A program made the translations under genes and the position numbers. Below are positions 1-64,000 of a DNA stretch of 64,000 nt, one piece after another. Where the stretch lies: NCBI RefSeq assembly GCF_023556315.2, contig NZ_CP116221.1, positions 3,424,001 through 3,488,000 on the forward strand, written 5' to 3'. The DNA comes from Psychroserpens ponticola. GTDB taxonomy: Bacteria > Bacteroidota > Bacteroidia > Flavobacteriales > Flavobacteriaceae. Each line of letters starts with the position of its first letter. Positions within the stretch are counted from its first letter, which is position 1. The notes under the pieces are model-generated. The model had not been told where the DNA came from, did not search any database, and was given only the letters and a program-made list of their open reading frames with translations.

Positions 1-2
1 AT

Positions 3-782
3 TCTAACCAATTAGGAAATCATGTAACTTTTGATGGAGGAGGTAGTGATCCTGAAATACAGTTTACTCCAGTAACTTCTGGAGCAATATATGCGTCTTT
101 TCTAATAAATATTACTGACAATGCATCTGTTGACACACCTGGTTACTTTGCCGTATTAGGTGGTTTTGATGCTAGATTATGGACTGTTCCTGGAACAAAT
201 CCTGGTGAATATCAAATAGGTATTTCTAATGTAAACACAGCTCCAACTGCTGGTGAACTTGACTCAACTGTTCTTACTACTGGAACTACAGCATTTATAG
301 TTATGAGTTATGATTTAACTACAGGTACAATTAGTGCTTGGGTTAATCCTAGTGATGCAACTTTTGGAGGTTCTGCTCCCACAGCTAGTGCTTCATCTAC
401 TGAGAGTGGTGATGTTGTAACAAGTTTTAACCAATTTGCAATTAGACAAGATTCAACTAATGAAACAGCATTTACACTTTTTGATGAGTTACGTATAGGA
501 ACATCTTGGGCTGATGTTACTCCAACTACACTTTCAATTGATGATTTTAGCTCAAATAGATTTAAAGTATATCCAAACCCAACATCTTTAGGATATGTAA
601 ATATTGCAAGTGCTAATAGCGAAGCTATTTCTGTTACTGTTTTTGACATTTTAGGAAAACAAGTCATTAATGAAACATTAAGCAATAACCGTTTAAATGT
701 ATCTGCTCTTAATACTGGAGTTTACATTATGAAGGTAACGCAAAATAATGCTTCAGTTACTAAAAAATTAATCATTAAGTAA
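3..782 (+). CDS. T9SS type A sorting domain-containing secreted protein (5' truncated)
   Basis: The frame is open from the window edge to the stop at 780-782, so the start lies upstream. The visible 259 residues hold a beta-rich, Gly/Thr/Ser/Asn-rich region ending in FDELRIGTSWADVTP, a pattern I associate with LamG-like lectin modules of secreted Bacteroidota proteins. The last 80 residues are a classic T9SS type A C-terminal domain: the KVYPNP motif, then VFDILGKQV, a LNTGVYIMKV strand and a basic KKLIIK end. It should be exported by Sec, crossed over the outer membrane by T9SS and anchored at the surface. The substrate or enzymatic role is not visible. A strong intrinsic terminator follows. 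Confidence 0.85.
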   Translation, partial: SNQLGNHVTFDGGGSDPEIQFTPVTSGAIYASFLINITDNASVDTPGYFAVLGGFDARLWTVPGTNPGEYQIGISNVNTAPTAGELDSTVLTTGTTAFIVMSYDLTTGTISAWVNPSDATFGGSAPTASASSTESGDVVTSFNQFAIRQDSTNETAFTLFDELRIGTSWADVTPTTLSIDDFSSNRFKVYPNPTSLGYVNIASANSEAISVTVFDILGKQVINETLSNNRLNVSALNTGVYIMKVTQNNASVTKKLIIK

Positions 783-806
783 TTACTTAATTTTTAAAAC
801 ACATTT

Positions 807-838
807 AAAAGCGTTGTCTATTGGCAACGCTTTTTCTT
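807..838 (+). terminator. Intrinsic terminator after the T9SS protein gene
   Basis: Ten-base-pair stem (AAAAGCGTTG / CAACGCTTTT) with a short loop, followed by a T-rich run. It ends the upstream secreted-protein transcript, and the promoter of the next gene begins directly after it. Confidence 0.85.
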
Positions 839-844
839 TTTGTC

Positions 845-852
845 TACTTTTG
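845..852 (+). promoter_or_regulatory. TAnnTTTG promoter element of the acyl-protein synthetase gene
   Basis: TACTTTTG matches the Bacteroidota -7 consensus and ends only five bases before the ATG at 858. The transcript would be leaderless or nearly so. Confidence 0.6.
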
Positions 853-857
853 CTATA

Positions 858-1838
858 ATGATAAACATTCAGGATATCTTTTCAATGTCTTCGGAAGACA
901 GATTCAATGCTATGGCATTGGATGTTTTTAAATTTCAGTTTGATAACAATCCTGTGTATCGTTCTTTTTGTGATTTGTTATACAAGCACCCAAGCGATAT
1001 CAAACGTATTGAAGACATTCCATTTTTACCCATTCAGTTTTTCAAAAGCCATGAGGTTTTAAGTTCTAAAAATTCAATTGAAACTACATTTTCAAGTAGT
1101 GGTACTACTGGAAGTTTAACAAGCAAGCATCATGTAACCGATTTAAACATTTACGAAAAAAGCTTCAGAAAAGGGTTTCAAGAGTTTTATGGAAACATTG
1201 AAGACTATGTCATCTTAGCTTTATTGCCTAGTTATTTAGAACGACAAGGCTCGTCTTTGATTTATATGGTGAATGATATGATAGAACACTCTAAACATCC
1301 TGAAAGTGGGTTTTATTTAGATAGTATTTCAGAATTAAAAGAACAGCTTATCACTTTAGATTCAAAAGGACAAAAAGTACTTCTGATAGGTGTTTCATTT
1401 GCTTTGTTAGATGTGGTTGAAACCTATCAATTTCAGCTTAAAAATACGATTGTCATGGAAACTGGTGGCATGAAAGGTCGCAGAAAAGAATTGGTTCGTG
1501 CTGAATTACATTCTATCTTAAAAGAAGGCTTTGGTGTTTCAAATATTCATAGTGAATATGGCATGACCGAATTATTAAGTCAAGGATATTCTAAAGGAAA
1601 CGGCGTTTTCGAATGTCCAAATTGGATGCGAATACTAACACGAGATCCAGAAGATGCACTTACACTTCAACAACATCAAAAAACTGGTGGAATTAATGTC
1701 ATTGACTTAGCAAACATCAATTCTTGTTCATTTATCGCAACTCAAGATTTAGGCAGAGTTGAAAAAGATGGTTCATTTGAAATTATTGGTCGATTTGATT
1801 CTAGTGATATTAGAGGCTGTAATTTAATGGTGTTGTAA
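858..1838 (+). CDS. LuxE/acyl-protein synthetase family protein
   Basis: 326-residue ANL-type adenylating enzyme of the LuxE family, which activates or transfers acyl groups with ATP. It shows the Ser/Thr/Gly-rich phosphate-binding motif SSSGTTGS (about residue 80), a METGGMKGRR segment, the HSEYGMTELL motif typical of adenylate formers, and a C-terminal IGRFDSSDIRG hinge. There is no luxCDAB operon, so a light-emitting role is unlikely; related Bacteroidota proteins are usually described as acyl transferases of unknown substrate. I chose ATG 858 over the in-frame TTG at 840 because a TAnnTTTG promoter sits between them. It stands alone between two terminators. Confidence 0.85.
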   Translation: MINIQDIFSMSSEDRFNAMALDVFKFQFDNNPVYRSFCDLLYKHPSDIKRIEDIPFLPIQFFKSHEVLSSKNSIETTFSSSGTTGSLTSKHHVTDLNIYEKSFRKGFQEFYGNIEDYVILALLPSYLERQGSSLIYMVNDMIEHSKHPESGFYLDSISELKEQLITLDSKGQKVLLIGVSFALLDVVETYQFQLKNTIVMETGGMKGRRKELVRAELHSILKEGFGVSNIHSEYGMTELLSQGYSKGNGVFECPNWMRILTRDPEDALTLQQHQKTGGINVIDLANINSCSFIATQDLGRVEKDGSFEIIGRFDSSDIRGCNLMVL

Positions 1839-1956
1839 AATACTTTGTAAGGTTTCAAAATAAAGTGAGACAAATGATAATGAAGCTATAATTCAAGAAT
1901 AGTTTAGAGTTCTATGAAAAAGAAAAATTAGCTTCAACCGTTGGTTGGTTAATGTT

Positions 1957-1986
1957 AAACGCCTCATCAAATGATGAGGCGTTTTT
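1957..1986 (+). terminator. Intrinsic terminator after the LuxE-like gene
   Basis: Twelve-base-pair perfect stem (AAACGCCTCATC / GATGAGGCGTTT) with an AAAT loop and a T-rich tail, 118 bp downstream of the stop codon. Nothing gene-like is seen between the stop and the hairpin. Confidence 0.8.
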
Positions 1987-1990
1987 CTTT

Positions 1991-2059
1991 CCTGCAAGGT
2001 CTTTGGGACCTTGTAGGTTTGAAGAGCGAATACCAACAAGGTCCCAAAGACCTTGCAGG
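1991..2059. repeat. Composite inverted repeat between convergent genes
   Basis: Two perfect 24-bp arms (1991-2014 and 2036-2059) are reverse complements of each other, separated by 21 bp. Each arm is itself a hairpin (CAAGGTC / GACCTTG with a five-base loop). The element lies between the LuxE-like terminator and the 3' end of tyrS, and resembles small palindromic intergenic elements scattered through Flavobacteriia genomes. It may also act as the tyrS terminator. Confidence 0.8.
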
Positions 2060-2073
2060 ATAATCAACCTCAT

Positions 2074-3369
2074 TTAAACAACTTTTATAATATAAGTATT
2101 TTTCTTTCCTTTATTTAAAATGATGTACTTATCATTGATTAAATCATCATCAGATAATTGATAGTCTTCTTTCACCTTTTCTTTATTCACTGCAACTGCA
2201 TTTTCTTTTAAGGCACGTCGAGCTTCACTATTAGACGCTAAGAAATTTGTTTTAGCTGCTAAAGCTCCAATCATATCTAAACCAGATGTCAAGTCTGCCT
2301 TAGGCAGTTCAGCTTGAGGCACACCTTCAAACACATCTAAAAAAGTGTGTTCATCTAAGGTTTTTATATCTGCTTTGAAGGTTTTACTGAACAAGATATT
2401 AGACGCTTTCTCTGCATTTTCGAAATCAGTTTTTGAATGTACCATTGTTGTAATCTCTTCAGCTAAACGTTTTTGCAAACCTCTTTGGTGAGGTGCTTCT
2501 TGATGTGCTACAACAATACTTTTAATATCTTCTTCGGTGAGGAATGTGAAAATTTTGATATACTTTTCTGCATCTTCATCACTAGAATTTAACCAATATT
2601 GATAAAATTTATATGGCGACGTTCTGTTAGCATCCAACCAAACGTTTCCACCTTCAGACTTACCAAATTTAGAACCATCACTTTTAGTAATTAACGGACA
2701 AGTAATTGCAAAACCTTTTCCTTTTCCTACACGTCTAATTAATTCGGTACCTGTTGTAATATTTCCCCATTGATCACTTCCTCCCATTTGAATACTACAA
2801 TTATTCTCTCTGTATAAATGTAAGAAATCATAACCTTGAACGAGTTGATATGTGAATTCTGTAAATGACATTCCGTCACTAGATTCAGAAGAAATTCTAT
2901 TCTTTACAGAATCTTTAGCCATCATATAATTGACCGTTATATGTTTTCCCACATCACGAATAAACTCCAGAAACGAGAATTCTTTCATCCAATCATAGTT
3001 ATTAACCAATTCCGCTGAATTAGGAACATCACTTTCAAAATCTAAAAAATGAGCTAATTGTTTTTTTATAGCATTTTGGTTATGACGCAATGTTTTTTCA
3101 TCTAACAAGTTACGCTCGCTAGATTTCCCTGAAGGATCACCAATCATTCCTGTTGCTCCACCAACCAAAGCAAACGGCTTATGTCCACAACGCTGATAAT
3201 GTGCCAATAACATGATTGGAACGAGATTTCCTATATGCAAAGAATCTGCAGTTGGATCAAAACCAACATATGCAGAACGCATCTCTTCCATTAAATGATC
3301 TTCTGCTCCAGGCATTGTATCATGTACCATTCCTCTCCACTGTAACTCTTCAACAAAATTTTTAATCAT
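2074..3369 (-). CDS. tyrS: Tyrosine--tRNA ligase
   Basis: 431-residue class I aminoacyl-tRNA synthetase that charges tRNA-Tyr with tyrosine in the cytoplasm. The Rossmann domain carries the HIGH-type motif as SLHIGNL (residues 44-50) and the KMSKS loop as KFGKSEGG (about 234-241), both typical of bacterial Tyr[11 protein letters not shown] is the tyrosine-site signature. The C-terminal 70 residues have the S4-like RNA-binding fold ([14 protein letters not shown]). Length fits the bacterial family (about 420-430). It is a monocistronic gene with its own TAnnTTTG promoter. Confidence 0.98.
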
Positions 3370-3396
3370 AACCTATAATAAATTAGTAATCTTTGG

Positions 3397-3404
3397 CAAA
3401 TATA
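3397..3404 (-). promoter_or_regulatory. TAnnTTTG promoter element of tyrS
   Basis: On the minus strand TATATTTG lies 28 bp upstream of the tyrS ATG, matching the Bacteroidota -7 consensus. Confidence 0.6.
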
Positions 3405-3514
3405 GATTTATAGCACAAAAGAAAAAAGACTAATTTTACAATAAACTCTATTAAACGTTTTCAATTGGCTGCAAAATGTTCTTATATTCCAATATTCTTA
3501 TTCTTTTTACTTCG

Positions 3515-3522
3515 TAACTTTG
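3515..3522 (+). promoter_or_regulatory. TAnnTTTG promoter element of the SDR gene
   Basis: TAACTTTG at this position predicts a start near 3528 and a leader of about 75 nt before the ATG at 3602. A four-codon open frame (ATG at 3525, stop TAA) lies right at the predicted transcript start. Confidence 0.55.
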
Positions 3523-3601
3523 CTATGAAGCGCAAATAACAATTCATATTGAAATAAAATACCTATTTTTCGCTTCAATCAAAATGATTAAAGGAGTTCA
3601 T

Positions 3602-4618
3602 ATGATTTTAGTAACTGGAGGAACAGGATTAGTTGGATCACATTTATTGTACAAACTTGTTCGTGAAAACGAACATGTAAGAGCAATTTATAGAAGATCA
3701 CATACCCTAAAACGTGTAAAACATGTATTCTCTTATTACTGCGAAAATCATAACGAACTTTACAATAAAATTGAATGGGTTGAAGCCGATTTAAATGATG
3801 TTCCTGCACTAGAATTCGCTTTTAAAGATATAGACTATGTTTATCACTGCGCTGCTTTTGTAAGTTTTGAACCCAACAAATACTATCAACTTAGAAATAT
3901 TAACATTGAAGGAACTGCTAATATTGTTAACCTTTGTGTTTCAAACCGTATCAAAAAACTTTGCTATGTGAGTTCAATTGCAGCTATTGGACATGAACCT
4001 AATCCTGAGCAATTAATAACAGAGAAAACCGAATGGAATCCAGAAGAAGATAATAGTGTTTATGCAATTACTAAATATGGAGCTGAAATGGAAGTCTGGA
4101 GAGGCACTCAAGAAGGTGTGCCAGCTGTTATAGTAAATCCAGGAATTATTTTAGGTCCTGGATATTGGAAAGGTGGTAGTAGCGGAAATTTGTTTAGACT
4201 GATACATAAAGGGATGACATATTTTTCTTCAGGCTCATCTGGATATGTTAATGTTTGGGATGTAAGCGACATCATGTATAAATTAATGAAGTCTGATATT
4301 ATTAACGAACGTTATATTTTAGTATCTGAAAATCTATCATTTAAAGCATTTCAGGAAAAAGTAGCTCAAACCCTAAATGTAAAACCTGCAAAAAAGGAAA
4401 TTAGCCTTATGATTTTAGAAATTGGTTGGCGTTTAGATTGGCTTTCCAGTAAACTGCTTGGAAGACGAAGAAAACTCTCAAAACAACTGGCTAAATCTAT
4501 TAGAACTAAAACGGTTTATGACAATTCTAAAATTAAAAACGCTATACAAACAGAGTTTAATAGTATTAATAATTCTATAGAAAAGGTCTCTGAATATTAT
4601 TTAAAAGACACGAATTAA
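3602..4618 (+). CDS. NAD-dependent epimerase/dehydratase (extended SDR) family protein
   Basis: 338-residue extended short-chain dehydrogenase/reductase. The N-terminus MILVTGGTGLVGSHLL holds the glycine-rich NAD(P)-binding motif, and the catalytic YxxxK is YAITK (about residue 154-158) after a SSIAAIG strand. The last 70 residues are basic and may touch membrane or nucleic acid. The substrate is not evident; relatives act on nucleotide sugars, sterols or flavonoid-like compounds. I prefer the ATG at 3602, which has AGGAG seven bases upstream and places the Rossmann motif at the N-terminus, over the ATG at 3584. It converges with and overlaps by four bases the DUF4296 gene. Confidence 0.85.
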   Translation: MILVTGGTGLVGSHLLYKLVRENEHVRAIYRRSHTLKRVKHVFSYYCENHNELYNKIEWVEADLNDVPALEFAFKDIDYVYHCAAFVSFEPNKYYQLRNINIEGTANIVNLCVSNRIKKLCYVSSIAAIGHEPNPEQLITEKTEWNPEEDNSVYAITKYGAEMEVWRGTQEGVPAVIVNPGIILGPGYWKGGSSGNLFRLIHKGMTYFSSGSSGYVNVWDVSDIMYKLMKSDIINERYILVSENLSFKAFQEKVAQTLNVKPAKKEISLMILEIGWRLDWLSSKLLGRRRKLSKQLAKSIRTKTVYDNSKIKNAIQTEFNSINNSIEKVSEYYLKDTN

Positions 4619-5064
4619 GTTTTGGCTTTTTTTAATTTCTTAGACTTTAATTTTGGCAAGGAATCTCCAAGTTTTTTTATAGAATCAAGTCTTCTCTTTT
4701 TTTGTTTTTCTATGAGGTCAATCTCTTTTTGAAATTTATCTTTTTTGACTTTAATTCTTTTAGCAACTTTATTAATCATTTCATCGTACGCCTTAATATC
4801 ATATGCGTAATACGCATTACTTTTAACAAATTGAAGACTGTCTATTTGATATTTTTCGAAGATATATGCATCAGGTGTAACATTATTTTGTTCTAGAATT
4901 CTTTTGTCAGTTCCTTTGGCTGCATTAAATACAAATACATCAAAAAGTATGTTGACCATATCATTTTTAGCAATCAAATTATCAGGTTTTTTAGGCTTCT
5001 CGATCTTATTACAAGCAAAGCAAATCCCAAAAATGAACACTAAAAGGCTTATACGTTTTATCAT
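4615..5064 (-). CDS. DUF4296 domain-containing lipoprotein
   Basis: 149 residues with a lipoprotein signal (FIFGICFAC, lipidated Cys at about residue 18), a DUF4296 region (about 30-105) and a very Lys-rich helical tail from residue 105 on. The start codon overlaps the dihydroorotase stop by four bases (ATGA), so the two are translationally coupled. DUF4296 proteins are usually found next to dihydroorotase in Flavobacteriia; their function is unknown. It should sit in the periplasm tethered to a membrane. Confidence 0.85.
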   Translation of the reverse strand: MIKRISLLVFIFGICFACNKIEKPKKPDNLIAKNDMVNILFDVFVFNAAKGTDKRILEQNNVTPDAYIFEKYQIDSLQFVKSNAYYAYDIKAYDEMINKVAKRIKVKKDKFQKEIDLIEKQKKRRLDSIKKLGDSLPKLKSKKLKKAKT

Positions 5065-6407
5065 CTGTTAAAAGTTAATCGTTTACCAGCTTTAACATCA
5101 ATGATCTTAAAATTATTGTAAGCTAAAGCTCCATTTACAAATGTGTGCGTAATTCTAGATTTAAATGTTGTGCCTTCAAAAGGAGACCAACCACATTTAT
5201 ATAAAATATTTTCTTTGTTAACAGACCAAGGGTTATTGATGTCAATGACTACTAAATCTGCAAAGTAACCAGGTTTTATATAGCCACGCTTCTCTACTTC
5301 AAATAAAATTGAAGGGTTATGACACATTTTTTCAGCTATTTTCTCTAATGATATTTTCCCTCTATGAAACATTTCTATCATGGCAACAAAAGCGTGCTGA
5401 ACTAAGGGTCCACCTGAAGGAGCTTTTGTATAAATCCCTCTTTTTTCTTCTAATGTATGAGGTGCATGATCTGTTGCGATAACGTCAATTCTATCATCTA
5501 ATAAAGCTTTCCAAAGTTGATCTCTATCTTTAGCCGTTTTAACCGCTGGATTCCATTTAATAAAGGTGCCTTTTTTTTCATAATCTTCATCACTAAACCA
5601 TAAATGATGAATACAAACTTCAGCAGTAATCTTTTTATCTTTTAACGGAATTTTATTGGAAAACAAACTTGTCTCCTTTCCAGTAGATAGATGAAATACA
5701 TGTAATCGTGCGCCAGTTTTTTTGGCTAGCTCAATCGCTTTTGATGACGAAATATAACAAGCGTCTTCACTTCTAATAATAGGATGTTTACTTATAGGAA
5801 TATCTTCACCATATTGATCGATATGTTCTTGAAGATTCTTTTTTATGGTCGCTTCATCTTCACAATGCACAGAAATAACCATATTGGTACTACTGAATAT
5901 TTTTTCTAATACTTTAGGATTATCAACTAGCATATTTCCAGTTGAGGATCCTAAAAATAATTTTAATCCTGCAACCGATTTTGGATCGACCTTTAAAATT
6001 TCGTCTAGATTGTCGTTAGTGCCACCAAACATAAATGAATAATTCGCAGAAGACGTTTTAGAAGCTATATTAAATTTATGCTCTAAGGCTTCAACTGTAG
6101 TTGTTTGCGGATTAGTATTAGGCATTTCTATAAAAGAGGTAATTCCACCAGCAATTGCAGCTTTAGATTCCGTTTCAATATTAGCTTTATGTGTAAGACC
6201 TGGCTCTCTAAAATGAACTTGATCATCAATAGCTCCGGGAAACACATAATTGCCTTCAACATCAATAATAATTACATCAGCAGATTTTGCACTTATAGAA
6301 TCTGAAACCTCTTTAATAATATCGTCTTCAATTAAAATATCACCTTCAGTAATTTTGCCTTCATTAACAATTCTGGCATTTTTAATAAGTGTCGTCTTTT
6401 TTATCAT
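5061..6407 (-). CDS. pyrC: Dihydroorotase
   Basis: 448-residue amidohydrolase-superfamily enzyme that closes N-carbamoyl-aspartate to dihydroorotate in pyrimidine synthesis. Visible motifs: IDDQVHFREPG (about residues 61-71, metal site), the lysine in VAGLKLFLGSSTGN that would be carbamylated, HCEDE, HVFHLSTG, and ATDHAPH with the catalytic Asp (about 311). In the first motif the usual HxH is QxH, which is common among Bacteroidota members as far as I know. It is the second gene of an operon with the glycosyltransferase upstream (34-bp gap) and DUF4296 downstream (four-base overlap). Confidence 0.93.
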   Translation of the reverse strand: MIKKTTLIKNARIVNEGKITEGDILIEDDIIKEVSDSISAKSADVIIIDVEGNYVFPGAIDDQVHFREPGLTHKANIETESKAAIAGGITSFIEMPNTNPQTTTVEALEHKFNIASKTSSANYSFMFGGTNDNLDEILKVDPKSVAGLKLFLGSSTGNMLVDNPKVLEKIFSSTNMVISVHCEDEATIKKNLQEHIDQYGEDIPISKHPIIRSEDACYISSSKAIELAKKTGARLHVFHLSTGKETSLFSNKIPLKDKKITAEVCIHHLWFSDEDYEKKGTFIKWNPAVKTAKDRDQLWKALLDDRIDVIATDHAPHTLEEKRGIYTKAPSGGPLVQHAFVAMIEMFHRGKISLEKIAEKMCHNPSILFEVEKRGYIKPGYFADLVVIDINNPWSVNKENILYKCGWSPFEGTTFKSRITHTFVNGALAYNNFKIIDVKAGKRLTFNR

Positions 6408-6441
6408 TTATATTAATTTCTCAATCTATAAGATACGCTTC

Positions 6442-7167
6442 TTATTTGTTAAAAACACTTTTTAACTTCATATTAATAACACCAAAAATAGCTTCAGAAA
6501 TAATACTTCCACTCATTTTTGATTTCCCTTTAGTTCTATCTGTAAAAATAACTGGAACTTCAATAATTTTAAATTCTTTTAAATAGGCTTTAAACTTCAT
6601 TTCAATCTGAAAGGCATAACCAACAAACTTAATGTTATTTAAATCAATTGCTTCCAACACGTTTCTCTTATAACAAACAAAACCAGCTGTGGTGTCATGA
6701 ATTTTCATTCTGGTAATAAATCTCACATATTTAGAAGCAAAATAAGACAACAATAAACGCTTCATATCCCAATTCACAACATTTATATTATTGTTTATAT
6801 ATCGAGAACCTATAGACATGTCTGCCTTATTTAAAGCACATGAATTATACAGTTTAATAAGGTCTTTTGGATCATGAGAAAAATCGGCATCCATTTCAAA
6901 AATGAAATCATAATGTTTTTCCAAGCACCATTTAAAACCAGCAATATATGCAGAACCTAAACCTGTTTTTTCTTGTCGTGATAATAAAAAAAGTTGGCCA
7001 TTAAATTCTAGTTGTAACTCTTTAACTTTTAGACCAGTTAAATCTGGTGAGTTATCATCAACAACCAAGATATCAAATGCTTTTTCTTTAGAAAATACAG
7101 CTCTAATTATAGCTTCTATATTTTCTATTTCATTATAAGTTGGTATAATGACTATTGCATCTCTCAT
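6442..7167 (-). CDS. Polyprenol monophosphomannose synthase (GT2 family glycosyltransferase)
   Basis: 241-residue GT-A fold glycosyltransferase resembling DPM1. Motifs: IIPTYNEIENI at the N-terminus, VVDDNSPD (about residue 35-42), the metal-binding EMDADFSHDP (about 92-101), and a GSRYI segment. There is no C-terminal membrane domain, so this is the catalytic soluble type that transfers mannose from GDP-mannose to a polyprenyl phosphate at the inner membrane. It is the first gene of the operon with dihydroorotase, and has a TAnnTTTG promoter 38 bp upstream. Confidence 0.88.
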   Translation of the reverse strand: MRDAIVIIPTYNEIENIEAIIRAVFSKEKAFDILVVDDNSPDLTGLKVKELQLEFNGQLFLLSRQEKTGLGSAYIAGFKWCLEKHYDFIFEMDADFSHDPKDLIKLYNSCALNKADMSIGSRYINNNINVVNWDMKRLLLSYFASKYVRFITRMKIHDTTAGFVCYKRNVLEAIDLNNIKFVGYAFQIEMKFKAYLKEFKIIEVPVIFTDRTKGKSKMSGSIISEAIFGVINMKLKSVFNK

Positions 7168-7204
7168 TACTATTATCTAATCGTATTTTTTTTAATACCT
7201 ATGA

Positions 7205-7212
7205 CAAAAGTA
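7205..7212 (-). promoter_or_regulatory. TAnnTTTG promoter element of the polyprenol-mannose synthase operon
   Basis: Minus-strand TACTTTTG 38 bp upstream of the first start codon; the only good -7 match in this divergent intergenic region. Confidence 0.55.
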
Positions 7213-7331
7213 AGTTTTTAAACGAATAATTAAACAGTAAAAATCATAAACAATGTTAATCTTAATAAATCTCTGAAAAGTAATGAAATGTAAAGTATTA
7301 GAACATCAAATTTTCTTTATAATTTTACGCT

Positions 7332-7985
7332 ATGCTTAGAGAAGTCATATCTAACGATTGGTTTACCATTTTTTTAATATTAGGATTAACCTTTATCACC
7401 TTATGTAAATATTTATTTGCAGTAAGATTTAAAGATTTTATAGCAGTAATAGGCAATTCTAAATACTTAAAAATATATACTAGAGATCAAAAATTTATTG
7501 ATGGTTTTGATGCGCTTTTATTTCTTAACCTAATCATTTCAGTATCTATATTTTCATATATTGTTTATGCCTCATTAGTGAGTCCTTCGGAATTTAATCT
7601 CACACACTTTTTCAAACTTATTTTCGGTATTGGTGTGCTATTTTTAATTAAAGTGCTTTTGGAACGTTTATTAGGAAGTGTTTTTGAAATTGATTCGATA
7701 ATGGATTCCTATTTATTTCAAAAAACAACATTTAAAAATTATATTGGGTTTATTTTACTCCCAATCAATTGCATATTGATTTATACAATAACTCCAACAA
7801 AACCTATAATTTACTCATGTATAGGTTTGATTATTTTAATAAATCTGATCGGATTTATTAGTACATTTAAAAACAATCAAAAATTATTAATACGTAATTT
7901 ATTCTATTTTATTTTGTATCTTTGCGCTCTTGAAATTGGACCCTATCTGATTTTATATAAGTTAATTAAAGATTTTAACGCTTAA
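7332..7985 (+). CDS. DUF4271 domain-containing membrane protein
   Basis: 217 residues with about six hydrophobic segments (around residues 10-27, 62-83, 95-112, 138-153, 158-176, 190-210) and the short polar C-terminus of DUF4271 proteins. No catalytic motif is visible. Its partner is the uroporphyrinogen-III synthase-like gene nine bases downstream, an order widely kept in Flavobacteriia; the function is unknown. It should reside in the inner membrane. Confidence 0.85.
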   Translation: MLREVISNDWFTIFLILGLTFITLCKYLFAVRFKDFIAVIGNSKYLKIYTRDQKFIDGFDALLFLNLIISVSIFSYIVYASLVSPSEFNLTHFFKLIFGIGVLFLIKVLLERLLGSVFEIDSIMDSYLFQKTTFKNYIGFILLPINCILIYTITPTKPIIYSCIGLIILINLIGFISTFKNNQKLLIRNLFYFILYLCALEIGPYLILYKLIKDFNA

Positions 7986-7994
7986 AACACTTTA

Positions 7995-8753
7995 ATGAAT
8001 ATGACGAAAGTGAAAACGATTTTAGTATCACAACCTGAGCCTAAAATAGAGAACTCGCCTTACTTTGACCTTCAAGAAAAGCAAAAAGTAAAAATAGATT
8101 TCCGACCATTTATTCATGTTGAAGGAGTAGAAGCTAAAGACGTAAGGCAACAAAAAGTTGATCTTTCTAACTATACAGCCATCATACTAACCAGTAGAAA
8201 TTCTGTAGATCATTTCTTTAGAGTCGCTGAAGAAATGCGATTTAAAGTTCCAGATTCAATGAAATATTTTTGCCAATCTGAGGCTGTCGCTTATTATTTA
8301 CAAAAGTATGTTGTTTATAGAAAACGAAAAATTTATGTTGGTAAACGTACTTTCGCAGATTTAACACCTTTAATTAAAAAATATAAAGACGAAAGTTTCT
8401 TATTACCAACTACAGATAAACTGAAACCAGAAGTTCCAGAAATTTTAGACGGTTTAAGTGTTAAGTGGAAACAAGCTACTTTTTATAAAACTGTAATTAG
8501 TGACCTTTCAGATTTAGCAAATGTTTATTATGATATTTTAGTATTTTTTAGCCCTTCAGGAATTGAATCATTATTTCATAATTTTCCAGAATTTAAACAA
8601 AATGATACGCGTATCGCTGTTTTTGGAAATACAACCATAAAAGCTGTAGAATCTCATGGATTAAGAGTTGATATTGCAGCACCTACTCCTGAAACACCAT
8701 CTATGACAATGGCATTGGAAAAATATATAGAAAAGACGAATAAAGGAAAATAA
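7995..8753 (+). CDS. hemD: Uroporphyrinogen-III synthase family protein
   Basis: 252 residues with the two-lobe HemD fold: N-terminal TILVSQPEP, an IILTSRNSVDHFF segment (the TS.N.V motif, about 60-72), and VFFSPSGIESLF with VFGNTTIKAVESHG in the second lobe (about 176-215). HemD rearranges hydroxymethylbilane to uroporphyrinogen III for haem synthesis. HemD sequences are very divergent, so the family is firm but the specific activity is less so. It is co-transcribed with DUF4271. A second ATG at 8001 is a possible start. Confidence 0.85.
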   Translation: MNMTKVKTILVSQPEPKIENSPYFDLQEKQKVKIDFRPFIHVEGVEAKDVRQQKVDLSNYTAIILTSRNSVDHFFRVAEEMRFKVPDSMKYFCQSEAVAYYLQKYVVYRKRKIYVGKRTFADLTPLIKKYKDESFLLPTTDKLKPEVPEILDGLSVKWKQATFYKTVISDLSDLANVYYDILVFFSPSGIESLFHNFPEFKQNDTRIAVFGNTTIKAVESHGLRVDIAAPTPETPSMTMALEKYIEKTNKGK

Positions 8754-8772
8754 TATATTCTTTATACATATT

Positions 8773-8806
8773 AAAAAAAGCGATTTCAATTAGAAATCGC
8801 TTTTTT
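8773..8806. terminator. Bidirectional terminator between hemD and pckA
   Basis: Fourteen-base-pair stem (AAAAAAGCGATTTC / GAAATCGCTTTTTT) with A and T runs on both sides, so it can stop transcription from both converging genes. Confidence 0.85.
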
Positions 8807-8826
8807 TGTTTAACACTTATAACTAA

Positions 8827-10443
8827 TTAAAACGCATAGCGTTGAGGACCACCACGTCTTATTTCTTCACTAGCATTATCTTCAAACTTTTTAAAGTTTT
8901 CACGAAATGCATTTGATAATTTAAAAGCTGTTTTATAATACGCTTCATCATCATTCCATGTTGTTCTTGGACTCAAAACTTCTTTAGGAACTCCAGGACA
9001 TGATCTTGGTTGTGCTACACCAAATACAGAATGTAAATGGTAATCATCATAATTATAAACTCCTAAATCGCCATTAAGTACTGCAGTAATCATAGCTCTT
9101 GTATATTTCAATTTCATACGAGTACCAACTCCGTAAGGACCACCTGTCCAACCAGTATTAACCAGCCAAACATTTACTCCAGCTTCTTTCATTTTTGTAC
9201 TAAGCATATCCGCATACTCTGTTGGATGTAATGGCATAAATGGTGCTCCAAAACAAGCAGAAAAACTTGGTACTGGTTCAACAACACCAGCTTCTGTACC
9301 TGCCACTTTTGCTGTATAACCAGAAATAAAATGGTAAGCAGCTTGATTAGGCGTAAGTTTTGATATTGGAGGCAATACTCCAAACGCATCAGCTGTTAAA
9401 AAGAATATGTTCTTTGGATTTTTCCCTATTGAAGGCACTTTAATATTTTCAATATGATATATTGGATAACTTACACGTGTATTTTGTGTTATTGTTGTGT
9501 CTGAAAAATCCACATCTCCTTTATCATCAGCGATTACATTTTCAAGAATTGCACCTCTTTTTATTGCAGAAAAAATCTCTGGTTCTTGCTCCTGTGATAA
9601 ATTAATAACTTTAGCGTAGCAACCACCTTCAAAATTAAACACTGTATTTTCATTTGTCCAACCATGTTCGTCATCACCAATTAAACTTCTATCAGGATCT
9701 GTAGACAAAGTTGTTTTACCTGTGCCTGATAAACCAAAAAAGATGGCAGTATCTCCATCTTTTCCAACATTAGCACTACAATGCATAGGCAATGTGTTTT
9801 TATATACTGGAAGAATAAAGTTTAAAGCAGAAAAAATTCCTTTCTTAATTTCTCCTGTATAACCTGTACCTCCTATCAATGCAATCTTCTTTGTGAAATT
9901 TAAAATAGCAAAATTATGCTGTCTAGTTTCATCAATTTCTGCATCAGCCATAAATCCTGGTGCATTAATTACTGTCCACTCAGGTGAAAAATCTTTTAAT
10001 TCATCTTCATTTGGGCGTAAAAACATGTTATATGCAAACATATTACTCCAAGGATATTCATTAATTACACGAATATTCAATTTATAATTAGGATCTGCAC
10101 ATGCATAACAATCTCTCACAAAAACTTCTTTTTCTGAAAGGTAATCGACTACCTTATCATAGAGTTTATCAAAAGCATTGGGTTCAAATGGAATATTAAT
10201 ATTTCCCCACCAAACTTTATCTTTGGTAATATCGTCTTTTACAATAAATCGATCTTGTGGAGATCTTCCAGTAAATTCTCCTGTATTAACAGCAAGAGTT
10301 CCCGAAGAGACTTCAACACCTTGGCCTTTTTCTATTGTAATGTCATGAAGTTCATCAGAAGATAATTGATATCTAATTTTAGCATTTTTAATACCGTAAC
10401 CTTCTAACGCAATCGTTTTCGTAATTTGTGTATGGTTTACCAT
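8827..10443 (-). CDS. pckA: Phosphoenolpyruvate carboxykinase (ATP)
   Basis: 538-residue ATP-type PEPCK that makes phosphoenolpyruvate from oxaloacetate and ATP, the entry to gluconeogenesis. Kinase-1a P-loop is GLSGTGKTTLS, followed by kinase-2 LIGDDEHGW; FTGRSPQDRFIVKD near the N-terminus and FSACFGAPFMPLHP are family signatures. I chose the ATG at 10443 rather than the upstream in-frame TTG at 10470, because the TAnnTTTG promoter overlaps the latter. It stands alone and converges with hemD. Confidence 0.97.
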   Translation of the reverse strand: MVNHTQITKTIALEGYGIKNAKIRYQLSSDELHDITIEKGQGVEVSSGTLAVNTGEFTGRSPQDRFIVKDDITKDKVWWGNINIPFEPNAFDKLYDKVVDYLSEKEVFVRDCYACADPNYKLNIRVINEYPWSNMFAYNMFLRPNEDELKDFSPEWTVINAPGFMADAEIDETRQHNFAILNFTKKIALIGGTGYTGEIKKGIFSALNFILPVYKNTLPMHCSANVGKDGDTAIFFGLSGTGKTTLSTDPDRSLIGDDEHGWTNENTVFNFEGGCYAKVINLSQEQEPEIFSAIKRGAILENVIADDKGDVDFSDTTITQNTRVSYPIYHIENIKVPSIGKNPKNIFFLTADAFGVLPPISKLTPNQAAYHFISGYTAKVAGTEAGVVEPVPSFSACFGAPFMPLHPTEYADMLSTKMKEAGVNVWLVNTGWTGGPYGVGTRMKLKYTRAMITAVLNGDLGVYNYDDYHLHSVFGVAQPRSCPGVPKEVLSPRTTWNDDEAYYKTAFKLSNAFRENFKKFEDNASEEIRRGGPQRYAF

Positions 10444-10467
10444 AATTTGTTTATGTTGTTTAGACTG

Positions 10468-10475
10468 CAAAATTA
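10468..10475 (-). promoter_or_regulatory. TAnnTTTG promoter element of pckA
   Basis: Minus-strand TAATTTTG 24 bp upstream of the pckA ATG. Confidence 0.6.
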
Positions 10476-10503
10476 AACAATATTTTAAAGTAGCGCCTTA
10501 AAT

Positions 10504-10899
10504 TTATGATTTATCAGTACTGATTTTTAAAAAGTTTATCAACAATATCAACCATGAAATTATTAATAACAATCCTCCAATAGGAGTAATAAATCCAATA
10601 CTTTTAAAATCAAATGACGTTAAAGTGTTTGTTGCAAGGCCATAAATTGAGCCAGAAAAGAAAATAAGACCAATAATAACCAGATAAAAAATCCTGCGTT
10701 TCGTTTTATCATTTAAAGTGTTTAATATTCCAATAATAAATAAATAAAAAGCATGATACATTTGATATCTCACACCTGTTTCAAATGTTTGTTGCGCCTC
10801 TAATGGTATTAAAATTTTCAAGCCATGAGCTGCGAAAGCTCCTAAAACAATTGCTAGCATACCCAAAATAGTCGCTGTAATAAAAATAGTCCTATTCAT
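10504..10899 (-). CDS. DUF423 domain-containing membrane protein
   Basis: 131 residues with four hydrophobic segments and the DUF423 pattern: GAFAAHGLK in the first loop (about 21-29) and TGVRYQMYHAFYLF (about 41-54). This is the YgdD family of small inner-membrane proteins of unknown function. It has its own TAnnTTTG promoter in the region shared with the divergent saccharopine dehydrogenase gene. Confidence 0.9.
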   Translation of the reverse strand: MNRTIFITATILGMLAIVLGAFAAHGLKILIPLEAQQTFETGVRYQMYHAFYLFIIGILNTLNDKTKRRIFYLVIIGLIFFSGSIYGLATNTLTSFDFKSIGFITPIGGLLLIISWLILLINFLKISTDKS

Positions 10900-10952
10900 A
10901 TAATTGAAATTTTGGTTTTAATAACCCTTAGTATTTAGTAAATTCGTCAATA

Positions 10953-10960
10953 CAAAACTA
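10953..10960 (-). promoter_or_regulatory. TAnnTTTG promoter element of the DUF423 gene
   Basis: Minus-strand TAGTTTTG, 53 bp upstream of the DUF423 start. Confidence 0.5.
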
Positions 10961-10976
10961 CTCAACAAAAGCCATT

Positions 10977-12341
10977 ATGCGAAAGATTTTAGTTATTGGT
11001 GCAGGAAAATCTGCATCTTTCCTTATAAAATACTTATTAAACAAATCTACTGAAGAAAACTTACACATTATTGTAGGCGATATTAATATACAGAATGCCA
11101 GAAAACTTATAAACGACCATGAGAATGGACAAGCAATTACGCTTGATGTTTTTAGTAGTCATTCAAGACATGATGCAATTGAAAATGCAGACATTGTCGT
11201 CTCAATGCTTCCAGCACGTTATCATATTGAAGTAGCAAGAGACTGTATTACCTATGGAAAACATATGGTAACTGCATCTTATGTAAGTAAAGACATGGAA
11301 GAACTAGATAAAGCTGCTAAAAACAAAGGACTCGTTTTTATGAATGAAATAGGAGTAGATCCTGGAATTGATCATATGAGCGCAATGAAAGTTATTGACG
11401 ACATTAGATCTAAAGGTGGAAAAATGATTCTTTTTGAATCGTTTACAGGTGGACTAGTAGCTCCAGAAAGTGATAACAATCTTTGGAATTATAAATTTAC
11501 TTGGAATCCAAGAAATGTTGTTCTAGCTGGTCAAGGAGGAGCTGCCAAATTTTTACAAGAAGGCACTTATAAATACATTCCTTATAACCGGTTATTCAGA
11601 CGTACAGAATTTTTAGAAATTGAAGGCTATGGTCGTTTTGAAGCGTATGCTAATAGAGATTCATTAAAATACCAAAGCGCATATGGCATGGATGACATTA
11701 AAACCTTATATCGAGGTACAATACGTCGCGTTGGATATGGTCGTGCATGGAATATTTTTGTGCTTTTAGGAATGACTGCAGATGATTATACCATTGAGGA
11801 CAGTGAAAACATGAGTTATCGAGATTTTATAAATGCATTTTTACCTTATAGTCATACAGATTCGGTTGAATTAAAATTTAGACATGCTCTAAAAATTGAT
11901 CAAGATGATATTGTTTGGGATAAGCTTGAAGAGTTAGATCTTTTTAGTAAAACTAAGATGGTAGAACTTAAAGAAGCAACACCTGCACAAATACTTCAAA
12001 AGATTTTAATGGATAGCTGGACACTAGAAGACGATGACAAAGATATGATTGTGATGTATCATAAATTCGGATACCAACTTAATGGTGAAATGCATCAAAT
12101 AGACTCGACAATGGTTGCTAAAGGTGATGACAGAACATATACAGCCATGTCCAAAACAGTAGGCTTACCAGTTGCTATTGCAACACTTGCTATTTTAAAT
12201 GAAAAAATTACAACGCCTGGAGTACAAATTCCTATTCACAAAGAGGTCTACGAACCTATATTAAATGAATTAGAAGACTTCGGAATTAAATTTTCTGAAA
12301 AGGAAGTGCCATATTTAGGCTACAATCCTTTGAATGTGTAA
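10977..12341 (+). CDS. Saccharopine dehydrogenase family protein
   Basis: 454 residues. The N-terminal Rossmann domain begins with ILVIGAGKSASFLIKYLL, a GxGxxA dinucleotide site; NEIGVDPGIDHMSAMK (about 123-138) and ESFTGGLVAPESDNN (about 152-166) belong to the catalytic C-terminal domain of saccharopine reductases and dehydrogenases. It probably oxidises saccharopine to aminoadipate semialdehyde and glutamate in lysine catabolism. An Lrp/AsnC regulator lies 29 bp downstream on the same strand, fitting amino-acid-responsive control. No lysine-ketoglutarate reductase is seen nearby. Confidence 0.85.
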   Translation: MRKILVIGAGKSASFLIKYLLNKSTEENLHIIVGDINIQNARKLINDHENGQAITLDVFSSHSRHDAIENADIVVSMLPARYHIEVARDCITYGKHMVTASYVSKDMEELDKAAKNKGLVFMNEIGVDPGIDHMSAMKVIDDIRSKGGKMILFESFTGGLVAPESDNNLWNYKFTWNPRNVVLAGQGGAAKFLQEGTYKYIPYNRLFRRTEFLEIEGYGRFEAYANRDSLKYQSAYGMDDIKTLYRGTIRRVGYGRAWNIFVLLGMTADDYTIEDSENMSYRDFINAFLPYSHTDSVELKFRHALKIDQDDIVWDKLEELDLFSKTKMVELKEATPAQILQKILMDSWTLEDDDKDMIVMYHKFGYQLNGEMHQIDSTMVAKGDDRTYTAMSKTVGLPVAIATLAILNEKITTPGVQIPIHKEVYEPILNELEDFGIKFSEKEVPYLGYNPLNV

Positions 12342-12370
12342 TGATTAATTCTTGATAAACAATACACAAG

Positions 12371-12841
12371 ATGAAAACAGTTAACCAAAGCATACAAATT
12401 GATGGTATTGATAAAAAGATACTAAGAGCTTTAATGAGTGATGCTAGAACACCTATTTTAGAAATTGCACGTCAAGTTGGTATTTCGGGAGCTGCTATTC
12501 ATCAACGGTTAAGAAAACTAGAAAAATCAAAGTTGATTTCAGGATCTAAGTTTGTCATCAACCCAAAAGTATTAGGCTATACCACAATGGCTTTCATTGG
12601 TGTTTTTTTAGATAAAGCTGTTAGTAATCCAGAAGCTGTAAGGCAATTACAAAAAATCCCAGAAGTATTAGAATGTCATTATACTACTGGGAATTGGAGT
12701 GTTTTCATTAAAGTATTATGCAAAGACAATGAACATTTAATGCAAGTGCTTAATAAAGATATTCAATCTATAACAGGAGTTTCTAGAACAGAAACCTTTA
12801 TTTCTTTAGACCAACAAATCGATCGACAGATAAAGATTTAA
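12371..12841 (+). CDS. Lrp/AsnC family transcriptional regulator
   Basis: 156 residues: an N-terminal winged helix (IDKKILRALMSDARTPILEI with a recognition helix GISGAAIHQRLRKLEK, about residues 12-58) and a C-terminal RAM ligand-binding domain (about 70-150). Members sense amino acids and bind as octamers. Its place directly after the saccharopine dehydrogenase gene suggests local control of lysine breakdown, which is inference. It converges with the LRR protein gene, two bases apart. Confidence 0.95.
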   Translation: MKTVNQSIQIDGIDKKILRALMSDARTPILEIARQVGISGAAIHQRLRKLEKSKLISGSKFVINPKVLGYTTMAFIGVFLDKAVSNPEAVRQLQKIPEVLECHYTTGNWSVFIKVLCKDNEHLMQVLNKDIQSITGVSRTETFISLDQQIDRQIKI

Positions 12842-12843
12842 GT

Positions 12844-14622
12844 TTAGTTTTTAATTAGTTTTTTACTAACAGAGATTCCATCCTTTACAATATTTAGAAT
12901 ATATAAACCTGTTTTTAATTGTGATAGATTTAAACGGTTCTCTCCACCTTTTAATTTACCATCTAACAATTGTTGTCCATTAATATTATGTATTGTATAA
13001 TAAGCGTCTGCTTGAATTGAAACCGTAATCACATCATTTACGGGATTTGGATATAGCATTACTTCATTATTAGAAAAAGAATCATTTTTGGAATCCATTA
13101 ATGCTTGCTGATTTCTATTCCTAGAGGTACGTTTATATTGGCAATCTTCACTAAACATACTTGATGGGTCAACATTGATCCAGTTAGCAGCGCTATAAAC
13201 AGCATCATCAACTTGAATACATTCTAAATCTGAATTATTGAGTGCATTAAAATATGTGATTTTGGTGTTATTCCCATTTTTCAAATTCAAGCCTATCAAT
13301 TCATTATCATCACAATTTAAGATTTTTAATACTGGATTATTAGCCAAGTTTAAATGTGTTAAATTATTAGAAAGACAAGATAGATACTTTAATGCTGTAT
13401 TATTATTGACGTCTAAACTGGTTAAATTATTAATACCACATGATAAATTCTTTAATGCTATATTATTACTTATATCTAAATTGGTTAAACTATTAGAGTG
13501 ACATAATAAATAAAATAACGAAGCACTGTTACTTACATCTAAACTAGTTATATTATTTGAAGAAACATTCAAAATGGTTAATGCTGTAAAATCTTCAATT
13601 CCTGTAAGATCTGAAATTGCTTTATTTTTAACATCTAAAAAATTAATGCCATTAATGTTAGTGGTTAGGACATAATCATCTAAAGCACCAGAATCATAAC
13701 CTAAATCTATTAAGGCTTGTTCAAAATTATCGTCTGGAACGTAAGTAAAGTTTGTTGGATACAGACAGTCTTCACTAAAACTGGTTTGCGCATCAATATT
13801 GGTCCAATTTGCTGTACTGTATGCTTGGTCTTCAACTTGAATACATTCTAAATCTGAGTTATTAAGTGCATTAAAACTTGTAATAATAGTATTGTTTCCA
13901 TTCTTCAAATTTATACCTGTTAAAAAATTATCACTACAGTTTAATGTTTCTAATAACCCATTATTAGTTAATTTTAAACGAGTTAAACTATTACTATTAG
14001 CCAATAAAACCTTTAATGATGTATTGTTACTTAAATCTAAAGCAATTAGGTTATTAGATAAACATACTACAGTCTCTAATGCAGTATTATTAGTTACATC
14101 TAAAGTAGTTAAACTATTGAAATGGCATGATAAATACGTTAATGCTATATTATTGCTTAAGTCTAAATTTGTTAAGTTATTACTATAGCATTCTAATTGT
14201 TCTAATTCAATATTAACGCTTACATCTAAACTACTTAAATTGTTATTAGAAACATTCAAAACTATTAATGCTATATTATTACTTAGGTCTAAACTAGTTA
14301 AACTATTATTGGCGCATGTTAAATATTCTAATTCAATATTGGTGCTTACATCTAAACTAGTTAAGTTGTTATTAGAAACATACAATCCTATTAATGCCGT
14401 GAAATCCTCAATTCCAGTAAGATCTGAGATTCCTTTATTCTGAACAGCTAAATAACTAATGCTATTTATATTGGCTGTGAGAACATAATTATCTAAAGCA
14501 CCCGAATCATAACCTAAATCTATTAAGGCTTGTTCGAAGTTATCATCAGGAACGTAGGTGTTTTGAGCATTGGCATTTAAGCTTAAAAAAGCGAACAAAA
14601 GAATAAAATAAAATGGTCTCAT
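12844..14622 (-). CDS. Leucine-rich repeat protein with T9SS type A sorting domain (two modules)
   Basis: 592 residues. The signal peptide ends in SLNANAQ (about residue 19). Two modules follow, each opening with YVPDDNFEQALIDLGYDSG (about 22 and 296), then an ISDLTGIEDF turn, a run of about 21-residue LRRs of the type LTSLDVSNNxALxxLxC, and a closing block ending SEDC. The last 75 residues are a T9SS type A domain (VMLYPNPVNDVITV to SVSKKLIKN). It should be displayed or released at the cell surface and may bind ligands or other cells. It is a paralogue of the gene just upstream and shares its promoter region. Confidence 0.92.
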   Translation of the reverse strand: MRPFYFILLFAFLSLNANAQNTYVPDDNFEQALIDLGYDSGALDNYVLTANINSISYLAVQNKGISDLTGIEDFTALIGLYVSNNNLTSLDVSTNIELEYLTCANNSLTSLDLSNNIALIVLNVSNNNLSSLDVSVNIELEQLECYSNNLTNLDLSNNIALTYLSCHFNSLTTLDVTNNTALETVVCLSNNLIALDLSNNTSLKVLLANSNSLTRLKLTNNGLLETLNCSDNFLTGINLKNGNNTIITSFNALNNSDLECIQVEDQAYSTANWTNIDAQTSFSEDCLYPTNFTYVPDDNFEQALIDLGYDSGALDDYVLTTNINGINFLDVKNKAISDLTGIEDFTALTILNVSSNNITSLDVSNSASLFYLLCHSNSLTNLDISNNIALKNLSCGINNLTSLDVNNNTALKYLSCLSNNLTHLNLANNPVLKILNCDDNELIGLNLKNGNNTKITYFNALNNSDLECIQVDDAVYSAANWINVDPSSMFSEDCQYKRTSRNRNQQALMDSKNDSFSNNEVMLYPNPVNDVITVSIQADAYYTIHNINGQQLLDGKLKGGENRLNLSQLKTGLYILNIVKDGISVSKKLIKN

Positions 14623-14650
14623 TTTTAAATAATTTATGGTTAATAGCTAT

Positions 14651-14665
14651 AGTTCTCATGGAACT
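14651..14665 (-). promoter_or_regulatory. 5' leader hairpin of the two-module LRR gene
   Basis: AGTTC / GAACT with a five-base loop sits in the predicted leader about 30 bp before the start codon. The same hairpin, longer by one pair, occurs in the leader of the four-module LRR gene. Confidence 0.5.
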
Positions 14666-14673
14666 TAGTCTCT

Positions 14674-14758
14674 AAATTACTACGGAAGAGCTGTTGTTTT
14701 ATTGATAAAAAAGTGGATGATAACTATTTGCAAGTAAGGCGGTTGTAATAGTCAGTAA
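14674..14758 (-). promoter_or_regulatory. Promoter region of the two-module LRR gene, shared with its paralogue
   Basis: Minus-strand blocks TTACTGAC (14751-14758), CCACTTTTTTAT (14705-14716) and CGTAGTAATTTAGA (14671-14684) also occur, in the same order and with the same spacing (31 and 20 bp), upstream of the four-module LRR gene. TAATTTAG is a one-mismatch -7 element. The first two blocks are candidate operator sequence. Confidence 0.55.
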
Positions 14759-14770
14759 ACAAAATTACTT

Positions 14771-14819
14771 AATGAAAGAAACGTTTCAGTTTAAATATAA
14801 CTAAAACGTTTCTTTCATT
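14771..14819 (-). terminator. Hairpin downstream of the four-module LRR gene
   Basis: Perfect 16-bp stem (AATGAAAGAAACGTTT / AAACGTTTCTTTCATT) with a 17-base loop, 23 bp after the stop codon. The T-run after it is weak, so it may stabilise the mRNA end rather than terminate strongly. Confidence 0.6.
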
Positions 14820-14841
14820 TAAAACTTCTATATATAAAATT

Positions 14842-17748
14842 TTACTTTTTAATTACTTTTTTAAGTATTGAACCTGTATCGTTTTTTATATTTAGAAAAT
14901 ACAATCCAGATTTTAATTGAGATAGATTAATATTATTATTCCCATTCACTAAGACACCTTGTTTTAATGTTTGTCCGTTAACATTTAAAATATTGTAGTG
15001 TCCATTCGTTGTAGATGAAATATTTAATTCATTGTTTACTGGATTTGGATAGACTGAAAACGTGTGCTCATTTATAGATTCTAATGATAAGGTTGCACAA
15101 TCTTCACTAAAAATGGATGCCATGTCTACATTTGTCCAATTAGTAGTACTATATGCTGCATCGTCTACTTCGATACAGGATAAATTTGGGTTTCCTGTAG
15201 CATTAAAAGTTGTAATAATTGTGTTATTTCCATTTTTGATATTTAGACTTATTAAATTATTATTATTACAATCAAGGTATTCTAACAATGTATTATTTAT
15301 GAGATCTAAACCTGTTAAATTATTATCATAACAAAACAAACTCACTAATGCTATATTGTTACTAATATCTAGGCTATTTATACTATTATCATGACAAAAT
15401 AAAAATCTTAAGGCTGTATTGGTACTAACATCCAAACTGCTTATGCTATTATTAGTACAAGATAAAGACTCTAATGCTGTATTGTTACTAACATCTATGC
15501 TTGTTAAACTATTGCTATGACAAGCCAAAAACGTTAATGCTGTATTAGAGCTGATATCTAAACTACTTAAACTATTAAAACTACAGACTAAAAACGTTAA
15601 TGCTGTATTGGAGCTAACATCTAAACTGCTTAAACTATTATTATAACAAGACAAATCTGTTAACGCAACAAAGCCTTCAATTCCTGTTAGATCTGAAATG
15701 CTATTACTATCAACATTTAAGTTTGTAACTGTATTAATATTTGCGGTTGGGACATAATCATCTAAAACACCTGTATCATACCCTAAATCGATTAAGGCTT
15801 GTTCAAAATTATCATCTGGAACGTAAGTTTCTCCATAATGGCAATCTTCACTAAAGCTAGTTTGCGCATCAATATCTGTCCAGTTGGTAGTGCTGTAGGT
15901 TGCATCGTTTACCTCAATACATGTTAAGTTTGGGTTTCCGATAGTATCAAAAGTGGTAATGATTGCATTATTTCCATTTTGGACATTTATACTTGTTAAA
16001 TTATTATTGCTACATTTTAAATAATTTAATGATGTATTATTTGAGAGATCTAAGCTTATTAAATTACCTGTGAATGTAGATAAAGACTCTAATGCCACGT
16101 TATTAGATGTATCTAAATCTGTGAAATTGTTAGAATGGCAGGATAAAAGTTTTAATGATATATTATTAGAGATTTCTAAACTCGTTGAATTATTACCATA
16201 ACAGTATAAAGTTTCTAATAAAGTGTTGTTAGAAAAATCCATACTTGCTAAATTATTACCATTACATTGTAAAACTATTAGTGCCACAAAATCTTCAATT
16301 CCTGTTAAGTCAGAAATACTCTTATTGCTAACATCTAAGGAAGTCAATGTATTAATATTAGCAGTTAGCACATAGTTGTCTAAAGGACCAGAATCATACC
16401 CTAAATCAATTAAGGCTTGTTCAAAATTATCATCTGGAACATAGGTGTCATTGTAATAGCAATCTTCACTAAAACTGGTTTGTGCATCAATGTTTGTCCA
16501 ATTTGTAGTACTGTAAGCTGCATCTTCAACTTGAATACACGTTAAGTTTGGGTTTCCTATTGCATCAAAATCTGTAATAATTGTATTGTTTCCGTTTTTA
16601 AGATTTAAACCAATTAAGTCGTTATTATTACAATTTAAAATTTCTAAGAAAGGGTTATTTACTAAATTTAAACTGCTTAAATTATTAGATTGGCATGATA
16701 AAGTTGCTAATGCTGTATTTGTACTAATATCTATACTTGTTAGATTATTAGAGTCACAACGTAAAACTGTTAGGGCAATATTGGTACTAACATCTAAACT
16801 ATTTAATCCAGTAAGATCGCAAGATAAAGTTGTTAATGCTTGATTAGCGCTAACATCTAAATTTGTTAAATTGCTATTAAAACTACAATTTAAATACGAG
16901 AGTTGAGCATTATTACTTACATCTAGACTTGTCAAAAGGTTAATACCACAAAACAAAGTCGTTAGATCTTCAAAATCTTCAATACCTGTAAGATCAGATA
17001 TACCTTTATTACTAACACTTAAAGTACCAACGGTGTTTATATTAGCCGTTGGAACATAATCATCTAAAGCACCAGCATCATATCCTAAATCTATTAAAGC
17101 CTGTTCAAAATTATCATCTGGCACATAGGTTTCTCCATAATGACAGTCTTCACTAAAACTTGATTGCATATCAATATCTGTCCAATTATTAGTACTGTAA
17201 GTTGCGTTATCAACTTGAATACACGTTAAGTTTGGGTTGTTTATGGTATTAAAATTTGTAATGATATTACCAGCTCCATTTCTGATACTTAATGCAGTAA
17301 GTTGATTATTAGTAGCATAAAAATTTGATAGCAACGAATTTTGGTTCAGATTTAAAATCATAATAGCATTTATGCCACAGTTCAAAAATTGTAACTGCGT
17401 ATTACTTGATACATCTAAAGACGTTAAACTGTTGGCACTGCAATCTAAATATATAAGTTGTGTATTGGCTGAGACATCTAGATTTGCAATGCTGTTGGTA
17501 TAACACCTCAATTCGGTTAATGCTGCAAAATCTTCAATTCCTGTTAGATCAGAAATTCCTTTATCATCAACATTTAAAATACTAACTCCACTTATATTAA
17601 TAGTTGGAACAAAATCATCTAAAGGACCAGAATCGTAGCCTAAATTTATTAAAGCTTGTTCAAAGTTATCATCTGGAACATAGGTGAGTTGCGCATTGGC
17701 ATTTAAGCTTAAAAAAGCCAACAAAAGAAAAAAGTAAAACTGTCTCAT
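14842..17748 (-). CDS. Leucine-rich repeat protein with T9SS type A sorting domain (four modules)
   Basis: 968 residues. The signal peptide MRQFYFFLLLAFLSLNANAQ is nearly identical to that of the neighbouring paralogue. Four modules, each opening with YVPDDNFEQALI(D/N)LGYD, carry LRRs of varying number and close with a block ending SEDC. The C-terminal T9SS type A domain begins FSVYPNPVNNELNI and ends LKKVIKK. I chose ATG 17748 over an in-frame TTG 27 bp upstream, because the signal peptide starts there. It lies 144 bp downstream of a response regulator gene on the same strand and shares its upstream region with the second LRR gene. Confidence 0.92.
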   Translation of the reverse strand: MRQFYFFLLLAFLSLNANAQLTYVPDDNFEQALINLGYDSGPLDDFVPTINISGVSILNVDDKGISDLTGIEDFAALTELRCYTNSIANLDVSANTQLIYLDCSANSLTSLDVSSNTQLQFLNCGINAIMILNLNQNSLLSNFYATNNQLTALSIRNGAGNIITNFNTINNPNLTCIQVDNATYSTNNWTDIDMQSSFSEDCHYGETYVPDDNFEQALIDLGYDAGALDDYVPTANINTVGTLSVSNKGISDLTGIEDFEDLTTLFCGINLLTSLDVSNNAQLSYLNCSFNSNLTNLDVSANQALTTLSCDLTGLNSLDVSTNIALTVLRCDSNNLTSIDISTNTALATLSCQSNNLSSLNLVNNPFLEILNCNNNDLIGLNLKNGNNTIITDFDAIGNPNLTCIQVEDAAYSTTNWTNIDAQTSFSEDCYYNDTYVPDDNFEQALIDLGYDSGPLDNYVLTANINTLTSLDVSNKSISDLTGIEDFVALIVLQCNGNNLASMDFSNNTLLETLYCYGNNSTSLEISNNISLKLLSCHSNNFTDLDTSNNVALESLSTFTGNLISLDLSNNTSLNYLKCSNNNLTSINVQNGNNAIITTFDTIGNPNLTCIEVNDATYSTTNWTDIDAQTSFSEDCHYGETYVPDDNFEQALIDLGYDTGVLDDYVPTANINTVTNLNVDSNSISDLTGIEGFVALTDLSCYNNSLSSLDVSSNTALTFLVCSFNSLSSLDISSNTALTFLACHSNSLTSIDVSNNTALESLSCTNNSISSLDVSTNTALRFLFCHDNSINSLDISNNIALVSLFCYDNNLTGLDLINNTLLEYLDCNNNNLISLNIKNGNNTIITTFNATGNPNLSCIEVDDAAYSTTNWTNVDMASIFSEDCATLSLESINEHTFSVYPNPVNNELNISSTTNGHYNILNVNGQTLKQGVLVNGNNNINLSQLKSGLYFLNIKNDTGSILKKVIKK

Positions 17749-17775
17749 GGTTATAAAATTTATAATTAATAGCAA

Positions 17776-17792
17776 AAGTTCTCATGGAACTT
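17776..17792 (-). promoter_or_regulatory. 5' leader hairpin of the four-module LRR gene
   Basis: AAGTTC / GAACTT with a five-base loop lies about 30 bp before the start codon; it is kept in the paralogue although flanking bases differ. Confidence 0.5.
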
Positions 17793-17800
17793 ATAATCTA

Positions 17801-17884
17801 AATTACTACGAATGAGAAGGTTATTAAACAATAAAAAAGTGGAAGCGTGATTTCTTTAAGTGAAACGAATGATATTGTCAGTAA
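17801..17884 (-). promoter_or_regulatory. Promoter region of the four-module LRR gene
   Basis: Minus-strand TTACTGAC (17877-17884), CTTCCACTTTTTTAT (17831-17845) and CGTAGTAATTTAGA (17797-17810) align block by block with the paralogue's upstream region. A related GCTTCC plus T-run block lies upstream of the histidine kinase gene at 20658-20674. Confidence 0.55.
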
Positions 17885-17892
17885 GTGAAAGG

Positions 17893-18606
17893 TTACAACA
17901 ATGACAACGAATTGAGCAATTTATCCTTATTAGATTTACTCACAGGAATGGTTTTTTTATTAATGGTCAAATAACCATCATATAAGGCATCAATTTTTTT
18001 GATGTTGATGATGTAGGATCGATGAACTCTTATAAATGTTGAATCGTTAATATTAGTTTCAACATATTTTAATGTTCTACTGATTAAAATTTTTCGATCT
18101 AATGTATGCGCATAACAGTAAAAATCTGAAGCTTCAAAAAAAAGAATATCAGCTTTACTTAGTTTGATGAATTCACTTTTGTTTTTTATGAATAGAGCCT
18201 CATCATCAACTGTAGTTTCAGTTTCAATTGTTGCATCTTCATTTAATTTAAACAATGCAATTTCAATATTGTTACGCAAACTTGCGATAGTGAATGGTTT
18301 ACTTATAAAACCTGCAGGTTTGGTTAATTTTACACGTTCTGTAGTTTCAGAATCTGTAAGTGATGTTAAAAACACATACGGAATATTAGACGTTTTCTGA
18401 AGTTTTTCAGCTACAGTAATGCCATCAACGGTTCCTTTCAAAGTGATATCAAGCAATACTAAATCAGGTTGTAGTTCATCAATATCATACAAAGCCTCCT
18501 TTCCGTTATTAGCCATGCCGCAAATGGTATACCCTTCTTGCTCTAGAGCTGTTTTTATTGTTCTAGCAATAATAGGTTCGTCTTCAACTATATATATAGA
18601 TTTCAT
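17893..18606 (-). CDS. LytTR family response regulator
   Basis: 237 residues. A receiver domain (about 2-117) has the acidic pair EDEP, the phospho-acceptor Asp in DLVLLDITLKG (about 53), a conserved Thr/Ser (FLTS) and a Lys (FISKPF). A LytTR DNA-binding domain (about 135-233) shows the FFEASDFYCYAHT and FIRVHRSYIIN signatures. The start at 18606 follows the kinase stop by one base, so the two are co-translated. It is the likely output partner of the kinase, and the adjacent LRR genes are candidate targets. Confidence 0.95.
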   Translation of the reverse strand: MKSIYIVEDEPIIARTIKTALEQEGYTICGMANNGKEALYDIDELQPDLVLLDITLKGTVDGITVAEKLQKTSNIPYVFLTSLTDSETTERVKLTKPAGFISKPFTIASLRNNIEIALFKLNEDATIETETTVDDEALFIKNKSEFIKLSKADILFFEASDFYCYAHTLDRKILISRTLKYVETNINDSTFIRVHRSYIINIKKIDALYDGYLTINKKTIPVSKSNKDKLLNSLSLL

Positions 18607-18607
18607 A

Positions 18608-20569
18608 TTATAATATATCACTTTCGTTTAAAACTATACTCACTTTTGTACCTTTTGGATCTGTATTTTGTAACGACTCGAAACTAATTTTTCCGTTTAT
18701 TTTTTCTGACAAATCTCTGACTAAGGATAAGCCAAGTGTATCTTTTTTATCGCTACCTTCTGAAATACCATTGCCATTATCAATAACTTCTAAAACAACA
18801 TCGTCATTGTTTTTTTTCAATGAAATTTCGATATAGCTATTGGTTTGTTCATCTGAAAAGGCATACTTCAAACTATTAGTAACCAGTTCATTAATAATTA
18901 AACCTAATGATGTCACTACTTCAATATCCATAATTATAGGTTCGACCATTAGCTTTTTTTCGATATTCGGAAGACTATAAGATGACAAAATATCAGTCAT
19001 TAAAGCTGTGATATAATCTTTACAATCTATTCCAGACGTGTGATCTTGCTTATATAATTTTTGATGCAAAACAGCCATAGAATTAATTCTGTTTTGTGTT
19101 TCTTGCAATGCTTTTGAAGCGGCTTTATCTTTTATAGTGGATGATTGTAAGAACAGTAATCCAGACACAATCTGAAAACTATTTTTAACACGATGGTGCG
19201 TTTCTTTAAGCAGCATGTTTTTTTCGCCAACAGTTTTTTCTAACAAGTTTTTTTGAGTTGCCAACAATTTACTTTTAGACCGGTTTTTTGAATATAAAAA
19301 TGTTAGTAACGATGCGATAATCAAACCTATTATTGCAAAAGACAAGTACAATTTACGCTGTTTCTCATTTTTTTCTGCTTCAAGTTTTTGTAAATCTTGT
19401 TCAACTTTAAATGCATATTCCATTTCGAGTTGGGTTTGCTTTTTTATATTTTTCTCATTGAAAAGTGAGTCCTTGGCTTTGAGGTAATCTTCATGATTAA
19501 TGAGTGAGGCTTCAATCAAATTTAGTTGTTTATTGGTTTTATATAAACAGTTACAAGCATTCATATACGCTTCTAAATCGCTTTGTTCTTTTGCTAATTT
19601 TTTTGAAGATTCACAATCACTTTTTGCGTTGAGATAGTCTTTTTGTTCTAAAAACAATTCTCCTCTATAATTTAATGCTAAGGCAAGTTTACCATCAAGT
19701 TGATTATCGACATAATAATCATGAGCATTATTTAGAAACTGTAATGCTTTAACATATTCACCATTTTTTGAATAAGCAAGACCAATTTTTAAATCGGAAT
19801 TAGCAATTAATCTGGGATGTGCTTTTCCTTCAATTTTTAATTCTTTTCCTCGCTCTGATGCACTTATAGCTTCATTAATATGTCCTGAATTTAAAAATGA
19901 CTCGCCTTTATTAGAAATAATTACACCAGCATTTACAATAGCGTTAAGCTTTAAAGCAGCTTCATAGGCATTATCGTAATAAATGAAAGCCTTTTCATAA
20001 TCTTCCATTTGATTATAAAAATTTGCTAAAGAATTATTTAACACTAAATTCTGACCTTTAAATTGATATTTTTCAGCTTCAGTAAAAGTCAAAGTATCTA
20101 TCTTATCCATTAAGTTTTTTGATTCTAGCATTGTAGAAATTGCTAAAACAACATTTCCTTTTTTTCGATAAATAGTGCCTTTTGAATTTAGAATTTTGGC
20201 TTGCAAAAAATGGAAATCTCCATCTTTTAAATAATCATTAGCCTTTTCATTATATATTAATGCGGAATCTAATTCAGAATTGAAGTAATAATAGTTTCCA
20301 AGTGAATAATACGATTGCGCTAAAAATTCTTTTTGATTTAAATCGGTTGAAATTTCTAAAGCTTTATCAAGTAACTTTTTGGTGTCAGTAACATATCTAT
20401 ATTTTCCAGCAAATCCAGTTAAATTACTAATTCGTTCTTGATTCGTTTGTAGTTTATCTAAATTCTGAATTATGGAATCTGCCGCTTTATTTAGTTTATT
20501 TGTTTCTTGTTGTGAAAACAAAAACAAAGAAAAACTAAGCGTAAAAATTAGCGATATCTTATACTTCAA
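18608..20569 (-). CDS. TPR-containing sensor histidine kinase (HisKA_2 type)
   Basis: 653 residues. A signal peptide (to about residue 20) leads to a periplasmic stretch of tetratricopeptide repeats (about 45-400, for example SYYSLGNYYYFNSELDSALI), then a single membrane helix (about 405-425), a coiled linker, a HisKA_2 dimerisation domain with the phospho-acceptor in KETHHRVKNSFQIV (about 453-467) and an HATPase_c domain with N-box IINELVTNSLKYA and G1 box DNGNGI. TPR sensors of this build are common in Bacteroidota. The signal is unknown. It forms an operon with the LytTR regulator. Confidence 0.95.
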   Translation of the reverse strand: MKYKISLIFTLSFSLFLFSQQETNKLNKAADSIIQNLDKLQTNQERISNLTGFAGKYRYVTDTKKLLDKALEISTDLNQKEFLAQSYYSLGNYYYFNSELDSALIYNEKANDYLKDGDFHFLQAKILNSKGTIYRKKGNVVLAISTMLESKNLMDKIDTLTFTEAEKYQFKGQNLVLNNSLANFYNQMEDYEKAFIYYDNAYEAALKLNAIVNAGVIISNKGESFLNSGHINEAISASERGKELKIEGKAHPRLIANSDLKIGLAYSKNGEYVKALQFLNNAHDYYVDNQLDGKLALALNYRGELFLEQKDYLNAKSDCESSKKLAKEQSDLEAYMNACNCLYKTNKQLNLIEASLINHEDYLKAKDSLFNEKNIKKQTQLEMEYAFKVEQDLQKLEAEKNEKQRKLYLSFAIIGLIIASLLTFLYSKNRSKSKLLATQKNLLEKTVGEKNMLLKETHHRVKNSFQIVSGLLFLQSSTIKDKAASKALQETQNRINSMAVLHQKLYKQDHTSGIDCKDYITALMTDILSSYSLPNIEKKLMVEPIIMDIEVVTSLGLIINELVTNSLKYAFSDEQTNSYIEISLKKNNDDVVLEVIDNGNGISEGSDKKDTLGLSLVRDLSEKINGKISFESLQNTDPKGTKVSIVLNESDIL

Positions 20570-20657
20570 AATGACTTAAATGGTTAGTGGTTATTAAAAT
20601 TAATGATTTTAAATTACTGCGTCATATAAAATTACACAAATAACAACGATGGACATT

Positions 20658-20674
20658 ATCAAAAAAAGGAAGCA
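20658..20674 (-). promoter_or_regulatory. LRR-promoter-like motif upstream of the histidine kinase gene
   Basis: GTGCTTCCTTTTTTTGAT on the minus strand resembles the GCTTCCACTTTTTTAT block upstream of the four-module LRR gene, and ACTTAGAAAT upstream of it resembles ACTTAAAGAAAT there. A CGCAGTAATTTAAAA block follows, but 16 bp further away than in the LRR promoters. Confidence 0.4.
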
Positions 20675-20730
20675 CCTCTTATTTCTAAGTAAAGTAATGG
20701 TTTTTTAAAGTGGAGTTATATATAAATAAA

Positions 20731-20754
20731 AAAGCACCCAAATTGGATGCTTTC
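20731..20754 (-). terminator. Intrinsic terminator after the BI-1 gene
   Basis: Minus-strand stem AAAGCA(T)CC / GG(G)TGCTTT followed by a T run, 20 bp after the stop codon. Confidence 0.75.
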
Positions 20755-20772
20755 ATATATAATTGATTCTGT

Positions 20773-21477
20773 TTAATCTCTAGACATAAAAATACTTAGT
20801 ATGTACCAAAATAGCAACATTAATGATGCAAATAAGCCTAAGGCAGCAGGTATATAATCTTCGGTAGTATATTTATTTATCAAATTAGAGGTTTGATATA
20901 AGATAGATCCACCAGCTAATAAACACATGGCAACAGAAAACCATAAGCCGAGATTAAATCCGAAAAGCGTTCCTGCAATAATTAAACCTATAGCAATAAA
21001 AAAACCTATTGTTAATCCTGTTTTCAAAAACGAAAAATCTTTCTTCGTTAGAAACACAACTGCCGACAATCCTGTAAATAACGCTAAAGTCACAATAGCA
21101 GCCTGATTTAAAATCTCAGGACCAGATTCCATATAGAATGCAGCAATATAAATAAGTGGTACAAAAATAAAAGCTTCGGCTAAAATGTAAAGTCCGTAAG
21201 CTAAATACTGAGTGCCTTTATTTGGTGAATTTAATGCCATTCGTTCAGCGTAATTGGTAGCAAACATAAATCCACCAAGCATGATTAACCAACGATACCC
21301 TTCAGTCATTGATAATGCAAAATCAACTATGGTTTCACTTTGCAATAACAAATATTCAAAGAGGATAAAAACGAGTACACCTCCAGCGACATGGCTATAC
21401 GTTTTTTTATAAAATGCGACACGATCTACTTCAGATAGTTCATTGAGTAAGACACGTTCTTGAATTTGATGTTCCAT
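20773..21477 (-). CDS. Bax inhibitor-1/YccA family membrane protein
   Basis: 234 residues with seven predicted membrane helices, the BI-1-like pattern of the TMBIM family (FYKKTYSHVAGGVLVF in the first helix and a C-terminal LFWYILSIF). Bacterial members such as YetJ are pH-dependent calcium leak channels or bind FtsH. The loops are short and the first 25 residues are cytoplasmic. It is monocistronic, and a 36-bp perfect palindrome lies 121 bp upstream of the start. Confidence 0.9.
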   Translation of the reverse strand: MEHQIQERVLLNELSEVDRVAFYKKTYSHVAGGVLVFILFEYLLLQSETIVDFALSMTEGYRWLIMLGGFMFATNYAERMALNSPNKGTQYLAYGLYILAEAFIFVPLIYIAAFYMESGPEILNQAAIVTLALFTGLSAVVFLTKKDFSFLKTGLTIGFFIAIGLIIAGTLFGFNLGLWFSVAMCLLAGGSILYQTSNLINKYTTEDYIPAALGLFASLMLLFWYILSIFMSRD

Positions 21478-21597
21478 AACTATATTGTTTCATTAGAAAA
21501 TGAATGTAAGAAAAAAGTCGGAGAATTAATGTATTCGACCTTAATAATTGGTTAAATATACTGTGTGAGTTACTTTCGGAAATACTCATTTTAAAAA

Positions 21598-21633
21598 AAT
21601 GTCATCGTAATATTGCAATATTACGATGACATT
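21598..21633. repeat. Perfect 36-bp palindrome
   Basis: AATGTCATCGTAATATTG is followed directly by its own reverse complement, with no spacer. It lies between the terminator of the Zn peptidase gene and the BI-1 gene. The lack of a loop and of a T-run after it makes a simple terminator unlikely. Confidence 0.85.
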
Positions 21634-21641
21634 GAAAAACA

Positions 21642-21678
21642 AAAAACCAAATAATGTTTTTTACATTATTTGGTTTTT
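21642..21678 (-). terminator. Intrinsic terminator after the Zn metallopeptidase gene
   Basis: Fifteen-base-pair stem AAAAACCAAATAATG / CATTATTTGGTTTTT with a seven-base loop and a T-rich tail on the minus strand, nine bases after the stop codon. Confidence 0.85.
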
Positions 21679-21686
21679 ATATAATA

Positions 21687-22391
21687 TTAATCTCGACCTC
21701 CAAACACTTGAAGTGCCCAATACAATAATGAAGCAAGTGCTCCAATTGCGGCAACTAAATAGGTTCTTGCTGCCCATTTCAAGGCATCTTCAGAACCTTT
21801 ATATTCTTCTGGTGTAACCATGTTTTTTGCTTTCAACCAAGCAAGTGCTCTATTGCTTGCATCATATTCGACTGGCAAGGTTATAAAACTGAATAAGGTT
21901 GCAAATCCCATAAATACTAAACCAGCAACAGCGACCCAATAACCCATTCCAACACCAGCAGCAGCTCCAAGAACTAAACCACCAATAACTAACCATTGAG
22001 ACATTCCAGAAGTGACACTAACAATTGGTACTAAAGCTGAACGCATTCCTAATGCACTGTAAGCAGTTGCATGTTGAACGGCATGACCAACCTCGTGAGC
22101 TGCTACAGCTGCTGCAGCTGCATTTTTTTGATTATATACAGCTTCACTTAAGTTTACTGTTTTGTTTTTCGGATTGTAATGATCTGTTAATTGACCTGAC
22201 ACTGAAATCACTTCAACATCACCTATACCATTATCTGCCAGCATTTTTTCAGCAATTTCTCTTCCACTCATGCCATTTCTTAATTGCACTTTAGAATATT
22301 TGGTAAACTTTCGTTTTAATTGATTGCTCACTAACCAACTAACTAAAGCTATAGCTCCAATTAGTATATAGTATCCCATCATTCCACTCAT
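21687..22391 (-). CDS. Zinc metallopeptidase (YugP family)
   Basis: 234-residue membrane metalloprotease. The zinc motif AAHEVGHAVQHA (HExxH, about residues 97-108) lies between an N-terminal helix (about 5-20) and two to three C-terminal helices. The RNGMSGREIAEKML segment and the DHYNPKNKTVNLSE stretch before the HExxH are typical of YugP-type proteins. The substrate is unknown. An intrinsic terminator follows, so it is monocistronic. Confidence 0.9.
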   Translation of the reverse strand: MSGMMGYYILIGAIALVSWLVSNQLKRKFTKYSKVQLRNGMSGREIAEKMLADNGIGDVEVISVSGQLTDHYNPKNKTVNLSEAVYNQKNAAAAAVAAHEVGHAVQHATAYSALGMRSALVPIVSVTSGMSQWLVIGGLVLGAAAGVGMGYWVAVAGLVFMGFATLFSFITLPVEYDASNRALAWLKAKNMVTPEEYKGSEDALKWAARTYLVAAIGALASLLYWALQVFGGRD

Positions 22392-22489
22392 AATATTAGT
22401 ATTAAAATTTATAATTTAAAGATAACAAAAAGTGAGCCAATTTTAGTGTAGGAAATTATGTCAGTACATTTTATGACATGCTTTTTTGA

Positions 22490-23590
22490 TTACATCGCAT
22501 CAATATTCCAATTGAATGCTTCTGCAATTTCTTCATATACAATTTTACCTTTAACAATATTTAAGCCTTTTGCTAGAGTTTCATCTTGTTCACATGCTTT
22601 TTGCCATCCCAAGTTTGCAAGTCGCAATACATAAGGCAAAGTTACATTTGTAAGCGCTAAAGTTGAAGTATATGGAACTGCTCCAGGCATATTCGCCACA
22701 CAATAATGAACGACATCATCAATAATATAAGTTGGATCTTCGTGAGTCGTCGCCTTGGTCGTTTCTATACAACCACCTTGATCTACAGCAACATCAACAA
22801 CCACAGTTCCAGGTCGCATCTCTTTTAACATATCACGTGTAATAAGCTTTGGCGCTTTTGCTCCTTTTATCAATACACCTCCAATAATTAAATCATGATC
22901 TTTAATACGTTTTCTAATATTATACTCACTAGAAAACTCAGTAACAACGTGGTTTGGCATCACATCATTGACATATCTCAATTGTTTCATATTGATATCC
23001 ATTATGGTCACATGTGCTCCTAAACCTGCTGCCATTTTAGCGGCTTGAATTCCAACAATTCCAGCACCTAAAACCAAAACTCTTCCAGGCGGAACACCAG
23101 GAACACCTCCAAGCAAAACGCCTCGTCCTTTGATTGGTTTTTCTAAATATTTAGCACCTTGTTGAATTGCCATACGTCCAGCAACTTCAGACATTGGTGT
23201 TAATAAAGGTAATGAACCATCTTTATCTTCTACAGTTTCATAAGCAATACAAACCGATTTGTTTTTAAGCATTTCCTTTGTCAAAATTTCACTTGATGCA
23301 AAATGAAAGTAGGTGAAAACGACATGTTTTGAAGTAATTAAAGGATATTCTTCTTCAATAGGTTCTTTTACTTTGACGATCATGTCGCTAGATGCATATA
23401 CCTCCTGAATGGTCTCTAGAATTATTGCACCAACATCTTTATAATCTTGATCTAAAAAACCACTTCCAAAGCCTGCATTTTTTTGCACAAATACTTTGTG
23501 ATTATTTTTAGTTAATTCGAAAACTCCAGCAGGAGTCATTCCAACTCTGTTTTCATTATTTTTAATTTCTTTAGGAACTCCGATGATCAT
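22490..23590 (-). CDS. ald: Alanine dehydrogenase
   Basis: 366-residue NAD-dependent L-alanine dehydrogenase, interconverting alanine with pyruvate and ammonia. The N-terminus MIIGVPKEIKNNENRVGMTP is the AlaDH/PNT signature. The substrate-binding Lys is in MIVKVKEP (about 75), and the NAD site is VLVLGAGIVGIQAAKMAAGLG (about 170-190). Length matches the family (about 370). Monocistronic. The 270 bp before the next upstream gene holds an imperfect inverted repeat. Confidence 0.95.
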   Translation of the reverse strand: MIIGVPKEIKNNENRVGMTPAGVFELTKNNHKVFVQKNAGFGSGFLDQDYKDVGAIILETIQEVYASSDMIVKVKEPIEEEYPLITSKHVVFTYFHFASSEILTKEMLKNKSVCIAYETVEDKDGSLPLLTPMSEVAGRMAIQQGAKYLEKPIKGRGVLLGGVPGVPPGRVLVLGAGIVGIQAAKMAAGLGAHVTIMDINMKQLRYVNDVMPNHVVTEFSSEYNIRKRIKDHDLIIGGVLIKGAKAPKLITRDMLKEMRPGTVVVDVAVDQGGCIETTKATTHEDPTYIIDDVVHYCVANMPGAVPYTSTLALTNVTLPYVLRLANLGWQKACEQDETLAKGLNIVKGKIVYEEIAEAFNWNIDAM

Positions 23591-23734
23591 AGGTTGATTT
23601 GTTTAATGGTTACCGAAAGAAAAATACGATGAAAATTTAAAGTGAACTTGTTGAATTTTCAGTTCTTGATAATTTTTATGAAATCCTCAAATTAAGGACT
23701 TTAAAATGCGAAGTTTTTAATTTTTGAAGAACTG

Positions 23735-23842
23735 TTCTCGATACGATTCTCCTGCGTCGAATCACTCGAACTGACGTTAATCTAATAATCAACTCACGTC
23801 TATTCGAGTGAATTGTGAAGCATGAACAATTTGTATCGAGAA
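23735..23842. repeat. Nested imperfect inverted repeat
   Basis: Outer arms TTCTCGATAC (23735-23744) and GTATCGAGAA (23833-23842) enclose inner arms TCACTCGAA (23762-23770) and TTCGAGTGA (23803-23811). The same two arm sequences occur at 51763-51880 with inner and outer exchanged. It lies between ald and the BamE-like gene. Confidence 0.75.
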
Positions 23843-23861
23843 GCTACTATAATTTAAATTA

Positions 23862-24227
23862 TCATTCTGTTGCCAAAGAAACCTTATACACCCTATTGTT
23901 TTTAAATGCGACAAGCAGTTGCTCTCGATTTGACTCAAAAAAACTTGGTGCTTGTCCTAGTCTATAAAGGAAAATATATTTCTCTTCTGAAAAGCTTGAA
24001 TTTGGTTCTCCTAAAAGAAAAAGGACCTCATCTTTAGTTTTATCTAGTAACATCTGTGATTCAATTATATGATCTACCATTTGATGACGTTTTGAAGGCT
24101 GAGTACTCCAAACATTTTTATCAAAACGTTCTTCAAATAAATAGATTAAGGACGTGCTTAATACAAAAGCTACAAAGAAGAACAAGCCTATCTTATCATT
24201 TCTCTTTAGCTTTTTTAGTTGTACCAT
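23862..24227 (-). CDS. Small membrane-anchored protein with a BamE/SmpA-like region
   Basis: 121 residues. A hydrophobic helix near the N-terminus (about 13-30) is followed by a domain whose LLDKTKDEVLFLLGEPNSSF, a tyrosine-containing strand, and VAFKNNRVYKV pattern resembles the SmpA/OmlA (BamE) fold. No lipobox Cys is present, so it would be anchored by the helix facing the periplasm. Its start overlaps the leuS stop by one base (TAATG), which couples the two. Function is unknown, and the fold assignment is tentative. Confidence 0.7.
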   Translation of the reverse strand: MVQLKKLKRNDKIGLFFFVAFVLSTSLIYLFEERFDKNVWSTQPSKRHQMVDHIIESQMLLDKTKDEVLFLLGEPNSSFSEEKYIFLYRLGQAPSFFESNREQLLVAFKNNRVYKVSLATE

Positions 24228-27200
24228 TATCCTACAATATTGACAATTTTACCTGGAACAACAATTACTTTTTTAGGAGTACGACCATCTAATTGTGCTA
24301 TGGTTTTTTCGTGAGCCATAACCGTTTTTTCAATATCGTCTTTACTCATGTCTAATGGTAATTCTAATGTGAAACGCATTTTGCCATTAAATGATATTGG
24401 GTAATTTTTGCTACTCTCTACCAAATGACTTGCATCAAATACTGGAAAAGCTGCTGTTGAAATCGATTCGTTGTTACCAAGTTTACTCCATAACTCTTCT
24501 GCTATATGTGGCGCGTAAGGAGATAATACTACTAATAAAGGTTCTAAAACTTCTTTACTGTTACACTTTTGAGCAGTTAACTCATTGACTGCAATCATAA
24601 ATGTTGACACAGAAGTATTGAATGAAAAATTCTCAATATCGTCTTCTACTTTTTTAATGGTTTTATGAAGTGTCTTTAAGTTGTCTTTTGTAGGTTCTGT
24701 ATCGTTGACATTTAAACCGTTGTCACCAACATAGAGTTTCCAAAGTTTTTTAAGGAAGCCATGCACTCCTGTAATACCAGCAGTATTCCAAGGTTTTGCT
24801 TGCTCTAATGGACCCAAAAACATTTCGTAAAGACGTAAGCTGTCGGCTCCATATTGTTTGCAAATGTTATCTGGATTGACAACGTTGTATTTGGACTTGG
24901 ACATTTTTTCGACTTCACGACCTACTTTGTAAACGCCATCTTCTAAAATGAATTCGGCATCTTTAAAATCTTCTCCAAATTCTCCATCATTTTTTAATCC
25001 TTCAATATCTAACTCATCTGAAGCATTAACGTATTGAACCTTTACGTGTAATTTATCTATATTAGAAACATGAATACTAATGCTTGAAAGTGAACTATCA
25101 TTTTTTTTAAATAATTCAATTTTATCTAAAACCTCTTTAGTTATATACTTATTAGAATAGTTTTCTTTAAAAAATTCATCTAACTCAATAAGTGATTTTC
25201 CTTTAAAAATATTATCCGAAACATATATTGATGGTAAAATACTCTTAATTTCATCAATATAATTTTCTTGTTTTTCGTTTTCTCCCTTTTCATAATGTCC
25301 TAAAGCACTTACGTTATACTTTACTCTATAAACAAAAGCACTAGTCCCCAAAATCATCCCTTGGTTAATCAACTTTTTAAAAGGTTCTTCAACATTCACA
25401 AACCCTCTGTCTTTCATAAACTTCACCCAAAAACGTGAGTATAATAAATGACCTGTGGCATGTTCGCTTCCACCAATGTATAAATCAACATTTTCCCAAT
25501 AGTTAAGAGCCTCTTCACTTGCAAAAGCTTCGCCTCTATTGGCTGCGTCTTCCATATATCTGAAGAAATACCAAGAACTTCCTGCCCAACCTGGCATGGT
25601 GTTGAGTTCTAGTGGGTAAATTCCGTTGTCTTGAGACGTCTCGACTGCGCTCGACGAGACAGTGTGACAAAGATCATTACTGACTATTGTATTTGTATTC
25701 GTATCCCAAGCCCAAACATCTGCACGACCTAAAGGTGGTTCGCCTGTTTCGGTTGGTAAGTATTTTTCAACTTCTGGTAAGACGATAGGCAAATGCTGTT
25801 TATCAATCATTTGTGGTTTTCCATTGACATAATACACTGGAAACGGTTCGCCCCAATACCGTTGTCTAGAAAATACTGCATCACGCAATCTGTAGTTGGT
25901 TTTACCTTCGCCTTGACCCAATTGTTCTAATTCGTAAATGGCACGTTTGGTCGCTTTTTTGTAGTTCATTCCGTTTAAGAAATCACTATTCGCAATTTTC
26001 ACATTGTCTTTCGCAGCAAAGGCTTCTTCAGAAATATCTACACCTTCAAAAATATTAGGAATATCAATATTAAAATGTTTCGCAAAATCGTAATCGCGTT
26101 GATCACCACAAGGCACAGACATGACTGCTCCTGTTCCGTAGCCAGCTAACACGTAATCACCAATCCAAATTGGAATGGGTTCTTTTGTAAAAGGATGCTC
26201 AGCATAAGCTCCAGTAAAAGCACCTGAAATAGTTTTTACATCAGCCATACGATCGCGTTCACTACGTTTTGCAGTGGCTTCAATATAGGCTTCAACCTCA
26301 GATTTTTGTTCATCTGTCACAATTTGTGACACGAGTTCGTGTTCTGGAGCTAAGGTCATGAATGAGACTCCGTAAATGGTATCTGGTCTTGTGGTAAAGA
26401 CTTCGATTTGATGAGACGTCTCGTCTGCGCTCGACGTGACAGATGGAATAACATTGAATGTTACACTAGCTCCAACCGATTTACCAATCCAGTTACGCTG
26501 ACTTTCCTTCAATGAGTCTGTCCAATCAATCGTATCTAAACCTTGAAGCAAACGTTCAGCATATGCTGAAATCCGCATACTCCATTGGGTCATTTTCTTT
26601 CGCATTACTGGATGTCCTCCACGTTCTGACACACCATTAACAATTTCGTCATTTGCTAAAACCGTTCCTAAAGCTGGACACCAGTTCACTTCAGTTTCAG
26701 CTAAATACGTTAATCTATATTTTAATAAAATCTCTTGTTGTTCTTCAGAAGAAAAAGCATTCCATTCTTCCGCAGTAAATTCATTTATATCATCATCGCA
26801 AACGACATTAACCGTTGTATTTCCTTCCGCAGAAAACTTTGAAATTAACGTATCAATGTGTTCAGCATGATTACGATCGTTGTTATACCAAGATTCAAAT
26901 AATTGAATGAAAATCCATTGCGTCCATTTGTAGTATTCAGGATTAGAAGTCCTAACCTCACGAGACCAATCGAATGAAAATCCGATACGATCTAACTGTT
27001 TTCTATAGCCTTCGATCACATTTCCAGCTTTATCAACGCCGCCTTCTATATTAACTCTTGTAGTATCTGCAGGATGCTGACCCGTTTGAATTGCATATTG
27101 TTCAGCAGGCAAACCAAAACTATCATAACCTTGAGGATGCAAGACGTTAAAACCTTTATGACGTTTGTATCTCGAATAAATATCACTTGCTATATAACCT

Positions 27201-27358
27201 AATGGATGACCAACATGTAAACCTGCTCCACTCGGATAAGGAAACATATCTAACACATAATATTTAGGTTTATCGCTTTTATTTTCAGCTTTAAACGTTT
27301 GATTATCTTCCCAATACTTTTGCCATTTGGCTTCTATCTCGTTAAAATGATAACTCAT
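24227..27358 (-). CDS. leuS: Leucine--tRNA ligase with repeat-derived insertions
   Basis: 1043-residue class I synthetase for tRNA-Leu, long for LeuRS (E. coli has 860). Motifs: FPYPSGAGLHVGHPLG (HIGH region, about 40-55), the CP1 editing-site threonine motif TTRPDTIYG (about 323-331) with GTGAVMSVP, and KMSKS in VEKMSKSKYN (about 820-829). An extra stretch of about 80 residues (about 680-760) lies before the KMSKS loop; I know a shorter segment there in Bacteroidota. Two 11-codon segments encoded by an intergenic-type repeat (about residues 306-318 and 563-575) are unusual. It is divergent from ftsX. Confidence 0.97.
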   Translation of the reverse strand: MSYHFNEIEAKWQKYWEDNQTFKAENKSDKPKYYVLDMFPYPSGAGLHVGHPLGYIASDIYSRYKRHKGFNVLHPQGYDSFGLPAEQYAIQTGQHPADTTRVNIEGGVDKAGNVIEGYRKQLDRIGFSFDWSREVRTSNPEYYKWTQWIFIQLFESWYNNDRNHAEHIDTLISKFSAEGNTTVNVVCDDDINEFTAEEWNAFSSEEQQEILLKYRLTYLAETEVNWCPALGTVLANDEIVNGVSERGGHPVMRKKMTQWSMRISAYAERLLQGLDTIDWTDSLKESQRNWIGKSVGASVTFNVIPSVTSSADETSHQIEVFTTRPDTIYGVSFMTLAPEHELVSQIVTDEQKSEVEAYIEATAKRSERDRMADVKTISGAFTGAYAEHPFTKEPIPIWIGDYVLAGYGTGAVMSVPCGDQRDYDFAKHFNIDIPNIFEGVDISEEAFAAKDNVKIANSDFLNGMNYKKATKRAIYELEQLGQGEGKTNYRLRDAVFSRQRYWGEPFPVYYVNGKPQMIDKQHLPIVLPEVEKYLPTETGEPPLGRADVWAWDTNTNTIVSNDLCHTVSSSAVETSQDNGIYPLELNTMPGWAGSSWYFFRYMEDAANRGEAFASEEALNYWENVDLYIGGSEHATGHLLYSRFWVKFMKDRGFVNVEEPFKKLINQGMILGTSAFVYRVKYNVSALGHYEKGENEKQENYIDEIKSILPSIYVSDNIFKGKSLIELDEFFKENYSNKYITKEVLDKIELFKKNDSSLSSISIHVSNIDKLHVKVQYVNASDELDIEGLKNDGEFGEDFKDAEFILEDGVYKVGREVEKMSKSKYNVVNPDNICKQYGADSLRLYEMFLGPLEQAKPWNTAGITGVHGFLKKLWKLYVGDNGLNVNDTEPTKDNLKTLHKTIKKVEDDIENFSFNTSVSTFMIAVNELTAQKCNSKEVLEPLLVVLSPYAPHIAEELWSKLGNNESISTAAFPVFDASHLVESSKNYPISFNGKMRFTLELPLDMSKDDIEKTVMAHEKTIAQLDGRTPKKVIVVPGKIVNIVG
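25631..25669. repeat. Copy of the GAGCGCAG repeat inside leuS
   Basis: Core CGTCGAGCGCAGTCGAGACG (minus strand) within leuS, translated as VSSSAVETSQ. It matches the copy at 26411-26442 and intergenic copies at 33531-33556 and 57671-57697. Confidence 0.85.
26411..26442. repeat. Second copy of the GAGCGCAG repeat inside leuS
   Basis: Core CGTCGAGCGCAGACGAGACG (minus strand), translated in the same frame as VTSSADETSH, just before the editing-site motif. Only single-base differences from the other leuS copy are seen in the core. Confidence 0.85.
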
Positions 27359-27381
27359 TATTTTTCCTCAAATTTAGACCG

Positions 27382-27389
27382 CAAATTTA
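27382..27389 (-). promoter_or_regulatory. TAnnTTTG promoter element of leuS
   Basis: Minus-strand TAAATTTG; a second identical TAAATTTG lies at 27369-27376, closer to the start codon. Confidence 0.5.
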
Positions 27390-27481
27390 AAGGTATTACA
27401 ACACAATTGAAAGTTTAAGCGTTGTAAACATTATACAAAGCGATTTCTTTTATATTTTTACATCATCAATGCCATAATTAT

Positions 27482-28360
27482 ATGAGTTCATCTTTTGACA
27501 GATATCAAAAACGAAAATTAATTACGTCTTACTTTTCAGTAGTCGTTAGTATAGCACTTGTCCTATTTTTATTAGGATGTTTAGGCTTATTGGTATTGAA
27601 TGCAAAAAAAGTAGCTGATCATTTTAGAGAACAAGTTGTGGTAACAATTTATTTGAATGATTCTGCTAAGCAAGTTGAAGTTGACCAATTAGAGAATACT
27701 TTAGCAATGGCTGAATATTCAAAATCGACAGAATATGTCTCAAAAGAGCAAGCTGCCGAACTTATGAAGGCAGAAACTGGCGAAGACTTTATGGACTTTG
27801 TAGGTTATAATCCGTTGCAAAACTCAATTGATGTGTATCTGAAAGCAGATTATGTTACCAATGAAACACTTGATGGCATTACTGAAGAATTAGCGAATAA
27901 AAAGTTTATTGAAGACATCACTTACGATAATGACCTTGTAGAACTCATGAATAACAACGTTAAGAAAATTACGTTTTGGGTGTTATTACTAAGTGCTATA
28001 TTTACCTTAATTGCGGTTTTATTGATTAATAGTTCGATTCGATTAGCAGTGTATTCTAAACGATTTATTATTAAAACCATGCAAATGGTTGGTGCTACTA
28101 AAACCTTTATTAGACGACCATTTGTTTTTAAAAGTGTACAATTGGGTGTGATTGGAGCCATTGTTGCTTTAATAGGAATGGGAATTGTTTTGTATTATTT
28201 AGATCTTATGTTTCCTGAATTGGAACTCATACAGAATCCTATATTAGTCGGAAGTTTATTTGTTGGTATCTTTTTATTGGGTGTATTAATTACTTGGATA
28301 AGCACGTTTATTGCGACACAACGTTTCTTGAATTTGAAAACAGATCAATTGTACTATTAA
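27482..28360 (+). CDS. ftsX: Cell division protein FtsX
   Basis: 292-residue permease-like protein: membrane helix about 21-41, a periplasmic region of about 120 residues (VTIYLNDSAKQVEV, the FtsX ECD), then three C-terminal helices (about 165-185, 216-238, 255-277) with the FtsX signature QMVGATKTFIRRPF. FtsEX couples ATP hydrolysis to peptidoglycan hydrolase activation at the septum. The ATPase FtsE is not nearby, as often in Bacteroidota. DUF3098 and uppP follow on the same strand. Confidence 0.93.
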   Translation: MSSSFDRYQKRKLITSYFSVVVSIALVLFLLGCLGLLVLNAKKVADHFREQVVVTIYLNDSAKQVEVDQLENTLAMAEYSKSTEYVSKEQAAELMKAETGEDFMDFVGYNPLQNSIDVYLKADYVTNETLDGITEELANKKFIEDITYDNDLVELMNNNVKKITFWVLLLSAIFTLIAVLLINSSIRLAVYSKRFIIKTMQMVGATKTFIRRPFVFKSVQLGVIGAIVALIGMGIVLYYLDLMFPELELIQNPILVGSLFVGIFLLGVLITWISTFIATQRFLNLKTDQLYY

Positions 28361-28416
28361 TATTTAATTAAGAATTTGCACTAAAATTTCTTATATATTT
28401 ACAGCATATTTTAATC

Positions 28417-28680
28417 ATGGGAGAACAAAAACGCAAAGAATCAAGTAACAACGAATTTATATTCGGAAAGAAAAACTACAAGTTTATGCTTATTGGTTTA
28501 GGCTTTATTGCGCTTGGTTTTATTTTAATGTCTGGAGGCGGAAGCGATGATCCCAATGTATTTGATCCTTCTATATTTAGTTGGAGACGTATTCGATTGG
28601 CACCAGCTTTAGTATTAATTGGCTTCGGAATTCAGGTGTATGCCATTTTATTAAATCCAAATAAGGATTCAAAATCTTAA
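28417..28680 (+). CDS. DUF3098 domain-containing membrane protein
   Basis: 87 residues with the DUF3098 pattern: FIFGKKNYKFMLIGLGFI (first helix about 24-44), GGGSDDPNVFDPSIFSWRR in the loop, and a second helix near 60-77. Small inner-membrane protein of unknown function, kept next to ftsX in Bacteroidota, which hints at a cell-envelope role. Gap to ftsX is 56 bp. Confidence 0.9.
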   Translation: MGEQKRKESSNNEFIFGKKNYKFMLIGLGFIALGFILMSGGGSDDPNVFDPSIFSWRRIRLAPALVLIGFGIQVYAILLNPNKDSKS

Positions 28681-28724
28681 CCATAAATTTCTTTTCTTTT
28701 TCGCTTTTCATACATCTATTTTGA

Positions 28725-28732
28725 TACTTTTG
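28725..28732 (+). promoter_or_regulatory. TAnnTTTG promoter element of uppP
   Basis: TACTTTTG ends four bases before the ATG at 28737, predicting a leaderless transcript for uppP-truB. Confidence 0.6.
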
Positions 28733-28736
28733 CCAC

Positions 28737-29528
28737 ATGGATATTATTGATTCAATTGTATTAGGAATTATTCAAGGCCTTACTGAGTTTTTACCTGTAT
28801 CATCTAGTGGTCACTTAGAATTAGGCAAAGCTATTCTTGGTGATGAATCCATCCCAAAAGAAAGCTTATTATTTACAGTTGTTTTACATTTTGCAACAGC
28901 TTTAAGTACTATCGTAGTCTTTAGAAAAGATATTTGGTCTATTTTAAAAGGAGTTTTAAAATTTCAATGGAATGACGATGTTCAATTTGCATCCAAAATA
29001 GCAGTATCTATGCTACCTGCTGCAATAGTTGGGTATACCTATGAAAGTGAATTATCTGAATTATTTGGTGGTAATATTAAGCTAGTAGGTTTTATGCTTA
29101 TTCTAACTGCACTACTCTTATATCTAGCAGATAAAGCCAAAAACACGACTAAAAACATATCCTTTAGGAATGCCATAGTCATTGGTTTTGCTCAAGCCAT
29201 TGCAATGCTTCCAGGTATTTCGCGATCTGGAGCCACGATTTCTACGTCTGTTCTACTTGGAAATGATAAAACTAAAGCTGCTCGATTTTCATTTTTAATG
29301 GTTGTTCCCTTAATCTTTGGAAAAATAGCTAAAGACATTATTGGTGGTGAACTCACTTATGATAGTGGAAATTTTACCTCATTAAGCGTTGGGTTTATTG
29401 CTGCATTTATTTCAGGATTGTTTGCTTGCACATGGATGATAAGCTTAGTAAAGAAAAGTAAACTTATCTACTTCTCTATGTACTGTGTAGTCGTTGGTTT
29501 AATCGCAATTTATATTGCTTCAACTTAA
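28737..29528 (+). CDS. uppP: Undecaprenyl-diphosphatase
   Basis: 263-residue integral membrane enzyme (BacA/UppP) that removes a phosphate from undecaprenyl diphosphate so that the lipid carrier can be reused for cell wall synthesis. Family motifs are GLTEFLPVSSSGHLEL (about residues 15-30) and PGISRSGATISTSVLLG (about 155-171), which carry catalytic Ser, His, Glu and Arg. Eight hydrophobic segments. It is followed after four bases by truB. Confidence 0.96.
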   Translation: MDIIDSIVLGIIQGLTEFLPVSSSGHLELGKAILGDESIPKESLLFTVVLHFATALSTIVVFRKDIWSILKGVLKFQWNDDVQFASKIAVSMLPAAIVGYTYESELSELFGGNIKLVGFMLILTALLLYLADKAKNTTKNISFRNAIVIGFAQAIAMLPGISRSGATISTSVLLGNDKTKAARFSFLMVVPLIFGKIAKDIIGGELTYDSGNFTSLSVGFIAAFISGLFACTWMISLVKKSKLIYFSMYCVVVGLIAIYIAST

Positions 29529-29532
29529 ATCT

Positions 29533-30222
29533 ATGTTTACTAAAGAAGACTACCAAGCTGGACAAGTTTTACTTATCGATAAACCATTAACATGGACGTC
29601 CTTTCAAGCCGTAAACAAATTACGATGGGAAATTAGACAAGCCTTCAATATTAAAAAAATTAAGGTTGGTCATGCAGGAACTCTAGACCCTTTAGCTACT
29701 GGATTATTGATTATTTGCACAGGGAAAATGACTAAGCAAATCAATACGTTTCAAGGTCAGGATAAAGAATATACTGGTACTTTTGTCATTGGAAGCACAA
29801 CACCTTCTTATGATTTAGAAACAGAAATAGATCATACTTTTCCAACAGAACACATCACAGAAGCATTAATTCACGACACTACCAAACAATTCATTGGAAG
29901 CATTGAACAGTTTCCTCCAATCTTTTCGGCTATAAAAAAAGATGGAAAGCGGTTATATGAATTTGCAAGAGCTGGAGAAAAAGTAGACATCAAATCAAGA
30001 ACCGTTAGTATTTCAGTATTTGAAATCACTAAGATTGAAGGTAATAACATAAACTTTAGAGTCGTTTGTAGCAAAGGTACTTACATTAGATCATTGGCTC
30101 ACGATTTTGGTAAATCACTACAGTCTGGAGGTCACCTTTCAGTATTAAGACGGACTAAAATTGGTGATTTTCATGTTGATAATGCCATGTCTCCAGAAGA
30201 TTTTATTGCTAAACTAGCTTAA
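29533..30222 (+). CDS. truB: tRNA pseudouridine(55) synthase
   Basis: 229-residue TruB that makes pseudouridine 55 in the T loop of most tRNAs. The catalytic Asp is in GHAGTLDPLATGLL (about 45-58); KIKKIKVG, the PPIFSAIKKDGKRLYE loop and VVCSKGTYIRSLAHD are family signatures. The C-terminal PUA domain seen in longer members is missing. I chose ATG 29533, four bases after the uppP stop, over an upstream TTG that lies inside uppP. Confidence 0.95.
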   Translation: MFTKEDYQAGQVLLIDKPLTWTSFQAVNKLRWEIRQAFNIKKIKVGHAGTLDPLATGLLIICTGKMTKQINTFQGQDKEYTGTFVIGSTTPSYDLETEIDHTFPTEHITEALIHDTTKQFIGSIEQFPPIFSAIKKDGKRLYEFARAGEKVDIKSRTVSISVFEITKIEGNNINFRVVCSKGTYIRSLAHDFGKSLQSGGHLSVLRRTKIGDFHVDNAMSPEDFIAKLA

Positions 30223-30320
30223 CTTTCAAAGTTCAATAGAACACCATTTCAATCGCTTTTAATCTAAATTAGTTATCTTAACGTATATCATATACAAACC
30301 AAAACTAAACATTAATCTAT

Positions 30321-31076
30321 TTGAATCTCTTAGATAAACATAAAGCATTGCTTATTACACTCTTAATTTCTGGGACTGTTGTACTTGCTATGTTTAGTCT
30401 CCAGATAAAAAAAGCAGGAGAGTTTATCACGGAAAGTTATTATGAAATAGAACCTCAAACAATAGAAGAGTTAAAAGCTCTTGAAGACAAACTTCTTGCT
30501 AAAGAAGCTTCAAAAACGAATACAAATGAAGCTTTTAATGAAGACCAAGAGTTCAAAGAAATGATGCAAAATTTCAAATCGGTATCTTCTAACGACTTTG
30601 AAAAAACTACTGAAATAGATGAGAAATCTTTTGATGAAACCTCGAAAACTACAGATGATGTGATAACTTCTAATTCTGATTATAATAGCTCAAAAGCCTT
30701 TGCTGTACAAGAAAAAGAACGTCAGTCGTTTAATAAAGCTAACGATATTTTAGCTATGCATTCAAACAAAAAAAGTGATGACGACACAAAAGCTAATAGA
30801 AGTAGTAGTGTGTCATTCTCACTAAGAAATAGAAGCAAAGTAAAATTACCTCCTCCTGTTTATTTGTGCGAGGTGACTGGAAAAATAGTTGTCAATATAA
30901 CTGTTGATAGCAACGGACTTGTGACAGATACTTATATTAATTCATCATCATCTTCTGACAATCAATGTTTGATTGATCACGCCATTGAATACGCTGAAAA
31001 TGCAATTTTTTCATCTGATGCAACTACCAAAAGTCAGATTGGTTCAATTACCTATTATTTTAAAGGGAAAGGTTAA
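30321..31076 (+). CDS. Membrane-anchored protein with a TonB-like C-terminal domain
   Basis: 251 residues. An N-terminal helix (about 8-28), a long charged, low-complexity middle (about 40-165), then a C-terminal domain of about 80 residues beginning KLPPPVYLCEVTGKIVVNI, whose VTGKIVVNITVDSNGLVTD pattern is that of TonB C-terminal-like domains. It might span the periplasm and touch an outer-membrane receptor, but it lacks the long Pro-rich stretch of a typical TonB. The start is a TTG, since no in-frame ATG lies between the upstream stop and the helix. Converges with the thioredoxin-like gene, overlapping four bases. Confidence 0.75.
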   Translation: MNLLDKHKALLITLLISGTVVLAMFSLQIKKAGEFITESYYEIEPQTIEELKALEDKLLAKEASKTNTNEAFNEDQEFKEMMQNFKSVSSNDFEKTTEIDEKSFDETSKTTDDVITSNSDYNSSKAFAVQEKERQSFNKANDILAMHSNKKSDDDTKANRSSSVSFSLRNRSKVKLPPPVYLCEVTGKIVVNITVDSNGLVTDTYINSSSSSDNQCLIDHAIEYAENAIFSSDATTKSQIGSITYYFKGKG

Positions 31077-31693
31077 AGGTTTAATAATGCCATAACATCT
31101 TCAATAATGCTTTGCCCTTTATTTTTATTGTACCAACCTTGTAAATCTTCTTTAAACTCAGGCGTTAATGATCCATGTTCTGCTTTGTAAGCATTAACCA
31201 TATTTGTTGCCTCTGTTGGTCTTGGCCCATAAGTATTTACAACGGCATTTGATGTATTATCAATCATAATTAACTTCGCGATTGCTCGTCCACCATTGGT
31301 TAAAAACTGATCCATCAACCCTTCATTTTCATCTCTAAAAACTAATTTTAAATCGATATTATCTGATAACTCAGCCATTTTATTCAATATTGGAATTACA
31401 TGAGCTGCGTCACCACACCAACTTTCGGTAATCACAAGCCAAGTGACATGGCCTTTAAAATTTAAAACTTTGTTTTTAATCTCTTCGGATACTTTAATTG
31501 TCTTGTCCCAACGTTTCATTCGACGATCATTAAGCATCGTATAATTTGCTAGCGCTTCCGTTTTTTCATCACCAGAATTTGATTCTTTCTCAACTAAATC
31601 ATGCACCAATGCACGATAGTCTTGATATGAAATTCCTTTTTGTAAGCTTTCGTTTATGATGTCTTTTACTGATATATGTTCCAAAGTTTTCAT
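31073..31693 (-). CDS. Thioredoxin family protein lacking the second active-site cysteine
   Basis: 206 residues with a thioredoxin fold at about 60-165: VTWLVITESWCGDAAHVIPIL carries a WCxxA in place of WCxxC, so only one Cys remains at the active site, and FRDENEGLMDQFL and RAIAKLIMID follow. This is the Thioredoxin_9-like family. Redox exchange by a two-Cys mechanism seems impossible; a monothiol or binding role is possible. No signal peptide, so cytoplasmic. Confidence 0.85.
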   Translation of the reverse strand: MKTLEHISVKDIINESLQKGISYQDYRALVHDLVEKESNSGDEKTEALANYTMLNDRRMKRWDKTIKVSEEIKNKVLNFKGHVTWLVITESWCGDAAHVIPILNKMAELSDNIDLKLVFRDENEGLMDQFLTNGGRAIAKLIMIDNTSNAVVNTYGPRPTEATNMVNAYKAEHGSLTPEFKEDLQGWYNKNKGQSIIEDVMALLNL

Positions 31694-31836
31694 GATGTTT
31701 TATTTTGCAATTTAGTTTAAACTCAAACAATGAAAAATGACTTAAATCATAAAAATAAAATCATTCATTGCAGAGTCATAGCTTAAGACGAATTATTAAG
31801 CAAAAACTTACTATTTTTAAAGTTCAAAACAATTTT

Positions 31837-32400
31837 ATGAAAAAACACAAATGCGGTTGGTGCCTCGGAAACGATTTATATGAAGCCTATCATGATGAAG
31901 AATGGGGAGTTCCTGTATATGATGATGATACCTTATTTGAATTTTTAATTCTAGAAACATTTCAAGCAGGATTAAGTTGGATTACTGTTTTAAAAAAACG
32001 TGAAAATTTCAGAACCGCTTTTGATCAATTCGACTATAAAAAAATTGCAAGCTACAATCAGAAAAAGATTGATAGTTTACTAGAAAATGAAGGCATCATT
32101 AGAAATAAACTAAAAGTAAATGCAACGATTACCAACGCTCAAGCGTTTATAAAAATTCAAGAAAATTATGGTTCGTTTTCAAAATACATTTGGGAGTTTG
32201 TTGATGGTAAACCAATAAAAAACAGGTTTAAAGATTATAAAAAAGCGCCAGCGAACACACCTTTAAGCGACACGATTAGTAAAGATTTAAAAAAGCGAGG
32301 CTTTAAATTTGTAGGTTCAACAGTAATCTATGCGCATATGCAAGCTACAGGAATGGTCAATGATCATGAAGTTAATTGTTTTAGATATGATGAAGTTTAG
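31837..32400 (+). CDS. tag: DNA-3-methyladenine glycosylase I
   Basis: 187-residue glycosylase that removes 3-methyladenine from DNA. The zinc-binding set is visible: Cys in KCGWC and His in EAYHDEEWG at the N-terminus, and His and Cys in NDHEVNCF at the C-terminus. The HhH region ETFQAGLSWITVLKKRENFR (about 51-70) gives the glycosylase signature. I take ATG 31837 because the zinc motif begins five codons later; a TTG 69 bp upstream would add a basic extension not seen in the family. Converges with aat (four-base overlap). Confidence 0.95.
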   Translation: MKKHKCGWCLGNDLYEAYHDEEWGVPVYDDDTLFEFLILETFQAGLSWITVLKKRENFRTAFDQFDYKKIASYNQKKIDSLLENEGIIRNKLKVNATITNAQAFIKIQENYGSFSKYIWEFVDGKPIKNRFKDYKKAPANTPLSDTISKDLKKRGFKFVGSTVIYAHMQATGMVNDHEVNCFRYDEV

Positions 32401-33023
32401 CTTAAATATTTCAGAAACTCATCTCTTGAGATGTCTTCAGCTCCTAAACTTGCAAGATGATTTGTATAAACTTGGCAATCGATTAGCTTATAGTTTGTGT
32501 TTTGTATAAACGAAATAAATCCAACTTTGCTAGCATTACTGACTTTACTAAACATGCTTTCACCACAAAACACACCATTATCTAAGTCTACACCATACAA
32601 ACCTCCAACGAGGTTTTCATTTAGCCATACTTCAACAGATTTTGCTATTCCAAGTTCGTGTAATTTTATGTAAGCGTCTTTCAAATCATTTGTTATCCAA
32701 GTCCCTTTTTGTCCATCGCGTTTTATTTTTGAACAATTATTGATGACTGCTTCAAAATCTTTGTTTACAGTAATTTTAAAATCAGTATTCCTTAAGACTT
32801 GCGTCATACTCTTAGATACTTTTAATTGCTCAGGAAATAACACAAATCGAGGATTTGGAGACCACCATAAAATGGGCTCTTCATCTTCAAACCAAGGAAA
32901 GATACCACTCTTGTAGGCTAAGATTAAACGTTCTGGAGTTAGATCACCTCCAATTGCTAAAATCCCTTCTTTAGAAGCTAAAGACACTTCTGGAAACCAT
33001 ATATCTTTATTAAGATAATACAT
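32397..33023 (-). CDS. aat: Leucyl/phenylalanyl-tRNA--protein transferase
   Basis: 208-residue Aat that adds Leu or Phe to N-terminal Arg or Lys of proteins, marking them for ClpAP through the N-end rule. Signatures: GILAIGGDLTPERLILAYKSGIFPWF (read as its parts about residues 20-45), ILWWSPNPRFVL, and the GGLYGVDLDNGVFCGESMFS core (about 140-159). No ClpS gene is seen in the window. Confidence 0.95.
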   Translation of the reverse strand: MYYLNKDIWFPEVSLASKEGILAIGGDLTPERLILAYKSGIFPWFEDEEPILWWSPNPRFVLFPEQLKVSKSMTQVLRNTDFKITVNKDFEAVINNCSKIKRDGQKGTWITNDLKDAYIKLHELGIAKSVEVWLNENLVGGLYGVDLDNGVFCGESMFSKVSNASKVGFISFIQNTNYKLIDCQVYTNHLASLGAEDISRDEFLKYLS

Positions 33024-33051
33024 GAAAATTTGTAGATTAAAGTATAAAAAT

Positions 33052-33089
33052 AAACAACCTCAATGTGATCTTAAACATTGAGGTTGTTT
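33052..33089 (-). terminator. Intrinsic terminator after the DUF3127 gene
   Basis: Fifteen-base-pair stem AAACAACCTCAATGT / ACATTGAGGTTGTTT with an eight-base loop and a T-rich tail on the minus strand, between DUF3127 and aat. Confidence 0.85.
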
Positions 33090-33126
33090 TTATAAGATTC
33101 CTAAATTTTCAGGAATGACAATGTAA

Positions 33127-33498
33127 TTAAAAAGGAAGATCGTCGTGATCTTCTTCGTTTATGTTTGTTGCAGGTTCAAATGCTTCAGCAGGAGCTACAG
33201 GTGGCATATTTTCTGCATTTGCTTGAAGGTTTTCAATTCTCCAACCTTGAACAGAGTTAAAATATTTAGTTTCTCCTTGTGGATTAACCCACTCTCTACC
33301 TCTTAGGTTGATATTTACTTTTACGCCTTGACCTACTTGATAGTTATTTAATAAATCTGTTTTGTCTTGAACAAATTCAATTAAGATATGTTGTGGATAC
33401 TGTTCCTCTGTAGTTACTACTAATTCTCTTTTTCTAAACCCATTGCTACCAAAGGTTTGTGTTTCGCTAATCATTTTGACTTTTCCTTGTACTTCCAT
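33127..33498 (-). CDS. DUF3127 domain-containing protein
   Basis: 123 residues. DUF3127 occupies about 1-90, with KVKMISETQTFGSNGFRKRE near the N-terminus and a VNINLRGREWVNPQGETKYF strand; the last 30 residues are acidic and end DDLPF, like the acidic tail of single-stranded DNA-binding proteins. The core looks like an OB fold, so an SSB-like role is possible but unproven. It lies between an intergenic repeat and a terminator, downstream of the flavin reductase gene. Confidence 0.85.
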   Translation of the reverse strand: MEVQGKVKMISETQTFGSNGFRKRELVVTTEEQYPQHILIEFVQDKTDLLNNYQVGQGVKVNINLRGREWVNPQGETKYFNSVQGWRIENLQANAENMPPVAPAEAFEPATNINEEDHDDLPF

Positions 33499-33530
33499 TT
33501 TTTACTAAATTTTTATTTTATATATACTTA

Positions 33531-33556
33531 CTTCTCGACTGCGCTCGAAGTGACAG
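33531..33556. repeat. Intergenic copy of the GAGCGCAG repeat
   Basis: Minus-strand ACTTCGAGCGCAGTCGAGAA, between the flavin reductase stop and the DUF3127 start. Confidence 0.8.
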
Positions 33557-33564
33557 TTCAATTT

Positions 33565-34434
33565 TTATGATAACAACAGTTTCCATGCGCTATTAACATC
33601 ACCATAGCTCAAATAATTTCTTGCTATTTTATGTTTTTGTCTGTGAGACATTTCTCTAATATTTGGATAACGTTCACTAACGTTATTTAAAAACTCTTCT
33701 ACGTCTTCTTTGTGTGGTAACTCCTCAATATTGCCTAACATTCCTAAATCATTTCCAGTTAAAATCATACTATTTTTAACCTCATTTGGCATAGAATCTA
33801 CTCCAATACCTAGAGTTGATAATGGTTTTGGAATTTCAAAAAAGCCTTTTTTTGCTCGGTTGTAATAACTTCCTCCAGCTCTTGCAACTAAATCTAATTT
33901 TTCTTGAACGATCATTTGATTATCATCCATTACTGAATCGTCAATATGAAATTTCACTACTTCACAAATTATCAAATTACCAGCTCCTCCTTCGGTTCCT
34001 AATTCAATAATTTCATTCACTTTGCACTCAAATTGCACAGGTGATTCAGCTACTCTAAATGGTTTAACGACATCTGATTCTAACATTGTTAGTCCTGATT
34101 TATCAAACTCATTAACTCCTTTGGCGTACTCAGTGCTACTCAAAGACATTTGCTGAACAATGTCATAATTAACAACATTGATCACTACTTCTTTTGTGTC
34201 TTTAGCATTTTCTAAAGTGTGCTTAGTTGTATTATTTCTTACACGTCGTGCAGGAGAAAATATTAAAATTGGTGGATTAGCGCTAAACACATTAAAAAAA
34301 CTAAAAGGTGACAAATTTGGATTCCCATCAGAATCAACAGTACTCGCAAAAGCTATTGGTCTAGGCGCTACTGCACTTAACAAATAACCATGTAATTTTG
34401 CTGTTGAAATACTTTTAGGATCAAAAGATATCAT
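33565..34434 (-). CDS. Flavin reductase family protein
   Basis: 289 residues. The split-barrel flavin-binding domain (about 15-195) shows the family pattern AVAPRPIAFASTVDSDGNPN and NLSPFSFFNVFSANPP, which hold FMN and NAD(P)H; the C-terminal 90 residues are a helical extension. Such proteins reduce flavins or act as partner reductases for monooxygenases, or on other substrates. The gene has a TAnnTTTG promoter and probably reads into DUF3127. Confidence 0.88.
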   Translation of the reverse strand: MISFDPKSISTAKLHGYLLSAVAPRPIAFASTVDSDGNPNLSPFSFFNVFSANPPILIFSPARRVRNNTTKHTLENAKDTKEVVINVVNYDIVQQMSLSSTEYAKGVNEFDKSGLTMLESDVVKPFRVAESPVQFECKVNEIIELGTEGGAGNLIICEVVKFHIDDSVMDDNQMIVQEKLDLVARAGGSYYNRAKKGFFEIPKPLSTLGIGVDSMPNEVKNSMILTGNDLGMLGNIEELPHKEDVEEFLNNVSERYPNIREMSHRQKHKIARNYLSYGDVNSAWKLLLS

Positions 34435-34465
34435 CTAATATTTTTAGTTTTGTTTATTACGAACG

Positions 34466-34473
34466 CAAATGTA
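34466..34473 (-). promoter_or_regulatory. TAnnTTTG promoter element of the flavin reductase gene
   Basis: Minus-strand TACATTTG, 31 bp upstream of the start codon. Confidence 0.55.
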
Positions 34474-34567
34474 ACTATAAAGTCAAAGTTATGAAAGTGA
34501 TTTGCTTACCCTTAGCACAATATTATTAACATAAATCCATTATATTTAAAATTCAAAAATATACTTG

Positions 34568-35722
34568 ATGGCTAAAACCATAAACCGCAACATAACTCGA
34601 TGGATTGTCATTGTAGCTTCCTTTATTATTATTTCGCTAATTCTTTGGAATACGTATGTGTTTTTTCAGCATTTTAAAGCTGAAGAACGTATGAAGATGG
34701 AAAACTGGTCGTTTGCACTCAAGACTTTAATGGAATCTGGTGATGATGCAGAAATTGAAGTAACTTCTAAAATTATTGAAAGTAACACTACGACTCCAAT
34801 GATTTTACTTGGTCCTAACAATAATATTGATAGTATGAGGAATATTGATACGCTTAATATTTCCTCTACAAAACAATACTTAGAAAAACTAATAATCACT
34901 TTTGAAAACGAAAACACTCCAATTCCAGTAATAGCTAACAATCAACTTTATAATACAATTTATTACGGAAATTCACCCTTACTCAATAAACTTAAGTACT
35001 ATCCATTAGCTTTATTGTTGATAATTTTTCTGTTTGCTGCTGTTGCTTATTTCTTTTATAAAAGCACAAGAACTGCCGATCAAAACAAATTATGGACAGG
35101 AATGGCTAAGGAAACAGCTCATCAAATTGGAACTCCTTTATCTTCACTTGTTGGGTGGACTGAGATTTTACGTTCTGAAAATGTGAATCCTGATTATTTA
35201 GTAGAAATAGAAAAAGACATCACACGGTTACAAATCATTACAGATCGTTTTAGTAAAATTGGTTCAGTGCCAAAACTTGAAAAATCAGATATCGTTAAAG
35301 AAACCATAGACTCTTATGAGTATTTAAAAGCGCGTTCATCAAAATTGATTGATTTTGAAATCTCTACACCTAATGAAGTTATGATGGTCGACCTTAATCA
35401 ACAATTATACAGTTGGACGATTGAAAACTTAGTTAAGAATGCCATTGATGCTATGAAAGGAAAAGGGCAATTAAAACTAGCCATAACTAAAGATGGTAAA
35501 TTTGTAAAAATAAAAGTATCTGACACTGGAAAAGGGCTTTCTAAACAAAAATTTAATACCATTTTTCAACCAGGATACACGAGTAAAAAACGTGGATGGG
35601 GTTTAGGACTATCATTAGCAAAACGCATTATTGAAGATTACCATGATGGGAAAATAAAAGTATTAAACTCAGAAATTGATAAAGGAACAACCATGCAAAT
35701 CTCATTAAAAATAGTGTCCTGA
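34568..35722 (+). CDS. Membrane sensor histidine kinase
   Basis: 384 residues. Helices at about 13-32 and 141-163 flank a short periplasmic sensor of about 110 residues. HisKA holds the phospho-acceptor in KETAHQIGTPLSSLVGW (about 181-197); HATPase_c has N-box ENLVKNAIDAM, G1 box DTGKGL and G2 box GWGLGLSLAKRI. No response regulator is adjacent, so it is an orphan kinase. An in-frame TTG directly precedes the ATG I chose. The next gene starts five bases after the stop. Confidence 0.93.
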   Translation: MAKTINRNITRWIVIVASFIIISLILWNTYVFFQHFKAEERMKMENWSFALKTLMESGDDAEIEVTSKIIESNTTTPMILLGPNNNIDSMRNIDTLNISSTKQYLEKLIITFENENTPIPVIANNQLYNTIYYGNSPLLNKLKYYPLALLLIIFLFAAVAYFFYKSTRTADQNKLWTGMAKETAHQIGTPLSSLVGWTEILRSENVNPDYLVEIEKDITRLQIITDRFSKIGSVPKLEKSDIVKETIDSYEYLKARSSKLIDFEISTPNEVMMVDLNQQLYSWTIENLVKNAIDAMKGKGQLKLAITKDGKFVKIKVSDTGKGLSKQKFNTIFQPGYTSKKRGWGLGLSLAKRIIEDYHDGKIKVLNSEIDKGTTMQISLKIVS

Positions 35723-35727
35723 TTTTA

Positions 35728-36237
35728 ATGAAAAGAAGTCTTAATATCTTGCACTATTGTCTTTATTTAATTGAAACTAAGATGCATTTTCTCTTCAATA
35801 AAATTAATCCATTTTTACTGTTATATAAAATTCCATACATTAAAAGGTTAATGAAAAAAAATCATGGTACTGATAATTCAATAAAATGGTTAGATAACTT
35901 TTGGTTGAATAAAAAGGATGGAGACTCTTTTATAGATATATCAGGATGGTTAGGAGGCATCATTTTTTTATTATTTATAAGTGCTGCAATATTCTTGGGT
36001 AAATTATTTAAGCTAAAGTTTATTTTTAATAATTACATCTGGTTTTGTTTGGGTTTCTTAATAATTTCTATGGTAATATGCCATTACTCCGTTTCTAAAA
36101 ACAACATCTATCTCATTTATTTTAATGAGTTTGAAAATTGGACAACATTTGAAAAAAGAAAAAACGTTTTACTAAGTATTGGATTTATCCTTTTTGTGAT
36201 CGTGTTCTTTTTTGTAAGTTTACTTTACGCTCCATAA
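35728..36237 (+). CDS. Hypothetical membrane protein
   Basis: 169 residues I do not recognise. A basic N-terminal half (about 1-70) with hydrophobic patches precedes three clear membrane helices (about 73-92, 100-119, 147-167). It starts five bases after the histidine kinase stop, so the two are probably co-transcribed. No catalytic motif is visible; an accessory to the kinase is only a guess from position. Confidence 0.65.
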   Translation: MKRSLNILHYCLYLIETKMHFLFNKINPFLLLYKIPYIKRLMKKNHGTDNSIKWLDNFWLNKKDGDSFIDISGWLGGIIFLLFISAAIFLGKLFKLKFIFNNYIWFCLGFLIISMVICHYSVSKNNIYLIYFNEFENWTTFEKRKNVLLSIGFILFVIVFFFVSLLYAP

Positions 36238-36270
36238 AAAACGGATTACCACATCATACAATAACATGAT

Positions 36271-36627
36271 ATGAAAGCGCAACAATTTTTCACTTTAAAA
36301 GAAGTACAACTCAATAATAATTGTCCTGAATGCTATTCAAATGATGGCTTAGTACTAACTTTTAAACAAAAACTCATTGAAAACCTGTTTTACAAAGCCA
36401 TATCTCAGGAGACTAAATATGAGATGAGATGTAATACGTGTAATACTGATATTTTTCCTGTGCGATGGACAAATGGCATTGAACAAGTTGTTGAATATCA
36501 AAAACGAGCTGTTACTCCAAAGCCTAAATCTCTAAAACTTAAAAAAGCAGGTTGGGTTTTTATAAGTGTTGATATCCTAATACTTGTAGCAATACTACTT
36601 TTTGCAACTGGAGTTATATCCTTTTAA
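36271..36627 (+). CDS. Hypothetical zinc-ribbon membrane protein
   Basis: 118 residues. Two CxxC knuckles (NCPECYSN at about 17-24 and MRCNTCNTD at about 51-59) suggest a zinc ribbon, followed by a basic linker and one C-terminal membrane helix (about 93-115). It is probably tail-anchored with the ribbon in the cytoplasm. It lies in the kinase gene cluster, and its stop abuts the convergent HIT gene. Function unknown. Confidence 0.7.
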   Translation: MKAQQFFTLKEVQLNNNCPECYSNDGLVLTFKQKLIENLFYKAISQETKYEMRCNTCNTDIFPVRWTNGIEQVVEYQKRAVTPKPKSLKLKKAGWVFISVDILILVAILLFATGVISF

Positions 36628-37017
36628 TTATAAATGTGAAGCAATTGCATTTGCTATCGTTTGAAACTCGCCTTTTTCCAATTTTGATTTATTAACAAAA
36701 CGAGCGTCTTCCATTGTATTTAATGGAATTAAATGCACATGAGCATGCGGAACTTCCAAACCAATCACAGTCAATCCAACACGTTTGCAAGGCACAGCTT
36801 TTTCAAGAGCAATAGCTACTTTTCTTGAAAACTCTAATAGCCCATGAAATGACGATTCATCTAAATCAAATAGTTTATCTACTTCTTTTTTGGGAATGCA
36901 AAGCGTATGACCTTTAGCATTTGGATTGATGTCTAAAAACGCTAAATAATCTTCAGTTTCTGCAACTTTATAACATGGAATTTCGCCAGTAATGATTTTT
37001 GAGAAAACAGATGCCAT
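36628..37017 (-). CDS. HIT family protein
   Basis: 129-residue histidine-triad nucleotide hydrolase. The triad motif is HAHVHLIPL near residue 95, and SVFSKIITGEIPCYK plus GHTLCIPKKEVDKLFDL are family signatures (HINT/Fhit-like, acting on AMP-lysine-type or dinucleotide substrates). I chose ATG 37017: a longer in-frame reading frame upstream would run through the greA terminator hairpin. Confidence 0.93.
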   Translation of the reverse strand: MASVFSKIITGEIPCYKVAETEDYLAFLDINPNAKGHTLCIPKKEVDKLFDLDESSFHGLLEFSRKVAIALEKAVPCKRVGLTVIGLEVPHAHVHLIPLNTMEDARFVNKSKLEKGEFQTIANAIASHL

Positions 37018-37049
37018 GAATTGATTTGTTATGAGTGTATGTAAATATA

Positions 37050-37078
37050 AAAAGATTCCTAGTGAATAGGAATCTTTT
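37050..37078 (-). terminator. Intrinsic terminator after greA
   Basis: Minus-strand stem AAAAGATTCCT / AGGAATCTTTT (11 bp) with a seven-base loop and a tail with T residues, 53 bp after the greA stop. Confidence 0.8.
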
Positions 37079-37130
37079 CTAATATTTTCATCTGTATTTT
37101 GGGCACTAAAAAAATATAGCGACAATCAAT

Positions 37131-37604
37131 TTATCTTGTAATCTCTAATATATCAAATTTCATCACTCCATTTGGCACTTGAACTTCTGCAACTTCACCA
37201 ACAGATTTTCCTAATAACCCTTTTCCGATAGGAGAATTTACTGAAATTTTTCCTGAAGCCAAATCAGCTTCACCATCAGCAACTAAAGTATAGATTAATT
37301 CCATGCCATTAGTTTGATTTTTTATTCTCACTTTTGATAATACCAAAGCCTTTGACACATCCATTTGAGATTCATCAATAACGCGTGCACCAGCTAAAGT
37401 ATCCTCTAATTTAGAAATTTTCATTTCTAACATACCTTGTGCTTCTTTAGCAGCATCGTACTCAGCATTTTCACTTAAATCACCTTTATCTCTTGCTTCT
37501 CCAATAGCTTGAGATGCTCTTGGTCTCTCAATATCTTTTAAGTGTTTCAGTTCTTCTCTTAACTTTTTTAATCCTTCAGGAGTATAATAAGATACTTTAC
37601 TCAT
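37131..37604 (-). CDS. greA: Transcription elongation factor GreA
   Basis: 157 residues. The N-terminal coiled-coil (about 1-77) carries the tip residues of the GreA type (SLSENAEYDAAKEAQ-like, here DLSENAEYDAAKEAQ), which rescue backtracked RNA polymerase by stimulating transcript cleavage. The C-terminal domain binds the polymerase (PIGKGLLGKSVGEVAEVQVP). Typical length is 158. Its leader contains two intrinsic terminator-like hairpins upstream of the start (37624-37657 and 37652-37677). Confidence 0.97.
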   Translation of the reverse strand: MSKVSYYTPEGLKKLREELKHLKDIERPRASQAIGEARDKGDLSENAEYDAAKEAQGMLEMKISKLEDTLAGARVIDESQMDVSKALVLSKVRIKNQTNGMELIYTLVADGEADLASGKISVNSPIGKGLLGKSVGEVAEVQVPNGVMKFDILEITR

Positions 37605-37623
37605 AATTCATTCGTTTATTAAT

Positions 37624-37651
37624 AAAAAAGATTCCGAAAAAAGTTCGGAAT
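37624..37651 (-). terminator. Leader terminator 2 of greA
   Basis: Minus-strand stem ATTCCGAA / TTCGGAAT (8 bp) with a five-base loop, followed by C and six T (37629-37624). It lies only about 20 bp before the start codon, inside the greA leader. Confidence 0.65.
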
Positions 37652-37677
37652 AAAAAAAATCTCGCTCACACGAGATT
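37652..37677 (-). terminator. Leader terminator 1 of greA
   Basis: Minus-strand stem AATCTCG / CGAGATT (7 bp) with a TGTGAG loop; the T residues of the right arm continue into a run of eight T (37659-37652). It follows directly after the promoter element. Confidence 0.65.
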
Positions 37678-37684
37678 AGTCATA

Positions 37685-37692
37685 CAAAGATA
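37685..37692 (-). promoter_or_regulatory. TAnnTTTG promoter element of greA
   Basis: Minus-strand TATCTTTG, about 88 bp upstream of the greA start. Transcripts from here must pass both leader hairpins. Confidence 0.6.
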
Positions 37693-37750
37693 CAAAATAT
37701 TTATTTCAACATTTAAATTATTGTAAATTGCCAAAAAAATTAACACGTTA

Positions 37751-38176
37751 ATGAAGAAACTCATATTCGCATTATCACTCTTACTTTTAACTAATTGCAA
37801 AAAAAGTGATGATTCAATAAATAATTGCAATTTCTTAACCGATTTTGGTGTTAATAGAACCATTAGTCTCAATTTACCTCAATATAGTCAACTTCAGTTT
37901 TCAACAAATTCAGTTTATATAGCTAATGAAGGAAATGCTGGTATTTATGTTACAAATGTTGGTGGAAACTATAGAGCTTACGATGCAGCAGATCCTAATC
38001 ATGCTCCTAATACTTGTTCTTTTTTAAATATTAATGGCACTATAGTGACTTGTGGCTGTCAAGATGAAAATCAATATAATTTATTAACTGGAACTGCTGT
38101 TGGTGCACAATTACAATGTGCTTTACAAGAGTATCGTGTAACAGTTAATGGTTCTGAATTAACTATTACTAATTAA
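37751..38176 (+). CDS. Small lipoprotein with a Rieske-like but ligand-poor domain
   Basis: 141 residues. Lipobox LLLLTNC (Cys about 16), then a beta-rich domain with a DPNHAPNTCSFL segment, a TCGCQDENQYNLLTG segment and a closing YRVTVNGSELTI strand. The spacing and the LTG / YRV pattern resemble a Rieske [2Fe-2S] fold, but the first box has Asp where a Cys is expected and the second has CGC with no His, so a normal cluster cannot be bound. This is my reading by eye. Divergent from greA. Confidence 0.65.
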   Translation: MKKLIFALSLLLLTNCKKSDDSINNCNFLTDFGVNRTISLNLPQYSQLQFSTNSVYIANEGNAGIYVTNVGGNYRAYDAADPNHAPNTCSFLNINGTIVTCGCQDENQYNLLTGTAVGAQLQCALQEYRVTVNGSELTITN

Positions 38177-38221
38177 TTTAGTAATCTACAAACCGGAAAT
38201 AAAAATATTTCGGCATCTATT

Positions 38222-38300
38222 ATTCAGTGCGAAGCGAAGAATCTCGATTGAATAATCTTTGATGTTATGTAAGATTCTTCACTTTACTCTGAATGACATT
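38222..38300. repeat. Imperfect inverted repeat of the GAAGAATCT family
   Basis: Two 23-bp arms (38222-38244 and 38272-38294) match as inverted copies except for four positions; both contain GAAGAATCT. A related half-element lies at 51693-51720. It fills the space between two convergent genes. Confidence 0.7.
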
Positions 38301-38324
38301 ATATTGAACGTCTCTTTTTTATTA

Positions 38325-40562
38325 TTAAAATTTTAGTGTGGCTCCTAGTAAAAAGTTAGTTGTAGCTTGTGGATAAAATCCAGCTCCTTCAATCGTATCT
38401 ATCGTTCCTGGATTAGACCAATCGTCATCATATGTATAATAGTACCCATTAGACTCATATTCTACATTAAAAATGTTATTAACTAATCCTGTAAAAACAA
38501 CCGACTCAAAAACAGGTGATGAAGCTTCATCACCACTGAAAAACAATTCATAATTAACATTAAAATCGTTTGTAAAATAACCATCTAATTTAGATACATT
38601 AGCTTCAGTATTACTCATATACTGCTCGCTAACAAATTTACTTAACAATGCTATTTGTAAATTTTCAATAGGTTGAAAAACAATAGCATTTGCGGCAACT
38701 ACTTCAGGTGAAAACGAAATATCTGTTTTGCCTAAATTCTGTAATTTGTCATCAAATAGAATTATTGTTTCTTTATTTTTATTTGTACTTATCGTCATAT
38801 TAGGCTGCAACGTTAATTTAGATGTAACTGGTATTACAGCTTCCAACTCTAAACCTAAACGGTAACTTTTACCACTATTAGTTCTAATTGGGTTTCCTAC
38901 ATCATCTAACGTTCCCGAAAGCACCAATTGTTCATTATATGACATATAGTAAATATTGGCATTAAATGTAAAGTTTCCATTTTTATGTCTCCAACCCAAT
39001 TCAAAGTCATTTAATTGTTCAGGCTCTATATGCTCGTTGCTTTCAAAATCGGTTCTATTTGGCTCTCTGTTTGCTCTAGCATAAGAAGCGTATAAATTAT
39101 TTTGAGTATTTAATTTAAAACTCACACCAACTTTTGGATTAAAAAATGTGAAATTTTTATCAATTTCAAAAGTGATTAAATCTGAAGTTGTTCCATAAGT
39201 TTTATAGTTTACCGTTCTAACCTGTAGATCTCCAAACAAATTTAATTTGTCATTCAATTTATAATACGCTTTTGAAAAAACAGATAAATCATTTTTTAAG
39301 CTATTTCCATCGTAATAACGATCTCTAATTTCAGATTGGCTTGCAAATTCTGCCCAAATCACTTCGCCAAAATGGTCTCCATCATAATGACTAAACGAAC
39401 CACCAAAGATTAAATCTAATTGATTGTCTTTATAGTTTACATTAGCATTAAACACATAAAAATCGTTATCTAGCCAACGTCTTCTAATAAGATCTGTTTG
39501 ATCAATAACTTCTCCATTGAAATCTAAAGTTTCAAAACCATAGTCGTTAAATTTCTGATCTTCTTTATACTGTTCAAAATAGCCGCGACCATATGTGTAA
39601 TTTAAACCTAAAGTAGTAGACCATTGATTGTTGTAACGCTGATTCCAGTGTAATTGGTAATGATCTTGGCTATAGTTATCAACTTCATTATCATAAAACC
39701 GTTTGTTTCCAGCATCATCTTTATACTCTCCTGCGCTATTATAAGTTCTGTCATTTTCTAATTTATCAACATCTTCTAAACCATTCCAAGATTGGTAAGT
39801 AATTTCTTTTCCACTAAATGTAATGGCTTTTATTAATGTATTATCATCTACATAGGAGCCTTGTAAAAAAAATGATTTTAAATCTGTTGCAGCTCTATCA
39901 ATATAACCATCTGAAGAAACATTAGACAAACGACCTGCAATTTCGAAGTGTTCATTAAGTAATCCTGTACTAAATTTCAAGGTATGCTTTCTTGTATTAT
40001 AACTTCCGAAAGCATTAGAAATTTCTCCATTTGACTCTGTTGAAACAGCATCTGTAAGTACATTAATACTAGCACCAAAAGCACCAGAACCATTGGTCGA
40101 CGTACCAACTCCTCTTTGTAATTGCAAGCTTTCCACTGAAGATGCAAAATCACCCAAATTCACCCAAAATGTACCTAAAGATTCAGCATCATTATAAGGA
40201 ATACCGTTAATAGTAACGTTAGTTGATTGTGAACTAACACCACGAACACGAATTCCTGTATAGCCAATTCCTGCTCCAGCATCAGACGTAGTGACCACAG
40301 AAGGCAAATAGTTTAATAACATCGGAATGTCTTGTCCCAAATTACGTTTTGCTAACTGTTTTTTTGTCACATTAGAATGTGTAATTGGAGCGTTGGCATC
40401 AACACGAACAGCTTTTACTAACACTTCATCAAGTTTCTCAACTTTAGTTGAATCTTGTACTTTTTCTTGTGAAAACGCACAATATGTAAGTGCGAAAAGA
40501 CTTAAAAATACGAATAAATTTTTCAAGCGATTATAGTTTATAATCGAATAAAAAGAGGTCAT
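38325..40562 (-). CDS. TonB-dependent outer-membrane receptor, TPP-regulated (thiamine type)
   Basis: 745 residues. The signal peptide ends near FAYCAFSQ-like residue 32 (LTYCAFSQE), the TonB box region follows (DEVLVKAVRVDA), then the plug (about 45-170: IRVRGVSSQSTNVTINGIPYNDAESLG) and a 22-stranded beta barrel to the C-terminal FLLGATLKF. A TPP riboswitch lies upstream, so this is probably the thiamine or thiamine-precursor receptor (called Omr1 in Bacteroidota regulon studies). It imports substrate across the outer membrane using TonB energy. Single-gene transcription unit in this window. Confidence 0.9.
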   Translation of the reverse strand: MTSFYSIINYNRLKNLFVFLSLFALTYCAFSQEKVQDSTKVEKLDEVLVKAVRVDANAPITHSNVTKKQLAKRNLGQDIPMLLNYLPSVVTTSDAGAGIGYTGIRVRGVSSQSTNVTINGIPYNDAESLGTFWVNLGDFASSVESLQLQRGVGTSTNGSGAFGASINVLTDAVSTESNGEISNAFGSYNTRKHTLKFSTGLLNEHFEIAGRLSNVSSDGYIDRAATDLKSFFLQGSYVDDNTLIKAITFSGKEITYQSWNGLEDVDKLENDRTYNSAGEYKDDAGNKRFYDNEVDNYSQDHYQLHWNQRYNNQWSTTLGLNYTYGRGYFEQYKEDQKFNDYGFETLDFNGEVIDQTDLIRRRWLDNDFYVFNANVNYKDNQLDLIFGGSFSHYDGDHFGEVIWAEFASQSEIRDRYYDGNSLKNDLSVFSKAYYKLNDKLNLFGDLQVRTVNYKTYGTTSDLITFEIDKNFTFFNPKVGVSFKLNTQNNLYASYARANREPNRTDFESNEHIEPEQLNDFELGWRHKNGNFTFNANIYYMSYNEQLVLSGTLDDVGNPIRTNSGKSYRLGLELEAVIPVTSKLTLQPNMTISTNKNKETIILFDDKLQNLGKTDISFSPEVVAANAIVFQPIENLQIALLSKFVSEQYMSNTEANVSKLDGYFTNDFNVNYELFFSGDEASSPVFESVVFTGLVNNIFNVEYESNGYYYTYDDDWSNPGTIDTIEGAGFYPQATTNFLLGATLKF

Positions 40563-40587
40563 TATTCTTTGTTAATAATTAGTTTTA

Positions 40588-40596
40588 GAACGTTAA
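40588..40596 (-). promoter_or_regulatory. Possible anti-P1 segment of the TPP leader
   Basis: Minus-strand TTAACGTTC, 26 bp before the receptor start codon, is exactly complementary to GAACGTTAA at 40732-40740, the 3' strand of the aptamer P1 helix plus its flank. It could form the alternative helix of the switch. Confidence 0.4.
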
Positions 40597-40735
40597 ACTA
40601 ATACGATATTGAAACGTTATTCTTCATTCAGAACCATTAGGTGTTTAGTTGAAAACAAATTTAGATTCAAAAGTAAAAACAAACATTAATGACTTTATCG
40701 CACTCGCTAAAAACATCTACTAGATATTTTCTTAA

Positions 40736-40819
40736 CGTTCACTTCCTAAACAGCATTACCTGTTCTAGGTTCAATGGGTATGATCTCAGCCGATAATAGG
40801 CACCCCTTTTTTGAGAACG
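40736..40819 (-). ncRNA. TPP (thiamine pyrophosphate) riboswitch
   Basis: The minus strand carries the thi-box signature in order: GGGGTGCC (40808-40801), GGCTGAGA (40793-40786), TACCC (40782-40778), TTGAACCT (40775-40768) and CAGGTAATGCTG (40763-40752). A closing P1 helix CGTTC / GAACG joins both ends. It starts just after a TAnnTTTG element and lies in the leader of the TonB-dependent receptor gene, so binding of TPP should lower receptor production. Confidence 0.97.
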
Positions 40820-40822
40820 CAG

Positions 40823-40830
40823 CAAAGGTA
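40823..40830 (-). promoter_or_regulatory. TAnnTTTG promoter element of the riboswitch-receptor transcript
   Basis: Minus-strand TACCTTTG directly upstream of the aptamer. Two further TAnnTTTG matches (40668-40675 and 40656-40663) lie between the aptamer and the receptor gene and could give transcripts that lack the switch. Confidence 0.65.
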
Positions 40831-40874
40831 AAATAGATTTATTGATTGCGCATCAAAAATCTGTAAAAATTTAA

Positions 40875-41282
40875 TTAATCAATTTGTGGTGGTTTACGGT
40901 TTGTTTTCTTCTCAGCGTTTTTTCGTTTATTGGTTAAACGCTTTCTTATCACTGCTTTGGGTGTTTTTGTAGGAATTCGTTCTTTGTCTGGAATTAAATT
41001 TGTTCTAATTAACTCTAGAAACCTACTAATAATAATCGATTTATTTTTATGTTGACTTCTACTTTCCCCACATTGCATAATCAAAACAAAAGCTTTGGTT
41101 AATCTTGGTTCCAAATTGATTTTGAGTAATGCTTTTTGTTCTTCTGTTAAGATTACAGAAGCTTCTAAATCAAAAGTGAGTTCTACTTTGGATGCTGTTT
41201 TATTAACATGCTGACCACCTGCACCAGAACTGCGAATGGCTTTAAAAGTTAATTCATTTAATATGGCTTGTTCATCAAACAT
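40875..41282 (-). CDS. arfB: Alternative ribosome-rescue aminoacyl-tRNA hydrolase ArfB
   Basis: 135-residue peptidyl-tRNA hydrolase of the release-factor family. The catalytic GGQ is in RSSGAGGQHVNKTASKVEL (about 17-35), and the C-terminal tail (about 105-135) is strongly basic (KRLTNKRKNAEKKTNRK), which places the domain in the empty mRNA channel of stalled ribosomes. It starts two bases after the DUF4301 stop and is the last gene of the operon. Confidence 0.93.
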   Translation of the reverse strand: MFDEQAILNELTFKAIRSSGAGGQHVNKTASKVELTFDLEASVILTEEQKALLKINLEPRLTKAFVLIMQCGESRSQHKNKSIIISRFLELIRTNLIPDKERIPTKTPKAVIRKRLTNKRKNAEKKTNRKPPQID

Positions 41283-41283
41283 T

Positions 41284-42843
41284 TTATTTAATCTGATGTG
41301 GAGCTTTCAATAAATCGTTTACAGTTTTCACTGGATTGAAAGTAATTAAAGGAACCTCAACAAAAATAGTATTCCAATTGGCCATACTACCATTCCAAAG
41401 ACCAGGAAGCTCAAGTGCTTTTAAGTCCTTACCTGTTTTTGTTTTCATACTAATAAAAGCAGCTTTAGTATCGACAAACTTTTTTAGGTCAAATTTTTCT
41501 CCTTTATAGTTTTTAGTACCACAAACTAAATCGACAGGGTTAAAGTGAGTTGCATTTTTTAAAATTTGTTTTTGTTGTTTACTTTTCTTGTTAATTTGAG
41601 CTGATTCTACGATTTGAAGCGATATGTTTCCACTTTCATCTTTAACCCAAAATGGTCCACCACCTGGTTCACCTTCATTTTTAACCATACCACAAACCCG
41701 AATAGGACGATTTAGTTTTTCGGCTAAATATTCAATTTGATATTTAAGTGAATATTTTTCAAATTCGGGGCTAATATTAACATTCATTTTATTGACAAGA
41801 AACTCACCAATTTCAATGAGTCGCTCTTCCGAAGCGATAGTGTCATCATCTAACAATTGAAGATACTTATAGACTTGTTCTTGTATTCTTAATAAAATAC
41901 CAGCTAACACTTTCTTGTACTTAGCAACCTCATCTTTATACTTATAGGTAACCACATTATCTATATTTTTAATAAAAATAATGTCGGCATTTAGATCATT
42001 TAAATTTTCAATAAGTGCTCCATGACCTGAAGGTCTAAAAAGTAAAGATCCATCATCATCTCTAAAAGGTTTGTTTTTTGGAGTTACAGCTATTGTATCT
42101 GTTGATTCTTTTTGATATGAAAATGAAATATCAAACTTGGAACCTGTTTTTTCTTCAACATATTTCTCAATTCTTGAAAACTCTACATCAAACTTATGAT
42201 TGTGTTTTTCGGAAATGGTAAAGTGAAGTTTTGTTGATTCATTACTTGACGAATACAATGCTGATTCATACAAATGTTCTTCAAAAGCAGTAGAAACAAC
42301 TTCATTTTTATACTTATGAAATGGCATTAAGCCTTTTGGCGAATTGCCATAATCAAGCATTTCATTATCAAGCATCATTTTAACAAACTTTAATCGCTGT
42401 TCATTTATTGATAGAGAGTCATAGTTCGGATCGGTTTCTTGAAGTTTATTTTGAACAATATGGTAAAATGGAAACTTATCTAACCCAATAAAGAAAAGAG
42501 ATAAGTCATTGTTTTTACTTTTATTAATATAAGAATTTATGCTTCCTTTTTCTAAATCATATTCTTCTAAAAAACTATATAAGAATTTAAACATTCTAGT
42601 AGCTGCACCAGAAGCAGGCACGAATTTCAAAATGGAAACCAGGTCTTTTTTAGATTCAAAATAAGACACTAATTGTTCAATATCAATATCTGTTAATCTT
42701 AATATACCTTCATTTATTGTCGCTTCAGCAACTAGATTAGCAAAAGGAATTCCGTTTTCAAAAAGCTCAATTTGCCGTTTTACTTTTGTAACATCTAATC
42801 CTTTAAGTTCAATTTGTTGTATGTCTTTTTCTGAAAAAATCAA
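41284..42843 (-). CDS. DUF4301 family protein
   Basis: 519 residues of DUF4301. The LKFVPASGAATRMFKFL segment (about 79-95) resembles the glycine-rich loop of sugar-nucleotidyltransferases, and LLFRPSGHGALIENL (about 250-264) and PGGGPFWVKDESG follow. It may be a nucleotide-transfer or -binding enzyme, with unknown substrate. Its start overlaps the NadR-like stop by four bases, and arfB follows one base after its stop. Neighbours in thiamine uptake raise a link to vitamin salvage, which is inference. Confidence 0.85.
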   Translation of the reverse strand: MIFSEKDIQQIELKGLDVTKVKRQIELFENGIPFANLVAEATINEGILRLTDIDIEQLVSYFESKKDLVSILKFVPASGAATRMFKFLYSFLEEYDLEKGSINSYINKSKNNDLSLFFIGLDKFPFYHIVQNKLQETDPNYDSLSINEQRLKFVKMMLDNEMLDYGNSPKGLMPFHKYKNEVVSTAFEEHLYESALYSSSNESTKLHFTISEKHNHKFDVEFSRIEKYVEEKTGSKFDISFSYQKESTDTIAVTPKNKPFRDDDGSLLFRPSGHGALIENLNDLNADIIFIKNIDNVVTYKYKDEVAKYKKVLAGILLRIQEQVYKYLQLLDDDTIASEERLIEIGEFLVNKMNVNISPEFEKYSLKYQIEYLAEKLNRPIRVCGMVKNEGEPGGGPFWVKDESGNISLQIVESAQINKKSKQQKQILKNATHFNPVDLVCGTKNYKGEKFDLKKFVDTKAAFISMKTKTGKDLKALELPGLWNGSMANWNTIFVEVPLITFNPVKTVNDLLKAPHQIK

Positions 42844-43415
42844 TTTGCAAGTTTTAAAAGTTCATTAATTTGGGTTTTGCAAATATTTAATCGTTCCTCA
42901 AAACTTCCTCTAACAATAATGTATTTTTTTTCTGAATCTATTAGAGCTTGTTCGAAGGCTTTAAACATTTGCAATCTTGTATTGGGCTGATCTCGAATTC
43001 CATCAGCCTCCCAAGGCGTGTCAATATAAGTCAAAAAATATAAATCATACGTGTTTTCAATAGCATATTTTTTTACTAGATCTGGGCAAAATCCGTTGTA
43101 ATAAAACTCAGAATAAACTTTAGTTTCCAATAAATCTGTATCACAAATTAAAAGTTTATTTGCCTTTTTGAGTTGTTCATTTTCTGAAAGCATTTGTCCG
43201 ATAGCAATTGGCAAAACATCATTTTTGGTCAACATTAAATTATTTATAGCCTTCATTTTCGCATAATCACGAGAAAACTCTTTTGTAAAAACAGCATTAT
43301 AATATGAAGCCAATTCTTTAGCTAAAGAGGACTTTCCTGTAGATTCTGGACCATATAAAACAACTTTTATACAGTTTGGGTTTGTAGCTGTGATTTGTTT
43401 AAACTTTTCTTCCAT
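42840..43415 (-). CDS. NadR-like P-loop kinase (AAA_28 family)
   Basis: 191 residues with the Walker A motif GPESTGKSSLAKEL (about 23-36), a Walker-B-like LLICDTDLLETK (about 88-99) and a lid Arg region (IRDQPNTR). It resembles the ribosylnicotinamide kinase half of NadR but lacks its HxGH nucleotidyltransferase half. Phosphorylating a vitamin substrate as it enters would trap it. With a thiamine-binding protein and PnuC-type transporter next door, thiamine is a good candidate substrate, nicotinamide riboside the alternative. The start overlaps pnuC by 49 bp. Confidence 0.85.
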   Translation of the reverse strand: MEEKFKQITATNPNCIKVVLYGPESTGKSSLAKELASYYNAVFTKEFSRDYAKMKAINNLMLTKNDVLPIAIGQMLSENEQLKKANKLLICDTDLLETKVYSEFYYNGFCPDLVKKYAIENTYDLYFLTYIDTPWEADGIRDQPNTRLQMFKAFEQALIDSEKKYIIVRGSFEERLNICKTQINELLKLAN

Positions 43416-44008
43416 GCTAAATAGCCAAAAATGGCAATAATTGTAAATCCTAAAAACTGTAGACTTGTAAAAGTAAACCCTTTATAGAAATAAAGCGGTA
43501 TAGAAATAACATCACCAATAATCAAAAATATCCAGTTTTCTAATTTACGTCTTGCCATTAACCACATACCTACAAAAAAGAGAGCTGTTGTAATAGTATC
43601 AATGTAAGCTACCCAACCCGTCCATTTATCAAAACTTTTATAAACTACAAACACAAATAACAATGTTGCTATAAAAATATAAACACTTGTTTTTTTCTCT
43701 TTAACTGTGGTTTTTGAAATTGGTGTTACGTGTATTTCGTCAACTTTTCTAGTCCAAATATACCAACCATATATACTCATTATAAAATAATAAGCATTAA
43801 TCATCATATCTCCTAATAATCCCCATTTTATTAATAAATACACAAATATGACTGTATTTACTATTCCCGTTGGAAATACCCAAATCTTGTTCTGTTTTGA
43901 AAACCATACCGATAAAAAACCAAAAAGAACAGCGATGATTTCTAATACAATGTCTATTGTAGAATATGTTTCATACTGACCAAAAAAAAACTCAAAAATG
44001 TGGTTCAT
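43367..44008 (-). CDS. PnuC-family vitamin transporter (likely thiamine, PnuT type)
   Basis: 213 residues with seven predicted helices and the PnuC pattern: VWFSKQNKIWVFPTGIVNTVIF (about 36-57, in parts) and NWIFLIIGDVISIPLYFYKG (about 157-176). PnuC-type carriers move nicotinamide riboside by facilitated diffusion, and PnuT relatives move thiamine; trapping needs a kinase, which is the next gene. The context (thiamine-binding protein before it, TPP-regulated receptor nearby) favours thiamine. Start overlaps the thiamine-binding protein gene by 17 bp. Confidence 0.85.
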   Translation of the reverse strand: MNHIFEFFFGQYETYSTIDIVLEIIAVLFGFLSVWFSKQNKIWVFPTGIVNTVIFVYLLIKWGLLGDMMINAYYFIMSIYGWYIWTRKVDEIHVTPISKTTVKEKKTSVYIFIATLLFVFVVYKSFDKWTGWVAYIDTITTALFFVGMWLMARRKLENWIFLIIGDVISIPLYFYKGFTFTSLQFLGFTIIAIFGYLAWKKSLNKSQLQTQTV

Positions 44009-44252
44009 AGTCGTAGCGATCAGATTTTACGATTTTCATGTGAAGCAAACCTCTATCAATTAACTGAAATGCGTCTTTAATTTCAACAGTTAAAACCTTC
44101 ATTACTTCATCATAATCACCATAAATCTGAGTACTCAAAGGGTTTTCTAACACTTTTAATTTTGAAGCACGAAGTTGTTTTATAAAATGAATAATTGCAG
44201 GTTCATAATTGTCATGCAAAGGTGTTAATGTTAGTTCTACTGATATGTTCAT
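43992..44252 (-). CDS. Thiamine-binding (MTH1187/YkoF-like) protein
   Basis: 86 residues, alpha/beta ferredoxin-like fold of the MTH1187/YkoF family: SVELTLTPLHDNYEPAIIHF at the N-terminus, LENPLSTQIYGDYDEVMKVL in the middle (the substrate-loop pattern), and a C-terminal MKIVKSDR strand. YkoF binds thiamine. It has no signal peptide and so works in the cytoplasm. It starts two bases after the GGGP synthase stop and overlaps pnuC. Confidence 0.8.
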   Translation of the reverse strand: MNISVELTLTPLHDNYEPAIIHFIKQLRASKLKVLENPLSTQIYGDYDEVMKVLTVEIKDAFQLIDRGLLHMKIVKSDRYDYEPHF

Positions 44253-44254
44253 AT

Positions 44255-44980
44255 TTATTTTTTTATTTCATCAAAAAACGAATCATCTTCCTCAAAAGCT
44301 GTTCCAATTACTATTAAATCTGCTCCAGAATTATAAACGTCTTCCAATTGCTTTTTAGTTCTAATTCCTCCTCCAACAATTAACGGAATATTTAACTCTT
44401 GCTTTACAAGACTAATGATTTCTAAAGGCACATAATGTAAAGCTCCACTTCCTGCTTCAAGATATATGAGTTGTTTTCCTAAAAGTTCTCCAGCCTTTGC
44501 AGTATCGATAATTTGTTGGACATTTTCTATAGGTAAAGGCTTGGTGTTAGTCACCTTTTCTACAGAAGTTTGTCTACCATTTTCTATCAAAATATAACCC
44601 GTTGGAATGACTTCTAATTTTGAATATCTCAACTTAGACACAGCTTTAATATGCTTGCTAATTAAATAGCTTGGATTAGTTCCAGAGATCAAGGATAAGA
44701 ATAATAAAGCATCAGCTTTGTTTGTAATTTGTGTAATGTCACCAGGAAATAAAACAACAGGTAAAGTCGTGTGCTTTTTAATTTCGACGACTAAAATCTC
44801 AGTAGACTCATCATCAACAGCACTGCCTCCTACAAAGATATGAGTAGCAATAGATTGATTTAGTTTTTGCATAAACCCAGATAAGCCTTCAGGTTTCGTT
44901 TTATCAGGATCTATTAAAACTGCTAACAGTTTTTCTCCATTAGAAATCGAACTTAATATGTTGTTATAAATTATTTTCAT
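44255..44980 (-). CDS. Geranylgeranylglyceryl/heptaprenylglyceryl phosphate synthase
   Basis: 241-residue TIM-barrel prenyltransferase of the GGGPS/PcrB family. Signatures: AVLIDPDKTK (about 20-29), VGGSAVDD, a YLEAGSGA motif (about 174-181) and VGGGIRTKKQLEDVYNSGADLIVIG. It joins a polyprenyl group to glycerol-1-phosphate; a function in Bacteroidota lipids is known to be possible, but the product is unsettled. It lies between the PPTase and thiamine-binding genes, all within a few bases. Confidence 0.92.
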   Translation of the reverse strand: MKIIYNNILSSISNGEKLLAVLIDPDKTKPEGLSGFMQKLNQSIATHIFVGGSAVDDESTEILVVEIKKHTTLPVVLFPGDITQITNKADALLFLSLISGTNPSYLISKHIKAVSKLRYSKLEVIPTGYILIENGRQTSVEKVTNTKPLPIENVQQIIDTAKAGELLGKQLIYLEAGSGALHYVPLEIISLVKQELNIPLIVGGGIRTKKQLEDVYNSGADLIVIGTAFEEDDSFFDEIKK

Positions 44981-45607
44981 TTAAGGGGTTGCAAACGCAC
45001 AAGTGAATCCTTCAAATTCTAAAAAATGTGTATTGTATCTGTATTTTTTGTTTTCGTAATCAATCCATGCAACAGTTTTTCCATCATTCAACATAAACGG
45101 AATGACAATAAAATGGGCTTTAAATAACATTCCAGGTGTTGCAAATAATTTGTATAACGATTCTTTAATTCCCCAAATAACGGTCAGTTTTTTAATATAA
45201 TCTTCATCATTTTTAGATATATAGTTGAATTCATAATCTACAAATTTCTTAGCTATGATAGCGATCTTATCACGTTGTTTTTCAATATCTATCCCAACTT
45301 CTACATCGCTTATTATAACACCAGAAAATATAAAGGAATGTGTAATAGAAATATGCTTACCATCTTTTAAATGCGGCTTCCCGTTATCGTCATAAAACAA
45401 ATCTTGATCTGTATATCCAAATTCTCTCAGCAAATGACGTACACTTAAAAAACCACGTTGATGCATTTCGCTTTTCATTCCTAAAACACGCTCTAAACTA
45501 TTCGGTTTTAAATCTAAGGGTTCTAATAAATCTTCATAAGATTCAGTAATCTTCCATATTTTAACAGTAGTTTGTGAGTTGGAAGTGAGTGTTTTATAAA
45601 GCGGCAT
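44981..45607 (-). CDS. 4'-phosphopantetheinyl transferase
   Basis: 208 residues of the Sfp/AcpS superfamily. The Mg-binding VGIDIEK (about 103-109) and WGIKESLYKLF (about 144-154, the WxxKEA motif with Ser for Ala) are present. It transfers phosphopantetheine from CoA to a carrier protein Ser. First gene of the seven-gene operon running down to arfB, with its start in the region divergent to ahcY. Confidence 0.93.
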   Translation of the reverse strand: MPLYKTLTSNSQTTVKIWKITESYEDLLEPLDLKPNSLERVLGMKSEMHQRGFLSVRHLLREFGYTDQDLFYDDNGKPHLKDGKHISITHSFIFSGVIISDVEVGIDIEKQRDKIAIIAKKFVDYEFNYISKNDEDYIKKLTVIWGIKESLYKLFATPGMLFKAHFIVIPFMLNDGKTVAWIDYENKKYRYNTHFLEFEGFTCAFATP

Positions 45608-45630
45608 TTAATTTTCTGAAAGTTATTGAT

Positions 45631-45738
45631 TATCTTTGCATCGCCTAAGGCGAATTTGGCAATATTTAATATAGCGAATTTAGTTATTTAAGCCATAAAC
45701 CCAAAGGCTAGTACAATTTTAAAACAAGATAAAAAGAT
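45631..45738 (+). promoter_or_regulatory. Promoter and leader of ahcY
   Basis: TATCTTTG at 45631-45638 fits the -7 consensus and leaves a leader of about 95 nt. The leader has a small hairpin CGCC / GGCG (45642-45652) and an AGCC...GGCT pair near 45690-45710. I could not match it to a known SAM or SAH riboswitch class. Confidence 0.5.
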
Positions 45739-47055
45739 ATGAGTACAAAAACTGTTGCTTACGTACCAAATAAGGTAAAAGATATGTCGCTTGCGGCTTG
45801 GGGAAGAAAAGAAATTGAATTAGCAGAAGCAGAAATGCCAGGATTAATGAGTTTACGTGAAGAATATAAAAACTCACAACCACTTAAAGACGCTCGTATT
45901 GCTGGGTGTTTGCATATGACAATTCAAACTGCTGTTTTAATTGAAACATTACAAGCTCTTGGTGCAGAAGTGACTTGGAGTTCTTGTAATATTTTCTCTA
46001 CACAAGATCAAGCTGCTGCAGCAATTGCTGATGCTGGAACTGCTGTTTACGCATGGAAAGACATGACTGAAGAAGAATTTGATTGGTGTATTGAGCAAAC
46101 TTTATTCTTTGGTGAAGATCGCAAACCATTAAACATGATTTTAGATGATGGTGGAGATTTAACAAATATGGTTTTAGATAAATATCCAGAATTAGCTTCT
46201 GGAATTAATGGTTTATCTGAAGAAACTACAACTGGAGTTCACAGACTTTACGAACGTGTAAAAAACGGAACTTTACCAATGCCAGCTATCAATGTCAATG
46301 ATTCTGTAACAAAATCTAAGTTTGACAATAAATATGGTTGTAAAGAATCTGCGGTAGATGCAATTCGTAGAGCCACAGATATTATGTTAGCTGGAAAACG
46401 TGTAACTGTTTGTGGTTATGGCGATGTTGGTAAAGGTACTGCTGCATCTTTTAAAGGTGCTGGAAGTATTGTAACTGTAACTGAAATTGATCCGATTTGT
46501 GCATTACAAGCAGCAATGGATGGTTTTGAAGTAAAGAAATTAGAAACAGTTATTGGTAACACAGATATTGTTATTACAACGACTGGAAATAAAGATATTG
46601 TACAAGCACGTCATTTTGAAGCATTAAAAGACAAAGCGATTGTGTGTAATATTGGACACTTTGATAATGAAATTGATATGGCTTGGTTAAACAAAAATCA
46701 TGGTCATACTAAAAACACAATTAAGCCACAGGTTGATAAATATAATGTAAACGGAAACGATGTTATCATTTTAGCTGAAGGTCGTTTAGTAAATTTAGGC
46801 TGTGCAACAGGTCATCCAAGTTTTGTAATGAGTAATTCATTCACCAACCAAACTTTAGCGCAAATTGAACTTTGGAATAACAAAGAAGCTTACGGAAACG
46901 ATGTGTATATGTTACCAAAAGCTTTAGATGAAAAAGTCGCAAAGTTACACTTAGCAAAAATTGGTGTTGAGCTTACTGAACTTCGTGAAGACCAAGCGAG
47001 TTATATTGGTGTAACGGTTGAAGGCCCTTATAAGCCTGAACATTACAGATACTAA
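45739..47055 (+). CDS. ahcY: Adenosylhomocysteinase
   Basis: 438-residue SAH hydrolase that splits S-adenosylhomocysteine to adenosine and homocysteine, keeping methylation running. NAD site [17 protein letters not shown] (about 229-245), the [19 protein letters not shown] segment, the catalytic DDGGDLT and the C-terminal YKPEHYRY (NAD-binding tail) are all present. Divergent to the PPTase gene. A terminator follows. Confidence 0.98.
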
Positions 47056-47112
47056 AAAAAAGCAGCTTGCGCTCATAGATTTTTGATCGCTTCGCTTTTT
47101 AGATATAAGATT

Positions 47113-47143
47113 AAATCCTGAACATTTATGTTTGGGATTTTTT
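47113..47143 (+). terminator. Intrinsic terminator after ahcY
   Basis: Stem AAATCCTGAACA / TGTTTGGGATTT (12 pairs, with G-U pairs) and a TTTA loop, followed by a T run. Confidence 0.7.
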
Positions 47144-47250
47144 ATTTTGAAATTTTAAGAATTGAGCATTAACTTAGAAACAAAATATTAAGATTGGAGA
47201 GTCATAAAATCTAATTAAAAAGTACTTAACTTCACACAAACACAAATGTT

Positions 47251-47715
47251 ATGAGTTCAAAAAAGTTAAACCTTGCTCTTGAAACCTTAGAAACACATAT
47301 AGAACATCACACGGTTGCTAATCCAAAAGTATCTAATAGTGATGTTGCTTGGCATATAGATCATAGTCTTAAGGTTATTAATAAGGTAACTGCATCTTTA
47401 CAAGCATCACTACCAAATACCTATAAAAATAATTTCAGCTTTTTAGGAAAGCTGTTCTTTACACTTGGTTTCTTTCCTAGAGGAAAAGCAAAAGCTCCAA
47501 AATATGTCAAACCTCCTGAAGTTGTTTTAAAAAAAGACCTTATATCGCAAACCGAATTAGCTAAAGCCAATGTGAAAACAATTGCTAGTTTAGATAAAAA
47601 TGCATATTTCAAGCATCCAATATTTGGCAATGTTAATACCACAAGAGTTTATCGGTTTTTACTACTTCATACCAATCACCATTTAAAAATTATAAATGAT
47701 ATTATGGCGAAATAA
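47251..47715 (+). CDS. DUF1569/DinB-like protein
   Basis: 154 residues of all-helical DinB-like type. The metal-ligand histidines fit HIDHSLKVINK (about 31-41) and the C-terminal HTNHHLKIINDIM (about 140-152). DinB-like proteins bind metal and some act with mycothiol or bacillithiol, but the substrate here is unknown. No signal peptide. Confidence 0.8.
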   Translation: MSSKKLNLALETLETHIEHHTVANPKVSNSDVAWHIDHSLKVINKVTASLQASLPNTYKNNFSFLGKLFFTLGFFPRGKAKAPKYVKPPEVVLKKDLISQTELAKANVKTIASLDKNAYFKHPIFGNVNTTRVYRFLLLHTNHHLKIINDIMAK

Positions 47716-47831
47716 AAATAGAATCTTTTTCGAAATGCATGGATTTCTTCATAACTTTATAGATTGTATAAATTATACTTGTAGAGATTAAGTTAATATT
47801 TATATTTTTGTATCTAATTAATTCCTGTATA

Positions 47832-49139
47832 ATGAGAAAAATTTTCACCCTTTTATTTTCAGTTTTATTGCTCACATGTTCTAGCGATAGTTCAGATAAC
47901 TCTCCAGATCCAGAAAACTGTAATATAGCAACTGCATTGTCAACTTCTAATATAGGCAATACTTCAGCTGAATTAAACTGGACATCAAACGAATCTAATG
48001 CTAGTTTCGAAATTCAATATGGTATTTCAGGATTTAATTTAGGCAATGGTCAAATCGCTACATCAAATACGACTTCACTTACATTGAGTAATTTAACAGA
48101 AGCAACTAATTATCAATTTTATGTTAGAGTAATTTGTAGCTCTAATAATTTAAGTAATTGGTCCAATGCCGCCAATTTTTCAACTACAGAAGGTGTAGTT
48201 GTGACTGATTGTCAAATGCCTGGACCTCCTATTATAGAGATTCAAGTCACTGAAGCTTCTGCCGAACTTTCTTGGTCAATTATTGGAAATGACATCAATT
48301 TATGGGAAGTTGAATACGGGTTAGCTGGTTTCTCACTTGGAACAGGAACGACTATTACATCAACCATTCCATTTTATACTTTAAATAGCTTAACACCTCA
48401 AACTCAATATGAATTTTATGTAAAATCAATTTGTAGTTCAACAAATGAAAGTCAATACCTTGGCCCTATTCCTTTCACAACATTAGCTAATTGTGCAATT
48501 CCAACGAATTTATTTTTAAATCAAGTAACGCATTGTAGTGTTGCTTTCGATTTTAATCCTAATGGAGAGACTGCTTATGAAATTGAATATGGAGAATCTG
48601 GATTTGCTTTAGGTACAGGTATGACAATGGGTACATCATCAAATATTAATACCATTACAGATTTGAATCCTGCTACTACTTATGAGTTTTACGTAAGAGC
48701 TAATTGTGGTTCTGAAGGATTTAGTGATTATTCTGATGCATTGGTTATAACTACTAACACTTTAGGTTTTACAGGAAGTTATTTACTGGAACAACTTACT
48801 CCTATAGGAGCTAATGGTCCATATTTATCTAATGGAGCCTCGCTTACAATTACAGCTCCTTCAGAAAACGAAAGATCATTTTTCAGTCAAATATTTCCAC
48901 TGTTATGCCCAGACGCCCTTTCTTCCATTACATTCAACTTGAATTGTAATGAAACAACTTCAGTTAATAACTTCGACTCTCTGTGTACATGTGGAGGAAC
49001 ATATGAAATTGGACCTGGATCAAATAGTGGCTTTTTTACAGCTTCTAATGACACCACTTTTGAACTAACCTTTACTGCAGACCTTAATAATAGTTGTGGA
49101 CCTCCAGAACAATTTTCATATCGTTTTACTAAACAATAA
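47832..49139 (+). CDS. Lipoprotein with three fibronectin type III domains
   Basis: 435 residues. Lipobox LLLTCSSDSS (Cys about 15), then three FN3 modules of about 90 residues (about 30-125, 130-225, 228-320; each with a Y.I.YG.SGF.LG pattern), and a C-terminal Cys-containing domain of about 115 residues. I prefer ATG 47832, which puts the signal peptide at the N-terminus, over the TTG at 47808. Surface lipoprotein, probably binding polysaccharide or protein; ligand unknown. It has a terminator after the stop. Confidence 0.85.
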   Translation: MRKIFTLLFSVLLLTCSSDSSDNSPDPENCNIATALSTSNIGNTSAELNWTSNESNASFEIQYGISGFNLGNGQIATSNTTSLTLSNLTEATNYQFYVRVICSSNNLSNWSNAANFSTTEGVVVTDCQMPGPPIIEIQVTEASAELSWSIIGNDINLWEVEYGLAGFSLGTGTTITSTIPFYTLNSLTPQTQYEFYVKSICSSTNESQYLGPIPFTTLANCAIPTNLFLNQVTHCSVAFDFNPNGETAYEIEYGESGFALGTGMTMGTSSNINTITDLNPATTYEFYVRANCGSEGFSDYSDALVITTNTLGFTGSYLLEQLTPIGANGPYLSNGASLTITAPSENERSFFSQIFPLLCPDALSSITFNLNCNETTSVNNFDSLCTCGGTYEIGPGSNSGFFTASNDTTFELTFTADLNNSCGPPEQFSYRFTKQ

Positions 49140-49158
49140 AAATATTTATTTAAGTATG

Positions 49159-49187
49159 AAACCCTTACAGAAATGTGAGGGTTTTTT
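49159..49187 (+). terminator. Terminator between the FN3 lipoprotein and the convergent gene
   Basis: Eleven-base-pair stem AAACCCTTACA / TGTGAGGGTTT (one G-U) with a GAAA loop and a T-rich tail. It is oriented for the plus-strand gene. Confidence 0.75.
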
Positions 49188-49196
49188 ATTTTAAAA

Positions 49197-49937
49197 TCAA
49201 TTAGCTGGCACATTCAAACGTTCATTTAAAATCCAACGTTTTATTAGGTTTTTATTAGTTGAAATTTCGGCGAACACATAAATATTTGAAGAAAAACAAT
49301 ATGCTTTTTTCGCTAATTCTACAACCACTTTATCATCGCAATAGCTCGAATGTAAAAAATATAATTCTTTATTTTTAACTAGCACATATCCAACATGATT
49401 ATCGAGTCCAACAAAATAAATCCCATCATGATAAACCGAGTTGACTTTCTCTTTTAAAGATTCAAAAGTTAGGTTTCTGTAAATCTTAAGTTCAGAATTA
49501 GTTTGCAACATTCGAGCTTCAATAAGTCCAGCTTGCTGTGCCATTTTATAGCGATTTAAATTAAATCCGAAATGCTTTAAAGTGGTCGACACAAAATAAC
49601 CACAAGCAATTTCACCTTCATTAGGAATATCTGTATGTCCATTAAAATCCCAATCGGTTCCATACCAATGCGGAACAATATCATTCAGTAATTTTGAGTA
49701 TAAATATTGAGCTGCGCTATCAATAGCTTTCGTTGGATTGCTATCATACAAGTCTTTGAAATAAACTCTATCTGTTAGAATTTTATTTGTGATAGACGAA
49801 TAATTCCCTTTTGGTTTGAAATTAATATTGAGTTTTAAAGAATCAAAAGTTGGTTCAATAGTTTCAATTATAGTGTCTGAGATTTCGTCAATATCAATTC
49901 TAGTTTGTCTTACAATTGTTTTCTTTTCAGTACTCAA
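49197..49937 (-). CDS. Probable lipoprotein with an NlpC/P60- or papain-like hydrolase fold (start uncertain)
   Basis: 246 residues from the first possible start codon (TTG). A catalytic-type Cys is in GEIACGYFVSTTL (about 110-122), and His in GLDNHVGYVLV (about 178-188) with HSSYCDDK later; this order fits NlpC/P60- or papain-like peptidases. In the same frame, upstream of the TTG and after the stop at 50001-50003, lies a signal-peptide-like run KNFIIIFFVLLCACNLS with a lipobox Cys. It begins at an ATC (49985-49983), not an ATG. The true start may be non-canonical. Confidence 0.6.
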   Translation of the reverse strand: MSTEKKTIVRQTRIDIDEISDTIIETIEPTFDSLKLNINFKPKGNYSSITNKILTDRVYFKDLYDSNPTKAIDSAAQYLYSKLLNDIVPHWYGTDWDFNGHTDIPNEGEIACGYFVSTTLKHFGFNLNRYKMAQQAGLIEARMLQTNSELKIYRNLTFESLKEKVNSVYHDGIYFVGLDNHVGYVLVKNKELYFLHSSYCDDKVVVELAKKAYCFSSNIYVFAEISTNKNLIKRWILNERLNVPAN

Positions 49938-50066
49938 ATTGCAAGCACATAATAAAACAAAGAATATAATTATGAAATTTTTGATGACAAGTATTATTAA
50001 TTACGTTAATAAAACTCTTTTTTCTTTTAATTATTATCACATTAATGGTATTTGTATATTTACTTT

Positions 50067-51209
50067 ATGCAACTCACACCAAAATTAACAAACGTAGAAA
50101 CCTCTATTTTTTCAGTAATGAGTGCTTTAGCAAACGAGCACAATGCCATTAATTTATCACAAGGGTTTCCTAATTTTAAGAGCGATCAAAAATTAATTGA
50201 TGGTGTTACAAAAGCCATGAATTCTGGTTATAATCAATATGCACCAATGGCTGGAAATTTAGAATTACGTCAAGCAATTTCCAAAAAATTCAACATCTTA
50301 TACAATTCCAGCTACCATCCAGAAACTGAAATCACTGTTACTGCTGGTGCAACTCAAGCGATTTTCACGATTATTTCTGCGTTTATAAAACCTAATGATG
50401 AAGTCATCATTTTCAAGCCAGCTTATGATTGTTATCAACCAGCTATTGAACTCAATGGAGGAAAAGCCATTTCTATAGCATTAGAAGCTCCAGATTATAA
50501 GATTAATTGGAATATAGTTAAGGAAGCAATCAATACTAAAACAAAAATGATACTCGTTAATACGCCTCACAATCCTACTGGAACTGTAATGAGTAAAAAC
50601 GACATGCTGAAGCTTCAAGAAGTAACTAAAGGAACAGATATTATTGTCCTTAGTGATGAAGTTTACGAACACATTATTTTTGATGGCGAACAACACCAAA
50701 GTGTTTGCAGATTTAAAGACTTAAAACAACGCAGTTTTATCACAGCGTCCTTCGGAAAAACGTTTCATAATACAGGTTGGAAAATAGGTTATTGCTGTGC
50801 TCCAAAACTATTGATGGAAGCGTTTAGAAATATCCATCAATTTAATGTGTTTTCTGTACACCATCCTACTCAAAAAGCGTTAGCAGATTATCTTAAAAAT
50901 TCAAATCACTATACAGAATTACCAAACTTCTTCCAAGAAAAACGCGATACATTCTTAAATCTCATTACGGATTCTAAGTTTAAATTTTCACCTTCAAAAG
51001 GCACGTATTTTCAGGTATTAGACTATTCTGAAATCACATCTAAAAACGATGTAGAATTCGCCAAACAATTAACCATTGAAAATGGCATTGCTTCTATTCC
51101 TCTATCTGTTTTTTATGATAATAAATTAGATCATAAAGTGTTGCGTTTTTGTTTCGCTAAAACGAATGACACGTTAAAACAAGCCGCCGAAATTTTGAAT
51201 AAAATTTAA
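50067..51209 (+). CDS. ybdL: Methionine (kynurenine/glutamine-type) aminotransferase, class I/II
   Basis: 380-residue fold-type I PLP enzyme. The Schiff-base Lys is in TASFGKTFHNTGWK (about 230-243); the INLSQGFPNFKSD N-terminal motif, NTPHNPTG (about 165-172) and VLSDEVYEHI are class signatures. Such enzymes transaminate methionine, glutamine or kynurenine, giving alpha-keto acids. I chose ATG 50067 over an upstream in-frame TTG. The nitrilase-family omega-amidase gene lies 750 bp downstream on the same strand, a usual functional partner. Confidence 0.92.
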   Translation: MQLTPKLTNVETSIFSVMSALANEHNAINLSQGFPNFKSDQKLIDGVTKAMNSGYNQYAPMAGNLELRQAISKKFNILYNSSYHPETEITVTAGATQAIFTIISAFIKPNDEVIIFKPAYDCYQPAIELNGGKAISIALEAPDYKINWNIVKEAINTKTKMILVNTPHNPTGTVMSKNDMLKLQEVTKGTDIIVLSDEVYEHIIFDGEQHQSVCRFKDLKQRSFITASFGKTFHNTGWKIGYCCAPKLLMEAFRNIHQFNVFSVHHPTQKALADYLKNSNHYTELPNFFQEKRDTFLNLITDSKFKFSPSKGTYFQVLDYSEITSKNDVEFAKQLTIENGIASIPLSVFYDNKLDHKVLRFCFAKTNDTLKQAAEILNKI

Positions 51210-51274
51210 CAAAAACTTAAGTGACTTCCACGCTACCTTCGTGTCTAATTTAGCAAACAATAAAATTTAATTCA

Positions 51275-51646
51275 ATGAAATATATTATCCTAATCTTCAT
51301 CACTATATTTAGTTTGTCTTTAAACGCACAAGACATTAAAAAGAATGACAATCTAAATCAGGTTAAAAAAGAAATTACTACTGAAAAATTAGAAAAAGAG
51401 AAGAAAAAAGCTGAAAAAGCACAAAAAAAGGCAGAAAAGAAGCAAAAAAAGGCAGAAAAAGCTCTAAAAAATCAATTAAAAGCACAAAAACGACTTGATA
51501 AAGCCTCAAAAAAATTAGAAAGCGCTCAGAAAAAATATGACAAGTTGAAACGTAAAGGAAAATTATCACCTCAAGACGAAGTTAAATGGTTAAAAAGAAT
51601 TGAAGGTTATAGAGAGGATATCGAAAAAGCAAAAAAGAAAATATAA
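51275..51646 (+). CDS. Lysine-rich secreted coiled-coil protein
   Basis: 123 residues. A signal peptide ends in LSLNAQ (about 19); the rest is a highly charged helix with heptads of AEKxQKK type (about 40-95), followed by RLDKASKKLESAQKKYD. About one third of residues are Lys. Function unknown; it sits between aminotransferase and omega-amidase genes and may be unrelated to them. I do not know an exact family. Confidence 0.65.
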   Translation: MKYIILIFITIFSLSLNAQDIKKNDNLNQVKKEITTEKLEKEKKKAEKAQKKAEKKQKKAEKALKNQLKAQKRLDKASKKLESAQKKYDKLKRKGKLSPQDEVKWLKRIEGYREDIEKAKKKI

Positions 51647-51692
51647 GTAACGTCTATTAGTATCGTTTAAAGATTATCTAAAATTATGACTT

Positions 51693-51720
51693 TGTCATTT
51701 AGAGCAAAACGAAGAATCTC
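51693..51720. repeat. Half-element of the GAAGAATCT repeat family
   Basis: Contains TGTCATTTAGAGC and GAAGAATCTC; matches the right arm (reverse strand) of the inverted repeat at 38222-38300, with a few differences. Confidence 0.6.
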
Positions 51721-51762
51721 AATTAGTCTGTTTTGTCTTTTGATTTAAAAATATCATGAAAC

Positions 51763-51880
51763 GTCAGTTCGAGTGATTTTGAGATCCGAAAAATTGTATC
51801 GAGAACTAATTTAAAATAGAAATTCATATTCTCGATACAAATTTTACTCATTTTCAATCGTAAAATTCACTCGAATTGAC
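51763..51880. repeat. Nested inverted repeat sharing arms with 23735-23842
   Basis: Inner arms TTGTATCGAGAA (51794-51805) and TTCTCGATACAA (51829-51840) are a perfect 12-bp inverted pair; outer arms GTCAGTTCGAGTGA (51763-51776) and TCACTCGAATTGAC (51867-51880) match with one mismatch. The stretch 51647-51955 holds no gene; it contains this element and the half-element before it. Confidence 0.75.
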
Positions 51881-51955
51881 GAATTTCATCAAAATAAACA
51901 AGGGGTTCAATTAATAAAAAGTAATTATAATGCCTAAAATTTGTAATTTTAGTAC

Positions 51956-52735
51956 ATGCAAAATGAATTAAAAATTGCCTTAATACAATCTAATTTAGTT
52001 TGGGAAAACCCAGAACAGAATCGGCATAATTTTAGTGCAAAAATAGCATCTATTACACACCCAGTAGATATTATCATTTTACCAGAAATGTTTACTTCAG
52101 GTTTTACAATGAATGCAGATTCTGTCGCAGAAACCATGAATGGAAAAACCATCTCGTGGATGAAAAACCTTTCCAAAGAAAAAAATGCTGCAATTACTGG
52201 AAGCCTTATAATAAAAGAAGAGGGCTCTTATTATAATCGTTTAGTGTTTGTGTGTCCTAATGGTGAAATAGACACGTATAACAAGCGACATACATTTACT
52301 TTAGCTGGTGAAGATAAAGTTTATAAAGCTGGACAGCATAATAGTCTCATTGATTATAAAGGCTGGAAAATTAAACCGCTTGTTTGTTATGATTTACGTT
52401 TCCCTGTTTGGTCTAGAAATGTTGAAAATTATGACCTTATATTTTATGTTGCAAATTGGCCTAAAGTAAGAATTAATGCTTGGGATACTTTATTGCAAGC
52501 TCGTGCCATTGAAAACATGAGTTATTGCATTGGTGTAAATCGTGTTGGTTTAGATGCAAATAATTATGAATATTCTGGACATTCAGCAGCTTTTGATGTG
52601 CTTGGCAAACGATTGGATACTATACCATCTGATAAAGAAACTATTGAAATAGTAACTTTAGATAAAAAACATATCGAAACCTACAGAAACAAACTTGGGT
52701 TTTTAAATGATAAAGATGATTTTAATCTAGTTTGA
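51956..52735 (+). CDS. Omega-amidase (nitrilase superfamily)
   Basis: 259-residue nitrilase-family amidase. The E-K-C triad is visible: Glu in IILPEMFTSGF (about 42), Lys in NKRHTFTLAG (about 110) and Cys in KPLVCYDLRFPVW (about 146). It matches YafV-type omega-amidases, which hydrolyse alpha-ketoglutaramate and alpha-ketosuccinamate formed by glutamine-type transaminases. An aminotransferase gene of that type precedes it. Converges with the Ig-like lipoprotein gene, overlapping 14 bp. Confidence 0.9.
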   Translation: MQNELKIALIQSNLVWENPEQNRHNFSAKIASITHPVDIIILPEMFTSGFTMNADSVAETMNGKTISWMKNLSKEKNAAITGSLIIKEEGSYYNRLVFVCPNGEIDTYNKRHTFTLAGEDKVYKAGQHNSLIDYKGWKIKPLVCYDLRFPVWSRNVENYDLIFYVANWPKVRINAWDTLLQARAIENMSYCIGVNRVGLDANNYEYSGHSAAFDVLGKRLDTIPSDKETIEIVTLDKKHIETYRNKLGFLNDKDDFNLV

Positions 52736-54329
52736 AAATTTCTTCAGGATAATCCCAACCTGCTCTGCCTTCTACAATTCCAGAAGCATAACTCACACGT
52801 TCAGGCTGTTGTTGCAATAAGAAATTTCCGGAATCCCATTTTTGATTACCATTAGTATCATAAATAACACGAATATAATAATCATTTGGATCCAAATTTT
52901 TAAAATCGAACAAACGAGGTTCTGTTCCAAATTGCTCGTATTTCACCTCTCCTTTTTCAGTAGTAAGCTGAACAATAACTGGATACTCTGCATTTTCTAA
53001 TCGAACTCTTATATTGGTATAATCAGCTAAGGTTTTTGTTCGCAAGGCATAGTTTAACGTGTCATTTACATGACCAAAAAAATCTTCAAAAGTGTTGGGT
53101 AATATTTGAATATTGTAATTGTCAGACTCTTTCTTTTCAAACTTAAAATGACATCTATTCATAAGTTCATCAAAACTTGTCGTAAAAGGAACATTAATAG
53201 AATCTTTATCTAAAATAGTCACTTGCTTTTCATCAATATTCACAAAAGGCACAGTTCCTTCAAGGATAAAATCATCTGTAAAATTTATAATTCCAGATTG
53301 AACAGCTCTAATAATTAAAGAATCTCTTTCTATGTCTCTAAATTTATGTGTTAATGTATCAACAAACGTATTATTTCTAATAACGAATTGAGCAGAATCT
53401 ATTTCAATCTTTGGTTTATACCAATAATATAAAGTGTCTTTAGTTTTATCTTTTGTGATTCGTTTTTCAAAACCTTCAGGAACATCACCTAACAATTCAA
53501 TTGTCATATCTTGGTTGTCGCCATCATACCCAAAACCTATTTTCTGACCAGCTATTTGTTTTGGTCGCTTAGCATCAAACTCAAGAACTTCTTTAAATAA
53601 TTTTATAGTATAAGTCGAATCTGTTGGCACAGAAATTACATCTTCATAAAACCCTATTTTATCACTTTTTTGCTGAAACGTAAAGTTTCCATTTTCATCT
53701 TTAATCGCGATGAGTTTATATTGTCCTTCTTTAATATTATCAATACTAAAAGACGTTAAACTATCAAGTGTATTTGTAATGTATTTTGGTTTCTGTTTAT
53801 ACACAGTAGAATCTGTATAAGTTGAATCTAATTCGTATAACATAACTGAAACAAAGGTGTCAGGTTTTAATTTTTCGGCATCCATAATAGTCCCTTTTAC
53901 AGATAATGAATCAATCACATCTCCAGTAGAAAACACATACCTATAATATTCATAAGGATTTTCTTCATTATTATCAACGATACTCTGTCCAAAATTGAAA
54001 GCGTAAGTCGTATTATCTTCAAGAGTATCATTAATAATAATCTTAATATACTTACTTGCACTACCTAGAGGTGTTACTGTTGGTTCGGTATCCATTGGAG
54101 GAGAAATTATAAGTTGCTTTTGCAAATTTTTCACCTTTATGTACTCATTAAAATAAATGCGTATTTCATTTCCTTTAAAATTAGTAGAGAAATTTTCTGG
54201 AACCTCTTTAGTAATTAATGGTGCATCAATATCTTTTTCACCACCAGAAGGTCTACCTCTATTAGCACACGTGTAAAGCAAATTTATGCTTAACACTAAA
54301 ACTAAAATCTTAAACCATTTTATTCGCAT
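52722..54329 (-). CDS. Ig-like (Big_5) domain lipoprotein
   Basis: 535 residues. The lipobox NLLYTCANRG (Cys about 21), a conserved GGEKDIDAPLI segment, then a Big_5-type Ig-like domain (about 45-130: IRIYFNEYIKVKN) and mostly beta repeats to the C-terminus (YDTNGNQKWDSGNF near the end). This is a conserved Bacteroidota lipoprotein family of unknown function, likely at the outer membrane. Confidence 0.85.
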   Translation of the reverse strand: MRIKWFKILVLVLSINLLYTCANRGRPSGGEKDIDAPLITKEVPENFSTNFKGNEIRIYFNEYIKVKNLQKQLIISPPMDTEPTVTPLGSASKYIKIIINDTLEDNTTYAFNFGQSIVDNNEENPYEYYRYVFSTGDVIDSLSVKGTIMDAEKLKPDTFVSVMLYELDSTYTDSTVYKQKPKYITNTLDSLTSFSIDNIKEGQYKLIAIKDENGNFTFQQKSDKIGFYEDVISVPTDSTYTIKLFKEVLEFDAKRPKQIAGQKIGFGYDGDNQDMTIELLGDVPEGFEKRITKDKTKDTLYYWYKPKIEIDSAQFVIRNNTFVDTLTHKFRDIERDSLIIRAVQSGIINFTDDFILEGTVPFVNIDEKQVTILDKDSINVPFTTSFDELMNRCHFKFEKKESDNYNIQILPNTFEDFFGHVNDTLNYALRTKTLADYTNIRVRLENAEYPVIVQLTTEKGEVKYEQFGTEPRLFDFKNLDPNDYYIRVIYDTNGNQKWDSGNFLLQQQPERVSYASGIVEGRAGWDYPEEIFKLD

Positions 54330-54419
54330 TGTAAATTCTAAATTTTGAACAAATTAACAACTATTTCAACCATAGTCAAAACAATTAACGTGCTTTTGAC
54401 ACTCAACTAAAGTTAATAG

Positions 54420-55100
54420 CTAATCGGTTATCGCCATTGTAGCTATACTTAGTTTTAACCCTTCAATTTCAAAAAGTGCATTAGCACACGCTTCTATTGT
54501 TGCTCCAGTTGTGATTATATCATCAACTAATAATATGTGCTTGTGTTTCAAAGTCTCGTAATCAGAAATAGTGAAATTTTCATCAATATTAGAACTCCGT
54601 TTGAGTCGATCTTTAAATACCTGTGTTTTTGTTGCTGATGCTTTTATTAATGTCTCAGAATTATAATCTGCCTCTAAAGCTTTAGCCAAAGCTCTACCAA
54701 ATTTATCAACCTGATTATATCCTCTTTGCTTTTGTTTTGTTTTGTGCAACGGAACAGGTACAACAGCATCTATAGCTTTATAAGCCTCATGATTTTTAAG
54801 CACTTCCCCTAACCATTCGCCTAAAAACTCACCTATAACTTCATGACCACGATATTTTAAATTGTGCATGAGTTGTTGTACAATTCCTTTTTTGGAAAAA
54901 TGTAAAAGTGCTGTTGCTTGTTCAAGTTTAATGCGACCATACATCATTTTGTGAACAGCATTAGACATATCAACATGAAAATTTGTTAAAGGCAATTGGT
55001 GTCTACAAGCTGTACAAATATGAAGTTCATTGTCTGTCAAATGATTTTGACAAGCCAAACAAACCTTCGGAAAAAACAAGTTTAACAAATTTATTACCAT
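54420..55100 (-). CDS. comF: ComF family protein
   Basis: 226 residues. Zinc-ribbon Cys pairs CLACQ and CTACR near residues 15-35, then a phosphoribosyltransferase domain with PRPP loop ILLVDDIITTGATIEAC (about 188-204). ComF proteins take part in DNA uptake in naturally competent bacteria, with a PRTase-like biochemical role not settled. Single gene divergent to the coiled-coil gene. Confidence 0.92.
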   Translation of the reverse strand: MVINLLNLFFPKVCLACQNHLTDNELHICTACRHQLPLTNFHVDMSNAVHKMMYGRIKLEQATALLHFSKKGIVQQLMHNLKYRGHEVIGEFLGEWLGEVLKNHEAYKAIDAVVPVPLHKTKQKQRGYNQVDKFGRALAKALEADYNSETLIKASATKTQVFKDRLKRSSNIDENFTISDYETLKHKHILLVDDIITTGATIEACANALFEIEGLKLSIATMAITD

Positions 55101-55169
55101 TTCATCGATTAAAATAAATTATCGCGATCATATTCTCTAGTTTCGCAAAGTAAAATAACAAAATTAATA

Positions 55170-56054
55170 ATGATAGTTAACCCTCAATTATTTAACTATA
55201 GATTAATTATTGGTTCATTAATAGTTGCAGTTACAATTTTAGGCGTTTTTAGTTATACTAATTATCAATCCATTAGTGCGCATCAACAATTTTTAGAACA
55301 AGAAAAGAAACTCGTTGAAAATGAGTTATCACAAATGATAACAAGATACGATGACGTTTCAATTTCAAATGATTTAATCGCTTCACAACTTGAAGTTGCT
55401 AAAAAGGATACTGAACTCGTTTTAGATTCTCTTAGCATGCTACGAAGTGATCTTTCTGTTATTTCACGATTTAAACAACAACTTCATGGTATAAAGCTAA
55501 AGAATAAAACGTTATTCAGTGCTATCGATTCTCTAGATTTGGCTAACCAAAACCTTAAAGAAGAAAATATTGTTGCACATAATGAATTGGTAAAACAGCG
55601 TAGAGCTAACAATTCCTTATTAGAAGCTAATAACCACCTAAATAGAAGTTTAGAAAAAGGCGCATTACTAACAGCAAATTCATTTAAAGCTAAATCTTAC
55701 ACGAAAATCCTTGGCAAAAAACAAGCATCTAATAAAGCAAAAAAAGTAGATAATATTGAAGTATGTTTCACGCTTGCCGAAAATTCTTTAACCAAACAAG
55801 GAGAAAAAGATATATACATTCAAATTGTCAATCCGCAAAATAATGTTGTAGCAGATAAAGGTGCCATAAATTTTGGTAACACATCATTAATTTACAGTTC
55901 AAAAACAACTATAGATTACAATAATGAAGTTCTAGATATTTGTTTAGACATTGAAGCAGATGTAGATGAAAAACCACTCACTGCTGGCACGTATTTTATT
56001 ACTATTTTTAATAAAGATCGTAAATTAGGAAATACGCAAGTAAAATTAAATTAA
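55170..56054 (+). CDS. Membrane-anchored coiled-coil protein, conserved in Flavobacteriia
   Basis: 294 residues. A membrane helix (about 12-29), a long coiled coil (about 38-165), and a C-terminal beta-rich domain (about 193-294: IEVCFTLAENSLTKQGEKDIYI). Relatives are sometimes labelled as chromosome partitioning, but no ParA or ParB motif is present and I do not support that name. Periplasmic or cytoplasmic orientation is unclear. A terminator-promoter pair lies between it and glyS. Confidence 0.7.
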   Translation: MIVNPQLFNYRLIIGSLIVAVTILGVFSYTNYQSISAHQQFLEQEKKLVENELSQMITRYDDVSISNDLIASQLEVAKKDTELVLDSLSMLRSDLSVISRFKQQLHGIKLKNKTLFSAIDSLDLANQNLKEENIVAHNELVKQRRANNSLLEANNHLNRSLEKGALLTANSFKAKSYTKILGKKQASNKAKKVDNIEVCFTLAENSLTKQGEKDIYIQIVNPQNNVVADKGAINFGNTSLIYSSKTTIDYNNEVLDICLDIEADVDEKPLTAGTYFITIFNKDRKLGNTQVKLN

Positions 56055-56074
56055 ACATCATAACATAATTTATT

Positions 56075-56106
56075 AAAAACCGCTCTGTAAATTGGAGCGG
56101 TTTTTT
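56075..56106 (+). terminator. Terminator overlapping the glyS promoter
   Basis: Stem AAAAACCGCTC / GAGCGGTTTTT (11 bp) with a nine-base loop and a T run; the TA of the downstream promoter element begins at the last T of the tail. Confidence 0.8.
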
Positions 56107-56113
56107 ATTTTTG
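56106..56113 (+). promoter_or_regulatory. TAnnTTTG promoter element of glyS
   Basis: TATTTTTG ends four bases before the ATG at 56118; the transcript would be leaderless. Confidence 0.55.
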
Positions 56114-56117
56114 CATC

Positions 56118-57659
56118 ATGGCAAACGACGATCAATTTAAAAAAGTAATCTCTCATGCAAAAGAGTATGGTTACGTATTTCAAAGTAGTGAAATCTACGA
56201 TGGATTAAGTGCAGTTTATGATTATGCTCAAAATGGAGCAGAACTCAAAAAAAACATTCGTGATTACTGGTGGAAAGCCATGGTTCAAATGAATGATAAT
56301 ATTGTAGGTATTGATGCTGCAATTTTTATGCATCCAACAACCTGGAAAGCTTCAGGACACGTAGATGCGTTTAGTGATCCACTTATTGATAATAAGGATT
56401 CTAAAAAACGATATCGTGCAGATGTTTTAGTAGAAGACTATTGTGCTAAGATTGAAACCAAAATTGAAAAAGAAGTTAAAAAAGCTGAAAAACGTTTTGG
56501 AGACTCTTTTAATAAAGAAGAATTTGTAAGCACGAACGGAAGAGTTCTCGGTTATCAAGAAAAAATAGATACCATCCTTAAACGACTTGGGCAATCGCTT
56601 GAAAAAGAAGATTTAGCAGATGTAAAAGCTTTAATTGAAGAATTAGAAATTGCAGATCCTTTATCTGGTTCTAGAAACTGGACAGATGTAAAGCAGTTTA
56701 ATTTAATGTTTGGCACAAAATTAGGTGCCAGTGCTGAAACTGCGATGGACTTATACCTACGTCCTGAAACTGCTCAAGGTATTTTTGTTAACTTTTTGAA
56801 TGTTCAAAAAACTGGACGCATGAAAATTCCGTTTGGAATTGCCCAAACTGGTAAAGCCTTCAGAAATGAAATCGTTGCAAGGCAATTTATTTTTAGAATG
56901 CGTGAGTTTGAACAAATGGAAATGCAATTCTTTATCAAACCTGGTACTCAAAAAGAATGGTTTGATCATTGGAAAGCATACAGAATGAAATGGCACTTAT
57001 CTCTAGGAATGGGAAGCGACAACTATCGTTTTCATGACCACGAAAAACTAGCTCATTATGCTGATGCTGCCACAGATATTGAATTCAAATTTCCATTTGG
57101 TTTTAAAGAATTAGAAGGGATTCACTCACGTACTGACTTCGATTTAAAACAGCATGAAGAATTCTCAGGTAAAAAATTACAATATTTCGACCATGAAGAT
57201 AATGCGAGTTACACACCTTATGTTTTAGAAACATCAATTGGACTTGATCGCATGTTTTTAGCTGTATTCTCAAATTCTTTAGAAGATGAAACTCTAGAAG
57301 ATGGAAGTGTAAGAACTGTTTTAAAGCTACCTGCTGTTTTAGCTCCAACTAAAGCTGCTATTTTTCCATTAGTAAAAAAAGATGGTTTACCTGAAGTTGC
57401 GAAACAAATTGTAGAAGATTTAAAATGGGATTTTAATGTGTTTTACGACGAAAAAGATGCTGTTGGAAAACGTTACAGACGTCAAGATGCTAACGGAACT
57501 CCATTTTGCATTACTGTAGATCACGATACTTTAGAAGACAACACAGTTACCATTCGTCATAGAGATACGATGGAACAACAACGTGTTAAGATTGAAGATT
57601 TAAGAGACATCATAAAAAAAGAGGTAGATGTAAAGCATTGGCTTCAGAAAATGGTCTAA
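56118..57659 (+). CDS. glyS: Glycine--tRNA ligase (alpha2 type)
   Basis: 513-residue class II synthetase for tRNA-Gly, dimeric (eukaryote-like) type. Motif 2 is FRNEIVARQFIFRMREFEQ, motif 3 ETSIGLDRMFLAV, and the glycine-site RPETAQGIFVNF (about 216-227) is present; GRVLGYQEKI lies in an inserted domain. The C-terminal anticodon-binding domain carries KRYRRQDANGTPFCITVD. Leaderless transcript likely, with a terminator after the gene. Confidence 0.97.
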   Translation: MANDDQFKKVISHAKEYGYVFQSSEIYDGLSAVYDYAQNGAELKKNIRDYWWKAMVQMNDNIVGIDAAIFMHPTTWKASGHVDAFSDPLIDNKDSKKRYRADVLVEDYCAKIETKIEKEVKKAEKRFGDSFNKEEFVSTNGRVLGYQEKIDTILKRLGQSLEKEDLADVKALIEELEIADPLSGSRNWTDVKQFNLMFGTKLGASAETAMDLYLRPETAQGIFVNFLNVQKTGRMKIPFGIAQTGKAFRNEIVARQFIFRMREFEQMEMQFFIKPGTQKEWFDHWKAYRMKWHLSLGMGSDNYRFHDHEKLAHYADAATDIEFKFPFGFKELEGIHSRTDFDLKQHEEFSGKKLQYFDHEDNASYTPYVLETSIGLDRMFLAVFSNSLEDETLEDGSVRTVLKLPAVLAPTKAAIFPLVKKDGLPEVAKQIVEDLKWDFNVFYDEKDAVGKRYRRQDANGTPFCITVDHDTLEDNTVTIRHRDTMEQQRVKIEDLRDIIKKEVDVKHWLQKMV

Positions 57660-57670
57660 CAAATAGAGAA

Positions 57671-57697
57671 TGTCACCTTGAGCGCAGTCGAAAGGTC
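57671..57697. repeat. Intergenic copy of the GAGCGCAG repeat
   Basis: Plus-strand CACCTTGAGCGCAGTCGAAA, 11 bp after the glyS stop, related to two copies inside leuS and one at 33531-33556. Confidence 0.8.
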
Positions 57698-57707
57698 TTA
57701 TTAAAAC

Positions 57708-57743
57708 AAAAACTCTTAAGCTTCAAACCTTAGGAGTTTTTTA
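57708..57743 (+). terminator. Intrinsic terminator after glyS
   Basis: Stem AAAAACTCTTAAG / CTTAGGAGTTTTT (one G-U) with an eight-base loop and a T-rich tail. Confidence 0.75.
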
Positions 57744-57781
57744 TTAAAAATAGGCCTTCAGCTGAACTATTCCTGTGTCTA
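57743..57781. repeat. Direct repeat copy A: 3'-end remnant of the outer-membrane protein gene
   Basis: 57743-57767 is identical to 59036-59060 over 25 bp, with weaker identity for about ten more bases. Read on the minus strand it encodes TGIVQLKAYF plus stop, matching the C-terminus TGTVQLKAYF of the gene at 59037-62447. It abuts the stop codon of the LRR gene between the two copies. Confidence 0.8.
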
Positions 57782-58972
57782 TAATTTAAGAAACTTCAAA
57801 GTTTTAGTTCTCGAATCAACAGTCGTTAATGAAATGAAATAAACTCCTGGTGTCAAATTTTCGACATTGACATTCACTTCTCTATTATTGATTTCTTTTT
57901 GTATCACTTTTTCACCTGTAACCGCAAAAACATCAATGTTTTTAATATTGTGCTTACTTTCTAAGATTAAATTCTCTTTAACTGGATTAAATTTCAAGAC
58001 AATGTTTTCGATTAAAAATGAGTCGATAGATAATACTGAACAATCTTCTACAAACTGAGTTTGAGCAGGAATCAAAGTAAAATTATCGTTTGCAAACTCG
58101 ATATCATCAACACAAATTAAATCTAAATTTAGGCTACCAAAAAATGCATCGATACCTGAGACACTAGACAAACCTCCAATTGTAAAATCTACTGAACAGT
58201 TTTGGTTTGGTGCTAAAGCCTGATTGTTTCCATTTTGAATATTAATAGTATTTAATACAGGACAATTTCTCGATTTTAAGGAACATAATTGATTATTGTT
58301 AGAAAAATCTACATCTGAAAAATTATTAAAGCCAATATCAACTATTTTTAAATTTAGGAATAATGAAAAATCAAAGTTATCTATCCCTATATTTCTCATT
58401 TCTATTGATTCTAACAAGATATTATTAGAAAGGTCCAAATTATTATTAATACTAGTAAGGTTTATTATTGATAAAGCCAATAAATTTAGATTATTAGTAA
58501 CATCGATTGTGTTAATATTTGTACCGCTAATATCCAGAAACTCTAAATTACTATGCTGCGTAACATCAATATCACTAATAGAAGTATAACCTAAGCTAAT
58601 AAAACTCAATTCTAAATTAGCAGAAATATCAATTTCGCTCAAATCAGTAAATTGAAGATTAATTTGCTCCAATTGTGTATTACTGGATAAATCTACGCTT
58701 GCAATTGGATTATTAAAACAAACTAATCGTTCCAAATTAATAAATGCTTCAATTCCAACTATACTACTAATGTTTTGATTAAAAGCGCTTATAGCTGTAG
58801 TCGTTAATGCTTCAGAAACCTGAATTTCACCATCGCTATTGGAATCTATTACTGGATTATGGTTTAATAATGCTGTTTTAAAATTTGGATCTGGAATGCT
58901 CACAATTTGACCAATTGAAATTTGAATATTAAGAAGAATCAAGAAGAAAAATAAAATAGAAGCTCTAGACAT
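57779..58972 (-). CDS. Leucine-rich repeat protein with T9SS type A-like C-terminus
   Basis: 397 residues. Signal peptide ends IQISIGQ (about 22), then IPDPNFKTALLNHNPVIDSN (the same PD.NF..AL opening as the other LRR proteins), an EF-hand-like DSNSDGEIQ, LRRs of about 21 residues (about 75-260), a closing block ending EDC, and a C-terminal T9SS-type domain (ENIVLKFNPVKENLIL, LTPGVYFISL). The KxNPV motif is a diverged form of YPNP. The gene is framed by a direct repeat of the flanking OMP gene's end. Confidence 0.85.
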   Translation of the reverse strand: MSRASILFFFLILLNIQISIGQIVSIPDPNFKTALLNHNPVIDSNSDGEIQVSEALTTTAISAFNQNISSIVGIEAFINLERLVCFNNPIASVDLSSNTQLEQINLQFTDLSEIDISANLELSFISLGYTSISDIDVTQHSNLEFLDISGTNINTIDVTNNLNLLALSIINLTSINNNLDLSNNILLESIEMRNIGIDNFDFSLFLNLKIVDIGFNNFSDVDFSNNNQLCSLKSRNCPVLNTINIQNGNNQALAPNQNCSVDFTIGGLSSVSGIDAFFGSLNLDLICVDDIEFANDNFTLIPAQTQFVEDCSVLSIDSFLIENIVLKFNPVKENLILESKHNIKNIDVFAVTGEKVIQKEINNREVNVNVENLTPGVYFISLTTVDSRTKTLKFLKL

Positions 58973-59035
58973 ATTAGAATAATTATATTTTCAAATATAC
59001 TTCTATTAAAATTATTAAATTCTTTAAATAAACGA

Positions 59036-59072
59036 ATTAAAAATAGGCCTTCAGCTGAACCGTTCCAGTATG
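59036..59072. repeat. Direct repeat copy B: 3' end of the outer-membrane protein gene
   Basis: The intact copy containing the stop codon (59037-59039) and the last codons VQLKAYF of the large outer-membrane protein. Confidence 0.8.
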
Positions 59073-62000
59073 AATCGTTTTACTAGTCTCAGTTTTTCTT
59101 CCGAAATAATTCAAGTTCAAATCCAAAAACTTAGTCAGTTTTTTTTGAGCTAATAAACTCCATGTAAAGTTATTTCCTGGTTGTAAACCTTCTAAAATTT
59201 GATAAGCAACTGGTGTATTTGGATTGCCATTATATGCATTCTTGAAATAATTGACTTCTCCTGTTAAGGCTATTTTTTCAGCATTATTATATGTAAATGA
59301 TAGTCCGAAATTATTCTGCAACAAACCTTCTTTGTCACCAATAATATTGTCTTTAGTTGTATATTGATAGAACACATCGAAACTAGCATTTTCATTAAAA
59401 ATATACGACAATTTTGGTTCAAAACGTTTTTGGTTTAACTCGTAATTACGAGATACAAAATTCTCATTCGTACTTTCATTAAATTCAAGACTAGATTCAA
59501 AATTAATCAGCCAACTTGTTGCAAATTTATGATTAAACTGAAGTTGATGACTCTGTAATTTATTTTCCTGAAATCCGGTTGATAATACGGAACGACTGGT
59601 GTTATTTAAAAACGTATATGATGTTGTATATCTCTGTTTGCCTCGATTAAAAAATAGCACATTTCTAACACTTTTATTAAGTGCCAATTGATTCTCATCG
59701 TCTGAAGAAAACGGATTTAAATCGAATGTGTTTTCTTGTCTTTCGTCTTTTCTGTCTATTAAATACGAGGTTTGATTATAAAAATGAGACCAGAATTTTT
59801 TAGTTTTATGTTCTGACATTGACCATTGTTGTGGATTAAAAATTAAGGTCTGGCTTAATCTGTTTTGATGTGTTCTCACAAAGACTTGATTTGGAAGTAA
59901 TACACGAATAAAACTGCCTTCATCCGCGAACTGAGCCAATTCAAATTCATCAAGTTCTTGTATGCCATTTTCGTTATAATCGATCCAAGTATAAGCACCT
60001 TGACCTGGTTCAACTTCCACATATGTAAAGTCTTGTCGTGGTAGTGTTCCAGAATTGGTTTCAAAAACAGTATTCCAGATCATTAAATTATTGAACAACT
60101 TCTGATTAAAATTTAATCTTGAATTTAATGATTGGTCATCTTCTAAATCAGGATCTTCTTGTTTCAATCGTCTGTAATTTGCGAAAACAGCTAAATCGGT
60201 ATTTTTATTTTTTATAATTCGAGATTTTAAATAGTAAGTATTAGAACTGTTGACTTTTTCAATACGATTCAATCGCAAACTATCATTAATTCTCCTTTTA
60301 TAACCCACTTCAACAAACACTTTTGTGCTATCTCCAATTCCTGTAAAGACTTCATAAGATGTAAAACGCTGACTTAAATTTGTTAGTGAATCGTTAGATT
60401 TTAGACGTTGTTCATTATCTTCCATTGCCAACTTTACACCAACCCATTGTTTGTTAAAATTATAAACGACGCGGTTAAAAGAGCGTAAAAATGTAGATTG
60501 AGACGCAGTACTACTATTTTTTAAAAAACTAGATGTTGTATAAATATTAAATTGTTTTAATCTAAGATTTGCCAAAAGATTATGACGATTACCATTAAAG
60601 TTTTTAGAGAAATTCAAATGCTCAAATTTGTAATTAGCAATTCCTTTTTCTGGATGAATAAGCTCTAAACCTGAAGACAATAAACTCTGATTCCCTAGAG
60701 GGTCTTTCAAATTCCAATCCCGATTAAATTCAGGTCTGTACAAACGTTCAATGGTTCTAAAATCTTTCTGAATGATATCTACGTCAGCATAAGCACTCAA
60801 ATTCCACAAGCTATCTGTTTTTATAACTTGTTGTCTTACAGTTAACTTTCCGGCAAATCCATCATTATTACCATCATCAACATCTGAAAATAAGTTCAAA
60901 TCATTTCTACTTCCTGCTATTTCAAATAAAACATCTGTTTTTTCAGTTGGTTTATAGGTTCCGTTAACCACAGCAACTTGCAATTTCACTGGAGCAATCA
61001 ATTGTACTATTGGCTCATAACTTCCTTGAGGCATACCTCCTATTGGTGGTACATATTCAAAAATATTGCTAATGGCATTGCTATTCACGATGATGTAGTT
61101 TCCCTGATTAATTCCTACTTGAGTAAATCGAACGCTAAACAATTCATCTTCTGGGTTGTTAGAAAACACAAAGATTTCTTCTCCTCCAACGAGGTCTTTT
61201 CGATATAAAATACGGTTCTCATCAAAGGACTCAGACACATCAGAAGGTGCAACCATCAACGTTTGGTCGTCACCTGCTTGAGCTAAAATACCAACTTGCT
61301 CAGAAGACAAATTTTGTTGTAAGGGTTGATTTTTTGAATCTACTTCAGAATATACAGATACACCTAATTTTAATTTTTCAGTTTCATAATTTCCACCTCC
61401 AAAAACAGTAAATCGGGAAAAATTGCGTTCACTAAATTGATAATCGACAGTAATACGCATTTCGGAAGTGATAGGAAATGTGGAATTGAAAATAATCTCA
61501 CCAGCATTATAATCGATGATATAGTCTTTATTTTCACCACGCTCAATTGCAATTCCATTTACGTAAACGGTTTCACTTCCAGAGACAATTAGCACAAATA
61601 ATTCACTATTTGGACCACGCAACTTATAAGGGCCTTGATTCCCTTCTTGAGCTGCAAACTGACTACTTGTAAACTGACCTCTCACCAAAGCTCCTGCAGC
61701 AAATATGTTGGTTTCAGATTCCTCTTTATCAAAATCTACATTAACTAATAAACCTTGTACACGCTTTGTAAATGATGCAAAATAACTGGTATCATTTATT
61801 AAATCGATATCTCCTGCTCTAATATTCCAAGAATCGCTAAAAAGTTCAATAAACACCTGATCAAATTCATCTAATCTCTGAGAATAGCCACTTTCTTGTA
61901 ACGGAATATTCGCATCTTGAATTGAGGCTCTCAACGATACTTTATCACTTAATTTTCCGGAAATTTGTAAATCCAATTCACTATTCAATACTGAATTTTG

Positions 62001-62447
62001 ATTGTTCCCAATGGTGACACCTCGAGATATACTTCCAGAAGTATTTAAACCATCAAAAGGCAAAAACGAACGTTCCACATTAGATTGATTTAATTTGTAC
62101 AAACGCTGAAGATTGTCTGTGTTTTCAACAATAATCCGTTCATCTAACTGAAAATATTTTTTTGTAATAAAATCTGGATACCTTAAATAATCAATAATAA
62201 TTGAATCTGTATCTACAGGTTTTTTAAACGTCAATAGCGCATTTGAAAAATCAACTCGATAATATGACGAATCGATTATGGTATTATTCTTTCGTCTTAA
62301 AATAAAACTACTGGTATTAATACTAACTGTATCTACTTTTACTGAATCTCTAACGGCTACTTTTTTTGTTCTATAATTTGAAGTTGGCTCTTGCGCAAAT
62401 GCAGAGCAACCCATAATAAAACAGATAAGTGAAATAGCAATTTTCAT
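59037..62447 (-). CDS. Large outer-membrane beta-barrel protein
   Basis: 1136 residues. Signal peptide ends SAFAQ (about 19). The N-terminal 130 residues are beta-rich; GLNTSGSISRGVTIGNNQN (about 133-151) and KVSLRASIQDANIPLQ follow, then a long alternation of beta strands to the aromatic C-terminal residue in VQLKAYF, as in outer-membrane barrels. I recognise this as a conserved Flavobacteriia family but not its function; it has no TonB plug, no OmpA motif. It could form part of a secretion or export apparatus. Divergent to exonuclease III. Confidence 0.75.
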   Translation of the reverse strand: MKIAISLICFIMGCSAFAQEPTSNYRTKKVAVRDSVKVDTVSINTSSFILRRKNNTIIDSSYYRVDFSNALLTFKKPVDTDSIIIDYLRYPDFITKKYFQLDERIIVENTDNLQRLYKLNQSNVERSFLPFDGLNTSGSISRGVTIGNNQNSVLNSELDLQISGKLSDKVSLRASIQDANIPLQESGYSQRLDEFDQVFIELFSDSWNIRAGDIDLINDTSYFASFTKRVQGLLVNVDFDKEESETNIFAAGALVRGQFTSSQFAAQEGNQGPYKLRGPNSELFVLIVSGSETVYVNGIAIERGENKDYIIDYNAGEIIFNSTFPITSEMRITVDYQFSERNFSRFTVFGGGNYETEKLKLGVSVYSEVDSKNQPLQQNLSSEQVGILAQAGDDQTLMVAPSDVSESFDENRILYRKDLVGGEEIFVFSNNPEDELFSVRFTQVGINQGNYIIVNSNAISNIFEYVPPIGGMPQGSYEPIVQLIAPVKLQVAVVNGTYKPTEKTDVLFEIAGSRNDLNLFSDVDDGNNDGFAGKLTVRQQVIKTDSLWNLSAYADVDIIQKDFRTIERLYRPEFNRDWNLKDPLGNQSLLSSGLELIHPEKGIANYKFEHLNFSKNFNGNRHNLLANLRLKQFNIYTTSSFLKNSSTASQSTFLRSFNRVVYNFNKQWVGVKLAMEDNEQRLKSNDSLTNLSQRFTSYEVFTGIGDSTKVFVEVGYKRRINDSLRLNRIEKVNSSNTYYLKSRIIKNKNTDLAVFANYRRLKQEDPDLEDDQSLNSRLNFNQKLFNNLMIWNTVFETNSGTLPRQDFTYVEVEPGQGAYTWIDYNENGIQELDEFELAQFADEGSFIRVLLPNQVFVRTHQNRLSQTLIFNPQQWSMSEHKTKKFWSHFYNQTSYLIDRKDERQENTFDLNPFSSDDENQLALNKSVRNVLFFNRGKQRYTTSYTFLNNTSRSVLSTGFQENKLQSHQLQFNHKFATSWLINFESSLEFNESTNENFVSRNYELNQKRFEPKLSYIFNENASFDVFYQYTTKDNIIGDKEGLLQNNFGLSFTYNNAEKIALTGEVNYFKNAYNGNPNTPVAYQILEGLQPGNNFTWSLLAQKKLTKFLDLNLNYFGRKTETSKTIHTGTVQLKAYF

Positions 62448-62558
62448 TCAGTATATAAACTTCTAAAGACAGAAATTATTTTATCCTTAAAATCGGGTTA
62501 AAATAATAGTGTAAAAGTACAGTATTATTTAATTTAGCTGAAATCTAAACTATTCCAT

Positions 62559-63320
62559 ATGAAAATCATCTCATACAATGTCAACGGTATTCGTGCAGCT
62601 ATGAAAAAAGACTTTATCGGTTGGCTTACAAGTGCAAATCCAGATGTGATTTGCTTACAAGAAATCAAAGCCATGAAAGAGCAAGTTGATATCGAAGCCA
62701 TTGAAAATGCTGGTTATAAATACAACTATTGGTTTAGCGCTCAAAAAAAGGGTTACAGTGGTGTTGCTATTTTAAGTAAAACGGAACCAAAACATGTAGA
62801 ATATGGAACTGGCATTGAATCTATGGATTTTGAAGGCCGAAATATTAGAGCAGATTTTGATGATCTCTCTGTAATGAGTATGTATTTGCCCTCTGGAACT
62901 AATAGTGCACGATTAGAACATAAGTTTGAATATATGGATATGATTCACCAATATTTGAATGATTTACGTACAGAACATCCAAATCTAGTTGTTCTTGGTG
63001 ATTATAATATTTGTCATGAAGCTATTGACATTCACAATCCTAAAATGAAAGGTGTTTCTGGCTTTTTACCTGAAGAACGTGAATGGCTTGGAAACTTTAT
63101 TGATAGTGGATTTATAGATTCCTTTCGATTTTTACATCCTGAAAAACAAGAATACTCTTGGTGGAGTTATAGAGCTAATTCTAGAGCAAATAATAAAGGT
63201 TGGCGTTTAGATTATGCGATGGTTAGTAAACCCTTACAAGAAAACATCAAACGAAGCGTTATCCTTTCGGAAGCAGTACATAGCGACCATTGTCCAATTT
63301 TAATTGAAATTCAAAACTAA
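62559..63320 (+). CDS. xth: Exodeoxyribonuclease III
   Basis: 253-residue AP endonuclease/3'-5' exonuclease of base-excision repair. Motifs: SYNVNGIRAA at the N-terminus, LQEIKA with the metal-binding Glu (about 35), GYSGVAILSK, GDYNICHEAIDIHNP (about 146-160) and SDHCPI at the C-terminus. Length is typical (about 255). It is followed after 35 bp by the OmpA-family gene. Confidence 0.96.
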   Translation: MKIISYNVNGIRAAMKKDFIGWLTSANPDVICLQEIKAMKEQVDIEAIENAGYKYNYWFSAQKKGYSGVAILSKTEPKHVEYGTGIESMDFEGRNIRADFDDLSVMSMYLPSGTNSARLEHKFEYMDMIHQYLNDLRTEHPNLVVLGDYNICHEAIDIHNPKMKGVSGFLPEEREWLGNFIDSGFIDSFRFLHPEKQEYSWWSYRANSRANNKGWRLDYAMVSKPLQENIKRSVILSEAVHSDHCPILIEIQN

Positions 63321-63355
63321 AGAACAAACAAATCAACAACTTAATATTACAACCT

Positions 63356-64000
63356 ATGTTTAAAAAATTGTCATTAATAGCACTGACTTTAATTCTAACA
63401 ACCTCATGTGTATCTAAAAAAATCTATACAGACTTAGAAGATAAATATGCTGAATTAAAAAAAGAAAATCGAAAGTTATCAGATAGTAATCAGGATTTAG
63501 AAACCGCATTAAATCAAGCTAAAAACGATATTGCTAACCTTCAGAAAGATTATGAAGACACTTTAGCACAACGCAACAAATTACAAGCCGATTACGATGC
63601 TACTAAAACAAATCTTGATAATTTAAATGCGTCATATGATGCTTTAGAAAAAAATAGTTCAGCTTCAATTGCAGCAAATTCAAAGAAAAATCGTGAATTA
63701 TTAGCACAATTGGAAGCTAAAGAACAAGCCTTAGCTGCTGAAAATGTTAGACTTGAAAAAATTAAGCAAGAATTAGAAGCTCGTTCACAACGTGTTGCCG
63801 AATTAGAAAATGTAATCGCATCAAAAGATGCCGCAATGACCAACTTAAAAAATGCCATTTCAAAAGCCTTAACTAATTTTGAAGGCAATGGCTTAACTGT
63901 TGAACAGCGTAACGGAAAGGTTTATGTATCGATGGAGAATAAATTATTATTCGAATCTGGAAGTTGGGCAGTTGGATCAAAGGGAAAACAAGCTGTGAAG
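63356..64000 (+). CDS. OmpA-family lipoprotein (3' truncated by the window)
   Basis: 215 residues are visible; the gene runs past the window end. Lipobox TLILTTSC (Cys about 18) is followed by a long coiled coil (about 25-170: EDKYAELKKENRKLSDSNQD and similar), then the beginning of an OmpA C-terminal domain (VSMENKLLFESGSWAVGSKG). It should be an outer-membrane lipoprotein that binds peptidoglycan. The coiled coil spans the periplasm. No stop codon in the window. Confidence 0.9.
   Translation, partial: MFKKLSLIALTLILTTSCVSKKIYTDLEDKYAELKKENRKLSDSNQDLETALNQAKNDIANLQKDYEDTLAQRNKLQADYDATKTNLDNLNASYDALEKNSSASIAANSKKNRELLAQLEAKEQALAAENVRLEKIKQELEARSQRVAELENVIASKDAAMTNLKNAISKALTNFEGNGLTVEQRNGKVYVSMENKLLFESGSWAVGSKGKQAVK

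What the first reader, a model, noticed from the sequence alone, without database searches (positions are those of the whole stretch)
25631..26442. Intergenic repeat captured twice inside leuS in the same frame
leuS has two segments (about residues 306-318 and 563-575) with the minus-strand core CGTCGAGCGCAG(A/T)CGAGACG. The same core occurs in intergenic repeats at 33531 and 57671. Both leuS copies are read in the same frame, giving VTSSADETS and VSSSAVETS, without a stop. The first lies at the base of the editing domain just before the TTRPDT motif. The repeat therefore appears to have inserted into an essential gene and been kept as coding sequence, a way in which such repeats add protein loops.
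Basis: partly seen in the sequence, partly recalled or inferred. Interest (0 to 1): 0.7.

Follow-up and report, generated by a model that had tools for sequence, protein, structure and literature searches.

The report
Repeats captured inside leucyl-tRNA synthetase gene
Short hairpin-type junk DNA repeats that mostly sit between genes have been built, in frame, into two loops of an essential protein-making enzyme, and in related bacteria the same two spots carry different repeats or none, so selfish DNA looks like a recurrent source of new protein segments here.

Summary
Confirmed, and broader than reported. The core belongs to a REP-like hairpin family, TGTC[A/T]-nn-TCGAGCGCAGTCGAGA-n'n', with 88 copies in the genome (reversed control 0). 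Two stem pairs covary (82/88 and 79/88 Watson-Crick; 26.5 and 37.6 expected). Nineteen copies lie in frame inside 13 conserved genes, leuS twice.

Among 215 distinct LeuRS sequences, mostly Flavobacteriaceae, the same two spots are recurrent insertion sites: site 1 is filled in 78 of 185 scorable sequences, site 2 in 26 of 206, by several repeat families. Presence shows no detectable phylogenetic signal. For two families counted in 12 genomes, the LeuRS insert follows the genome's own repeat stock. Ends are not clean: in one near-identical pair a tract of under 100 nt is exchanged.

Close prior art: intragenic CGTC/TGTC-tagged REPs and Rickettsia palindromic elements. New here, as far as nine literature searches show, are the family-wide hot spot, the tract exchange, and a DUF559 domain at site 1 in two genomes. 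Loop placement is inferred from alignment; no structure could be modelled. Beside it, a hypervariable segment of about 120 residues in the same enzyme differs in 8 of 9 closest pairs.

The parts
24227..27358 (-). leuS, leucyl-tRNA synthetase, 1043 aa
   Evidence: ORF; Pfam tRNA-synt_1_2 editing domain at residues 288-475, E 1e-54, and tRNA-synt_1; matches solved LeuRS chains such as 1h3n, E 9e-161
26412..26441 (-). captured REP at site 1 (TGTCACGTCGAGCGCAGACGAGACGTCTCA), LeuRS residues about 306-316, just before VFTTRPDT of the editing domain
   Evidence: site empty in 107 of 185 scorable LeuRS, filled in 78
25632..25661 (-). captured REP at site 2 (TGTCTCGTCGAGCGCAGTCGAGACGTCTCA), LeuRS residues about 566-576, before PLELNTMPGW
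   Evidence: site empty in 180 of 206 scorable LeuRS, filled in 26
33526..33555 (-). intergenic copy of the same repeat family (TGTCACTTCGAGCGCAGTCGAGAAGT...)
   Evidence: between ORFs 33127-33498 and 33565-34434
57671..57700 (+). intergenic, more divergent copy (TGTCACCTTGAGCGCAGTCGAAAGGT...)
   Evidence: between ORFs 56118-57659 and 57779-58972
25055..25324 (-). core of a hypervariable LeuRS segment (residues about 679-768), between GMILGTSAF and the KMSKS motif; not part of the repeat, but another locally exchanged segment of the same enzyme
   Evidence: residues 676-800 are 14-36% identical in 8 of 9 closest LeuRS pairs whose flanks are 87-100% identical; DNA-level break there in 5 of 5 such pairs tested

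Best explanation
The segments are copies of a small palindromic repeat (a REP in the style of the CGTC/TGTC-tagged kind) that is abundant in this genome. Shown: such repeats now form coding sequence at two spots of LeuRS and in 12 other conserved genes of this genome, in frame and without stops; relatives mostly lack them or carry other sequence at the same spots. Inferred: most insertions into genes are lost to selection, and those seen survive because the unit can be read in at least five ways without a stop, commonly as a short hydrophilic Ser/Glu-rich peptide, in loops that tolerate extra residues. Also inferred: the repeat enters by copying or local conversion from the genome's own repeat population, often replacing a few codons, and insert-bearing tracts can then pass between species by very short homologous replacements. 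The enzyme is assumed to stay functional because the ORF and its conserved motifs are intact; this was not tested.
For: 88 copies against 0 for the reversed control. Stem pair 1 Watson-Crick in 82/88 (expected 26.5), pair 2 in 79/88 (expected 37.6); TGTC at the 5' end in 69/88. 19 copies in frame in 13 genes; in 9 of the 12 genes other than leuS at least one of two relatives lacks 6 or more residues at the spot. Site 1 filled in 78/185, site 2 in 26/206 LeuRS, by several repeat families. Presence is about as scattered as shuffled labels: 57 changes against a mean of 59.6 (55 of 200 shuffles as low), and 23 against 24.9 (19 of 200). Where both sites carry a repeat that I could classify, the family agrees in 9 of 13, 2.2 expected, 0 of 5000 shuffles as high. 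In 12 genomes counted for two families, abundance goes with the insert: TCGAG type 88 copies in G000 and 43 in G019, whose LeuRS carry it; SEES type 41 in G008 (both LeuRS sites), 14 in G016 and 14 in G014; genomes empty at both sites (G003, G005, G006) hold 1, 6, 0 and 0, 2, 0 (counts include the LeuRS copies). L074 and L262 differ sharply only in the site-2 tract of the stretch compared.
Against: Ends are not clean, and in MvaD and BioF the relatives have nearly the same length, so some cases may be replacement or slow change; the PdhC copies sit in variable linkers. Of 78 site-1 inserts 23, and of 26 site-2 inserts 7, fit none of my repeat labels, which are regular expressions on translations. 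A third possible stem pair (A after TGTC with T) does not covary, 52 of 88 against 54.7 expected. Single-strand folding energies do not exceed shuffles. No transposase cognate to this repeat was found in the genus. At site 2 the flank G[IV][YF] goes with the insert in 24/26 against 2/180 without, which suggests a shared allele more than wholly independent events. One genome per genus is the main sampling, which itself weakens any phylogenetic signal.
Confidence: 0.85

Rival explanations
1. Mainly for site 2: one insert-bearing LeuRS tract arose once and has spread between species by short homologous replacements; the repeat inside it was later converted to the family abundant in each new host genome.
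For: 24 of 26 insert-bearing site-2 tracts have G[IV][YF] before PLEL against 2 of 180 empty ones (3 if E is allowed for G); L074 and L262 are 90-100% identical in the 60-nt windows compared except two windows (78% and 53%) over the site-2 tract; the L074 tract is nearest to that of another insert-bearing LeuRS, L039.
Against: Families at the site differ and, for the two families counted in 12 genomes, match the genome's own stock, so the repeat itself looks local. An empty LeuRS (L305) is among the nearest tracts. Convergence on an N-G turn could give the same flank.
Confidence: 0.35
2. A single ancient insertion inherited vertically, with losses.
For: Inserts of the same style occur in many genera at the same spots.
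Against: No detectable phylogenetic signal; different families; the empty form is widespread and similar across the family.
Confidence: 0.04
3. Chance or convergent low-complexity loops, not repeats at all.
For: Some inserts are low-complexity, for example TTNNQQPTT in L099; fold energies are not unusual.
Against: Exact core match with 0 expected; 88 genomic copies with stem covariation.
Confidence: 0.02
4. The inserts are favoured, not only tolerated: LeuRS loops diversify to escape something that binds this enzyme (a toxin, an antibiotic-like compound or a phage protein), and repeats are handy raw material.
For: Two repeat-prone sites and a third segment of about 120 residues are variable and locally exchanged while the rest of the gene stays similar, 87-100% in the flanks of the closest pairs.
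Against: No attacker is known to me here and none was searched for; neutral tolerance plus recombination may suffice; 12 other genes carry repeats too.
Confidence: 0.2

Closest known systems
CGTC-tagged REP repeats (Di Nocera et al. 2013, PMC3733652; passages and sections 6 and 15 read)
   Same: Short palindromes with one conserved end (CGTC, often TGTC), reported in Bacteroidetes among five phyla, no associated transposase, some copies inside genes including tRNA synthetases, and at about one shared recB site in two Xanthomonas species.
   Different: Imperfect stem, first A-T pair in only 52 of 88, no CCA tail seen, pairs with TGTC ends outward more common than the reverse. That paper's main text has no hit for 'flavobacter' and names tRNA synthetases only once, in three Proteobacteria (supplements not read). 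Here one gene is hit at the same two sites in many genera by different families.
Rickettsia palindromic elements, RPE (Ogata, Claverie and colleagues; recalled, and described in passages of PMC3733652)
   Same: Palindromic repeats present between genes and in frame inside genes for conserved proteins.
   Different: Other phylum; sequences not compared here; recurrent filling of the same sites of one essential enzyme in many lineages.
GTAG REPs with RAYT transposases (recalled; papers seen in the listing only)
   Same: Dispersed imperfect hairpins, often in inverted pairs.
   Different: TGTC end, not GTAG; the genome's only Y1_Tnp match (a domain fused to hemF) has no copy of this repeat within the roughly 1.5 kb fetched on each side.
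Coxiella QMITE elements inside ORFs (PMC5896051, passages read)
   Same: Repeats that add coding sequence in frame.
   Different: MITEs, in known genes mostly overlapping the 3' end, in mid-ORF positions in hypothetical proteins.

Membership tests
CGTC-tagged REP superfamily | CGTC or TGTC at one end | tested here: met
   TGTC in 69 of 88 copies
CGTC-tagged REP superfamily | Base-paired stem | tested here: met
   Two pairs covary, 82/88 and 79/88 Watson-Crick against 26.5 and 37.6 expected; the next outer position does not, 52/88 against 54.7
CGTC-tagged REP superfamily | 8-9 bp stem, 4-5 nt loop, complementary A/T in first and second position, tail CCA (as in section 6) | tested here: not met
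   First position A-T in 52/88, second variable; none of the 12 commonest downstream 5-mers shows CCA; stem imperfect by inspection, stem and loop length not measured over all copies
CGTC-tagged REP superfamily | Head-to-head dimers predominate | tested here: inconclusive
   19 pairs within 80 nt: 13 of +- order (TGTC ends outward), 6 of -+ order; the paper's head convention was not checked
CGTC-tagged REP superfamily | No associated transposase gene | tested here: met
   One Y1_Tnp match in the genome; none of the ten Y1_Tnp loci of the genus has this core at up to 3 substitutions; other transposase types not examined
Rickettsia palindromic elements | In-frame presence in ORFs of conserved proteins as well as between genes | tested here: met
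   19 of 88 copies in 13 genes
Rickettsia palindromic elements | RPE sequence families of Rickettsia | not tested
   No RPE sequences were compared; similarity is in behaviour only
RAYT-associated GTAG REP | GTAG end and a flanking RAYT gene | tested here: not met
   TGTC end; no copy of the core beside the Y1_Tnp genes found

The most novel reading that the evidence does not exclude
LeuRS of Flavobacteriaceae is a diversifying enzyme: two repeat-fed loops and a hypervariable segment of about 120 residues before KMSKS are swapped between near-identical genes like antigen cassettes, with selfish repeats (and twice a DUF559 domain) as raw material, in an arms race with an agent that targets LeuRS.
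Probability: 0.2. Interest if true: 0.88.

Novelty: new variant of a known kind. Interest (0 to 1): 0.62.

Why it matters
In-frame palindromic repeats are known mainly from Rickettsia and scattered genomes. Here one essential, well-studied enzyme offers many filled and empty natural versions at the same two positions, some from named isolates, with different repeats in different lineages. That makes the question whether selfish repeats are a real source of protein loops or only tolerated scars directly testable with purified enzymes and strain collections. It also warns that alignments, models and drug-target work on LeuRS of this family must expect exchanged segments.

Tried and rejected
Fold energy as proof of a hairpin: inserts are not clearly more stable than shuffles (p<=0.05 in 12 of 76 site-1 and 6 of 25 site-2 inserts, against 8 of 107 and 10 of 180 empty ones; four 30-mers with z between -0.22 and 0.25), so the claim rests on covariation. 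Cognate RAYT: the single Y1_Tnp match in the genome is fused to hemF and flanked by another repeat; none of the ten loci from the genus carries the TCGAG core. Silent cassettes for the hypervariable segment elsewhere in the genome: none convincing (one match of E 0.0075 with a stop). Rfam over 24000-27500: no match up to E 1. Simple clean insertion: rejected for site 2. My reading as 9 of 9 pairs with a replaced hypervariable segment was wrong (so written in my notebook): L262 was a truncated fetch, and the full-length L350 shares that segment with L074 but for one residue, so it is 8 of 9. Rows dropped: 30 of 215 LeuRS not parsed by my site-1 anchors, 5 without the site-2 anchor and 4 not comparable at site 2. 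One further repeat copy (2377983), at the C-terminal end of a ribD-like ORF, and copies upstream of the first ATG were left out of the 19. The DNA table failed for 3 of 8 pairs; one search covers two of these (L080/L147, L122/L140), L132/L243 was not redone. In one search the reversed control was 0 in 11 of 12 genomes and 1 in G005. Literature: nine searches, judged by listed titles and abstract starts, showed no report of repeats in Flavobacteriaceae LeuRS; papers outside the held library were not seen, and no supplements were read.

Full report
Observation. The copies at 33531 and 57671 are intergenic members of the same family with changed stems, not the same 20-mer.

What the repeat is. 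The window lies at 3424001-3488000 of a genome held as one 4.03 Mb contig. The 16-nt core TCGAGCGCAGTCGAGA occurs 88 times at up to 2 mismatches, 0 times when read backwards. All 88 sites were read. TGTC precedes the stem in 69 of 88. The two bases on each side of the core covary: 82/88 and 79/88 Watson-Crick pairs against 26.5 and 37.6 expected from the column make-up; the next outer position does not (52 against 54.7). Common stems are GG..CC (29) and CC..GG (24). Nineteen pairs within 80 nt are in inverted order, 13 as +- and 6 as -+. This is a REP-like hairpin family. Computed fold energies alone would not have shown it.

Other genes. Nineteen of the 88 copies lie, with coding sequence on both sides, inside 13 long ORFs: a 2-hydroxyacid dehydrogenase, metH, two 2-oxoacid dehydrogenase genes (E2 and fused E1), valS, purL (an inverted pair), pdhC (two), a mannosyltransferase-like membrane protein (three), mvaD, hemW, bioF, a ketoacyl synthase (two) and leuS (two). 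Eight names follow the best NCBIfam matches, of which only HemW passes its curated cut-off; leuS follows Pfam and solved chains; valS, purL, pdhC and the ketoacyl synthase are my reading of the sequences. A copy at the very end of a ribD-like ORF and copies before the first ATG were not counted. Five readings of the repeat are used: SSAVE type 9, RAQSR type 4, HLERS type 2, and antisense LSTAL type 2 and LDCAR type 2. Against two relatives, G005 and G003, 9 of the 12 genes other than leuS lack 6 or more residues at the spot in at least one relative; MvaD and BioF differ little in length, and the PdhC linkers vary both ways. In MetH, G005 has another repeat-like peptide (GHAELDSASH) at the same place.

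LeuRS in the family. I extracted 239 LeuRS ORFs, 215 distinct: 30 loci, 80 named genomes, and 29 loci plus 100 fetched stretches out of the 242 genomes with a match. Four named loci (three of them Psychroserpens by title) have the same site segments as genus members of the window's genome, so the window is probably from that genus in the wide sense (inference). The empty forms are of the types NVNDHDEVIEV-FTTRPDT and SNDKINNTTVFPLEL. Site 1 is longer than 13 residues in 78 of 185 scorable proteins; site 2 carries an insert in 26 of 206. Many inserts are translations of repeats: TCGAG type, CTGAG type (LSAVEGS), SEAKQS type, SERSEES type, HSELVSES type, an EALEVT type and MLKxVQHD; these labels are mine, and 23 of 78 and 7 of 26 inserts got none. 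In two genomes of the genus site 1 holds a DUF559 domain (Pfam E 4e-33 and 1e-32) with no stop.

How it got there. On a LeuRS tree (FastTree) built without the variable columns, insert presence needs 57 changes at site 1 (mean of 200 label shuffles 59.6, 55 as low) and 23 at site 2 (24.9, 19 as low), so no phylogenetic signal is detected; sampling mostly one genome per genus weakens it in any case. Within one protein the two sites agree in family in 9 of 13 classifiable cases against 2.2 expected. Two families were counted in 12 genomes of the genus: 41 SEES-type copies in G008, which has it at both sites; 88 and 43 TCGAG copies in G000 and G019, which have it; few or none in G003, G005 and G006, which are empty at both sites. 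So the repeats seem drawn from the local population, again and again. Yet the surroundings change too. L074 (Lacinutrix himadriensis) and L262 (unnamed) share 90-100% of bases in 60-nt windows along the stretch compared but 78% and 53% in the two windows over the site-2 tract, with return to identity within a few codons. The residues G[IV][YF] before PLEL go with the insert in 24 of 26 against 2 of 180. I read this as local capture plus exchange of very short tracts between species; convergent selection on the flank is not excluded.

Where in the protein. In the alignment to chain 1h3n (Thermus, organism recalled) site 1 falls between LFPVE and GKEVRIPVFTTRPDT, inside the Pfam editing-domain match. 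Chain 7nua (Neisseria, recalled) is about as long there as the window's protein, so this spot varies in length in other bacteria too. Site 2 aligns to a region that is shorter in both chains shown, before DTMDTF. I infer exposed loops; no model could be made.

Prior knowledge. Intragenic palindromic repeats are known. Di Nocera et al. (PMC3733652; passages and sections 6 and 15 read) report CGTC/TGTC-tagged repeats in five phyla including Bacteroidetes, without transposase, some inside genes, among them tRNA synthetases, and about one shared recB site in two Xanthomonas species. RPEs of Rickettsia are the classic case (described in that paper; the primary paper tried was not held). The present repeat meets the tag, paired-stem and no-transposase features but not the stem and tail details, so it works like these and may be a divergent branch of the CGTC group; I do not file it as one of the four named families. 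Nine searches, judged by their listings, turned up no report of repeats in LeuRS of Flavobacteriaceae.

Beside it. Residues about 676-800 of LeuRS are hypervariable: in 8 of 9 closest pairs they are 14-36% identical while the protein flanks are 87-100% identical; the ninth pair, L074 with L262/L350, shares this segment and differs at site 2 instead. In 5 of 5 of these 8 pairs examined at DNA level the stretches that touch leuS align at 87-96% identity and break inside leuS only at this segment; other breaks lie outside leuS. Together with sites 1 and 2 this makes LeuRS a mosaic enzyme in this family, and leads to the bold reading of an arms race, which I hold at 0.2.

Verdict. A real case of selfish repeat capture by an essential gene, recurrent at two sites across a bacterial family: a new variant of a known kind.

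Noticed in passing
24923-25333 (minus), LeuRS residues about 676-812: Hypervariable segment before KMSKS: 14-36% identity in 8 of 9 closest LeuRS pairs with flanks 87-100% identical; some species have only a short form. Looks like an exchanged cassette.
   Followed up: partly
L141:1477-2967 (own genome 3665707 region): A Y1_Tnp (RAYT-like) transposase domain fused in frame to the N-terminus of coproporphyrinogen oxidase HemF through a translated repeat (SYLQGFENLAG); inverted repeats at L141:1431-1457 and 1996-2022 (96% complementary) flank the transposase part.
   Followed up: partly
L049/L351 and L052/L352 (G002, G021), LeuRS site 1: A DUF559 domain lies in frame inside LeuRS at the same site as the repeats, bordered by repeat-like peptides such as LPLGKDLGW.
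   Followed up: partly
L328 (G005) metH: Another repeat-type peptide, GHAELDSASH, sits at the place where the window's genome has its own repeat in metH: perhaps a second recurrent site.
   Followed up: no
G008:C41:172338-173513 and C1:37719-38660: SEES-type repeats in regular arrays about 126-132 bp apart, like a tandem array of repeat-bearing units.
   Followed up: no
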